A DNA stretch of 44,434 nt. Source: Actinomycetota bacterium. Its GTDB lineage: Bacteria > Actinomycetota > Aquicultoria > UBA3085 > Oleimmundimicrobiaceae. The translations under genes and the position numbers were made by a program. Of the stretch, positions 1-44,434 are shown piece by piece. Each line of letters begins with the position of its first letter. Within the stretch, counting starts at the first letter, position 1. Below the pieces are notes generated by a model that was given only the letters and a program-made list of their open reading frames with translations, did not search any database and was not told the DNA's origin. The stretch covers positions 1 to 44,434 of the forward strand of contig JASEGU010000011.1 of assembly GCA_030017835.1 (NCBI GenBank), read 5' to 3'.

Positions 1-49
1 CTGAATGACTCTTATCTCAGGAGGACACCATTTACAGAACTTTGTGGGC

Positions 50-81
50 TTGACTCTTCCCACTTTCAAAACTGTTATAAT
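50..81 (+). promoter_or_regulatory. Possible promoter before the prepilin peptidase gene
   Basis: A TTGACT box (50-55) and a perfect TATAAT (76-81) precede the start codon at 123. The 20-bp spacer is longer than the usual 17, so either a poorer -35 is used or an activator of the MerR kind would be needed. Positions 1-49 hold no recognisable gene. Confidence 0.35.
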
Positions 82-122
82 TTTCTTTGCGCTTTAGCAA
101 ATCACGTCAGAAAGGCTTATAG

Positions 123-923
123 ATGCAGCCCCTAGCTTTGGCAATCGTTTTCATCTTCGGCCTCATAATCGGAAGCTTCTTCAACGTGGTGATCAGTCGC
201 TTACCAAGGGGCGAGTCAATAGTCGCCCCCGCCTCCAAGTGCCCAAATTGCGATCAGCCCATAAAGCCTTACGACAATATCCCGCTAATAAGTTACCTCA
301 TCCTCAAAGGGCGCTGCCGCTCTTGCGGTCAGAAGATATCGCCCGTCTATCCAGCCGTGGAACTCTTGACGGCCACTCTATTTGCCGCCTCATTTTATAA
401 ATTTGGACTTAGCCTTGAGCTTGCGCCCTCCATCTTCTTTTTGGGAGTCCTAATCATCGTTGCCTTCATTGACTTGCGTGAGATGATAATCCCAAATAAG
501 ATAATTTATCCGGCCCTTTTGGTCTCACTCATCTTTACCGCCGCCTCTTTTATTTATCCGCTTAAATTTCCACTCATTGGTCTTAACTCACCGCTAGAGT
601 CGCTCATCGGTCTTTTTTCGGGCGGTCTCTTTTTATACTTTGTGGCGCTGGCCGGCGAAAAGATCTTTAGGCAGGAGGCGATGGGCGCAGGGGACATAAA
701 ACTTGCCGCCTTCATGGGGCTCTATCTTGGCCGCTACATCTGGATTGCTCTATTTTTGGGTTTCTTCTTCGGCTCACTCATTGGCCTCTTTCTCATATAC
801 TTTGGGGGCAGAGGCAAGCGCGAACTTATACCCTTCGGCCCCTCACTTGCCCTTGGCGGAGCGCTGACCCTATTCCTTGGCCCCTTTATCTACGGTTTTT
901 ATGTCTCCCTTGCCTTCGGTTAG
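123..923 (+). CDS. pilD: Prepilin leader peptidase / N-methyltransferase (A24 family)
   Basis: Membrane aspartic peptidase that cleaves the leader of type IV prepilins or type II secretion pseudopilins and methylates the new N-terminus. The 266-residue length is normal. The N-terminal domain carries the zinc-binding cysteine pairs C40/C43 and C65/C68 typical of bifunctional enzymes. The two catalytic aspartates are visible: D117 in FIDLREMIIPN and D191 in GAGDIKL. About seven to eight hydrophobic segments follow. No pilin or secretion genes are in the window, so the substrate is unknown; they may lie upstream of position 1. The start is ATG with weak SD (aaagg at 111-115). Confidence 0.93.
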   Translation: MQPLALAIVFIFGLIIGSFFNVVISRLPRGESIVAPASKCPNCDQPIKPYDNIPLISYLILKGRCRSCGQKISPVYPAVELLTATLFAASFYKFGLSLELAPSIFFLGVLIIVAFIDLREMIIPNKIIYPALLVSLIFTAASFIYPLKFPLIGLNSPLESLIGLFSGGLFLYFVALAGEKIFRQEAMGAGDIKLAAFMGLYLGRYIWIALFLGFFFGSLIGLFLIYFGGRGKRELIPFGPSLALGGALTLFLGPFIYGFYVSLAFG

Positions 924-1102
924 CGGTTGGCTTAAATTTGTATAATTCGAATTTATTTTGTGATGCTTTGTCAAAAAACGATTTCTGGCTCTGTCAAATC
1001 GTTCGAATCCGGGTCCTTTAGGAAAAAATTTGCAATAAGGTATATAATATTCCTTAAGGTAGTGGCCGAATAATCGATTAGGAATAGAGGTGGGGAATAA
1101 AG

Positions 1103-1414
1103 GTGTTTGATAATATCAATTACGGCGGCATCATCTCGACGCTATTGGAAGCATTGGATTTAGTCAAGACCTATCTGGCTCAGGAACTGAGGTCATTGGT
1201 CGACGAGAATGTTATCGAGCCGATAATGGAAGCCAAGTCCAAGCTCTTCTCCAGCTTAATGGCGGCAATTTCCCTCTCTTTTGCTGCGGCATTTCTTTCC
1301 ATCGCCGCCTTTTTGGTTTTGGTCGATTTGACAGGGTCATATCCCGTCTCTTATTCGATAGTAGGGGCAGTCTTTTTGATAATGGGTATCATATTTATAA
1401 AAAAGGCTAAGTGA
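1103..1414 (+). CDS. Small two-helix membrane protein, Holin-X/DUF1469-like
   Basis: A 103-residue protein with an amphipathic N-terminal half (about residues 10-50) and two transmembrane helices (about 52-75 and 80-99). This layout and the sequence style match the actinobacterial 'putative Holin-X' (DUF1469) family, which despite its name is common in chromosomes and has no established lysis role. GTG start with a purine-rich SD (gaggtgggg, 1087-1095). The stop overlaps the start of the next gene by 4 bases, so the two are almost certainly co-translated. Family assignment is from pattern, not a search. Confidence 0.7.
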   Translation: MFDNINYGGIISTLLEALDLVKTYLAQELRSLVDENVIEPIMEAKSKLFSSLMAAISLSFAAAFLSIAAFLVLVDLTGSYPVSYSIVGAVFLIMGIIFIKKAK

Positions 1415-1629
1415 TCAATTTGGTTGATGAGCAAAGCATCTCAAAGGGTGATCTTCAAAAGAGGTTGGATGAGATAGGTAAAGAGGTCTCCAAAAAGGTC
1501 AAGGAGAGCGACGCTGCCAGGACATCTCTCATCACCGTGATCTTGATGGCCTTTCTTGAGATGACCCTTTTTGCCTACTTTCTGGGAAAGCGAAAGGGCA
1601 AGAAGGTCTGTAAAAAGAAGAGCAAATAA
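1411..1629 (+). CDS. Small single-helix membrane protein of unknown function
   Basis: A 72-residue protein: a charged, probably coiled N-terminus (1-40), one hydrophobic segment (about 41-58) and a very basic tail ending KKVCKKKSK. The GTG start overlaps the stop of the Holin-X-like gene (GTGA); a TTG three codons in is an alternative. Such short partner genes often accompany DUF1469 genes, in the style of DUF3618 proteins. I do not recognise a specific family. It may act with its upstream neighbour at the membrane. Confidence 0.6.
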   Translation: MINLVDEQSISKGDLQKRLDEIGKEVSKKVKESDAARTSLITVILMAFLEMTLFAYFLGKRKGKKVCKKKSK

Positions 1630-1801
1630 CGGGATTGTAAGAGACCGGAGTCGCGCATGAGAGCTACTTGGGTGATCTCGCAAAGATGCCTCCGCTCAAA
1701 TTAAGGACTAAAATCATTTTTCCGCTGAAGCAAATAAAGGCTCATCTTAAAAGCGGCATAAGCCAACGAACCTGTTTTAATGAGGCTCAAAGAGATAATC
1801 G
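1630..1801. other. Intergenic stretch without a recognisable gene
   Basis: No convincing coding region or terminator is seen. A short open frame around 1640-1806 gives a basic peptide with no SD and no family resemblance. The trp promoter begins immediately afterwards. Confidence 0.5.
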
Positions 1802-1830
1802 TTGACTAAGCATTATTTTTTTGATAATCT
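1802..1830 (+). promoter_or_regulatory. Promoter of the trp operon
   Basis: TTGACT at 1802-1807 is followed by GATAAT (1823-1828, 15-bp spacer) or TAATCT (1825-1830, 17-bp spacer). It lies just upstream of the T-box leader, where the leader's promoter is expected. The exact -10 is uncertain. Confidence 0.65.
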
Positions 1831-1847
1831 ATCTTAAATCAATATTC

Positions 1848-2130
1848 AAAGCCGATGAGGAAGATTAGTAGCTTAAACATAGTTGGCAATAAGAGAGTCG
1901 GGGTAGCTGAAAACCGACGCCAAAGGATTTAAGTGAATGGACTTCTTGGGCGCGAAGTGAAATCCAAAAGGTGGAGATTAGCCTAGCCGGAGGCCCCGCC
2001 GTTAAAAGGGACCAAGCGTAAAAGGAGCTGATCTGGAGCGTTTGAATGAGTGCCCCGTTGATATGGGGAATTTGAGTGGCACCGCGGAAGATAATCTTTC
2101 GCCTCTTGATTAGAGGTGGAAGATTTTTTT
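1848..2130 (+). ncRNA. T-box leader RNA, tryptophan-specific
   Basis: A tRNA-sensing riboswitch controlling the operon downstream. The 5' side of Stem I has the GATGAGGAAGATTAGTAG-type element (1853-1870) with the AGTA bulge. A long apical hairpin follows (ttggc/gccaa enclosing gtcgg/ccgac, about 1882-1925). The specifier loop reads GAA-TGG-A, with the Trp codon TGG at 1938-1940. A Stem III region contains GCCGTTA (about 1998-2004). The T-box core TTTGAGTGGCACCGCGG is at 2071-2087. Its TGGC would pair with an acceptor end GCCA, and bacterial tRNA-Trp has discriminator G, so specifier and antiterminator agree. The competing terminator is at 2093-2130. Uncharged tRNA-Trp should stabilise the antiterminator and turn on trpE and the genes behind it. 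Confidence 0.95.
2093..2130 (+). terminator. Regulated intrinsic terminator of the T-box
   Basis: The arms aatctttcgcctct and agaggtggaagatt form a hairpin followed by a T run ending at 2130. Its 5' arm begins just after the T-box core, giving the mutually exclusive fold expected of a T-box. Confidence 0.9.
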
Positions 2131-2149
2131 ATTTCTGGAGGTTTTATAC

Positions 2150-3625
2150 GTGTACTATCCAAATTTTGAAGAGTTCAAAAGAGTCTCAAAAGATCATAAT
2201 CTGATACCGGTCTATAGAGATCTCATCGCCGATACCGAGACGCCCGTCTCGGCCTTTCGAAAAATCGAAGCGGGGAGCGATTACGCCTTTCTTTTGGAGA
2301 GCGCCGAAAAAGGGGAGAGGTTCGGCCGCTACTCATTTTTAGGCTCTGACCCCTATCTTAGGGTGTGGGCAAAGGGCAAGTCGGTCTGGGTAGAGGACGC
2401 TTCTGGTAAGAAGGAGCTCAAGCTAAAAAATCCTCTCTCTGCAATCGAAGAAATAATTTCGACCTACAACCCCGCCAAGATTGAGGGGCTTCCGCCATTC
2501 TTTGGGGGAGCCGTCGGTTACATCGCCTACGACATGGTGGAAAATTTCGAGGATATTAAGATATCTTCCAAAGATGATCTCGGCCTCAATGATATGGTCT
2601 TCTTCTTTACCGACACCATCCTGATCTTCGACCATCTGGCTCACAGGATAAAGGTTGTGGCAAATGCCCACATAAATGGGGATGCAAAGGCCGCTTACGA
2701 GGACGCTGGCTTAAAGATAGACACGCTCGTAAAAAAGATAGATGGCTCTTATCCTCGCGGTGGATTAAAGCCCAAGATCGCCGGGGGCTCCAAGGTGACA
2801 TCAAACATCGAAAGGGACGATTTTTTGGCCATGGTCGAGAGAGCCAAGGAGTACATCAGGGCGGGCGATCTGCTTCAAGTGGTCCTCTCTCAGCGCTTCT
2901 CGACCAAATTCGATGGCGATCCCTTCGATATCTACCGGGCGCTAAGGATAATAAATCCATCACCCTATATGTATTATTTGAAGCTTGGTGCCTCAAAGAT
3001 CATCGGCTCCTCTCCCGAATCGTTGGTCAAGGTGACCGGGCAAAGCGTCTCAACCTGTCCAATCGCGGGGACCAAGCCGAGGGGAAGAGACGCGGCCGAA
3101 GACTTGGAGCTCGAGACCAATCTTCTGGGTGACCCCAAGGAGCGGGCCGAGCACCTTATGCTTGTGGATCTTGGACGGAACGACATCGGACGGGTGGCCA
3201 AGGCGGGCAGCGTAGAAGTGGAGGATTTCATGACCGTAGAGAGATACTCTCACGTGATGCATATAGTTACGACCGTTACGGGTCAGCTCAAGGAGGGAAA
3301 GAGCGCTTTTGACGCCATCGCTTCGGTCTTTCCGGCCGGCACCGTCTCTGGCGCTCCCAAGATCAGGGCGATGGAAGTAATCGATGAGCTGGAGAAGGTT
3401 AGAAGAGGCACATACGCTGGGGCAATCGGCTACTTCAGCTACCTTGGCGATCTTGACTCGGCCATAACCATTCGCACGATCCTCATTCACGAGGAGAAGG
3501 CATATGTACAGGTCGGAGCGGGTATCGTTTACGATTCAAAGGCCGAGAGCGAATACGAGGAGACAAAAAATAAAGCTAAAGGCATGTTAAAGGCCGTCTC
3601 TATGGCCAAAGAAGGTCTTTTGTGA
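2150..3625 (+). CDS. trpE: Anthranilate synthase component I
   Basis: Converts chorismate to anthranilate with ammonia supplied by TrpG, the first committed step of tryptophan synthesis. The 491-residue length is typical. The N-terminal LLES motif (48-51) that binds feedback-inhibiting tryptophan is intact. The chorismate-binding domain shows CPIAGTKPRG, LVDLGRNDIGRV, FPAGTVSGAPK and the C-terminal Glu-rich metal site. Enzyme feedback is therefore likely on top of the T-box. GTG start with a strong SD (tggagg, 2136-2141). It is the first gene of the run and trpG follows 24 bases later. Confidence 0.97.
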   Translation: MYYPNFEEFKRVSKDHNLIPVYRDLIADTETPVSAFRKIEAGSDYAFLLESAEKGERFGRYSFLGSDPYLRVWAKGKSVWVEDASGKKELKLKNPLSAIEEIISTYNPAKIEGLPPFFGGAVGYIAYDMVENFEDIKISSKDDLGLNDMVFFFTDTILIFDHLAHRIKVVANAHINGDAKAAYEDAGLKIDTLVKKIDGSYPRGGLKPKIAGGSKVTSNIERDDFLAMVERAKEYIRAGDLLQVVLSQRFSTKFDGDPFDIYRALRIINPSPYMYYLKLGASKIIGSSPESLVKVTGQSVSTCPIAGTKPRGRDAAEDLELETNLLGDPKERAEHLMLVDLGRNDIGRVAKAGSVEVEDFMTVERYSHVMHIVTTVTGQLKEGKSAFDAIASVFPAGTVSGAPKIRAMEVIDELEKVRRGTYAGAIGYFSYLGDLDSAITIRTILIHEEKAYVQVGAGIVYDSKAESEYEETKNKAKGMLKAVSMAKEGLL

Positions 3626-3649
3626 GCATTTATGGAATGAGGTCTGATA

Positions 3650-4246
3650 ATGATACTCGTTATAGATAATTACGACTCCTTCACCTACAATCTGGTCCAA
3701 TATCTTGGCGAGCTTGGAGCAACGATCGAAGTTGCAAGAAATGACAAGATAGCTTTGAGCGAGATCAAAAAGATGGCCCCAGGTCACATAGTCATCTCGC
3801 CCGGCCCCTGCACGCCGAGCGAGGCCGGCATCTCGATGGATCTCATCAAGGAATTTATGGGAAGGATTCCGATTCTAGGCGTCTGCTTGGGCCATCAGGC
3901 GATAGTCCAGGCGCTGGGCGGAAAGATCATAAGGGGCGAGGTTCCAGTTCATGGCAAGACGAGCGAGATTTACCACGACGGCAAGGGCGTATTTGTAGAT
4001 ATTCCAAATCCCTTCACGGCCACCCGCTACCACTCGCTCATCGCCGAGAGGAAGTCTTTGCCAGAGGTTTTTGAGATCTCGGCCAGGACGGCCGATGGGG
4101 TCATAATGGGCGTTAGGCACAAAGAGCACATCTTGGAGGGCATCCAATTCCACCCCGAATCCATCCTGACGACCGAGGGGAAAAGGATACTTAAGAATTT
4201 TTTAGACATGGACTATGGTAAGTTCGATCAGAAGGAGGAGAGATGA
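3650..4246 (+). CDS. trpG: Anthranilate synthase component II (glutamine amidotransferase)
   Basis: Class I glutamine amidotransferase that delivers ammonia to TrpE. The triad is visible: C79 in GVCLGHQ, with H168 and E170 in IQFHPES. It is 198 residues long and not fused to TrpD. It could also serve p-aminobenzoate synthase, as in organisms without a separate pabA, but its position makes TrpE the main partner. ATG start; the stop overlaps the trpD start by 4 bases (ATGA), indicating translational coupling. Confidence 0.96.
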   Translation: MILVIDNYDSFTYNLVQYLGELGATIEVARNDKIALSEIKKMAPGHIVISPGPCTPSEAGISMDLIKEFMGRIPILGVCLGHQAIVQALGGKIIRGEVPVHGKTSEIYHDGKGVFVDIPNPFTATRYHSLIAERKSLPEVFEISARTADGVIMGVRHKEHILEGIQFHPESILTTEGKRILKNFLDMDYGKFDQKEER

Positions 4247-5274
4247 TAGGCGAAGCGATCAAGAAGCTCGTTTCTCATAAGGATCTCGGCTTCGATGAGG
4301 CAAGGGCGGTGATGGAGGAGATCATGAGCGGTCAAGCGGCAGATGGTCAGATCGGGGCCTTCTTGACCGCTCTTAGGATGAAGGGGGAGACAGCGGCCGA
4401 GATCGCCGGCTTTGCCGGAGTGATGATGGATAAGGTCGAGAGGGTGACCCCAAGCGCGAAATTATTGGTGGATACCTGTGGCACCGGCGGCGATTGCAGC
4501 GGAACCTTTAACATCTCGACGACAGCAGCCTTCATCGCGGCCGGGGCCGGGGTGACCATCGCCAAGCATGGTAATCGCAGCATCTCGAGTGCCTCTGGGA
4601 GCGCAGATCTCTTGGAAGCCTTAGGGGTAAATATCTCCCTTAAGCCAGAGGGGGTTGCAAGATGCATAGACGAGGTGGGGATCGGCTTCATGTTCGCTCC
4701 GTCACTTCACCCGGCCATGAAGTATGTGATGCCGGTCAGAAGGGCGATTGGGATTCGCACGGTCTTCAATATGCTGGGACCCCTGGTCAATCCGGCCGGG
4801 GCCAAAGCCCAGATAATCGGGGTCTATGAGGAGGGGTTGACCGAGGTCTTCGCCGAGGTTCTCCGCGAGCTGGACGGCCGCCATGTTTTGGTCGTCCATG
4901 GGGCGGGCGGCTTAGATGAGCTTTCAACCTTGGGCAAGAGCCGGATAACCGAGCTCAAAGGGGGTAAAATAAAGAGCTACCACATAGAGCCAGAAGATCT
5001 GGGGCTAAGGAGGGTCAAGATTGAAGATATCTTGGGCGGCGACGCTAAGAAGAATGCGAAGATCACCTTAGATATCTTATCTGGCAAGAAGGGCGCAAAG
5101 AGGGATATTGCCCTCTTGAACGCGGCCGGGGCCATCCTGGTCGGTAAAAAGGCCAAGGATCTAAAGGCGGCCCTAGCTCTTGCGGCTGAATCGGTCGATT
5201 TAGGACGCGCTAAAGAAAAATTGGATCAACTCATCGCCTTTAGCGATGAGAATAAACACGAGGGGCAGAGCTAG
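4243..5274 (+). CDS. trpD: Anthranilate phosphoribosyltransferase
   Basis: Transfers phosphoribose from PRPP to anthranilate. It is 343 residues, normal for the family. The PRPP-binding loop GTGGDCSGTFNIST (about 81-94), the KHGNRSISSASGSADLLEALG segment region and NMLGPLVNPA are present. A good SD (aaggaggaga) lies inside the end of trpG. Only three bases separate its stop from trpC. Confidence 0.97.
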   Translation: MIGEAIKKLVSHKDLGFDEARAVMEEIMSGQAADGQIGAFLTALRMKGETAAEIAGFAGVMMDKVERVTPSAKLLVDTCGTGGDCSGTFNISTTAAFIAAGAGVTIAKHGNRSISSASGSADLLEALGVNISLKPEGVARCIDEVGIGFMFAPSLHPAMKYVMPVRRAIGIRTVFNMLGPLVNPAGAKAQIIGVYEEGLTEVFAEVLRELDGRHVLVVHGAGGLDELSTLGKSRITELKGGKIKSYHIEPEDLGLRRVKIEDILGGDAKKNAKITLDILSGKKGAKRDIALLNAAGAILVGKKAKDLKAALALAAESVDLGRAKEKLDQLIAFSDENKHEGQS

Positions 5275-5277
5275 ATC

Positions 5278-6066
5278 ATGATCTTGGATAAAATCATCGC
5301 GGGCAAAAGAGCTGAACTAATGGAGACAAAGAGCCGCCATTCTCTCCAAGAGATGAAGGCCAGGGCGGCCCAGGCCGGCCCTAGCCGCGATTTTAAAGGG
5401 AGCCTTAGGGCTCCTGGTTTGAGCCTGGTCGCCGAGATAAAGAAGGCTTCCCCCTCAGCCGGAATCATAAGGGATGATTTTGACGCTAAAAAAATCGCGA
5501 AGATTTATGAGGCGGCCGGAGCCTCTGCTATCTCAGTGATCACTGAAGAGAAGCATTTTTTGGGCAATCTTGATTATTTAAGCTTGGTCAAAAGGGCCGT
5601 TTCACTTCCCATACTTCGCAAAGACTTTATCATCGATGAGTATCAAATCTACGAGTCAAAGGTCTTTGGGGCCGACGCCATCCTTCTTATTGCGGCCGTC
5701 TTAAAGGATGACGAATTAAAAAGATTTATCCAGATTGCAGAGGAGATTGGGCTTGCCACCTTGGTCGAGGTTCACAGCGAGGATGAGCTGAAAAGAGCTT
5801 TTGAGCTCGGAGCTCAGGTGATCGGCATCAACAACCGCGATTTGAATACCTTCAAGGTCGATATTGAGACCACGTTTGCGCTCAATAAACTGATAACATC
5901 TGATAAAATTGTTGTGGCCGAAAGCGGAGTAAAGAGCAGAGAAGATATTTTGAGCCTCGAAGAAGCCAAGGTCGATGCCGTCTTGATCGGGGAGGCTCTG
6001 ATGCGAAGCGGCGATATCGGGCTAAAGATAGATGAGCTATTCAAAGAGACCATTAAAAGAAGTTGA
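5278..6066 (+). CDS. trpC: Indole-3-glycerol phosphate synthase
   Basis: Closes the indole ring from CdRP. It is a 262-residue TIM barrel with [10 protein letters not shown] (phosphate/catalytic Lys), [19 protein letters not shown] and VAESGV. It is a stand-alone enzyme; trpF is separate. A truncated TrpB2 relic lies between it and trpF. Confidence 0.97.
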
Positions 6067-6070
6067 AGAG

Positions 6071-6397
6071 ATGAACGAAAACAAGATCTTTTTGAGCGAG
6101 AAGGAGATGCCGACGGCTTGGTATAACATCCAGCCCGACCTGCCCGCCCCTCTTCTTCCGCCGCTAAACCCCGCGACAGGCAAGCCGATCGGACCAAAAG
6201 ACCTCCTTCCCATCTTCCCGATGGAGATAATCAAACAAGAGGTGAGCCAGGAGCGCTGGATAGAGATACCAGATGAGGTTATGGCCGCCTACGATAGCTA
6301 TCTTGGCGGAAGCTTAGAGGATTACGCCTATCCTAAAGAGAAGATAGAGGAAGCCTTAGCTGAGCTCCCTGATTTTGAGGCCAACCTCAAACTTTAA
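6071..6397 (+). pseudogene. TrpB2 remnant: N- and C-terminal ends joined in frame, catalytic core missing
   Basis: A 108-residue open frame from ATG 6071, 4 bases after trpC. Residues 1 to about 68 resemble the N-terminal extension of type 2 tryptophan synthase beta chains ([20 protein letters not shown], then [20 protein letters not shown]). From about residue 70 the sequence ([14 protein letters not shown], then [14 protein letters not shown]) matches the style of the TrpB2 C-terminus. The roughly 300 residues between, which hold the PLP lysine and the whole catalytic fold, are absent, and the join (around 6280-6290) keeps the frame. It cannot be a synthase. It could still be translated and might fold as a small protein. 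A full trpB lies downstream, so the pathway is unaffected. Assignment is from remembered family patterns, not alignment. Confidence 0.7.
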
Positions 6398-6409
6398 GAA
6401 GGATTAAAT

Positions 6410-7039
6410 TTGGTAAGGGTAAAGATATGTGGGATCACCAATCTGGATGACGCTCTGATGGCGGTCGAATATGGAGCGGATGCACTGGGATTCGTATTTG
6501 CGACGAGCCCAAGGCGCATTGAGCCCAACGTTGCAAGGGAGATAATAATGGAGCTTCCTCCCTTTGTCTCCAAGGTCGGGGTCTTTGTGGATGAAGGGGC
6601 CCAAGCCGTTCAGAAAATTGCCAAGGAGTGCGGTCTGGACAGTTTGCAGTTTCATGGCAAGGAGAGAGCCGTCTATTGCTCGGCTTTCAAGGGGGCCTAC
6701 AAGGTCATCAAGGCCTTTAAGGTCTCAGCCGACTTCAAATTTGAGACCTTAAGGGGTTATGGGGTAGACGGCGTTCTTCTTGACACTTATGTTGAGGGGA
6801 GGGCAGGCGGAAGCGGGCTTACCTTCGATTGGCAAATAGCCAGGGAAGTTAAGGCCTCCTCGATGAGGCCGCTCATCCTTTCGGGTGGACTAAACCCGCA
6901 AAACGTCGCCGAAGCGATCCAAGCGGCCCACCCCTTTGCTGTCGATGTCTCAAGCGGGGTCGAAGCCGCCCCGGGCAGAAAAGACGGCCCTAAGATTGAA
7001 AAATTCATAAGGAGAGCCAAGGGCCGGCCTTGCGATTGA
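6410..7039 (+). CDS. trpF: Phosphoribosylanthranilate isomerase
   Basis: Amadori rearrangement of phosphoribosylanthranilate to CdRP. A 209-residue TIM barrel with KICGIT at the N-terminus (catalytic Cys), the general-acid aspartate in LLDTYVEG, GGSGLTFDW and the phosphate-binding SGGLNPQNV and DVSSGVE. TTG start at 6410 behind agaagga. It lies between the TrpB2 remnant and trpB. Confidence 0.95.
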   Translation: MVRVKICGITNLDDALMAVEYGADALGFVFATSPRRIEPNVAREIIMELPPFVSKVGVFVDEGAQAVQKIAKECGLDSLQFHGKERAVYCSAFKGAYKVIKAFKVSADFKFETLRGYGVDGVLLDTYVEGRAGGSGLTFDWQIAREVKASSMRPLILSGGLNPQNVAEAIQAAHPFAVDVSSGVEAAPGRKDGPKIEKFIRRAKGRPCD

Positions 7040-7057
7040 AGGCGGTCCCGCAAAAAA

Positions 7058-8236
7058 ATGTTACCTGACGAAAAGGGATATTTTGGAGAATTTGGAGGCA
7101 AGTTCGTTCCCGAGACCTTGATGGCCGCCCTCATCGAGCTCGAAGAGGCTTATGCTCGCTTCAAGGATGATCCCGATTTTCTTGCTGAGGTTGAATTTTA
7201 CCTAAGGGATTATGCGGGTCGCCCAACCCCGCTCTACTTCGCTCAAAGGCTTTCAGATCGCTATGGGTTCGAAGTCTTCTTGAAGAGGGAAGATCTCTGT
7301 CACACCGGGGCCCATAAGATCAACAACACCATCGGCCAGGCGTTGCTCGCCAAGAGGATGGGGAAGAGGCGGGTCATCGCCGAAACCGGTGCCGGTCAGC
7401 ATGGCGTAGCCGCCGCCACCGTAGCCGCCCTCTTTGGGATGGACTGCCGAATCTACATGGGGCAGGAGGATATTAGGCGGCAAGCTCCAAACGTTCTTCG
7501 GATGAAGCTTTTAGGAGCCGAGGTCTATCCGGTCACCTCGGGCAGTCGGACGCTCAAAGACGCCATGAATGAGGCGATTCGTGATTGGGTGACAAATGTT
7601 CAAAATACCTTTTACATAATCGGCTCGGTCGCCGGGCCCCATCCCTACCCAATGATGGTGCGCGATTTTCAGACCGTTATTGGACGCGAGATAAAGGAAC
7701 AGATTCTAAAGGCTAAAGAAAGACTGCCCGATTACTTGATCGCCTGCGTCGGTGGAGGGAGCAACGCCATCGGCGCCTTCTATCCCTTCATCGGGGGCGA
7801 TATAAAACTCATCGGTGTCGAAGCGGCAGGTCTTGGCCTTGAGAGCGGAAAGCATGGAGCTCCCTTGGCAGAAGGATCGGTTGGGGTTTTGCACGGCTCC
7901 AAAAGCTACGTCCTATCGGATGAGTACGGCCAGATAATAGAGGCCCATTCGATCTCGGCTGGTCTCGACTATCCGGGCGTCGGCCCTGAGCATAGCTATC
8001 TCAAAGATGAGGCCCTAGTCGAGTACGGCTCGATCACGGATAAAGAGGCCCTTTCTGCCTTCAAGCTCCTCTGTCGGATGGAGGGGATAATCCCCGCTCT
8101 TGAGAGCTCACATGCTTTGGCCTACCTCGAGAAGTTAGGTAGCGAGGCAAAGGGCGGGCTTGTCGTGGTGAACCTTTCGGGCCGAGGAGATAAGGACTTG
8201 GATACGGTGGTAAAAGAATTGGAGATAAAGATTTGA
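7058..8236 (+). CDS. trpB: Tryptophan synthase beta chain (TrpB1 type)
   Basis: PLP enzyme that condenses indole with serine. It is 392 residues, with PLP lysine K87 in HTGAHKINN and the phosphate-binding [10 protein letters not shown]. It is the short, TrpA-dependent TrpB1 type, distinct from the TrpB2 relic upstream. The stop overlaps the trpA start by 4 bases, consistent with formation of the alpha-beta complex. There is no obvious strong SD before ATG 7058; the upstream gap is 18 bases. Confidence 0.97.
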
Positions 8237-9021
8237 GCCGAATAGAAGAGGTCTTTTGCGAACTTAATAAGGCAAACAAAAAAGCCCTCATCCCCTTCGT
8301 TGTTGGCGGCTATCCCAGCCTTGAGGTCTCTGAAAGGCTGATAGGGGGCTTGAGCGAAAATGGAGCCGATATGATCGAGATCGGCATCCCTTACTCTGAT
8401 CCTCTAGCCGACGGCCCAACTATTCAGAGGGCCTATGAGGTCGCCCTCAAAAACGGCGTAGATACAGACGATATATTGGCCATGGCAGGAAGGCTTACCA
8501 AAAAGATAACAACTCCTCTAATCATAATGACTTATTACAATATCATCTACCGTTATGGCGAGGAGCGCTTTGCGACGGCGGCCAAGGAGATCGGTATCGC
8601 AGGCGTGATAATTCCGGATTTGCCGGTTGAAGAGGCGGCCGACTGGAAAAAGATTGCCGAAGCCAATTATTTGGATACCATCTTTTTGGTCGCACCGACA
8701 AGCCCGGGCGATAGGATATCCTTAATAGCCGAGGCCTCCAAGGGCTTCATCTACTGCCTTTCGCTGACAGGGGTTACTGGGGCAAGGAGCGAGGTCTCAA
8801 AGGATCTTGCCGCCTTCTTAACGCGCATCCGCACAAAGACCGAAAAACCGCTTGCGGTCGGCTTTGGGATATCCAGCCCCGAGGCGGCCAAGAACGCCGC
8901 CAAGCTCTCCGATGGGGTGATCGTCGGAAGTGCTCTTATAGATTTGATTGACCACTCTGGTATAGAATATGATAAGATTTACGAGTTTATTCAAGCGATG
9001 AAGGCGGCTATCGGGGGCTGA
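8233..9021 (+). CDS. trpA: Tryptophan synthase alpha chain
   Basis: Releases indole from indole-3-glycerol phosphate and channels it to TrpB. The 262-residue barrel has both catalytic acids, E49 in [11 protein letters not shown] and D60 in LADGP, at the canonical numbers. The phosphate-binding loops (VTGARS, GFGIS and VGSA) are present. TTG start within the trpB stop (TTGA overlap). Last trp gene of the run. Confidence 0.97.
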
Positions 9022-9048
9022 TGCTCCCTTTGAGTCGGTCATATTAAT

Positions 9049-9915
9049 ATGCCTATATCGGAATGGTTTCAAAAAAAAGAGAAATATAACCAGGTAAGCC
9101 GGGTCTCTCGGAAGAGGGCCGTTCCCGACGGAGTCTGGTCCAAATGCGCTCACTGCTCTGAGATAATCTATCAGAAGGAGCTTCAGAACAATCTTTGGGT
9201 CTGTCCCAAGTGCAATTACCCCTATCCCATAACGGCCATCCAGCGCTTGAGCCTCCTCGTAGATGATTCCAAATACGATGAGCTGGATTTTAGCATGACC
9301 TCCATCGATCCCTTGAAATTCGACTCCGAAAAGCCCTATGCGGAGAGCATAGAGAGATCAAAAATCAAGACATCTTTAACCGAGGCCGTCATCACGGCCA
9401 GAGGCAGCATAAACGGTAAAAAGGTGGTGCTCGCCGTCATGGATTTTAGGTTCATCGGCGGCAGCATGGGGTCGGTTGTCGGCGAGAAGGTCACCAGGGC
9501 TATAGAGGTTGCCAGAGGCGAAGGACTTCCCTTCATCGCAATATCTTCATCGGGAGGTGCTCGCATGCAGGAGGGGATCTTCTCTCTCATGCAGATGGCC
9601 AAGACATCGGCTGCCATAGCTAGATTTAAAGAGACAAAGCTCCCCTTCATCTCGGTCCTCACCAATCCGACGATGGGTGGTGTTATGGCGAGCTTCGCTT
9701 CCCTTGGGGATGTTATAATCGCCGAGCCGAGGTCACTCGTCGGTTTCACCGGAGCCAGGGTCATCGAGAAGACGATTGGTCAAAAGCTTCCCAAAGGCTT
9801 TCAGACGGCGGAGTTCATGCTGGAATATGGCCACATAGACATGGTTGTAGAACGAAAGAACCTCAAAGAGGTTATATCGAAATTGCTGGCCTTCTTCTTG
9901 GGTGATCAAAGTTGA
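9049..9915 (+). CDS. accD: Acetyl-CoA carboxylase carboxyltransferase subunit beta
   Basis: Beta half of the carboxyltransferase that makes malonyl-CoA for fatty acid synthesis. The zinc ribbon with two CxxC pairs (CAHC and CPKC, about residues 29-51) typical of AccD is present, followed by a crotonase-fold domain with SSSGGARMQEG. It is 288 residues. The gene sits 28 bases behind trpA and overlaps accA by 4 bases, so it is probably in the same transcript. The biotin carboxylase and BCCP genes are not in this window. Confidence 0.96.
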   Translation: MPISEWFQKKEKYNQVSRVSRKRAVPDGVWSKCAHCSEIIYQKELQNNLWVCPKCNYPYPITAIQRLSLLVDDSKYDELDFSMTSIDPLKFDSEKPYAESIERSKIKTSLTEAVITARGSINGKKVVLAVMDFRFIGGSMGSVVGEKVTRAIEVARGEGLPFIAISSSGGARMQEGIFSLMQMAKTSAAIARFKETKLPFISVLTNPTMGGVMASFASLGDVIIAEPRSLVGFTGARVIEKTIGQKLPKGFQTAEFMLEYGHIDMVVERKNLKEVISKLLAFFLGDQS

Positions 9916-10871
9916 AGAGGTTCATGATGGATTTTGAAAAACCCGTAGTTGAACTGGAAATAAGGCTGGAGGAGCTGAAGAGATCCTCTTCACTCGAAAA
10001 TCAGGAGATTGCCAAGGAGATAGAGGAGCTTGAGCAGAAGATTGAGAGGCTCAAAAAGAAGGTCTATTCCAACCTTGCTCCCTTCGAGAAGGTCCAGATA
10101 GCTCGCCACCCTAATCGTCCCCGCACCTTCGATTATATCGAGACGATCTTTGCCGATTTCATGGAGTTTCATGGAGACCGCCTCTATTACGACGATGCGG
10201 CCATCGTCGGCGGTCCAGCCAGACTGGATGGAAGAGGCGTCATGGTAATAGGGAATCAGAAGGGCCGGAATATTAAGGAGAATATGGAGAGGAACTTTGG
10301 CATGCCTCATCCAGAAGGTTATCGTAAGGCCCTTCGCCTGATGGATCTGGCCGAGAAGTTCTCTCTACCCATAGTCTCTTTCATCGACATTCAAGGAGCT
10401 TATCCAGGCGTCGAGGCCGAGGAGCGTGGCCAGGCGGCCGCCATTGCCGAAAACATCATGAGGATGAGCAGCCTCTCTGTTCCAATAGTCGTCATCATAA
10501 TCGGCGAGGCCGGAAGCGGCGGCGCCCTGGCCATTGGTGTCGGCGATCGCATCTACATGATGGAGAACTCCTATTATTCCGTGATAACCCCGGAGGGCTG
10601 CGCCTCCATCCTCTGGCACGATGAGACCAGGGCCAAAGAGGCGGCCGAGGTCTTGAAGATAACCTCCGATTGGATGGTCGAATTCGGCATTGTCGACGGT
10701 GTCATACCTGAGCCCTTGGGTGGGGCGCACAGAGATCACAACTTCGTGGCAAGCGAGACAAAGAAGACCTTGATCCAAGCCTTTAGCGAATTGGATTCCC
10801 TAAGTCCCGACCAGATTCTTCAAAGTAGGTACGAAAGGCTAAGAAAAATCGGCCGATTTGCCGAAGAATAG
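9912..10871 (+). CDS. accA: Acetyl-CoA carboxylase carboxyltransferase subunit alpha
   Basis: Alpha half of the carboxyltransferase. It is 319 residues with an N-terminal coiled segment (about 8-50) and the motifs HPNRPRTFDYI, GDR, GGPARLDG, NFGMPHPEGYRKA, DIQGAYPGVEAEERGQ and GEAGSGGALAI. The TTG start overlaps the accD stop (TTGA); ATG at 9924 is an alternative. A 25-base gap separates its stop from the chosen pfkA start. Confidence 0.96.
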   Translation: MKRFMMDFEKPVVELEIRLEELKRSSSLENQEIAKEIEELEQKIERLKKKVYSNLAPFEKVQIARHPNRPRTFDYIETIFADFMEFHGDRLYYDDAAIVGGPARLDGRGVMVIGNQKGRNIKENMERNFGMPHPEGYRKALRLMDLAEKFSLPIVSFIDIQGAYPGVEAEERGQAAAIAENIMRMSSLSVPIVVIIIGEAGSGGALAIGVGDRIYMMENSYYSVITPEGCASILWHDETRAKEAAEVLKITSDWMVEFGIVDGVIPEPLGGAHRDHNFVASETKKTLIQAFSELDSLSPDQILQSRYERLRKIGRFAEE

Positions 10872-10896
10872 TCTAAACGACCACTTGGAGAGTGAT

Positions 10897-11856
10897 ATGA
10901 AAAAGATAGGCGTTTTGACCAGCGGCGGGGATGCTCCCGGCATGAACGCGGCCGTAAGGGCCGTGGTGAGAACCGCAATCTATAAAAAGCTTGAAGTAAT
11001 TGGTTTTCTGGATGGATTCAGCGGCTTAATAAAGGCCGACTTTCAAGAGCTCGATCTCTCCTCCGTCGGCGGCATGGTCGATCGGGGAGGAACCTTTCTG
11101 GGCACAGCCCGCGTTCCTGAATTCACCACCCTCTCCGGACAGAAGGAAGCGGTCGAAACCATAAAGAGACTCGACATAGATGCCTTGATCGTGATCGGCG
11201 GCAATGGTTCACTCACCGGAGCCCACATCTTCTCCAAATACTCCATTCCGACCATCGGCGTTCCGGCCAGCATCGATAATGATGTCTTTGGCACCGACTA
11301 TTGCATAGGTTTCGATACCGCCGCAAATACCGCCGTCGATGCCATATCCAAAATAAGGGATACTGCCTCATCTCACGATCGCGTCTTTCTGGTCCAGGTG
11401 ATGGGGAGGAATTCCGGCATGATCGCGCTCTCGGCGGCCTTGGCCGGTGGCGGCGATTCGGTCATCATTCCAGAGAGACCCTGGACCATAGACGAAATAT
11501 GTAAAAATATCAAATATGGCCAGAAGCGGGGCAAGAAACACAACCTGATAGTGGTGGCTGAGGGGGCCGGCAATATAAATGAGATAGCCACCCAGATAAA
11601 ATATCAGAACAATCTAGATGTCAGGGTGACGGTCCTCGGCCACATCCAGAGGGGTGGGGCGCCGACGGCATTCGATCGCAATTTGGCCTCAAGGCTTGGC
11701 CATGAGGCAGTAATCGCCCTAAAGGCCAAAGAGAGCGATAAGATGGTTGGTTTATCTGGCAGAGAGATGAAGCTTGTCGACCTGGAAGAGGTTGTCTTGA
11801 ATAAACCAGAACTTGACGACAAAATCTATCAGTTGGTCAAGATATTATCCCTCTAA
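10897..11856 (+). CDS. pfkA: 6-phosphofructokinase
   Basis: Phosphorylates fructose-6-phosphate, the committing step of glycolysis. ATG 10897 with SD ttggag (10885-10890) gives 319 residues, the normal bacterial length; an upstream in-frame ATG at 10858 would overlap accA and lacks an SD. Motifs: TSGGDAPGMNAAVRA, ASIDNDVFGTD (catalytic Asp), VMGRNSG and LGHIQRGGAPTAFDR. The segment that is GGDGS in well-studied ATP enzymes reads GGNGS, and the residue before SIDND is Ala rather than Gly. The phosphoryl donor preference is therefore less certain; PPi enzymes usually have Asp and Lys at the two diagnostic sites, which this one lacks. Last gene before a strong terminator. Confidence 0.93.
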   Translation: MKKIGVLTSGGDAPGMNAAVRAVVRTAIYKKLEVIGFLDGFSGLIKADFQELDLSSVGGMVDRGGTFLGTARVPEFTTLSGQKEAVETIKRLDIDALIVIGGNGSLTGAHIFSKYSIPTIGVPASIDNDVFGTDYCIGFDTAANTAVDAISKIRDTASSHDRVFLVQVMGRNSGMIALSAALAGGGDSVIIPERPWTIDEICKNIKYGQKRGKKHNLIVVAEGAGNINEIATQIKYQNNLDVRVTVLGHIQRGGAPTAFDRNLASRLGHEAVIALKAKESDKMVGLSGREMKLVDLEEVVLNKPELDDKIYQLVKILSL

Positions 11857-11880
11857 GCGGCATTTATTAAGGCGAGATCA

Positions 11881-11921
11881 ATAAAGGCCTCGCGCCTAGG
11901 CGCGAGGCCTTTATCCTTTTT
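11881..11921 (+). terminator. Intrinsic terminator after pfkA
   Basis: A nearly perfect palindrome (ataaaggcctcgcgcc, centre tagg, then its complement; 11881-11914) is followed by cctttttt-like sequence to 11921. It ends the trp-acc-pfk transcript. Confidence 0.9.
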
Positions 11922-11939
11922 AAGCTGGTCTTAAATAAA

Positions 11940-12025
11940 TGGTGCCGAAGGTGGGAGTCGAACCCACATGAGCGAAGCCCACACGAGTTTGAGTCGTGCG
12001 CGTATGCCAATTCCGCCACTTCGGC
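11940..12025 (-). tRNA. tRNA-Leu (anticodon CAA)
   Basis: On the minus strand the gene starts at 12025 (GCCGAAG) and ends CTTCGGC-A-CCA, with the CCA encoded (11940-11942). The acceptor stem is perfectly paired. The anticodon stem is CACGA/TCGTG with loop CTCAAAC, giving anticodon CAA, which reads TTG. A long variable arm (class II) and GGGTTCGACTCCC T-arm are present. A consensus promoter precedes it. Confidence 0.97.
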
Positions 12026-12038
12026 CCGTGCTTTAGCA

Positions 12039-12067
12039 ATTATAGAGGAGGCTGAAAAGCCGGTCAA
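12039..12067 (-). promoter_or_regulatory. Promoter of tRNA-Leu
   Basis: On the minus strand TTGACC (12067-12062), exactly 17 bp, then a perfect TATAAT (12044-12039), 13 bases before the tRNA 5' end. This is the best sigma-70 type promoter in the window. Confidence 0.88.
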
Positions 12068-12120
12068 TCGGTTTAAGTCTGGAACTTGGGCCAGCTCAAT
12101 CCGACCGGTCTTATTAAGGA

Positions 12121-13452
12121 TTACAGGATGGGCAGATATTTCTCCATCTCGTAAGGGGTGACCCTGGCCCTGTGATCGTTCCACTCCATCCGCTTATTCT
12201 TGAGGAACCAGCTGAAGACCTCATCACCGAGTGCTTTCTTCAAGAGCTCGCTCCCCTCCATCTCTTTTAAGGCTTCGTAGAGGTCTTCGGGGAGCGACTC
12301 GATGCCGGCCCTCTTTCTCTCTCCTTCATCCATCTCGTAGATGTTGTTTGTGACCTGATCGCTCAGCTCATATCCCTTCTCTATCCCCTCAAGGCCGGCG
12401 GCGAGCATGACGGCAAAGGCGAGATAGGGGTTGCAGGCGGGGTCGGGCGAGCGGAGCTCGATGCGGGTGGCCGCCTCTTTGCCCGGCTTATACATCGGCA
12501 CCCTGACAAGTGCCGAGCGGTTGCGGTGAGCCCAACAGATGTAGACGGGAGCCTCATAGCCGGGGACCAAGCGTTTGTAAGAGTTGACCCATTGGTTGGT
12601 GACGGCGCAGATCTCTTTGGCGTGCTTCAAGATGCCCGCGATATAGGACTTGGCAACCTTGGAGAGATGGTATTCGTCGCTTGGATCATGGAAGGCGTTA
12701 CGATCTCCGACAAAGAGAGACTGGTGGGTATGCATGCCGCTTCCGGCCTCCCCATACATTGGCTTGGGCATGAAGGTGGCATAGACGTTGTGCAGCTCGG
12801 CCACTTCCTTTACGACCAGACGGTATATCATGACGTTGTCTGCCATCTTGAGGGCTTCGGTGTATCTAAGGTCTATCTCATGCTGGCTCGGTCCGACCTC
12901 ATGGTGGCTGTATTCAACCTGAATACCGAATTTTTCAAGTGTCAATACGGTATCGCGTCTCAGGTCGACCGCCAGATCCAAGGGGGTCAGGTCGAAATAG
13001 GTCCCCCTATCCAAGACCTCGGTAGATTTAGAGTCTTTAAAGTAGTAGTACTCGAGCTCAGGCCCGATGTAGAAGGTGTAACCCATCTCTTTTGCGCGGG
13101 CGAGGTTTCTCTTCAAAACGTATCTAGGGTCGCAATTGTAGAAGGAGCCATCGGGGTTTAAGATGTCGCAGAACATGGTGGCCACGAGTTGCCCATTGGA
13201 TCTCCAAGGGAGTATCTGTAGCGTACTCGGATCGGGCATGGCTATCATGTCGCTCTCCTCAATGCGAGCAAATCCTTGAATGGAGGAGCCGTCAAAACCC
13301 ATCCCTTCTGTCATGGCAGTATCGAGCTCATCTATGGTTATAGCAAAGCTTTTCAGAAGACCCAACACGTCCGTGAACCAAAGGCGGACGAACTTTATCT
13401 TGTTCGATGTTATCTTCTCAATGACCTCTTCTTTACTAAGTTCTCCCAACAC
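12121..13452 (-). CDS. glnA: Glutamine synthetase, type I
   Basis: ATP-dependent amidation of glutamate, the entry point of ammonium assimilation. It is 443 residues and resembles the short GSI-alpha type. Motifs: FTDVLG, GMGFDGSSIQGF, SHHEVGPSQHEIDLRY, GSGMHTHQSLF, NRSALVRVP and RIELRSPDPACNPYLAFAV. I see no obvious adenylylation loop, so control is probably transcriptional or by feedback. The start is GTG 13452 or, better spaced from the AGGAGG, TTG 13449. It is divergent from an NrpR-like gene, with a palindromic operator candidate in between. A partial second glnA lies at 16570. Confidence 0.97.
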   Translation of the reverse strand: MLGELSKEEVIEKITSNKIKFVRLWFTDVLGLLKSFAITIDELDTAMTEGMGFDGSSIQGFARIEESDMIAMPDPSTLQILPWRSNGQLVATMFCDILNPDGSFYNCDPRYVLKRNLARAKEMGYTFYIGPELEYYYFKDSKSTEVLDRGTYFDLTPLDLAVDLRRDTVLTLEKFGIQVEYSHHEVGPSQHEIDLRYTEALKMADNVMIYRLVVKEVAELHNVYATFMPKPMYGEAGSGMHTHQSLFVGDRNAFHDPSDEYHLSKVAKSYIAGILKHAKEICAVTNQWVNSYKRLVPGYEAPVYICWAHRNRSALVRVPMYKPGKEAATRIELRSPDPACNPYLAFAVMLAAGLEGIEKGYELSDQVTNNIYEMDEGERKRAGIESLPEDLYEALKEMEGSELLKKALGDEVFSWFLKNKRMEWNDHRARVTPYEMEKYLPIL

Positions 13453-13520
13453 TTCCTCCTTATGCTTCTATTGTCATCAACATTTTAAAACAACGCGGTG
13501 CCCTTTGAAAGAATTTTATG

Positions 13521-13549
13521 TTGATTCCAAGGTCCAAGACTGCTAGGAT
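13521..13549 (+). promoter_or_regulatory. Possible promoter of the NrpR-like gene
   Basis: TTGATT (13521-13526), 17-bp spacer, TAGGAT (13544-13549). The predicted transcript would run through the palindrome at 13576-13593 before the start codon at 13609, so a bound repressor could act as a roadblock. Confidence 0.4.
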
Positions 13550-13574
13550 ATACCCAATTATCAGCATAAAGCAA
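13547..13574 (-). promoter_or_regulatory. Possible glnA promoter
   Basis: Minus strand: TTGCTT (13574-13569), 16-bp spacer, TATATC (13552-13547), about 95 bases before the glnA start. The palindrome at 13576-13593 abuts the upstream side of the -35. Confidence 0.45.
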
Positions 13575-13575
13575 T

Positions 13576-13593
13576 ACGGTAACCGTTTGCCGT
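13576..13593. promoter_or_regulatory. Palindromic operator candidate between glnA and the NrpR-like gene
   Basis: An 18-bp imperfect palindrome, ACGGTAACCGTTTGCCGT, with half-sites ACGGYAA. It lies beside the predicted glnA -35 and 15 bases before the regulator's start codon. This is the place expected for an autoregulated NrpR site, although it differs from the GGAA-N6-TTCC consensus described in archaea. Confidence 0.55.
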
Positions 13594-13608
13594 AGAAATG
13601 GGATCGAC

Positions 13609-14595
13609 GTGAGCAAAGATATAGAGAGAAAGACCCAAGCCATACTCAAGATCTTGAGTGAAGAGGACGAACTGATTGGGGCGAGTCGCATATCTGGCCG
13701 CCTGAAGGAGCTCGGCATCGATCTTACCGAGAGGGCCGTGCGTTATCACCTAAAGATAATGGACGAGCGCAAGCTGACCAGGGTCGAGGGGAAGCAGGGT
13801 CGAGTCATAACCGAAAAAGGCCTAGAGGAACTGAAGAATGCCCTGGTTTCAGATAAGGTAGGCATGATAATAAGCAAGATAGACCGCCTGTCTTACTTGA
13901 CCGATTTCGATCTGAAAGAGCGAGTCGGCAAGATAATCCTTAACGTCTCCTTGATCCCGGCCGACCAGTTCGAAGAGGCTTTAGATGTAATGAAGGATGT
14001 CTTTTCGGCCAAATTATGCATGAGCGAACTGGTCATGGTTGCCTTTGAAGGCGAGAAGGTCGGTAGCCTGGAGGTGCCGACCGATGCGGTCGGTTTTGGG
14101 ACCGTCTGCAGCGTCACCCTAAACGGCCTTCTCTTTAAGAGGGGGATACCGGTTCGCAGCCGTTTTGGAGCCATCTTGGAGATGAAAGAGGGGGCTCCCA
14201 ACAGGTTCACCGACCTCATAAACTATGAGGGTTCTTCCTTGGATCCCCTGGAAATATTCATTAAGAGCAGGATGACCTCGGTTAGAGAGGCGGCTAAGAC
14301 CGGGTTCGGCAAGATACTAGCCGGCTTTCGCGAGGTTTCGGCCGCTGCGGCAGATAGCCTGGACGGGGTTCTCGACGAACTTATGAGCGTCGGCATCGAT
14401 GGAACCATGGTCATCGGCCGTCCCAATCAACCGGTCTTGGAGACGCCCGTCATGATGGATAGCATCGGGATAGTCGTGGCCGGAGGTCTTAATCCTTTGG
14501 CCGCTGTCGAAGAGGCTGGGATAGAGACCAAAAGCCGGGCCATGTCAACGATGGTGGAATTTACGGATCTTGGAAGCTTCTGGGATCTGTTTTGA
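13609..14595 (+). CDS. nrpR: NrpR-like nitrogen-responsive transcriptional regulator
   Basis: A 328-residue protein. Residues about 5-75 form a winged-helix DNA-binding domain (ILKILSEEDELIGASRISG, then a recognition region including RAVRYHLKIMDERK). Residues about 80-328 form one NrpR regulatory domain (VPTDAVGFGTVCSVTLNGLLF, then FTDLINYEGSSLDPLEIF and PVLETPVMMDSIGIVVAGG). In methanogens NrpR represses glnA, nif and related genes, and 2-oxoglutarate relieves repression. Many archaeal versions carry two regulatory domains; this has one. GTG start with weak SD. Divergent from glnA and upstream of glutamate synthase, which fits control of nitrogen assimilation. The function in bacteria is inferred. 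Confidence 0.88.
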   Translation: MSKDIERKTQAILKILSEEDELIGASRISGRLKELGIDLTERAVRYHLKIMDERKLTRVEGKQGRVITEKGLEELKNALVSDKVGMIISKIDRLSYLTDFDLKERVGKIILNVSLIPADQFEEALDVMKDVFSAKLCMSELVMVAFEGEKVGSLEVPTDAVGFGTVCSVTLNGLLFKRGIPVRSRFGAILEMKEGAPNRFTDLINYEGSSLDPLEIFIKSRMTSVREAAKTGFGKILAGFREVSAAAADSLDGVLDELMSVGIDGTMVIGRPNQPVLETPVMMDSIGIVVAGGLNPLAAVEEAGIETKSRAMSTMVEFTDLGSFWDLF

Positions 14596-14687
14596 TGAAA
14601 TTAATAAAAAAACCTAAAGGAAGGGGGATAGTTTAAGGTTTTCGTTTTCATCCGTAGAATCGACGATCAACACAGGAGGATCTTTTA

Positions 14688-16277
14688 ATGAATTTGCAAA
14701 GACCCAACGGCAACGACGCGACCGAGACCTCCAATAGGTCTAAGAGCGTAACCCCGGGCTCCGGTCTATGTACTCGTTGCATAGATGGGTGCAAGGGAAA
14801 CTGCGAGGTCTTCAAGGCCTCTTTCCGCGGACGGGAAGTCATTTATCCTGGTCCCTTTGGCGACGTTACAGCCGGCGGTGACAAGGATTATCCGGTCGAC
14901 TACTCTCATTTAAACATTCATGGCTATGCTCTTGGCGCCGAAGGCCTGCCCGAAGGCGAGGTTGGAAACCCCGACAATACCCTCTTTCCATTGGTCGATA
15001 CTGAGACCGAGTTCGGTTACGAGAATAAGGTTAAGATGCGAGTGCCGATCTTCACAGGAGCTTTGGGTTCGACTGAGATAGCTCGCAAGAACTGGGAGCA
15101 TTTCGCGGCTGGAGCGGCCATAAGCGGCATCTCGCTAGTTTGCGGCGAGAACGTCTGCGGAATCGATCCAGGTCTCGAAAGAAACAAACACGGCAAGATG
15201 ACCAAGTCGCCCGATATGGAGAGGCGTGTCGAGGCCTACCGTCGCTATCATGATGGTTATGGTGACATCCTGGTCCAACTAAACGTCGAGGATACCCGCC
15301 TCGGTGTTGCCGAATACGTTTTGGATAAACTGGGAGTCGAGACCATAGAACTCAAGTGGGGCCAAGGGGCAAAATGCATCGGCGGCGAGATCAAGGTGAA
15401 CAGCTTAGAACGAGCTCTTGAGCTTCAGAAGAGGGGATACTTGGTCACCCCAGATCCTTCGCTCCCCGAAAACCAAGCCGCTTTCAATGACGGCGCTCTT
15501 CGTCAGTTCGAGAGGCATTCACGTCTTGGTTTTGTCGACGAGGAGGAATTCTACGCGGCGGTCGAGAGGCTGAAATCTCTCGGAGCCAAGAGGGTAACCT
15601 TAAAGACAGGGGCTTATACTATGAGAGAACTGGCTATGGCTCTCAAATGGTCTTCCAAAGCCAAGATAGATCTTCTGACCATCGATGGTGCTCCGGGCGG
15701 AACCGGTATGAGCCCCTGGCGGATGATGGAGGAGTGGGGCGTTCCCACCTTTTATCTGCAGGCTATGACCAACGAACTCTGCACCAAACTGGCTGAGAGG
15801 GGAGAATATATCCCGGATATAGCCATCGCCGGCGGATTCTCGACCGAGGATCACGTCTTTAAGGTGCTGGCCATGGGATCGCCTCACACCAAGGCGGTCT
15901 GTATGGGCCGAGCTCTTATGATACCGGGCTTTGTCGGCAAAAACATCGGTACATGGCTCAAAGAGGAGTCGCTTCCAAACACCGTCTCTAAATTCGGCAG
16001 CAGCGTCGAAGAGATATTTGTATGCTATGAGACTCTCAAGGCTAAATACGGCAAAGAGATAGACGAAATGCCGCTTGGCGCCATTGCTGTCTATACCTTC
16101 TCGGACAAGATCAAAGTCGGATTGCAGCAGCTCATGTCGGGCAGCCGCAACTTCAAGATCTCGAGCATCAAAAGAAATGACCTAATGGCTCTAACTAAGG
16201 AGGCCGCCAAGATAAGCGGCATCCCTTACGTTATGGAGTCATATCGTGATGAGGCTATGAAGATAATAGAGGGTTAA
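14688..16277 (+). CDS. FMN-binding glutamate synthase (archaeal-type, GltB2-like)
   Basis: A 529-residue protein of the glutamate synthase central/FMN domain family, lacking the amidotransferase and the C-terminal beta-helix domain of classical GltB. An N-terminal cysteine-rich stretch (CTRCIDGCKGNC, about 28-39) may bind a metal or Fe-S cluster. The barrel contains GALGSTEIARKNWEHFA, LKWGQGAKCIGGEI and IDGAPGGTGMSPWRMMEEWG, with an FMN-phosphate region AGGFSTEDHVFKVLAMGS. It would make glutamate from 2-oxoglutarate with amide nitrogen from a partner glutaminase not seen here. Strong SD (aggagga) before ATG 14688. It follows the NrpR-like gene by 92 bases and is probably co-regulated with glnA. 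Confidence 0.88.
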   Translation: MNLQRPNGNDATETSNRSKSVTPGSGLCTRCIDGCKGNCEVFKASFRGREVIYPGPFGDVTAGGDKDYPVDYSHLNIHGYALGAEGLPEGEVGNPDNTLFPLVDTETEFGYENKVKMRVPIFTGALGSTEIARKNWEHFAAGAAISGISLVCGENVCGIDPGLERNKHGKMTKSPDMERRVEAYRRYHDGYGDILVQLNVEDTRLGVAEYVLDKLGVETIELKWGQGAKCIGGEIKVNSLERALELQKRGYLVTPDPSLPENQAAFNDGALRQFERHSRLGFVDEEEFYAAVERLKSLGAKRVTLKTGAYTMRELAMALKWSSKAKIDLLTIDGAPGGTGMSPWRMMEEWGVPTFYLQAMTNELCTKLAERGEYIPDIAIAGGFSTEDHVFKVLAMGSPHTKAVCMGRALMIPGFVGKNIGTWLKEESLPNTVSKFGSSVEEIFVCYETLKAKYGKEIDEMPLGAIAVYTFSDKIKVGLQQLMSGSRNFKISSIKRNDLMALTKEAAKISGIPYVMESYRDEAMKIIEG

Positions 16278-16308
16278 CGATCTAACTTCCTCTTAGAGCC
16301 AACTCAAA

Positions 16309-16339
16309 ATGGCCGCAAGGTTTTGAACCTTGCGGCCAT
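16309..16339 (+). terminator. Terminator hairpin lacking its T tract
   Basis: A perfect 14-bp stem (16309-16322 with 16326-16339) with a TTG loop, 32 bases after the glutamate synthase stop. The bases before the stem are A-rich (caaaat), but the downstream T run expected of an intrinsic terminator is absent: the FAD oxidase remnant begins right at the stem end. The join may have removed the tail. Confidence 0.7.
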
Positions 16340-16572
16340 CAATATTTCGACTACAACGAAGAGGAGAGAGAGCTCTATCGCAGAGATTTAGGCGAACTTC
16401 CTTCATGGTTCGAGGGGATCTTCTTCAATATAATGCCCGACCTCGTTCTCCAACCCGCCTCCACAAAGGATGTGTCGGAGGCGGTCAAATTTGCGGCCGC
16501 AAACGGTCTGCCCCTTATCGCTAGGGGCTGCTCTTCCTGGGGCTTTGGCGGCTCCATCCCGGGCTCCATCCC
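16337..16572 (+). pseudogene. Remnant of an FAD-linked (glycolate oxidase-like) dehydrogenase, N-terminal end only
   Basis: About 78 codons in one frame, without a start codon, read FDYNEEERELYRRDLGELPS, then DLVLQPASTKDVSEAVKFAA and a GLPLIARG...SWGFGGSIP segment. This is the start of the FAD-binding 4 domain of glycolate oxidase/lactate dehydrogenase-like proteins. It stops where a glutamine synthetase tail begins. At the join an 11-bp sequence, GGCTCCATCCC, is repeated in tandem (16550-16560 and 16562-16572), giving GSIPGSIP. Neither half can be functional. It looks like one deletion that removed the rest of the oxidase gene and most of a following glnA. Confidence 0.75.
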
Positions 16573-16879
16573 TATCTGGCTTTTGCCGTCATGCTTGCGG
16601 CCGGTCTTGAGGGGATCGAGAAGGGCTATGAACTTCCCGACCAAGTGACCAACAATATCTACCACATGACCGATCAAGAGAGGGCGGGCGCCGGCATAAC
16701 GTCGCTCCCATCCGATCTTTCCGAGGCCATTAAGCTAGCCGAATCTAGCGACTTTTTAAAGAGAGCCCTTGGCGACCACCTCTTTGAAGCCTTCATTGAG
16801 AACAAAAAAAGTAGAGTGGAACAATTATAAAGCTCAAGTTACAGAGTACGAGCTTGGAACCTATCTTCCAATACTCTAA
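16570..16879 (+). pseudogene. Remnant of a second glutamine synthetase gene (3' end, frameshifted)
   Basis: From 16570 the sequence encodes PYLAFAVMLAAGLEGIEKGY and continues, very like the glnA product at 12121-13452 (QVTNNIYHMTDQER against QVTNNIYEMDEGER), through FKRALGDHLFEAFIENKK. A run of seven A (16804-16810) then shifts frame; reading on in the other frame gives VEWNNYKAQVTEYELGTYLP and a stop at 16877-16879, the normal GlnA end. Roughly the last 105 of about 440 codons remain. It is diverged from the intact glnA, so it comes from a paralogue rather than a recent copy. Confidence 0.85.
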
Positions 16880-17018
16880 AGACCGCTCTTTTTGGGGAGA
16901 AGGGGAGAATATCTGCCCCCTTTGAATCGACCAAAGAAAAACTCTTCTTCAAAAGAGAGACTGGATAGATTAAACTTGAGAAAGCGATAAATTTGAAGAG
17001 ATATTGGAGCTGTAACTT

Positions 17019-19625
17019 TTGAGCAAGAAGAGAATAATACTTTTGGATGGCAATAACCTAGTCTGTCGCGCCTTCTTTGCTCTTCCACCCTCCATGATGA
17101 CTTCGACTGGTCAACCGACCAATGCCGCCTATGGTTTTGCCACCATGCTCATCAAACTGATAAAAGACTACAAGCCAGATCAAGTCATAGCCGCTTTCGA
17201 TCTGGGTAAATCCAAACGGGCGAGCGAGTATGCCGAGTACAAGGCGCATCGGCCCGAAGCCCCCGATGAACTGAAGAGTCAATTTCCACTCATCAAAGAG
17301 ATGCTTAAGGTTCTCAAGATTCCGGTCATCGAGATCGAGGGCGAAGAGGCCGATGATATCCTGGCCACCTTGGCCAAAGAGTCGAAGCAGGCCGGCGATC
17401 TTGTCTACATAGTGACCAACGACAAAGACGTCATGCAGCTCGTTGGGGAAGGGATAAATCTATTGAGCTCCAAGAAGGGTCTGACTGAAATCCAGGTCTT
17501 CGACCGAGCGGCCGTTATCGACCGTTTCGGGGTGCCGCCGGAGAGGATGGTCGATTACCTGGGTCTCAAAGGGGACTCCTCCGATAATATTCCGGGCGTG
17601 GCTGGAATCGGTGAAAAGACGGCCCAAAAATTGGTAAGCGAATTTGGCAGCCTGGAAGAGATCTTTGAGCGTTTAAGCGAGATCTCTTCCGCCAAACTGA
17701 AAGAGAAGCTCGTTGATGAGAAAGAGATCGCCCTCTTAAGCAAGAAGCTTGCCACCTTAGATGATGAGCTCCCCTTGAGCGAGCGGCCATCCTTGGTGGG
17801 TCTTGGAAGCTGGGGCGACGATGAGCTAAGGGTCTTTCTTGAGCGAATGGAATTTATGACTTTAATACCGCGTTTCTCTAGGTTAAAGGCGGAGTTGGGC
17901 AAGGGGGACAGAGTCGCAAGCAATCGGCCAAAAGTGATTGAGGTTCAGGAGGCAAGCGAGCTATCCGCTTTGGTAAAGAGGATAGAGGAATCTCGCGCCT
18001 TCTCCTTCATCATGGCCGGTGACGATCACGATGGCGGCATATTCTCTACGGGACCAAGGATGAATGTATCCTTCAGCTCCGGTCAAGTCTACTTAATAGG
18101 TGAGGCTTCCATCATCGGATTAAAACCACTTCTCGAATCGAAGGATATAAAGAAAGCAACATACGACGCAAAGAGGGAGAAGAGGTGCCTTGCTAAGCTT
18201 GGCATAGAGCTGAATGGAGTCAGCTTCGACGTAATGGTAGCCGCCTACCTGATAGACTCCCTAAGGAACGACTACTCACTCTCTGCGCTCACGGGGGAGT
18301 TTTTGGGCCAAGATGGAGGCGAAGAGGACGAGGCGGCCTTTGCCGCATCCATCATGAATGAGCTCTCTTTGGTTCTCAAAGAAAGGCTTGATCGACTCTC
18401 ATTGAGCCCCCTCTTCGATGAGGTAGAGCTCCCCTTGACTTCGGTCTTGGCCGACATGGAGATGGTTGGCGTCGGCCTCGACCTGACCTTTTTGAAGCAG
18501 CTTGCAGCAGAGCTTGAGGCCGAACTTGCTGGTCTTAAGGCCGAAATATTCTCTCTTGCTGGCGAGGAGTTCAACCTCAACTCCTCCAAGCAGCTTGGCG
18601 AGGTTCTCTTCGAAAGGCTCGGGCTGGATTGTAACAAGAGGACCAAGACCGGTTATTCGACCGACTCATCCGTCCTTGTCTCCCTCTTGGGAGCTCATCC
18701 CATAATCGATAAGATTCTGCAGTATAGGGAGGCATACAAGTTACTTTCGACCTATGTTCTTCCTCTGCCTAGGCTCGTTGATAAGACGACCGGTCGTCTC
18801 CATACTACCTTCAACCAGACGGTCACGGCAACGGGGCGCCTCTCCAGCAGCAACCCTAACTTGCAGAATATTCCGGTCAGGACCGAAGTCGGCCAAAAGA
18901 TCAGGGAGGCCTTCATCCCGAGCAAGGTTGAGGATAAGCTCCTTGTGGCAGACTATTCCCAGATTGAGCTGAGGATTCTAGCTCACCTCTCGGAAGATGC
19001 CAACCTAATAGACGCCTTTGGTCGAGGGGAAGATATCCATACCTTCACAGCCTCTCAAGTCTTCTCGGTCTCCGAGGCTGAGGTCACTCGGGATATGAGG
19101 CGGGCGGCCAAAGCGGTCAATTTTGGGATAGTCTATGGCTTAAGTCCCTTCGGCCTCTCCGAACAGCTAAAGATCGAGAGGGAGGAGGCCGCCCGCTATA
19201 TAGATGAGTATTTTGAGAGGTATGCCTCGGTCAAGCGATATATCGACGACGAGTTGAAGAAAGCTTATAATGAGGGGCATGTCAGGACGATCTTTGGGCG
19301 CGTAAGACGTCTTCCCGAGCTCGCGAGCTCAGATTTTAAGGTGAGGAGTTTTGGGGAGAGGTTGGCCATAAACTTTCCCATCCAGGGAGCTGCGGCCGAC
19401 ATAATAAAGATTGCCATGATTAGAATATCGAATGAGTTGATTGAGCGGAAGATGGAGACCAAAATGATCCTTCAAGTCCATGACGAACTGGTCTTTGAGG
19501 TCCCTCCCGTCGAGGCCGTTTCCGTCAGTGAGATGGTCAAGCGGATCATGGAGGGCGTCTGCAATTTGAAAGTCGGACTGGAAGCTGAGATAAAAATGGG
19601 TCATAATTGGAGAAGTGCCAAATAA
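17019..19625 (+). CDS. polA: DNA polymerase I
   Basis: Repair and Okazaki-fragment polymerase, 868 residues. Order: 5'-3' exonuclease (about 1-290: LLDGNNLVCRAFFALP, EGEEADDILATLA, VTNDKDVMQLV and LGLKGDSSDNIPG), a 3'-5' exonuclease-like domain (about 305-480) and the polymerase (about 490-868: LLVADYSQIELRILAHLSED motif A, RRAAKAVNFGIVYGLSPFGL motif B, QVHDELVFEV motif C). The DxE metal-binding pair of an active proofreading site is not visible (the region reads AFSFIMAGDDHDGG), so proofreading is probably lost, as in many Gram-positive PolA. TTG start with a weak SD (ttggagc, 17004). The 139 bases upstream hold no clear promoter. Confidence 0.97.
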   Translation: MSKKRIILLDGNNLVCRAFFALPPSMMTSTGQPTNAAYGFATMLIKLIKDYKPDQVIAAFDLGKSKRASEYAEYKAHRPEAPDELKSQFPLIKEMLKVLKIPVIEIEGEEADDILATLAKESKQAGDLVYIVTNDKDVMQLVGEGINLLSSKKGLTEIQVFDRAAVIDRFGVPPERMVDYLGLKGDSSDNIPGVAGIGEKTAQKLVSEFGSLEEIFERLSEISSAKLKEKLVDEKEIALLSKKLATLDDELPLSERPSLVGLGSWGDDELRVFLERMEFMTLIPRFSRLKAELGKGDRVASNRPKVIEVQEASELSALVKRIEESRAFSFIMAGDDHDGGIFSTGPRMNVSFSSGQVYLIGEASIIGLKPLLESKDIKKATYDAKREKRCLAKLGIELNGVSFDVMVAAYLIDSLRNDYSLSALTGEFLGQDGGEEDEAAFAASIMNELSLVLKERLDRLSLSPLFDEVELPLTSVLADMEMVGVGLDLTFLKQLAAELEAELAGLKAEIFSLAGEEFNLNSSKQLGEVLFERLGLDCNKRTKTGYSTDSSVLVSLLGAHPIIDKILQYREAYKLLSTYVLPLPRLVDKTTGRLHTTFNQTVTATGRLSSSNPNLQNIPVRTEVGQKIREAFIPSKVEDKLLVADYSQIELRILAHLSEDANLIDAFGRGEDIHTFTASQVFSVSEAEVTRDMRRAAKAVNFGIVYGLSPFGLSEQLKIEREEAARYIDEYFERYASVKRYIDDELKKAYNEGHVRTIFGRVRRLPELASSDFKVRSFGERLAINFPIQGAAADIIKIAMIRISNELIERKMETKMILQVHDELVFEVPPVEAVSVSEMVKRIMEGVCNLKVGLEAEIKMGHNWRSAK

Positions 19626-19695
19626 AAAGAGGATTTTCCCTCATGTTTGCAGAAGTGTTTAACGTTCAAAATTTTTTTGGGAGGTTTGTTGGTTA

Positions 19696-21078
19696 ATGAT
19701 TGAAAGTGAGACGGCAAGTTTGCTTGATGATAGTGGAATGATGCTTGATGAGAACGGGGTGATGATCCCCGATTATGATAGCACCATCAAATTCTTCACC
19801 GAAGGAGACCTGATAACAGGGACGGTAGTTAGAGTAGACAACAACGAAGTCCTGGTCGATATCGGCTACAAATCCGAAGGCGTAATCCCCTTAAAAGAGC
19901 TCTCCATAAAGAAAGACGTTGTTCCAAGTGAGATCCTTTCGGTCGGCGATGAGGTTGAGGCGATGGTCCTGACCAAGGAGGATTCCGAGGGACGGCTCAT
20001 CTTATCCAAGAAGCGGGCCAAGTACGAGAGGACTTGGGATAAGATAACCAAGGCCGCAAAGGATGAGGAGAAGATAACCGGCGTCGTCATAGAGGTCGTC
20101 AAAGGCGGCCTGATCCTGGACATCGGTCTTAGAGGATTTCTTCCGGCCTCGCTCGTCGAGCATGGACGGGTGAGGGACCTTACTGCGTACCTGGGCCAAG
20201 AGCTTGAGTGCAAGATCATTGAGATGGACAGGAAGAGGAACAACGTAGTCCTGTCGCGCAAGGCAATCTTGGAGAATTCCAGGCAAAAGGATCGCGAAGA
20301 GCTTCTGGCCAAACTGGAGAAGGGCCAAATGGTTTCCGGCCAGGTATCATCGATCGTCAATTTCGGTGCCTTTGTCGATCTTGGCGGTCTGGATGGTCTG
20401 ATCCATATCTCCGAGCTATCATGGGAGCACGTAAATCACCCCTCAGAAGTGGTAGAGATCGGTGATAAAGTCGATGTCCAAGTCATTGATATCGATCGCG
20501 AGCGGGTAAGGATATCGCTCGGTCTCAAGCAGACCACTGCCGATCCCTGGCAAGAGAAGGTTGTCGGCCTCTCCAAGGGGGATATTGTCTCCGGCAAGGT
20601 TGTCAAAATGCTTCCCTTCGGAGTCTTCGTCGCTTTTGGTGATGATCTGGAGGGCATGATTCACATCTCCGAGATTTCGGAAGCCCACGTCGAGACGCCC
20701 GAAGAGGTTCTTGCAATTGGTCAGGAAGTCAGCGCCAAGGTGGTCGATATAGATCTCAAGAAGAGGAAAATCTCCCTCAGCCTAAAGACGGCTGCGCCCG
20801 AGACCGAAGCCAAAGAAGAGATGGCCGAGGCCGAAGCCGCCCCTAAAGAAGAGGTTTTATCCAAGGTGGCCGAGGTTGAAGAGGAGTCGGCTCCGCTCGC
20901 ACACAAGGAAGAAGAGGCTGGTCAGCAGGATGCGAGTCCTGAAGAAGAGGCCCCTTCCACCATCCTTGAGGATAGTCATGAAATGGCGAAGGATGCGGAG
21001 GAGAAAAAGCCGCTTCCCGGCTCACTGGAAGAGGCCTTGAAGCAGATGAAGGAGGAGCGGGGCCAGAAAGAGGATTGA
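19696..21078 (+). CDS. rpsA: Ribosomal protein S1 (four S1 domains)
   Basis: A 460-residue RNA-binding protein of the 30S subunit. Four S1 repeats lie at about 30-100, 115-182, 200-270 and 285-355 (signatures GTVVRVDNNEVLVDIGYKSE, GVVIEVVKGGLILDIGLRGF, GQVSSIVNFGAFVDLGGLDG and GKVVKMLPFGVFVAFGDDLE), as in short Gram-positive/actinobacterial S1 rather than six-domain E. coli S1. The last 100 residues are a low-complexity, Glu/Ala-rich acidic tail. SD gggagg at 19679-19684, 11 bases before ATG. A long terminator follows. Confidence 0.96.
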   Translation: MIESETASLLDDSGMMLDENGVMIPDYDSTIKFFTEGDLITGTVVRVDNNEVLVDIGYKSEGVIPLKELSIKKDVVPSEILSVGDEVEAMVLTKEDSEGRLILSKKRAKYERTWDKITKAAKDEEKITGVVIEVVKGGLILDIGLRGFLPASLVEHGRVRDLTAYLGQELECKIIEMDRKRNNVVLSRKAILENSRQKDREELLAKLEKGQMVSGQVSSIVNFGAFVDLGGLDGLIHISELSWEHVNHPSEVVEIGDKVDVQVIDIDRERVRISLGLKQTTADPWQEKVVGLSKGDIVSGKVVKMLPFGVFVAFGDDLEGMIHISEISEAHVETPEEVLAIGQEVSAKVVDIDLKKRKISLSLKTAAPETEAKEEMAEAEAAPKEEVLSKVAEVEEESAPLAHKEEEAGQQDASPEEEAPSTILEDSHEMAKDAEEKKPLPGSLEEALKQMKEERGQKED

Positions 21079-21153
21079 TCTGGGGCAAGAGTTTTGCGCA
21101 ACGATGAGCAAGACGACCACTTCGATTAAGTGAGATTGGAATATTGAATCAGA

Positions 21154-21209
21154 TTTTAACATATAAGGCCGGTCTCAAGCGACCGGCCTTATATGTTAAA
21201 ATGTTTTTT
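21154..21209 (+). terminator. Strong intrinsic terminator after rpsA
   Basis: A perfect 21-bp stem (21154-21174 with 21181-21201), 6-base loop, then tgtttttt (21202-21209). It separates rpsA from coaE. Confidence 0.95.
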
Positions 21210-21243
21210 AACTTTACCCACTTAAGCTAGTGGAGTTGATTGT

Positions 21244-21840
21244 ATGATCATTGGTGTAACGGGGGGAACGGGCGCGGGCAAGAGCACCGTCTCCAAGATG
21301 ATAGCCGAGAAAGGCGCCTTTGTAATCGACGCCGATGAGGTGGCTCGCGAACTCATGAGCCCCGGTTCACCCATTTTAAATCGGATCGCAGACCGCTTCG
21401 GAAAGAGCGTGATAAATGAGGACTGCAGCCTCAACAGGAAGGCCTTGGGCTCGATAATATTTACCGATGAGATCGCTAAAAGAGATCTCAACGAGATCAC
21501 TCACCCTTCGATTATTGCCAAGATAAAAGAGCTCGTCAAAGAGAACAAGACGCATTCGCCCGATCAGCTGATAGTCATAGATGCGCCGCTTCTCATAGAT
21601 ACCCCCATCTATTTCTTGGTCGATAGGGTTATACTTGTTTGGGCGAAAGATGAGGTAAGGCTGGGTCGTCTCATGCTGGAGAAGGGCTTAACTGAAGGCG
21701 AGGCGAGAATCAGGATGGAGGCCCAGACTCCGGCCGAAGAACTGGCCGCGCGCGCAAACTTCATCATCATAAACCACGGTAGTCTGGGTCGGCTCAGAGA
21801 CAAGGTGGACGAGGTCTTGGCCGAGGCGGGTGTCATTTGA
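21244..21840 (+). CDS. coaE: Dephospho-CoA kinase
   Basis: Last step of coenzyme A synthesis, ATP-dependent 3'-phosphorylation of dephospho-CoA. It is 198 residues, with P-loop GGTGAGKST (7-15), FVIDADEVARELMSPG (substrate lid) and VIDAPLLIDT. ATG start, SD weak (gtggag). It lies 35 bases ahead of uvrB, so the two are probably one transcript. Confidence 0.95.
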   Translation: MIIGVTGGTGAGKSTVSKMIAEKGAFVIDADEVARELMSPGSPILNRIADRFGKSVINEDCSLNRKALGSIIFTDEIAKRDLNEITHPSIIAKIKELVKENKTHSPDQLIVIDAPLLIDTPIYFLVDRVILVWAKDEVRLGRLMLEKGLTEGEARIRMEAQTPAEELAARANFIIINHGSLGRLRDKVDEVLAEAGVI

Positions 21841-21874
21841 ATCAAGACTTCAAAAATAAGAATAATATCAGGAG

Positions 21875-23875
21875 ATGAGCGAAGAGATATTTGAGATAGA
21901 TGCTCCCTTTGCGCCAGCCGGCGATCAGCCCAAAGCCATCGATGAGCTATACCAAGGCATATTGCGGGGTGATCGCTACCAAACGCTCCTTGGAGTTACC
22001 GGCAGCGGAAAGACCTTCACCATGGCCCACCTGGTGGCCAAAATCAAGCGGCCAACCCTGATCATAGCCCCCAACAAGACCTTGGCCGCACAGCTCTACG
22101 GCGAGTTTAAGGAGCTCTTTCCAAAGAGCGCGGTGGAATACTTCGTAAGCTACTACGACTACTATCAGCCGGAAGCCTATATCCCTCACACAGATACCTA
22201 TATCGAGAAGGATCTCTCGATAAATGACGAGATCGATCGACTTCGTCACGCGACTACGAGCTCGCTTCTCCTAAGAGAAGACGTTATAGTCGTGGCTTCG
22301 GTCTCTTGCATCTACAACCTCGGCTCGCCCGAGGAGTATCAATCCCAAATGCTCGTCATCGAGGCAGGCGGTCAAATAGATCTAGATCAGCTTCTTCTTC
22401 GCTTGATCGAGATCCAGTACAAGAGGAACGACTACGAATTCGCAAGGGGTCTCTTTAGGGTGAGGGGGGATACGGTCGAGATATTCCCGGCCTTCGGCAA
22501 GGAAGCTTTGCGCATCGAGATCTTCGGCGATGAGGTAGAAAAGATCCTTAAGATCAATCCTCTTACCGGTGAGATAATCGAAAGGCCCAAGAGGGTGACC
22601 ATCTATCCGGCCACCCATTTCATGACCAATTCCAAGAGGCTTAAAGCGGGCCTAAGTTCGATCGAAGCCGAGCTAAAGGTCAGGCTCAAAGAACTGGAGG
22701 ATGGGGGCAAGCTCCTTGAAGCCCAGCGGCTAAAGATGAGGACGAGTTTTGATCTGGAGATGCTTCGTGAAGTCGGTTATTGCAGTGGGATCGAGAATTA
22801 CTCTCGTCACTTCACCGGCAAAGCCATCGGCGATCCGCCCGATACCCTGATACACTACTTTCCTAAAGAGCTCTTGATGATAATCGACGAATCCCATATC
22901 TCCATCCCTCAGATTAGGGCCATGTATCATGGCGACCGCTCTCGCAAGGAGACTCTGGTCGAGCACGGTTTTCGGCTTCCTTCAGCTCTGGACAACCGGC
23001 CCTTAAAATTCGACGAATTTGAGGCTCTGACAGATAAAGCGGTCTTCGTCAGCGCTACCCCGGGTGATTACGAGATAAGCGTCTCATCCAATGTAGTTGA
23101 ACAGATAATTCGCCCGACTGGTCTAATTGACCCAGAGGTTTTAGTCAGACCGACCAGCCATCAGATAGACGATCTTATGACCGAGATCGGAAAGCGGGTA
23201 GACAAAGAGGAGAGGGTCCTGGTGACCACCTTGACCAAGAAGATGGCCGAGGATCTGACCGATTATCTAGCAAATGCCGGAATTAAGGTCCGCTATCTAC
23301 ATTCAGACATCGACACCATCGAGCGCATTGAGATAATCACCGATTTGAGGGGCGGCAAGTTCGACGTACTGGTCGGCATCAACCTTCTTCGGGAGGGGCT
23401 CGACTTACCGGAGGTATCACTGGTGGCTATCCTTGATGCCGATAAGGAGGGGTTCTTGCGAAGCGAACGCTCACTGATCCAGACCATCGGTCGCTCGGCC
23501 AGAAATGTTGGGGGCCAAGTGATAATGTATGCCGAGAGCGTAACCCCCTCGATGGAGCGGGCCATAAACGAGACCAACAGAAGGAGAAAGCTTCAGTCGG
23601 AATATAATTTAAAGAACCGGATCGAACCGCAATCGATCAGGAAGGCCGTCTTGGATATATTAGATGTTGCCAAAGGGCATCAGCTTTCGTCCAAGGCGGC
23701 TGCAAAGAAGGAGCGGAAAAGGGGCGAGTTTAAACTGCCCAAAGATGAACTTATGAGGGTAATGATGGCTCTGGAAGAAGAGATGCGCCTGGCCGCTGAA
23801 GAGCTCAGATTCGAGGACGCGGCCGCCATAAGGGATGAAATAGCCTCTCTCAAAGAGGCGGTTAAAAAGGACTAA
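21875..23875 (+). CDS. uvrB: UvrABC excision nuclease subunit B
   Basis: Damage-verification helicase of nucleotide excision repair. It is 666 residues. Walker A GVTGSGKT (40-47), beta-hairpin [12 protein letters not shown] (about 92-103), DEXX-type IIDESH, helicase motif [11 protein letters not shown] and a C-terminal UvrC-binding UVR motif ([20 protein letters not shown]). The SD (caggag) abuts the ATG unusually closely, but no better in-frame start exists before the conserved [11 protein letters not shown]. uvrA follows after a broken gene, and uvrC is at 32101. Confidence 0.97.
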
Positions 23876-24219
23876 AGCTGCGCCCAATGTTTAAGTTCCT
23901 CTGGAACCTCGCCCGCCTTGAAGATGGCCCACTTGGTCGAAGCTGGACCGAATAATTCATATATCAATGTCGTTCCAGCTACGGCGTTTAAGGCCAGAAG
24001 CCCAAGGCGAACCAGCTGATTATCTCGAGGGCATTGAGTGCGCCCGGTTTCAATATCCCAAAAAATGAGTCCCCCAGAAAGAGACCGGTCAGAATGAATC
24101 CGACTACCTGGGTGATCTTGATGTATCTCTTTACGTACTTGCCGCTGAAAAAACCTAAAGAGTATGGCCAGTCCGGCCAGGGCGATTACGAGGCTTGCAG
24201 AGGGTGAAACAAGCGACAT
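23872..24219 (-). pseudogene. Broken cation/proton antiporter (CPA2-like), middle deleted and frameshifted
   Basis: From ATG 24219 the frame encodes a first membrane helix (MSLVSPSASLVIALAGLAIL), then shifts at a run of six A/T (24148-24153). In the shifted frame it continues SGKYVKRYIKITQVVGFILT, GLFLGDSFFGILKPGALNAL and EIISWFALG, as in the second and third helices of KefB/NhaP-type antiporters. Around 23990-24010 it jumps, in another frame, to GLLALNAVAGTTLIYELFGP and TKWAIFKAGEVPEELKHWAQ, which look like the last helix and C-terminus of the same family. About 250-300 residues of transport core are missing. Family call is by pattern; a pseudogene is the only consistent reading. Confidence 0.72.
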
Positions 24220-24385
24220 CGATAAGACCCGCTTTCTTTGGATGATTTAAGATGTAATCAGTTCTAACACCCGAGCTTTTTCGAGTCAAATCGGTGCAGC
24301 TAAAGATGAGGAATTTTTTTGGGGCTGCGGCGTGCTCTCGACTTTACCCTCATTGTATAATCTTATCTGAAAGGATGATCTAAGT
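24220..24385. promoter_or_regulatory. uvrA upstream region
   Basis: The only clear signal is a TATAAT at 24356-24361, 24 bases before the uvrA start; no good -35 is at 16-18 bp. It may depend on an activator, or be a damage-inducible promoter, but I see no convincing SOS box. Confidence 0.35.
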
Positions 24386-27202
24386 TTGCTGGAAAAGATA
24401 ATTATTAGGGGAGCTAGAGAGCATAACCTAAAGAGTATAAATCTTGATATACCAAGGGATAGATTGATCGTTATAACCGGCCTTTCGGGCTCGGGCAAGT
24501 CTTCGCTCGCCATGGATACCATCTATGCCGAGGGGCAGCGGCGTTATGTCGAATCCCTTTCTGCTTACGCTCGCCAGTTTCTCGGCCAGATGCAGAAGCC
24601 TGACCTCGACCACATCGAAGGCCTATCTCCGGCCGTCGCCATCGATCAGAAATCGACGAGCAGAAATCCCCGCTCCACCGTGGGAACCATAACCGAAATC
24701 TACGATTACTTGAGGGTTCTCTATGCGAGGATCGGTCTGCCGAGCTGTCACATCTGCGGAGCGCCCATCTCCCGTCAGAGTCCTGAGCAGATAATCGAGC
24801 AGATATTGAGACTTGAGGCCGGCGCAAAATTCTTTCTACTCGCCCCGGTGATTCGAGGCAAAAAGGGCGAGCATGGCAAGATATTCGAGGATCTTCGGGG
24901 GCGGGGCTTCTCCAGGGTCAGGGTGGATGGTGAGGTCCTTGAGCTTGCAAGTGAGATCAGACTGGATAAATACGTAGGTCATAGCATAGAGGTGGTGGTC
25001 GATCGTCTGGTGATGAAGGAGGGGATAGAGAGAAGGCTTGCCGATTCCATCGAGACGGCCCTCGAACTTTCAGATGGACTCGTAACCATCCTCAAAGAAG
25101 ACGGCGACGAGACGACCTATAGCCAGAAGTTTGCCTGCTTGAAGTGTGAGATAAGTTTCGACGAGCTCTCGCCCAGGATGTTCTCATTTAACAGTCCCTA
25201 TGGAGCCTGCAAGGTCTGCACCGGGCTCGGTTCGACCAAGGTGGTCGACCCAAGTCTCGTCGTTCCCGATCCCTCCTTGAGTCTAAACGAGGGGGCGATC
25301 GCCCCTTTCTACAATGGCAAGATGAACTTCTATCCCTCCATGATCCGCTCGGTTGCCGAAAGGTTTGATATAGATATGGACAAACCCTTTTTAAGACTTT
25401 CCGAGCACGAGAAAGGGATACTCTTCTTCGGCAGTGAAGGAGAGAGGGTCGAGATAACCTACCGCAATCAGAGGGGCCAAAAGAGGGTCTATCGCTCGGC
25501 CTTCGAAGGGGTCATAAGTAATCTTGAGAGGCGCTACAAGGAATCAGACTCCGACTACTCGCGCGAAAAAATCGAGCAATACATGAGGGAGATGCCTTGC
25601 GTATCTTGCGGCGGAGCCCGCCTTAAGCCCGAAAGTTTGGCGGTAACCTTCGGCGGGGTAAACATATATGAGTTCACCAAAAAATCGGCCAAAGATGCCC
25701 TGGTCTTTTGGGCTTGCACAAAGATCGGCGAGCGCGAAAAGGCGATTGGAGCCGGTCTGATAAAGGAGATCGAGGCTCGGCTCAAATTTCTGGTCGATGT
25801 GGGACTCGGCTATATCACCATCGACCGTCCGGCCGCGACTTTGGCCGGCGGCGAGGCCCAGAGGATAAGACTGGCCACCCAGATCGGCTCGGGTTTAGTC
25901 GGGGTCTTATATATCTTGGATGAGCCGAGCATCGGTCTCCACCAACGAGATAACGTCAAGCTGATCGAGACGCTCAAGAACCTAAAAGAACTTGGGAACA
26001 CCGTCATCGTCATCGAGCACGATGAGGATACAATAAGGGCGGCCGACTTCATCATCGACATCGGACCTGGGGCCGGCGCCCACGGTGGGCGCGTCGTGGC
26101 CGCCGGCCCCTTAGAGCAGGTGATGAAATCCAAGGATTCGCTAACGGCCAAGTTCTTGAGCGGTGAGCTTAAGATAGAGGTCCCCAAAGAGAGAAGGAGG
26201 GTTGAGCCGGACCGAACGCTTACAATCAGAGGCGCCAAAGAACATAACCTCAAGGGGATCGATGTTGCGATACCGCTCGGTCTCTTCGTCTGCGTGACCG
26301 GGGTCTCCGGTTCCGGCAAAAGCACCCTGATTTCCGACGTGCTCCATAGCGGACTTAGGGCCCATTTCTACAATTCAAGGGAGAGGGTCGGCGCCCACGA
26401 CGGGATAGACGGCTTAGAACTGATTGACAAGGTGGTAAACATCGACCAATCTCCAATCGGCCGGACGCCCCGCTCCAACCCGGCCACCTACACTAAAGTT
26501 TTCGATGAGATAAGGTTTTTGTTCTCCCAGACCAAAGAGGCCAAACTCCGAGGCTACAAACAGGGGCGCTTCAGTTTCAATGTGACCGGCGGTCGTTGCG
26601 AAGCCTGCCGGGGCGACGGGACGATCAAGGTGGAGATGCACTTCCTTCCCGACGTCTATATCCCTTGTGAGGTCTGTAAGGGCAAGCGTTACAATCGAGA
26701 GACTCTTCAAGTCCATTTTAAGGGCAAGAATATCGCCGATGTCTTGGAGATGTCGGTCGAGGAGGCCCTCACCTTCTTCGAAAATATTCCCAAGATTCAA
26801 AGGCGCCTTCAGACTCTCTTCGATGTCGGTTTGGGCTACATAAAACTCGGCCAGTCGGCCATAACCCTTTCGGGTGGCGAAGCTCAGAGGATAAAGCTCT
26901 CGGCCGAGCTCTCCAAGCGGGCGACCGGAAAGACCCTCTATATATTGGATGAGCCGACGACAGGTCTCCATCTTGCCGACATCGAGAAGCTGCTCACAAT
27001 ACTGACCCGTCTGGTCGATGAAGGAAATTCAGTTCTGGTCATAGAGCATCAACTCGACGTCATCAAGACGGCCGATCACCTGATCGACCTCGGACCGGAA
27101 GGCGGCGAGGAGGGCGGCTACGTGATAGCGACCGGAACCCCCGAAGAGGTTGTGAAGAACAAGGCCTCTTATACAGGAAGATTCTTAAAGCAGTTACTCT
27201 AG
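24386..27202 (+). CDS. uvrA: UvrABC excision nuclease subunit A
   Basis: DNA damage sensor ATPase of nucleotide excision repair. It is 938 residues with two ABC ATPase halves: Walker [12 protein letters not shown] (about 32-42) and [10 protein letters not shown] (about 637-646), signatures [14 protein letters not shown] and [14 protein letters not shown], and Walker [14 protein letters not shown] and [10 protein letters not shown]. Zinc modules are visible as CHICG with CLKCE/CKVCTG, and CEACRGDG with [12 protein letters not shown] start at 24386 behind aaggatga. An in-phase downstream gene follows by 42 bases. Confidence 0.97.
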
Positions 27203-27244
27203 AGCGGGGCCGCATAGAGTTTTCAACCTAGACGGGAGAAACAT

Positions 27245-27916
27245 TTGGATATGGAGAACAGGAAGACTTACCGGTTTTTAGAATCCTTCAAAGCGGCCCT
27301 GCCCATCGGCCTCGGTTACATCCCGCTCGGCCTGGCCTGCGGTATGCTTGGCCAGAAAGTTGGCATAAGCCCGCTTGCCATGGGCGCAATGTCGCTCATA
27401 GTCTTCGCCGGAGGCGCCCAGTTCATAGCCATCTCTCTCATCGGGGCAAAGGTGCCTCCATTCTCGATCATACTTGCGACCGGTATCATAAACTTGCGCC
27501 ACATTCTGATGAGTTCGGCTCTGGCCGACTATCTAAATGATTTGGACATATCCGAGGTCATTCTATTCTCGCACGGGGTTACCGACGAGACCTTCGCGGT
27601 CAATCATAACCGGTTTGAGAGGGGAGGCTGGGGTTATGAAAACGCCCTTCTTCTCAACGTCATCTCCCACTTCTTCTGGATATCGGGCAACGTGGCCGGG
27701 GCACTAGCCGGCGGTTGGATTGTGGTCGATATCGATCTTGCAAGCTTCGCCCTGACCGCCATGTTCGTAGCCCTCCTTGTCCTCTGCATCAAGGAGCTAA
27801 ATCATCTTCTTACGGCCCTATTTGCCTTCCTTTCATTCAAGACGAAGTCATTTGCCATATCCTTATCACTCGGCCTCGTCGCTTTCTGGCTGATCGGCCG
27901 GCTGATGATGCTATAG
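27245..27916 (+). CDS. AzlC-family branched-chain amino acid exporter, possibly an AzlC-AzlD end fusion
   Basis: 223 residues. Residues 1 to about 183 are a clear AzlC protein (AALPIGLGYIPLGLACGMLG, VFAGGAQFIAISLIG, TGIINLRHILMSSALADYL and SHGVTDETFAV), the larger subunit of AzlCD exporters of branched-chain amino acids. The last 36 residues (LLTALFAFLSFKTKSFAISL, then GLVAFWLIGRL) read more like the final helix of AzlD than the end of AzlC. No separate azlD follows. This may be the scar of a deletion running from late azlC into late azlD, kept in frame. Activity is doubtful if so. Start TTG 27245 (SD gggag) or ATG 27251. Confidence 0.72.
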   Translation: MDMENRKTYRFLESFKAALPIGLGYIPLGLACGMLGQKVGISPLAMGAMSLIVFAGGAQFIAISLIGAKVPPFSIILATGIINLRHILMSSALADYLNDLDISEVILFSHGVTDETFAVNHNRFERGGWGYENALLLNVISHFFWISGNVAGALAGGWIVVDIDLASFALTAMFVALLVLCIKELNHLLTALFAFLSFKTKSFAISLSLGLVAFWLIGRLMML

Positions 27917-27928
27917 AATCTATTTATT

Positions 27929-28555
27929 CTATTCTTTCTTGGTGTCACCGATGGCATCCCTAAGTCGCCTCTGGCCCAGCGCTGTCACGATATCGCCTCT
28001 GGTCTTTTCCATTATCGATCTTGCCACATCGACGATGCGCCTAAGGCCGGGGGAGATGGCGTCAGGGTATGTGAAGGAGGCCAAGAAATAGTATAGGTCG
28101 TCCATCATATTTAAGAGTTCTTCAGCCCGGGCCGTCTCATCGGCCCCCAGAGAGTCCAGGGCGTTTCTGCGAAGCTCGCCGATGGCCTCACCCATGCCAG
28201 ACAGATAGGCGGCATACTCCACATTCAAATCGGAAGGCGACGGGAAGGGTTTGCCTAGTATTAAAGATTCGGTTATGGCCGCTTCGGCATATTCTTTGGA
28301 GGAGTCGTGGATAAAACCGGCATGATAGATGTCTGGGTATGAGGCGAGGCGCTGCTTGCTCTGGTCGAGATTCCTTCTGGCTTCAGCCAGCAACTCTTCC
28401 GCCATTTTGTACTCGCGCTTATGGATGGCCCTGACCGCCCCCGTCGCGCTCTTTATAGCCGAACGGGATGAGGCCAGTGCCTTCTCCCTGGCCTCTTCTT
28501 TGGCATCGAAATTTGCTCTTATCTCCTCAGCCATTCTAACAAGCTCCTTGTCCAC
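27929..28555 (-). CDS. Translin-family nucleic-acid-binding protein (COG2178-like)
   Basis: A 208-residue, almost entirely alpha-helical protein. GTG 28555 is chosen because AGGAGGG lies 8 bases upstream; a longer TTG frame would put the SD inside the gene. Features: N-terminal amphipathic helices rich in Lys/Arg (REKALASSRSAIKSATGAVR), EYAEAAITESLILGKPFPSP and YLSGMGEAIGELRR, then the C-terminal FTYPDAISPGLRRIVDVARS. These match the archaeal/bacterial translin-like group, often annotated only as haloacid dehalogenase or hypothetical. Translins bind single-stranded RNA/DNA; the bacterial role is unknown. Divergent from ccdA and convergent with azlC. Confidence 0.8.
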   Translation of the reverse strand: MDKELVRMAEEIRANFDAKEEAREKALASSRSAIKSATGAVRAIHKREYKMAEELLAEARRNLDQSKQRLASYPDIYHAGFIHDSSKEYAEAAITESLILGKPFPSPSDLNVEYAAYLSGMGEAIGELRRNALDSLGADETARAEELLNMMDDLYYFLASFTYPDAISPGLRRIVDVARSIMEKTRGDIVTALGQRRLRDAIGDTKKE

Positions 28556-28610
28556 CCTAAACCCTCCTTGCAAAAATGGTTGATCGCGCTGCTTGGTCTG
28601 TTTCAGCCTA

Positions 28611-28639
28611 TTTTCAATCTCTTAAAAGCGGTCTATTAT
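28611..28639 (+). promoter_or_regulatory. Possible ccdA promoter
   Basis: TTTTCA (28611-28616), 17-bp spacer, TATTAT (28634-28639), 28 bases ahead of the ccdA start, in the gap shared with the divergent translin gene. Confidence 0.4.
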
Positions 28640-28667
28640 CATAGGGTAGCATAAGGAGGCGCATAGA

Positions 28668-29348
28668 GTGAGAGTATCGTTCATATCAGTCTTTCTGGCC
28701 GGCATAGCAACCTTCCTGTCTCCTTGCTTCCTTCCGCTGATACCCGGATATATTTCGTTTATCTCCGGCATCTCCTTTGAAGAACTTAAGGAGGAGAGGG
28801 AGAGCCGCCTCTTCATCCAGAGCAGAACCATCCTCTTCGTTCTCGGTTTTTCGATCGTCTTTACGCTTCTGGGAGCGACCGCCAGCCTGATTGGCGGACT
28901 CATAGCGACCGCAAGGCGAGAGATAATGATCTTTGGAGGAGTCGTCCTCATCATCTTCGGCCTAAACATGATCGGCGTCTTGAAGATATCATTCTTAGAG
29001 AGCGAGAAAAGACCCCTCATTCCCAAACTTGGCGGGATATTTGCTCCCGTCGTCATGGGGATTATCTTTGCTGTAGGCTGGACCCCCTGCATCGGTCCGA
29101 TCCTCTCATCGGTGCTGATTTTGGCCGGCTCGACCAAGTCGGTCCTCTTGGGCTCGGTCCTCCTCTTCATCTATTCCTTGGGTCTTGGTATGCCCCTCAT
29201 TGCATCGGCCTATGCGATAAACGGTTTCTTGCGGCTCTTTGCCAAATACAAGGGCTTGATGAGACAGGTCAGAGTGGTGAGCGGTCTCATCCTGATAGTC
29301 GTGGGTCTCCTCTTTATGCTGGGAAAGTTGTACATATTGAGTTTTTAG
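28668..29348 (+). CDS. ccdA: CcdA-family thiol-disulfide membrane transporter
   Basis: Moves reducing equivalents across the membrane to extracytoplasmic thioredoxin-like proteins, for cytochrome c maturation or thiol upkeep. It is 226 residues with six predicted helices. The redox cysteines are C20 in LSPCFLPLIPGY and C141 in GWTPCIGP, on helices 1 and 4 as expected. GTG start with perfect SD (aaggagg, 28653-28659). No partner thioredoxin or cytochrome gene is adjacent. It converges on a sensor kinase gene and near Cys-rich proteins, which may be functionally related. Confidence 0.92.
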   Translation: MRVSFISVFLAGIATFLSPCFLPLIPGYISFISGISFEELKEERESRLFIQSRTILFVLGFSIVFTLLGATASLIGGLIATARREIMIFGGVVLIIFGLNMIGVLKISFLESEKRPLIPKLGGIFAPVVMGIIFAVGWTPCIGPILSSVLILAGSTKSVLLGSVLLFIYSLGLGMPLIASAYAINGFLRLFAKYKGLMRQVRVVSGLILIVVGLLFMLGKLYILSF

Positions 29349-29366
29349 ACTGCGTCTCTTGTAGAA

Positions 29367-30365
29367 TTAAGAGGGGAGCTCGATGGTGAAGGTGGAACCT
29401 TTCGACGGGGCGCTCTTGACCGATATCTTTCCCTGGTGTATATCGACTATCTTTTTTGCAATCGAGAGCCCAAGGCCGTAGCCATGGACCCCGTCCTTGG
29501 ATCTGGACGGGTCGGTTCGATAGAAGCGATCGAATATCCTCAAAGCCGCCTCCTCGCTCATGCCTATGCCCTCGTCTCTTATGGTTATCTTGACCCTTGG
29601 ACCATCCTTTTCTGCCTTGATGTGGACGGTCTTTCTGCCGCCGCTATATTTGATGGCGTTATCTAGGACTATGATCATAAGTTCGATCAAACTCGCTCGG
29701 TTGCCGCGCACGATAAGAGAGTCGTCGATCTTTGAATCGACCCTGATCCCCTTGTTCTTGGCAGATATTTTCAAATATTCTAGAGCTTCTCTGGTAAGGT
29801 CGCTCAAGATGAGGTTCTCCTTGTCCATTCCCCTAAAAGGAGCTTCGGCCAGTTTCAAAAGGCCCTCGGATAGTTCGGTCAACTTGTCTATCTCCTCAAG
29901 ATTGCTCTGCAATAAGGCTCGAGCCTCTTCACCTCCGAAGGCGGGATCCCTTAAAGCCACCTCGATCTCGGTCTTCATTGCGGCCAGCGGTGAACGGAGT
30001 TCGTGAGAGGCGTCGGCCGAGAAGCGAATCTGAGCTTCGTGGGCCTCCTCGATTGGCCTCAGGGTGGAGAGGGCCAAATAATAACTGCCGATGCCCGCAG
30101 AGAAGAGGATGAATAGATTTGCATAGAGGAGGCTGATGATGAGCCTCATCCTTGTCTCGGCCACGTTATCCTCCATCATCGAGATCATTCTATGATGACC
30201 CATGACCCCGCCCTCAAGTCCTTCGACCACGGCGGCCTGGCAGCGAAAGTTTCTTACGAGCACGCTAGAAGATATGCGGTAGATGCTGAGGCTGAAGAAG
30301 AGACTTATTCCCATCACTATCAGCAAATATATTGCGGTCTGCTTTATTACGGCCCGTTTAAACAT
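29367..30365 (-). CDS. Sensor histidine kinase with short His/Met-rich sensor loop
   Basis: A 332-residue membrane kinase. TM1 about 10-30, extracytoplasmic loop about 31-73, TM2 about 74-98, phospho-acceptor H121 in SADASHELRSPLAAMK, N box DNAIKYSG, G1 DEGIGM, F box FDRFYRTDPSRSKD and G2 GYGLGLSIAKKIV. The small loop contains C42, H57, H58, M60, M63 and M64, a composition that suggests metal (for example copper or silver) or redox sensing; this is inference. The start overlaps the end of the response regulator gene by 8 bases, so the two are co-translated. Confidence 0.93.
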   Translation of the reverse strand: MFKRAVIKQTAIYLLIVMGISLFFSLSIYRISSSVLVRNFRCQAAVVEGLEGGVMGHHRMISMMEDNVAETRMRLIISLLYANLFILFSAGIGSYYLALSTLRPIEEAHEAQIRFSADASHELRSPLAAMKTEIEVALRDPAFGGEEARALLQSNLEEIDKLTELSEGLLKLAEAPFRGMDKENLILSDLTREALEYLKISAKNKGIRVDSKIDDSLIVRGNRASLIELMIIVLDNAIKYSGGRKTVHIKAEKDGPRVKITIRDEGIGMSEEAALRIFDRFYRTDPSRSKDGVHGYGLGLSIAKKIVDIHQGKISVKSAPSKGSTFTIELPS

Positions 30366-31044
30366 CTCTCTTTACCCCCAAGTAATAACCGAAGCCCCGC
30401 TTAGTATGGATGAGGGGTGGGCCGCTGAAAGGGCGGTCAACCTTCTTTCTGAGATAACCGATGTAGACTTCGACGGTGTTCCAGAGGATATCGGCGTCGT
30501 AATCCCAGACGCGTGAGATTATCTCGTCTTTGCTCAGTACTTTCTCTGAGTTTCTCATCATGTATTCCAAAAGGGCAAACTCGGTTGCGGTCAAGTTGAG
30601 CTCGCGTCCATCCCTTTGGGCCGCCCGGTTGCCGCTATCTAAAGTGAGGTTCTGATACTTTAGGATTGGGCCCAGGTTCTCCTTGGGGCGGCGGAGCAGC
30701 GCCCTCATCCTGGCCAAAAGCTCCTCGAAGGCGAACGGTTTGACCAGGTAGTCGTCTGCTCCCAGATTGAGCCCCTCGACCCGGTCGCCTATCTTATCCT
30801 TGGCTGTAAGGAAGATGACCGGCGCATTTATCCCTTTAAGTCGCATCTCTTTAAGTATTTCTGTTCCATCATGGCGGCCGGGGAGCATCCTGTCCAAGAT
30901 GACGAGATCGTATGGCTGGGTTAGGGCAAGGCTGAAACCGTCGTCGCCGCCAAAGGCGAGATCTACGGCGAAGGCCTCCTGCTCCAGGCCCTTCTTCAGG
31001 GCGGTGGCTATCTTCTTTTCATCTTCCACCAGCAGTACTCTCAT
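30358..31044 (-). CDS. OmpR/PhoB-family response regulator
   Basis: 228 residues. Receiver domain 1-120 with acidic pocket ED (7-9), phospho-acceptor D51 (VILDRMLPG), T80 (FLTAKD) and K102 (VKPF). C-terminal winged-helix domain about 130-225 (LNLTATEFALLEYMMRNSEK and NTVEVYIGYLRKKVD). Partner of the kinase downstream. An exact tandem 11-bp direct repeat at 31538-31559 is a natural candidate for its binding site. ATG start with SD gaggatgaagg. Confidence 0.95.
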   Translation of the reverse strand: MRVLLVEDEKKIATALKKGLEQEAFAVDLAFGGDDGFSLALTQPYDLVILDRMLPGRHDGTEILKEMRLKGINAPVIFLTAKDKIGDRVEGLNLGADDYLVKPFAFEELLARMRALLRRPKENLGPILKYQNLTLDSGNRAAQRDGRELNLTATEFALLEYMMRNSEKVLSKDEIISRVWDYDADILWNTVEVYIGYLRKKVDRPFSGPPLIHTKRGFGYYLGVKRDV

Positions 31045-31063
31045 CCTTCATCCTCGAAAGTTT

Positions 31064-31102
31064 TAAGCGGTCGCCCATATATCAAAAATGGGCGACCGCT
31101 TA
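31064..31102 (-). other. 15-bp perfect hairpin ahead of the response regulator gene
   Basis: Arms 31064-31078 and 31088-31102 are exact complements with a 9-base loop. It lies between the end of the small membrane protein gene (31136) and the response regulator start (31044), 20 bases from the latter. Neither side carries a T tract, so it is not a standard terminator; it may stabilise or partly attenuate the message. Confidence 0.65.
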
Positions 31103-31135
31103 AGATTATAGGTCTTTTCAAAAGAAACCGAAAGC

Positions 31136-31492
31136 TTATGGCTTTATTTCAGCCTGTTCAGAGCAGTTGGGACAGACAAAGTCGCCGTCATTGGGAGCAA
31201 CGTTTTGCCTATCGTCATATTTGGGGCAGTAATAGCCCCGCTCGAGCTTGCCCTTAAAGCTCTTTCTGCCCATCATTTCAAATCGCTCGGAATATGGCAG
31301 AGCTCTTCTTTCGAAACCACCGCTAATGCCTCCCCCAAAAACGAGAGCGGCTCCAAAAAGTAGCATGGTAGTCATAAAGATGACGCTCAAAACGGCCAGA
31401 TATTTTGGAACCACTATGGCGCTCACCCTTTTGCCATCATTATCGGTCACCTCGCTTGAGGGGATGCTTGTCTTCTTTTCTTCCTCGTTCAT
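31136..31492 (-). CDS. Small membrane protein with C-terminal cysteine module
   Basis: 118 residues from ATG 31492, chosen because AGGAGGTG lies 7 bases upstream; a longer ATG frame from 31525 would bury that SD. Residues 1-25 are hydrophilic, 28-55 form one transmembrane helix, and the C-terminus carries YYCPKYDD, about 13 residues, then FVCPNCSEQ (C89, C107 and C110). The spacing resembles the heavy-metal-binding (HMBD-type) or zinc-ribbon module of copper proteins, though one expected ligand is not Cys/His. It is transcribed toward the two-component genes and probably heads that operon. Function unknown; metal sensing or storage is inferred. Confidence 0.75.
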   Translation of the reverse strand: MNEEEKKTSIPSSEVTDNDGKRVSAIVVPKYLAVLSVIFMTTMLLFGAALVFGGGISGGFERRALPYSERFEMMGRKSFKGKLERGYYCPKYDDRQNVAPNDGDFVCPNCSEQAEIKP

Positions 31493-31537
31493 CGGGCACA
31501 CCTCCTTCATCGTGTCATTAGGCAAATGATAGCCAAG

Positions 31538-31559
31538 TTTCCTGAGAATTTCCTGAGAA
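31538..31559. promoter_or_regulatory. Tandem 11-bp direct repeat, candidate response-regulator box
   Basis: TTTCCTGAGAA occurs twice, exactly and without a gap (31538-31548 and 31549-31559). One-turn direct repeats are the normal site form for OmpR/PhoB-family dimers. The repeat is also enclosed by a 10-bp inverted pair, GCCAAGTTTC (31532-31541) and GAAACTTGGC (31557-31566). On the minus strand it covers the -35 position of a TATCAT -10 (plus-strand atgata, 31526-31531) for the small membrane protein and two-component operon. Confidence 0.65.
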
Positions 31560-31589
31560 ACTTGGCGACAAAAGCGATATTTGATGGCC

Positions 31590-31631
31590 GCCCAAACTTG
31601 GGCTATATTGATATTTAAGGGTATTACCCTT
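31590..31631. promoter_or_regulatory. Two further palindromes in the divergent control region
   Basis: GCCCAA-AC-TTGGGC (31590-31603) and AAGGGTA-T-TACCCTT (31617-31631) are both perfect. The second lies within the spacer of the predicted promoter of the YHS gene, a placement suited to repression. Confidence 0.5.
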
Positions 31632-31636
31632 TTAAA
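31608..31636 (+). promoter_or_regulatory. Predicted promoter of the YHS-domain gene
   Basis: TTGATA (31608-31613), 17-bp spacer, TTTAAA (31631-31636), 57 bases before the start codon at 31694. Confidence 0.5.
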
Positions 31637-31693
31637 ACCCTGCCGATCAACCGGTTATACAAATTTTGAAGGCTGTTATGGGAGGAAGAGATA

Positions 31694-31981
31694 ATGAAAG
31701 ACAAAGAGAACAAGAAGGACGCCGTCTGCGGCATGGATCTTGAGACGGGGGAGAGTCTTCATCATCAGCACGAGGGGACAGATTATCATTTTTACAGCAA
31801 GGCCTGCTTGGATGAGTTCAAAGCCGATCCCGGCAAATACGTGAGCAAGGAGGCCGAGCTCTCCTATGGGGCGGCCGAAAAGCCGATTATCTACACCTGT
31901 CCCGCAGGTCATGAGGTCGAGGGGGATGAAGGTGGCGATTGTCCGGAATGTGGGAGCGCCATGAACCGCAAGGATAAATAG
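31694..31981 (+). CDS. YHS-domain protein with HMBD-like cysteine module
   Basis: 95 residues. Residues about 8-51 form a YHS metal-binding domain (DAVCGMDLETGE, then YHFYSKACLDEFKADPGKYV; C12 and C38). Residues about 66-90 read YTCPAGHEVEGDEGGDCPEC (C69, H73, C83 and C86), like the heavy-metal-binding domain found before copper ATPases and in CusB proteins. The order YHS then HMBD also occurs at the N-terminus of some copper P-type ATPases, so this could be a stand-alone metallochaperone or the cut-off front of such an ATPase. SD gggaggaag before ATG. Divergent from the Cys-module membrane protein. Confidence 0.82.
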   Translation: MKDKENKKDAVCGMDLETGESLHHQHEGTDYHFYSKACLDEFKADPGKYVSKEAELSYGAAEKPIIYTCPAGHEVEGDEGGDCPECGSAMNRKDK

Positions 31982-32036
31982 TGCCCGCCAGGTGCTTGAT
32001 TAAGGCATCGAGGGGCGAATGTTGGAAAATGGATTT

Positions 32037-32080
32037 GAGACCAAAATAAACCCCATTTAACTGGGGTTTATTTTGGTCTC
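32037..32080 (+). terminator. Long hairpin terminator between the YHS gene and uvrC
   Basis: A perfect 19-bp stem (32037-32055 with 32062-32080) and 6-base loop. No long T run follows, but the 3' arm itself contains ttta and tttt. It probably ends the YHS transcript and shields uvrC. Confidence 0.75.
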
Positions 32081-32082
32081 TA

Positions 32083-32091
32083 TGATATAAT
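32083..32091 (+). promoter_or_regulatory. Extended -10 promoter of uvrC
   Basis: TGATATAAT: a perfect TATAAT (32086-32091) with the TGn extension and no recognisable -35. Only 9 bases separate it from the uvrC ATG, so the transcript would begin at or next to the start codon. Confidence 0.6.
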
Positions 32092-32100
32092 TTTTGTAAG

Positions 32101-33948
32101 ATGTCTATACCGACCAATCTGGAAGACGAGTTAAAAAATCTGCCGGACGGACCCGGCGCATACATATTCAAAGACGAAAAGGGAAGGCCGATCTATATAG
32201 GCAAGGCCCTGTCGTTAAAGAAAAGAATCAGATCCTACTTTCAAAAGACGACGGGTCAATCGGCAAAGACGGCAAAACTCGTCTCGAAGATAGCCTCGCT
32301 TGACTTTCTCATGACCGATAGTGAAATGGAAGCCCTCATCCTGGAAGCCAACCTGATAAAGAGGCACAAACCCAAGTTCAACGTGAGTCTGCGAGACGAC
32401 AAGACCTATCCCTTCATCGCCATATCCTTAAGTGAGGATTACCCCAAAGTCACGGTAATAAGAGGGGAAAAAAGGGCGGGCCATAAATACTTTGGCCCCT
32501 TCACCAAGGCCCACGCCATGAGGGAGACCTTGGATGTCTTGAGAAAGATATTCCCCCTTAGGACGTGTTCCAAGGCCAAGTTCAACAAGGCCAAAAAGGA
32601 TTCTTCGCCTTGTCTCTATCACTACTTGAAAATGTGCTCTTCACCCTGCATTGGGGCGATCTCCAAAGAAGGTTATGATCTCTTGGTCTTGGAATTGGTC
32701 TCATTTTTGGAGGGGCGCTACGCCAAGGTGGCCTCGTCTCTCAAAAAGGAGATGGATGAGGCCGCAGCCCGTCAGGAATACGAGAGGGCGGCCTTGTGCA
32801 GGGATAAGATAAGGGCGATAGAGCATGTCCTTGAGGGGCAGAAGATGATCTCGCCCAAGAGCGAAGATAACGATTATATAGCCATAGCAAAGGAGAGGCG
32901 CCTTGCCGTCGCTTCCGTCCTTTACGTGAGAGGTGGCAAGCTGATCGGTTCCGACAGCCACGTCTTGAATCTGGGAGGTATCGACGAGGAGCAGGTCGCC
33001 TCCTCTTTCATCAAACAGTTCTACGGTCAGATCGATTCGCTGCCGAGAAAGATCTTCATTGGTGGTCAGGTTGACGAGAAGGATTTGATAGAGGCCTGGC
33101 TAAAGAAGAGGGCAAAGAGGAAGGTCCAGATCATCCAACCTCAGAGGGGCAAGAATAGGAGGCTGGTTGAGTTGGCCAAAAAAAACGCCGCTCACTCTTT
33201 GAGCTTTCAGACCATAAAGGCCAGAGAGGAGGGGGAGAGCAACCCCTTGGAGGGACTCAAAGATCTTTTGAAGCTGGAGTGGATCCCACAGAGGATCGAA
33301 GCTTATGATATATCGACCCTGATGGGGAGAGACTCGGTAGCCTCGATGATCGTTTTTGAGGACGGCCTACCCCTCAAAGAGGATTACCGAAGGTTTAAGA
33401 TGGCTTACCAGGGAGGCATGAACGATGTTGCCATGATCGAAGAGGTCTTAAGGAGACGCTTTAAAAGGCACGCTAAAACCAAGACCGATCCCTTCAGCAG
33501 CTTTGCCAAGCTGCCCGATCTCGTCTTGATAGATGGAGGGTTGCCTCAGCTCACGGTGGCCGACAGGGTTCTAAAGGACCTGGAAATGACCGGTGTCGAG
33601 CTCATCGCTCTGGCCAAGCGGGAGGAGGAGATATATAGACGCGGCTCAGCAAGACCGATCAGTCTTGCCAAGGATGATCCGGCTTTGAATCTTCTGATGA
33701 GGGTAAGGGACGAAGCCCACCGTTTCGCCTTGAGTTATCAAGCTAACCTGCGGAGTGCCTCGATGCTCTCCTCGGCCTTGGACGAGCTACCCAAGATTGG
33801 TCCGGCAAGGAAAAGGCTCCTTCTCTCCTTTTTCAAGACGCCAGAGAATATTCTAAAGGCAGAGCTCCCCGATCTGGAGAAGGTTCTCTCAAGGTCACTT
33901 GCTAAAGATCTCTTCGAACACTTAAGGAAGGTGAAACTGGATGGATGA
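32101..33948 (+). CDS. uvrC: UvrABC excision nuclease subunit C
   Basis: Makes both incisions in nucleotide excision repair. It is 615 residues: GIY-YIG nuclease domain at 15-95 (PGAYIFKDEKGRPIYIGKA), UVR motif about 205-240 (KKEMDEAAARQEYERAALCR), RNase H-like endonuclease domain (IEAYDISTLMG, VLIDGG) and C-terminal HhH region (LPKIGPARKRLLLSFF). No SD precedes ATG 32101 and the -10 is 9 bases away, so the mRNA is probably leaderless. It overlaps the methyltransferase gene by 8 bases. Confidence 0.97.
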   Translation: MSIPTNLEDELKNLPDGPGAYIFKDEKGRPIYIGKALSLKKRIRSYFQKTTGQSAKTAKLVSKIASLDFLMTDSEMEALILEANLIKRHKPKFNVSLRDDKTYPFIAISLSEDYPKVTVIRGEKRAGHKYFGPFTKAHAMRETLDVLRKIFPLRTCSKAKFNKAKKDSSPCLYHYLKMCSSPCIGAISKEGYDLLVLELVSFLEGRYAKVASSLKKEMDEAAARQEYERAALCRDKIRAIEHVLEGQKMISPKSEDNDYIAIAKERRLAVASVLYVRGGKLIGSDSHVLNLGGIDEEQVASSFIKQFYGQIDSLPRKIFIGGQVDEKDLIEAWLKKRAKRKVQIIQPQRGKNRRLVELAKKNAAHSLSFQTIKAREEGESNPLEGLKDLLKLEWIPQRIEAYDISTLMGRDSVASMIVFEDGLPLKEDYRRFKMAYQGGMNDVAMIEEVLRRRFKRHAKTKTDPFSSFAKLPDLVLIDGGLPQLTVADRVLKDLEMTGVELIALAKREEEIYRRGSARPISLAKDDPALNLLMRVRDEAHRFALSYQANLRSASMLSSALDELPKIGPARKRLLLSFFKTPENILKAELPDLEKVLSRSLAKDLFEHLRKVKLDG

Positions 33949-34480
33949 GAGCGGGCTCAAGGCGCTTATATACCAATCCAAGTGGGGTTTTGGAGCGATA
34001 ATCTTTAAAGGGGTCAACGTAAAGCGCCACATCTTGCCCACCTTGAGCGAGGATGAAATCGCTCTCAACTTGGCCGATGGGTACAAAATTTTGGGCTTAG
34101 AGAGTCGGTCGAGCAGGATACCCGACGAGGTTCTTGTGCTTCGGGCCGATCTCATCGATTATTTCTTGGGCCAAAGGGTCGAGTTTAATTTAAGTTTAGA
34201 TCTCGAGGGTTTTGGCCGATTTGAAGAGGAGGTTCTCCTTTCGGCCTGCCAGATACCTTACGGAGAGATGATGACCTACAAGGAGCTTGCCGGAATCTCT
34301 GGCCGGCCCAAAGCATTCAGGGCGGTTGGAAATGCTCTTGCCAAAAACCAGCTTTTGGCGATCATCCCCTGTCACAGGGTGGTTGCCACGGGAGGCGGGC
34401 TTGGGGGCTTTAGCGGACCCGCCGGCATTAAAGAGAAGCTCCTAGAACTCGAGAACGTTCACCTAGACGTTCGGCCATAA
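33941..34480 (+). CDS. ogt: Methylated-DNA--protein-cysteine methyltransferase
   Basis: Suicidal repair of O6-alkylguanine by transfer to a cysteine. It is 179 residues, with the active site PCHRVV (C144), upstream YGEMMTYKELA and RAVGNALAKN, and GGFSGPAGIKEKLLELE at the end. The N-terminal half (1-90) is the usual variable domain. It overlaps the uvrC stop, coupling direct reversal to excision repair. Confidence 0.95.
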   Translation: MDESGLKALIYQSKWGFGAIIFKGVNVKRHILPTLSEDEIALNLADGYKILGLESRSSRIPDEVLVLRADLIDYFLGQRVEFNLSLDLEGFGRFEEEVLLSACQIPYGEMMTYKELAGISGRPKAFRAVGNALAKNQLLAIIPCHRVVATGGGLGGFSGPAGIKEKLLELENVHLDVRP

Positions 34481-34540
34481 AGCTAGGATAATGAATTTAA
34501 GTAGGCTCGTATTCGAAGACCAAAAGGAGGATGATCGATC

Positions 34541-34894
34541 TTGAGATTCTTAAGTCGCTTGATAATAGTGGCCTTGGCCATACTCGCAGTCTCCTATTTT
34601 CTACCCGGCATCAAAATCGAGGGTGGAATGACGGTGGACGGTTTTCTCTTAGCCCTTCTGGTCGCCTTGGTTCTTGCGGTGGTCAATGCGGTCATCCGGC
34701 CCATCTTGGCCTTCTTCGCTTTTCCCGTAACCATCATCACGTTCGGTCTCTTCAACTTCGTCATCAACGCCTTCATGCTAATTTTAGTCTCCAGAGTCAT
34801 TCAGGGTTTTGCCATCGATAATTTTATCTCGGCTCTAATAGGCTCGTTTCTGATAAGCCTGGCAAACGTCATCGCTTCTGGCGGCGGAGACTAA
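34541..34894 (+). CDS. Four-helix membrane protein, phage-holin family IV (DUF360)-like
   Basis: 117 residues, four hydrophobic helices with the family hallmarks AVVNAVIRPILAFFAFPVTI and TFGLFNFVINAFMLILVSRV. These proteins are widespread in bacterial chromosomes; their cellular role is not established. TTG start behind a strong SD (aaaggagg). It lies directly before rapZ, 10 bases away. Confidence 0.88.
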   Translation: MRFLSRLIIVALAILAVSYFLPGIKIEGGMTVDGFLLALLVALVLAVVNAVIRPILAFFAFPVTIITFGLFNFVINAFMLILVSRVIQGFAIDNFISALIGSFLISLANVIASGGGD

Positions 34895-34904
34895 AAGGTA
34901 TAAT

Positions 34905-35795
34905 ATGGAATATCTCGATTTCACGATAATTACGGGATTTTCGGGAGCCGGGAAGTCTGAGGCCGTGAAGTGCTTTGAGGATATGGGCTACTTCTGCATC
35001 GACAATTTGCCTCCCAGTCTTATTTTAAAGATGGTCGAACTATTCAGTCTGCCCGGAAGCAAGGTCAAGAAGGTGGCTCTGGTCATCGACGTAAGACTAG
35101 GCGGCCTCTTTGAAGATCTCTTTGCGGCTCTAAATGAGCTGGATGATAAGGCCGTAAGCTATCAGATCCTCTTTCTCGAAGCCTCTGACGACGAACTCAT
35201 CAGGCGTTTCAAAGAGACGCGCCGCCGCCATCCCCTATCGGTTAGCGGACAAGTCATCGAGGGTATCGCGAAGGAGAGGTCGATCCTTGAAGATGTCAAA
35301 GGCCGGGCCGACATGGTTATCGATACCTCAGGCATGCGGGTCGGCGAACTCAAGGATAAGATCAGGAGCTCATTTCTGGGGGATAAGGCAGATAAGAGCC
35401 TCCTTATAACGGTCATCTCCTTCGGCTATAAATACGGCATCCCGCACGACGTCGATATAATAATGGACGTAAGATTTTTGCCAAATCCTCATTATATCGA
35501 GGATCTAAAGATGCACACGGGGGAGGAGGCCCCGGTCAGAGAGTTCGTCTTAAAGAGGCCGGAGACCAAAGTCTTCTTGAACAAGTTTTTGGGCCTTCTG
35601 GACTTCTTGATCCCCAAATATATCGATGAGGGCAAGACCCACTTCGTCATCGCTCTCGGTTGCACGGGCGGGACTCACCGCTCCGTAGTCCTGGCCGAGG
35701 AGACCAAAAAATTTCTACAAAAGCGGGGCTTCAACTCGACTCTAATGCATCGCGATATTGGAAAGGACTTCTCTTCGCATGATGCAAAGAGGTAA
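34905..35795 (+). CDS. rapZ: RNase adapter / nucleotide-binding protein RapZ
   Basis: 296 residues. P-loop GFSGAGKSEA (11-20), then DMGYFCIDNLPPSLI, the ARF-type CIDN region, and the C-terminal domain with SFGYKYGIPHDVDIIMDVRF, LPNPHY and IALGCTGGTHRSV. In E. coli RapZ delivers GlmZ to RNase E; in Gram-positive bacteria (YvcJ) it hydrolyses GTP and affects competence. It is the first of the conserved rapZ-yvcK-whiA trio; the end overlaps yvcK by 17 bases. Confidence 0.95.
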   Translation: MEYLDFTIITGFSGAGKSEAVKCFEDMGYFCIDNLPPSLILKMVELFSLPGSKVKKVALVIDVRLGGLFEDLFAALNELDDKAVSYQILFLEASDDELIRRFKETRRRHPLSVSGQVIEGIAKERSILEDVKGRADMVIDTSGMRVGELKDKIRSSFLGDKADKSLLITVISFGYKYGIPHDVDIIMDVRFLPNPHYIEDLKMHTGEEAPVREFVLKRPETKVFLNKFLGLLDFLIPKYIDEGKTHFVIALGCTGGTHRSVVLAEETKKFLQKRGFNSTLMHRDIGKDFSSHDAKR

Positions 35796-36726
35796 TCATA
35801 AGGGATGGGCGGTCGCGGCCATCGGCGGCGGGACCGGACTTCCCAATGTCCTAAGGGCCGCAAAACTCTACGCCTCGGATATAGCGGCCGTTGTTAGTGT
35901 GGCAGATGATGGGGGCAGCTCCGGCCGGATACGAAGGGATCTTGGGATCCTTCCCCCCGGCGACATACGAAATTGCTTAGTTGCTCTCTCCGCCGAGGAG
36001 GAGCTGATCTTCGATATTCTCCAGCACCGTTTCGAAAAGGGTGAGCTTGCTGGCCACAATCTTGGGAATCTGATTCTGGCCGGGCTCACCGAAATCAGAG
36101 GCGACTTCATCCAGGCCCTAAAGGAGCTCAGCTCCATCTTAAATATCCGGGGCCGGGTTTTACCATCGACCGACTCCGATGTGGTTTTGGTCGCCAAGGT
36201 GAAGAATGGTCGCCTGATAGAGGGCCAATCCAAAATAGCCAAACCACTTGAGCGGGGCGGCATAGACTGGGTCCAACTCGAACCGAAATCGCCGCCTGCC
36301 AACTTGGAAGCGGTAGAGGCGATAATCTCAGCCGATCAGGTGATAGTTGGACCGGGCAGTCTTTATACCAGTATAATCCCCAACCTTCTGGTCGACGGGA
36401 TATATGAGGCCATAAAGGAGAGCCGGGGCGAAAAGATCTTCGTCTGCAACATGGTCGCCCAAAAGGGCGAGACGACGGGCTATACGGCCAGCGATCATCT
36501 AGAAGCCATCTTGGCCCATGTAGGCGAAAATCCGTTCGATCACATGCTGGTCAACCTGAGTCATGACAAGATGATGAGCGATGGCCAGATTCCGGTCGAG
36601 GTGGGCTCCAGGCCAGCCATAACGGGCCTTGGGATAGAGCTTCATCTGGCCGATTTGGCCGATGACGAGACAAGTTGTCATCACGATCCGGCAAAGCTCT
36701 GTCAGCTATTGCGATCTTTGTTATAA
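35779..36726 (+). CDS. yvcK: YvcK/GlmR (CofD-like) regulator of carbon flux to the cell wall
   Basis: 315 residues from ATG 35779 (or 35782), chosen for the ggaaaggac SD about 10 bases upstream; the longer TTG frame has none. GGGTGLPNVLRAAK near the N-terminus binds UDP-GlcNAc in homologues; VSVADDGGSSGRIRRDLGI, GDIRNCL, HNLGNLILAGL and VGPGSLYTSIIPNLLV are conserved. It controls GlmS and gluconeogenic growth in Bacillus. Middle gene of the rapZ-yvcK-whiA trio. Confidence 0.94.
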   Translation: MMQRGNHKGWAVAAIGGGTGLPNVLRAAKLYASDIAAVVSVADDGGSSGRIRRDLGILPPGDIRNCLVALSAEEELIFDILQHRFEKGELAGHNLGNLILAGLTEIRGDFIQALKELSSILNIRGRVLPSTDSDVVLVAKVKNGRLIEGQSKIAKPLERGGIDWVQLEPKSPPANLEAVEAIISADQVIVGPGSLYTSIIPNLLVDGIYEAIKESRGEKIFVCNMVAQKGETTGYTASDHLEAILAHVGENPFDHMLVNLSHDKMMSDGQIPVEVGSRPAITGLGIELHLADLADDETSCHHDPAKLCQLLRSLL

Positions 36727-36727
36727 T
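36699..36727 (+). promoter_or_regulatory. Possible internal promoter for whiA
   Basis: CTGTCA (36699-36704), 17-bp spacer, perfect TATAAT (36722-36727), at the very end of yvcK and 40 bases before whiA. Confidence 0.55.
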
Positions 36728-36766
36728 TGGTCTTGCTCGAGTTAGAACCGAATAAACAGGGGCGAT

Positions 36767-37699
36767 ATGTCTTTTTCTTCGGATATAAAGCACGAACTTG
36801 CCAGAATAATCTCTCCCAAAGCCTGCTGTAAAAAGGCCGAGCTCTCCGCAATCTTAAAATTGGATGGATCCTTTCACATCCTGGGCCAAGGCAGATTCGC
36901 CATCCATAGCGCCTGCCAGGACGCCGCAACCGCCAGAAAGACGGTCAAGCTTATAGATGAGCTCTTTGGCTTAGAACACGAGGTGGCGGTCAGAAAATCC
37001 TCCTTCAAGCGGGGGCACGACTACCTCATCTACGCTCCCAATCAACCCAAGCTGAACCAGGCCCTAAATGAAATAGGTATCTTAGACGATAAGATGTTAA
37101 TAGTGCCGAGTTTCCTATGCAGGCTGGTGAAGAGGGATTGCTGCGCCGCCTCATATTTGAGAGGGGCCTTTTTGGGCGGCGGCTCGATGGGAGATCCCGC
37201 CAAAGGTTACCATTTCGAGCTAAATACCGACAACTTTGAGCTGGCAAACGATCTTTTGAGTCTCTTCAATCGGTTTGAGATAAATGCCAAACTTAGCTCA
37301 AGAAGGAAGAATTATATGATATATATTAAGGGGAGCGAGGACCTATCCAGGCTGCTGGCTCTGGTAGGAGCCCACGACACCCTGCTTAAACTGGAAGATT
37401 TTAGGGTCGTAAAAGATGTCAAAAATTCGGTCAATCGCCTGGTAAATTGCGATACGGCCAACCTGAAGAGATCGGCCTGGGCGACCGTCAAACAGATTAA
37501 GGATATAGAATTGATAGACAAGGAGGTGGGGCTGAATAATATACCCCATGCCCTCGCTCAGATAGCCTCAAAGAGGGTGGAGTTTCCGGAAGCAAACTTG
37601 AGCGAACTTGGCGAGCTCTGCGAGCCAAAACTCAGCAAATCGGCCGTCTATCATAGGATCAGAAGGATTAAAAGCCTGGCCAGCAAGCTGGCCATATAG
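36767..37699 (+). CDS. whiA: WhiA, sporulation/cell-division regulator
   Basis: 310 residues. The N-terminal two-thirds is a degenerate LAGLIDADG homing-endonuclease-like fold (SYLRGAFLGGGSMGDPAKGY, then HFELNTDNFELANDLLSLFN); the C-terminal helix-turn-helix includes LGELCEPKLSKSAVYHRIRR. In Streptomyces it activates sporulation septation genes; elsewhere it affects cell division and nucleoid organisation. SD aggggc before ATG. The trio order rapZ-yvcK-whiA is the canonical one. Confidence 0.95.
   Translation: MSFSSDIKHELARIISPKACCKKAELSAILKLDGSFHILGQGRFAIHSACQDAATARKTVKLIDELFGLEHEVAVRKSSFKRGHDYLIYAPNQPKLNQALNEIGILDDKMLIVPSFLCRLVKRDCCAASYLRGAFLGGGSMGDPAKGYHFELNTDNFELANDLLSLFNRFEINAKLSSRRKNYMIYIKGSEDLSRLLALVGAHDTLLKLEDFRVVKDVKNSVNRLVNCDTANLKRSAWATVKQIKDIELIDKEVGLNNIPHALAQIASKRVEFPEANLSELGELCEPKLSKSAVYHRIRRIKSLASKLAI
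37677..37694. repeat. 18-bp palindrome over the whiA stop
   Basis: TGGCCAGC-AA-GCTGGCCA, perfect, ending just before the whiA stop and 49 bases before gap. It has no T tract. It may be a weak terminator or operator ahead of the glycolysis genes, or chance in coding sequence. Confidence 0.4.
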
Positions 37700-37718
37700 C
37701 ATAGATACTAAAAAATAA

Positions 37719-38741
<1,023 letters not shown>

Positions 38742-38790
38742 ATCGCAATCTCTTTATAGGGAAATCAATTGAGCGCGGGGGTCATGCTTC

Positions 38791-39978
38791 ATGTTTAGCA
38801 AGAAGACGATTCGTGATGTCGATCTCAAGGGCAAGAGGACGCTGGTCAGAGTCGATTTCAACGTGCCACTAACCTTGGATCGCAAAGTTAGCGATGATAC
38901 CAGGATAAGGGCGGTTCTCCCTACCATAAATTATCTAATTGATGAGGGGGCAAAGGTGGTGCTCGTCTCACACCTTGGCCGTCCCAAAGGACAGGTCGAC
39001 GAGGCTGTCCGGCTTGACCCAATAGCCAAAAGGCTCTCCGAGCTCTTGGGCAAAGAAGTCAAGAGGGCGGATAAGACCGTAACCAGTGAAGTCAAGGCGA
39101 TGGCCGACTCTTTGAAGGATGGCGACATCCTCCTTTTGGAGAACGTCCGCTTCAATCCCGGCGAGAAGGAGAACGACCCTGAGTTTGCAGGAAAACTTGC
39201 CAGCATGGCCGACATCTTCGTAAATGACGCCTTTGGAACCGCTCATCGCTCTCATGCTTCGACGGTTGGCGTGACAAGTTTTCTCCCGGCTTACGCCGGT
39301 TTTCTTTTGGAGAGGGAGGTTAGGGAGCTCTCAAGACTCCTTGAAAAACCAGAAAAGCCTTTCATGGCCGTGCTGGGAGGCAATAAAGTATCTGACAAAA
39401 TCGGCGTGATCGACAAGTTTCTCGATATAGTCGATGCCATCTTGACTGGTGGGGGAATCTGCTTCTCCTTCCTCAAGGCCAAAGGGGTGGCAATTGGAGA
39501 ATCTATCTGTCAGGACTCCGAACTCGACCATTGCCTGACGATGATGAAGAAGGCTGAGGATAAGGGGGTTGAGCTCCTTCTCCCAGTCGATGTCGTAATC
39601 GCCAAGGAGATCTCAGCCGATATCGAGAGTCGCATCGTGAGCGTAGATGAGATTCCAGAGGGTTGGATGTGTTTGGATATCGGGCCGAAGACGATTGAAA
39701 TATACCGTAATTATCTGGCCAAAGCCAAAACGATATTCTGGAATGGTCCGATGGGCGTTTTTGAGATAGATGCCTTTTCCGCCGGCACGAAAGCCGTCGC
39801 TTCGGCCGTGGTGGGCTCGGGTGCCACCTCCATAGTGGGCGGCGGCGACTCCGATGCTGCGCTTCGAAAGTTCGGTCTCGAGGAGAAGGCCTCATTTGTC
39901 TCGACCGGAGGCGGAGCTTCGATGAAGCTTCTGGAAGGGAGTCCGCTTCCCGGACTGGAAGCTTTGCTCAGCGTTTGA
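38791..39978 (+). CDS. pgk: Phosphoglycerate kinase
   Basis: Makes ATP from 1,3-bisphosphoglycerate. 395 residues with RVDFNVPL, VSHLGRPKG, VNDAFGTAHRSHAST, LGGNKVSDKI, FWNGPMGVFE, GGGDS and STGGGASM. ATG 38791 follows a G-rich sequence (gcgggggt) rather than a classical SD. 49 bases after gap. Confidence 0.97.
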   Translation: MFSKKTIRDVDLKGKRTLVRVDFNVPLTLDRKVSDDTRIRAVLPTINYLIDEGAKVVLVSHLGRPKGQVDEAVRLDPIAKRLSELLGKEVKRADKTVTSEVKAMADSLKDGDILLLENVRFNPGEKENDPEFAGKLASMADIFVNDAFGTAHRSHASTVGVTSFLPAYAGFLLEREVRELSRLLEKPEKPFMAVLGGNKVSDKIGVIDKFLDIVDAILTGGGICFSFLKAKGVAIGESICQDSELDHCLTMMKKAEDKGVELLLPVDVVIAKEISADIESRIVSVDEIPEGWMCLDIGPKTIEIYRNYLAKAKTIFWNGPMGVFEIDAFSAGTKAVASAVVGSGATSIVGGGDSDAALRKFGLEEKASFVSTGGGASMKLLEGSPLPGLEALLSV

Positions 39979-40013
39979 AATATCGACTAACTTGATTTCA
40001 AAGGAGACCTTGC

Positions 40014-40778
40014 ATGAGAAGACCGATGATGGCCGGAAATTGGAAGATGTATAAGGATACCTCCCAAGCCAGTCACCTGGCGAAAAGGATATCTGAGTTG
40101 ACCAAGGGTTTGAGCGAGGCCGAGGTAGTCATCTGCCCGCCCTTTACGGCTCTAAAGACGGTCTCCGACATCTTGTCTGCGCCATCTGTCAAAATCTCTC
40201 TTGGGGCGCAGAACGCCTACTTCGAGGAGGAGGGCGCGTTTACCGGCGAGATCTCTCCCTTAATGCTCAAGGATTTGGGCGTCAAATACTGCATAGTCGG
40301 TCACTCCGAAAGGAGACAATTCTTTGGTGAGACCGATGAAATAGTGAACAAGAAGGCTAAGGCTCTCCTTAAGGCCGGCATTTTGCCCATTTTTTGCGTC
40401 GGCGAGAGCGAGGAGCAGCGCAAAGCCAATTTGACCGATAAGGTCATATCGGAGCAGGTCAAAAGGGGACTTGAGGGAATCTCTCCTGATGAAATAGGAA
40501 TGATGGTCATAGCTTACGAGCCTATCTGGGCGATCGGCACCGGTCTTACCGCAACCTCTGATCAGGCTGAGGCTGCGATCAAGATGATAAGGGGCGAGGT
40601 CGAAGCGGCCTTTGGCAAGGAGAGTTCGGAGGCGGTCAGGATACTTTATGGCGGCAGCGTGAAACCGGAGAATATCGCCGAGCTTATGGCCAAAGATAAT
40701 ATCGACGGCGCCCTGGTTGGCGGGGCTAGCCTCAAGGCCGAAAGCTTCACCTCGATAATCGCCTTCGATGAGGATTAG
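40014..40778 (+). CDS. tpiA: Triosephosphate isomerase
   Basis: Interconverts DHAP and GAP. 254 residues with AGNWKMYK (catalytic Lys), GHSERRQFFGE (catalytic His), AYEPIWAIGTG (catalytic Glu) and LYGGSVKPEN. SD aaaggaga. 9 bases before gpmI. Confidence 0.97.
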   Translation: MRRPMMAGNWKMYKDTSQASHLAKRISELTKGLSEAEVVICPPFTALKTVSDILSAPSVKISLGAQNAYFEEEGAFTGEISPLMLKDLGVKYCIVGHSERRQFFGETDEIVNKKAKALLKAGILPIFCVGESEEQRKANLTDKVISEQVKRGLEGISPDEIGMMVIAYEPIWAIGTGLTATSDQAEAAIKMIRGEVEAAFGKESSEAVRILYGGSVKPENIAELMAKDNIDGALVGGASLKAESFTSIIAFDED

Positions 40779-40787
40779 GAGGCGGCT

Positions 40788-42338
40788 TTGGTCGATACAG
40801 ATTGTAATCTGCGCCCAAAGCCCCTTGCCATAATAATCTTGGATGGCTGGGGGGTGTCGGGCGACAAAGAAGGCAATGCCATCTTGGCGGCCGATACGCC
40901 AAACATAGACCTCATGCTTAAGAGATACCCAAGCACCACCATCGGGGCTTCAGGTAAGTCAGTCGGTCTACCAGAAGGACAGATGGGAAACTCCGAGGTC
41001 GGTCACCTCAACATCGGGGCGGGCCGCATAGTTTATCAGGATTTCAGCCGGATAAACACGGCCATTTCCGATTCTTCCCTTTTCAACAACGAAGCCATCA
41101 TTGAAGCGATGGATAGGGTCAAAAGGGCCTCCTCGACCCTTCACTTAATGGGGCTCCTCTCCGATGGCGGGGTCCACAGCCATCAGGATCATCTCTATGC
41201 TCTTCTAAAACTGGCCAAGATGAGAGGCGTCCCCAAGGTCTTGATCCATCTATTCTTGGATGGACGAGATACGCCGCCAAGGAGCGCCGTCAAATATGTT
41301 GCTAAGCTTGAAGAGAAGATGGGTTCCTTGGGCGTGGGCAAAATAGCGAGCCTCGCGGGCCGCTACCATGGGATGGACAGAGACAAGAGATGGGAGAGAG
41401 TAAGCCAAGCTTATGAGGCGATCGCTTACGGTAGAGGAGAGCATTCGCCAGGCGCCGTTTTGGCTGTAGAGAGGTCTTATGAGAAGGGTATAGGCGACGA
41501 ATTTGTAAAACCTACCCTGGTTGCAGAGGAATACGCCGGTCTCAAAGACCAAGATGCGGTCATATTCTTCAATTTTCGCCCCGACCGAGCAAGGGAGATA
41601 ACAAGAGCCATAACCGATCCTAATTTCGATGGTTTTTCAAGGGGAGAATATCCTCCAAAGCCGCACTTTGTCTGCATGACCCAGTATGACGCCGAATTCT
41701 ATCTTCCGGTTGCCTTTCCCATACACATCCCGAAGAATATTTTGGCCGATGTTCTGGCCGAAAATGGGCTTAAACAGCTCAGGATAGCTGAGACCGAAAA
41801 GTATGCCCATGTTACCTTCTTCTTCAACGGCGGGGTCGAGGCTCCCAAAGAGGGGGAAGAGCGCATTCTCATCCCTTCGCCTAAGGTGGCGACCTATGAT
41901 CTAAAGCCTGAAATGAGCGCCCTTGAGGTAGCCGAGACGGCTGTAGCCGAGATAGAGAAGGGTGAACATGATGTGATCATATTGAATTTCGCCAATCCTG
42001 ACATGGTCGGCCATACCGGAGTCTTCGAGGCGGCCAAAAAGGCCATAGAGGTGGTCGACGACTCTTTTGGCCAGGTGGTCGAAGCGGTCAGAAAGGCTGG
42101 TGGCGAAGCGCTGATTTTGGCCGATCACGGCAACGCGGAGAAAATGATGGACTACGAGACCAAAGACCATTTCACCGCCCACACGACCAACCCCGTTCCG
42201 CTTATCTATGTGACCGATCGAAAGGTATCTCTTGCTCCGGGCGGCATCCTGGCCGATATTGCCCCAACTGTCTTGGATATTCTGCTCATCCCCAAATCTG
42301 CCGAGATGACCGGAGAGAGCCTGATTCGAACGGAATAA
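40788..42338 (+). CDS. gpmI: 2,3-bisphosphoglycerate-independent phosphoglycerate mutase
   Basis: Converts 3- to 2-phosphoglycerate with two manganese ions. 516 residues; phospho-serine S69 in GNSEVGHLNIGAG, alkaline-phosphatase-fold metal sites in LDGWGVS, ILADHGNAEKM and DMVGHTG. TTG start with SD aggagg six bases upstream. Its last 308 bases are mirrored at 44127-44434. Confidence 0.96.
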   Translation: MVDTDCNLRPKPLAIIILDGWGVSGDKEGNAILAADTPNIDLMLKRYPSTTIGASGKSVGLPEGQMGNSEVGHLNIGAGRIVYQDFSRINTAISDSSLFNNEAIIEAMDRVKRASSTLHLMGLLSDGGVHSHQDHLYALLKLAKMRGVPKVLIHLFLDGRDTPPRSAVKYVAKLEEKMGSLGVGKIASLAGRYHGMDRDKRWERVSQAYEAIAYGRGEHSPGAVLAVERSYEKGIGDEFVKPTLVAEEYAGLKDQDAVIFFNFRPDRAREITRAITDPNFDGFSRGEYPPKPHFVCMTQYDAEFYLPVAFPIHIPKNILADVLAENGLKQLRIAETEKYAHVTFFFNGGVEAPKEGEERILIPSPKVATYDLKPEMSALEVAETAVAEIEKGEHDVIILNFANPDMVGHTGVFEAAKKAIEVVDDSFGQVVEAVRKAGGEALILADHGNAEKMMDYETKDHFTAHTTNPVPLIYVTDRKVSLAPGGILADIAPTVLDILLIPKSAEMTGESLIRTE

Positions 42339-42427
42339 AGGCAATCATCCGGACACCCAAGCTTCGATGCGAAGCCAAGCCAAATTGGTTATGTAAATCC
42401 GATTAATTTAAATCATCAAAAAAGCTC

Positions 42428-42457
42428 TTGCACTAATCATGTAACTTTTGTTACAAT
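42428..42457 (+). promoter_or_regulatory. Promoter with overlapping palindromic operator
   Basis: TTGCAC (42428-42433), 18-bp spacer, TACAAT (42452-42457). TGTAAC-TTTT-GTTACA (42440-42455), a perfect 6+6 palindrome, overlaps the -10. It is therefore probably a regulated promoter, but the interior of actP begins within a few bases. The 42339-42427 stretch otherwise holds only a small hairpin (GCTTCG-ATG-CGAAGC, 42361-42375) after gpmI. Confidence 0.55.
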
Positions 42458-42461
42458 TTCT

Positions 42462-43201
42462 CTACCCAGGCGATCCGGACCGGCGCCTTTGTGCCCAAGG
42501 ACATTCCCACCGTCGATGGTATTCTGGTCAAGACCGACCAACTCATGCCAACCCTCGGCCTGCGTCTCTTTGGCCAGTTTGGCCTGGGCCACGTCGTGGC
42601 CGGCGCATTTGCCGCCATGTGGTCGACCATCGGTGGACTTCTCATGGCTTCGGCCGCCTCTTGGGGTCATGATCTCTACAAGCAGTACATAAATCCCAAC
42701 GCTTCTGAGTTCATAAGGGTATTCGTTGGAAAATCGGCCGTTGTGGTGATGGCCGTCATCTCTCTGGCCATAGGTCTGGGCATCCCGGCTCTTCGCTTGG
42801 ACAAGGCCTATCCGTCGTTGATAGCCCTCATGGTTACTTGGGCCTTTTCGGTATCGGCCAGCGCTTTCGTTCCCACCCTCATCTTGGGCAGGTGGTGGAG
42901 AAAGACCACCTTCAAGGGAGCCGTTGCCGGAATGCTTACCGGTGGTCTTGGTGCCAAGTTCTTCATTGGGATGAACATCTTAAAAGAGAGCAAGATCGTT
43001 GTCGCTGAGAGCCTATGGGGCAAGATGGGTGCTCTGACATTCCCGGTCATCTACACAATGCCTTTGGGCTTTGCTGCCATAATCATCTTCTCGATGCTTG
43101 ATAAGGAAATTCCAAGCAATATCGAGGAGATTTGGGCAAGGGTTCACGGAACCGCTGCCGAAAGGGCGGAAAGGGCCATCGAGGCCAAGTATGAGCACTA
43201 A
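42462..43201 (+). pseudogene. Acetate/sodium symporter remnant, C-terminal part (actP-like)
   Basis: About 245 codons in one frame without a plausible natural start: TGAFVPKDIPTVDGILVKTD, FGLGHVVAGAFAAMWSTIGG, LLMASAASWGHDLYKQYINP, then four or five further helices and a charged cytoplasmic tail ending AIEAKYEH. This is the second half of an SSS-family cation/acetate symporter (usually about 550 residues). The first half is missing; the frame runs open back toward a promoter at 42428-42457. A GTG at 42491 could start a 236-residue protein but lacks an SD. Mirrored at 43264-44003. Confidence 0.82.
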
Positions 43202-43220
43202 TCACCGCACCCTAAAAAAA

Positions 43221-43251
43221 CCTCCCGCGCGTACGCGCGGGAGGTTTTTTT
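43221..43251 (+). terminator. Terminator at the centre of the mirror image
   Basis: A perfect stem, cctcccgcgcgt (43221-43232) with acgcgcgggagg (43233-43244), then seven T. Preceded by seven A, so it reads the same on both strands. The large inverted repeat is centred exactly here. Confidence 0.85.
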
Positions 43252-43263
43252 AGGGTGCGGTGA

Positions 43264-44003
43264 TTAGTGCTCATACTTGGCCTCGATGGCCCTTTCCGCC
43301 CTTTCGGCAGCGGTTCCGTGAACCCTTGCCCAAATCTCCTCGATATTGCTTGGAATTTCCTTATCAAGCATCGAGAAGATGATTATGGCAGCAAAGCCCA
43401 AAGGCATTGTGTAGATGACCGGGAATGTCAGAGCACCCATCTTGCCCCATAGGCTCTCAGCGACAACGATCTTGCTCTCTTTTAAGATGTTCATCCCAAT
43501 GAAGAACTTGGCACCAAGACCACCGGTAAGCATTCCGGCAACGGCTCCCTTGAAGGTGGTCTTTCTCCACCACCTGCCCAAGATGAGGGTGGGAACGAAA
43601 GCGCTGGCCGATACCGAAAAGGCCCAAGTAACCATGAGGGCTATCAACGACGGATAGGCCTTGTCCAAGCGAAGAGCCGGGATGCCCAGACCTATGGCCA
43701 GAGAGATGACGGCCATCACCACAACGGCCGATTTTCCAACGAATACCCTTATGAACTCAGAAGCGTTGGGATTTATGTACTGCTTGTAGAGATCATGACC
43801 CCAAGAGGCGGCCGAAGCCATGAGAAGTCCACCGATGGTCGACCACATGGCGGCAAATGCGCCGGCCACGACGTGGCCCAGGCCAAACTGGCCAAAGAGA
43901 CGCAGGCCGAGGGTTGGCATGAGTTGGTCGGTCTTGACCAGAATACCATCGACGGTGGGAATGTCCTTGGGCACAAAGGCGCCGGTCCGGATCGCCTGGG
44001 TAG
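43264..44003 (-). pseudogene. Mirror copy of the actP-like remnant
   Basis: Identical in sequence to 42462-43201 on the opposite strand. Probably not a separate gene. Confidence 0.8.
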
Positions 44004-44126
44004 AGAAATTGTAACAAAAGTTACATGATTAGTGCAAGAGCTTTTTTGATGATTTAAATTAATCGGATTTACATAACCAATTTGGCTTGGCTTCGCATCG
44101 AAGCTTGGGTGTCCGGATGATTGCCT

Positions 44127-44434
44127 TTATTCCGTTCGAATCAGGCTCTCTCCGGTCATCTCGGCAGATTTGGGGATGAGCAGAATATCCAAGACAGTTG
44201 GGGCAATATCGGCCAGGATGCCGCCCGGAGCAAGAGATACCTTTCGATCGGTCACATAGATAAGCGGAACGGGGTTGGTCGTGTGGGCGGTGAAATGGTC
44301 TTTGGTCTCGTAGTCCATCATTTTCTCCGCGTTGCCGTGATCGGCCAAAATCAGCGCTTCGCCACCAGCCTTTCTGACCGCTTCGACCACCTGGCCAAAA
44401 GAGTCGTCGACCACCTCTATGGCCTTTTTGGCCG
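44127..44434 (-). pseudogene. Mirror copy of the gpmI 3' end, cut by the window edge
   Basis: Encodes the last about 102 residues of GpmI (including ILADHGNAEKM and ending MTGESLIRTE), identical to 42031-42338. Its 5' part would lie beyond the window. Confidence 0.85.

Follow-up and report, generated by a model that had tools for sequence, protein, structure and literature searches.

A divergent four-gene block around a conserved response-regulator box as a candidate soft-metal or thiol-stress module in an Actinomycetota genome

What does a two-component pair control when the genes beside its predicted operator encode two small proteins with Cys-containing ends? This question is raised by a 44,434-nt stretch of an Actinomycetota contig (the window), in which a sequence-only reading had placed a membrane-anchored protein divergent from a soluble YHS protein. 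The divergent pair of open reading frames was confirmed at 31136-31492 (minus strand) and 31694-31981 (plus strand), 201 nt apart, as were the transmembrane helix of the one product and the domains of the other. The codon-usage score was best in the claimed frame for all four genes of the locus; AGGAGGTG precedes the ATG of the 118-aa gene and GGGAGGA precedes that of the YHS gene. On the minus strand the order of transcription is the 118-aa gene (31492-31136), the response regulator gene (RR, 31044-30358) and the sensor histidine kinase gene (HK, 30365-29367), the last overlapping the RR gene by 8 nt. The features of the locus are given below.

29367..30365, minus strand: sensor histidine kinase with two TM helices and a 40-residue extracytoplasmic loop (HisKA, HATPase_c)
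30358..31044, minus strand: OmpR-family response regulator (Pfam, NCBIfam, orthologue identity)
31063..31103, minus strand: 16-bp perfect hairpin, between the 118-aa stop and the RR start (repeat search, fold z = -5.6)
31136..31492, minus strand: 118-aa protein with one TM helix and the tail C-x17-CPNC, the first gene after the box (ORF, TM, AlphaFold)
31532..31566, no strand: 10-bp inverted repeat GCCAAGTTTC/GAAACTTGGC around the box (repeat search)
31542..31559, minus strand: response-regulator box TTCTCAG-GAAA-TTCTCAG, followed after 10 nt by TATCAT (pattern search, comparison of loci)
31581..31609, plus strand: sigma-70-like promoter TTGATG-17-TATATT of the YHS gene (consensus scan only)
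31694..31981, plus strand: 95-aa soluble protein with YHS and HMBD domains (Pfam)
32037..32080, no strand: 22-bp inverted repeat after the YHS gene, terminator-like, closing the block (repeat search)

About 26 nt separate the neighbouring ccdA and uvrC genes of G001, a member of the same family, and in the window exactly the HK, RR, 118-aa and YHS genes lie between the two. Because the block sits precisely between genes that are neighbours in a family member lacking it, ccdA was ruled out as part of the module. G001 through G004 gave no match to the N-terminal part of the kinase; the block may have been gained here or lost there. A foreign origin was unsupported by composition, the GC content being 0.505 in the block and 0.514 in the window. 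Genes resembling whiA, rapZ and yvcK lie downstream and point to a lineage of Gram-positive type. The contig end at 42031-44434 is a perfect palindrome whose two 1.2-kb arms, with no mismatch, carry one transporter fragment in forward and reverse; it is probably an assembly artefact.

The two-component pair is of ordinary OmpR-family build. The regulator combines a receiver (Response_reg, 90 bits) with a winged-helix domain (Trans_reg_C, 86 bits) and the kinase has HisKA and HATPase_c domains, all above cut-off. This composition is shared with CusRS, CopRS and SilRS. Unlike those systems, both proteins score below the curated heavy-metal subfamily cut-offs (RR 227.3 against 279.2 bits for TIGR01387, HK 142.4 against 292.55 for TIGR01386), and the kinase loop has only 40 residues. 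The regulator is 55-61% identical to its orthologues in the class, and its DNA-recognition region is nearly unchanged. It has one extra residue just past the phosphorylation-site strand, reading LPGRHDG where the orthologues have LP-KLDG. The sensor loop had been described as holding one Cys, two His and three Met. Its richness in these residues and the Cys and His counts were borne out, and the Met count is four, giving 7 of 40 residues (p about 7e-4, with the remainder of the kinase as background). Loops of similar length in G016, G008, G023 and G014 contain 15-17% Met/His(/Cys); many other orthologous kinases have no such enrichment, and the positions of the residues in the loop are unconserved. 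As read from these loops, the enrichment agrees with a soft-metal signal in this subset of kinases without proving it.

The box is the best-supported part of the sequence-only reading. A perfect TTCTCAG-N4-TTCTCAG lies between the divergent genes, as the sequence-only reading had claimed, 49 nt before the ATG of the 118-aa gene and with a -10-like TATCAT behind it. The half-sites are direct repeats with an 11-bp step, and a tandem of this step is the usual layout for OmpR-type regulators. Among related loci that could be tested, 12 of 13 have the box upstream of the RR gene with 11-14 of 14 positions matching, the 13 including G008 and G023 of one genus. These orthologous boxes mostly stand 21-25 nt before the RR start codon and are often followed about 11 nt later by a TATAAT-like element. 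The spacing from box to -10 element in the window is similar. The 1.31-Mb genome has one perfect copy, where simple arithmetic expects about 0.01. When up to two mismatches were allowed, the search returned this site and two poor ones while a reversed control pattern returned 11, so that no site but the perfect one is convincing. Among the papers listed by literature searches for the box, none was relevant.

The 91-nt region directly upstream of RR in the window is without the box (8 of 14). The simplest reading of this arrangement is that the autoregulatory promoter was kept and that the 118-aa gene now stands between it and RR. Since the sole perfect box, with similar spacing to its -10 element, precedes the 118-aa gene, the 118-aa, RR and HK genes probably form one autoregulated operon. 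The YHS gene is probably under the control of the same box; the plus-strand match facing it is weak, at 10 of 14 positions and p 0.05 (p values for the box were computed by shuffling single bases and cannot fall below 0.0005). The wiring of regulator and box is thus considered likely and is well supported by comparison, resting on gene order and on the presence, conservation and uniqueness of the box as read from the DNA. Within the putative operon, the hairpin at 31063-31103 might lower the expression of RR and HK relative to the 118-aa gene and is possibly an attenuator or a processing stem. It has no Rfam match, and its single copy in the genome ruled it out as a dispersed repeat.

The same evidence bears on whether the four genes belong together at all. 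A conserved pair and box could have come to lie beside two unrelated small genes by local accident, with no functional link, and the combination was indeed found in one genome only. The box argues the other way, since it lies between the two small genes in the geometry of an autoregulatory promoter and is the single perfect copy of the genome, as does the position of the four genes as one block between ccdA and uvrC. We consider such an accident very improbable.

Then, what does the pair control elsewhere? The sequence-only reading had asked for a conserved neighbourhood in relatives, and the full set lacks one there, only RR, HK and the box recurring; neither the 118-aa gene nor the YHS gene was found beside the related kinases examined. 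The pairs of G008, G023, G005, G010 and G034 share with the window the regulator, the kinase, the box and the autoregulation geometry. They differ in output, which is a secreted helical protein encoded downstream of the kinase instead of a membrane protein with a Cys tail and a YHS protein. In relatives the box also precedes the gene for the secreted helical protein, whose end is Met/His-rich in G008 and G023. The secreted protein of G014 is Met-rich, no box was found for it, and a large membrane protein that includes an HMBD-like stretch adjoins. The frame concerned (L089:5300-7990, G014:C71) joins this stretch to an epimerase-like portion and a large membrane portion, and it adjoins the orthologous RR/HK pair as well as the secreted protein.

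These outputs raise the alternative of a general envelope-stress pair, of the Cpx/Spy type or similar, in which the usual secreted helical protein has in this lineage been swapped for the 118-aa and YHS proteins and no metal signal is involved. In several relatives the pair does stand next to a secreted helical protein that has a box to itself; G034 and G013 add an ABC transporter and permease set that is MacB-like by appearance. The loops of most relatives' kinases are rich in Pro and Gly rather than in Met and His, and one secreted protein has a weak LTXXQ (Spy/CpxP) match, at E 0.13 and far under the cut-off. The kinases with loops like that of the window are, on the other side, clearly Met/His/Cys-rich, and the divergent output here carries YHS and HMBD domains. 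Taken together, this alternative appears doubtful.

We then turn to the two small proteins themselves. The 118-aa protein has a single TM helix at about residues 30-52. No family of Pfam or NCBIfam reaches its cut-off against it, and no credible homologue was found in 60 relatives or in 397 genomes of the phylum, where two matches at E 0.006-0.009 were dismissed as spurious because their frames contain stops. Six exact peptide patterns, which reach close relatives only, likewise found no relative in a wider contig collection. Single-sequence AlphaFold models of the 118-aa and YHS proteins had mean pLDDT values of 59 and 62 and were confident only in the TM helix. The two Cys tails had been described as similar and as resembling the heavy-metal-binding domain (HMBD, PF19335). 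The similarity of the two was not borne out, as only CP...CPxC is common to them: the first and second Cys are 17 residues apart in the 118-aa tail and 13 in the HMBD module of the YHS protein, and the 118-aa protein had no HMBD match at E<=1. When the tail was shuffled around unchanged CP/C positions, 76% of the shuffles equalled the tail-to-tail alignment score of 28 or better, and unrelated zinc ribbons of the window aligned to the 118-aa tail with higher scores (AccD, 31; prepilin peptidase, 36). The two Cys modules are therefore a shared motif, with homology not demonstrated, and on its sequence the 118-aa tail is best described as a CP..CPxC pattern and nothing more, for which no link to HMBD could be demonstrated.

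The 118-aa protein could instead be a feedback accessory of the kinase, that is, a small membrane partner whose structural zinc knuckle tunes or damps signalling, with no part in metal buffering. Its gene lies between the autoregulatory promoter and RR, its product is a single-TM protein, and its tail is no closer to HMBD than to ordinary structural zinc ribbons. The lack of homologues in the genomes searched, which deprives this proposal of any sign of co-evolution with the kinase, weighs against it, and we regard it as unlikely.

The YHS protein is better recognized. Its YHS domain (PF04945) scores 39.6 bits against a Pfam cut-off of 30.3, and its HMBD scores 27.4 against 23.6 when the protein is searched and 23.5, just below the cut-off, when the whole genome is searched. 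These are the sole YHS and the sole HMBD matches of the genome. Exact peptide patterns, which reach close relatives only, did not find the protein in the wider contig collection. The best full-length match is the N-terminus of a heavy-metal-ATPase-like protein (L108), and the order YHS then HMBD is that of the YHS(-HMBD) extensions of P1B copper ATPases (L108, L104). The protein here differs from such extensions in being free-standing, with 95 aa and no ATPase attached, in having Tyr at the middle Cys position of the YHS domain, and in the HMBD motif CPAGHEV, not CPMHPEV. The ATPase of L104 was set aside as evidence of kinship: its contig (G004:C133) combines the gene of this YHS-HMBD copper ATPase with Mer-like and MerR-like genes, and it may be foreign to G004 given the Mer-like genes aboard and the 5% contamination of that genome. 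A YHS domain is a probable copper-sensor module in a Mycobacterium phlei cyclase, for which an Asp and three Cys were proposed as copper ligands (PMC4626032). Here D9, C12 and C38 are retained and the middle Cys is Tyr34 (FYS, not FCS), leaving the proposed ligand set incomplete. The middle position is Cys in 9 of 10 comparators and Asp in one.

The absence of an export ATPase, noted earlier, is true of the window and does not extend to the genome, in which two ATPases exceed the Cu-ATPase cut-off on contigs away from the block. One, on C46, follows the gene of a CsoR-type repressor and adjoins that of a DsbD/cupredoxin protein; the other, on C3, has a His-rich N-terminus. On the small C46 contig (L071, G000:C46:1-3695) the DsbD-like/cupredoxin fusion is convergent with the CopA-type ATPase and, as called, overlaps its 3' end. 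Neither ATPase has a box within two mismatches.

The closest described layout is copM-copR-copS of Synechocystis, a copper-induced operon controlled by its own two-component system (PMC4335983). As in copMRS of strain PCC 6803, a gene for a small protein comes first, followed by RR and HK; the gene order and the box fit, self-control is presumed here, and a strong hairpin separates the first gene from RR. CopM, however, is a periplasmic, Met/His-rich DUF305 protein, whereas the 118-aa product is a membrane protein that lacks DUF305 and ends in a three-Cys tail. An RND exporter is also under CopRS control, and here, with two mismatches allowed, the box precedes no exporter. By analogy the module may function as a copper-response operon does; it cannot be classified as one, because family searches relate its first gene to no copM and its pair is below the heavy-metal cut-offs.

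The best explanation of the whole, to which we give about even odds, is a module responding to a soft metal of the copper kind or to the accompanying thiol or envelope stress, and it is best read as a known type of module in a lineage-specific form. Beyond the wiring, we infer the signal, the binding of the box, the control of the YHS gene, and the binding and buffering of metal as follows. Through its short Met/His/Cys-rich outer loop the kinase would sense copper or another soft metal, or else the accompanying stress, and phosphorylate the regulator. A regulator dimer would bind the two direct half-sites 11 bp apart and activate the leftward promoter, with the box replacing a -35 element, to give the 118-aa, RR and HK genes as one autoregulated transcript; the rightward YHS-HMBD gene would probably be activated from the same site. 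With a three-Cys knuckle the 118-aa protein may bind metal (or zinc) at the membrane. The YHS-HMBD protein, as a stand-alone counterpart of the N-terminal region that some copper ATPases have, may do so in the cytoplasm.

Of the earlier proposal of a metal-sensing module, the wiring of regulator, kinase and box thus gains support from the orthologous boxes and the discrete block, and the same output genes were not found beside the pair in the relatives searched. The metal reading is plausible. The Tyr in the YHS domain, a tail that is not a recognizable HMBD, loop richness in a subset of kinases only, copper ATPases without the box (one beside its own CsoR-type repressor) and a pair under the heavy-metal cut-offs speak against it. 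More tentative is the possibility of a dedicated metal-response unit with one operator, in which the membrane three-Cys knuckle protein and the YHS-HMBD protein replace the secreted helical output of the class-wide pair.

By comparison alone, in a class of small and mostly fragmented genomes, TTCTCAG-N4-TTCTCAG is defined as the predicted target of this group of regulators class-wide, and the predicted regulon here is one divergent promoter. If the metal reading is true, one sensor pair would keep its box while its outputs are swapped between lineages.
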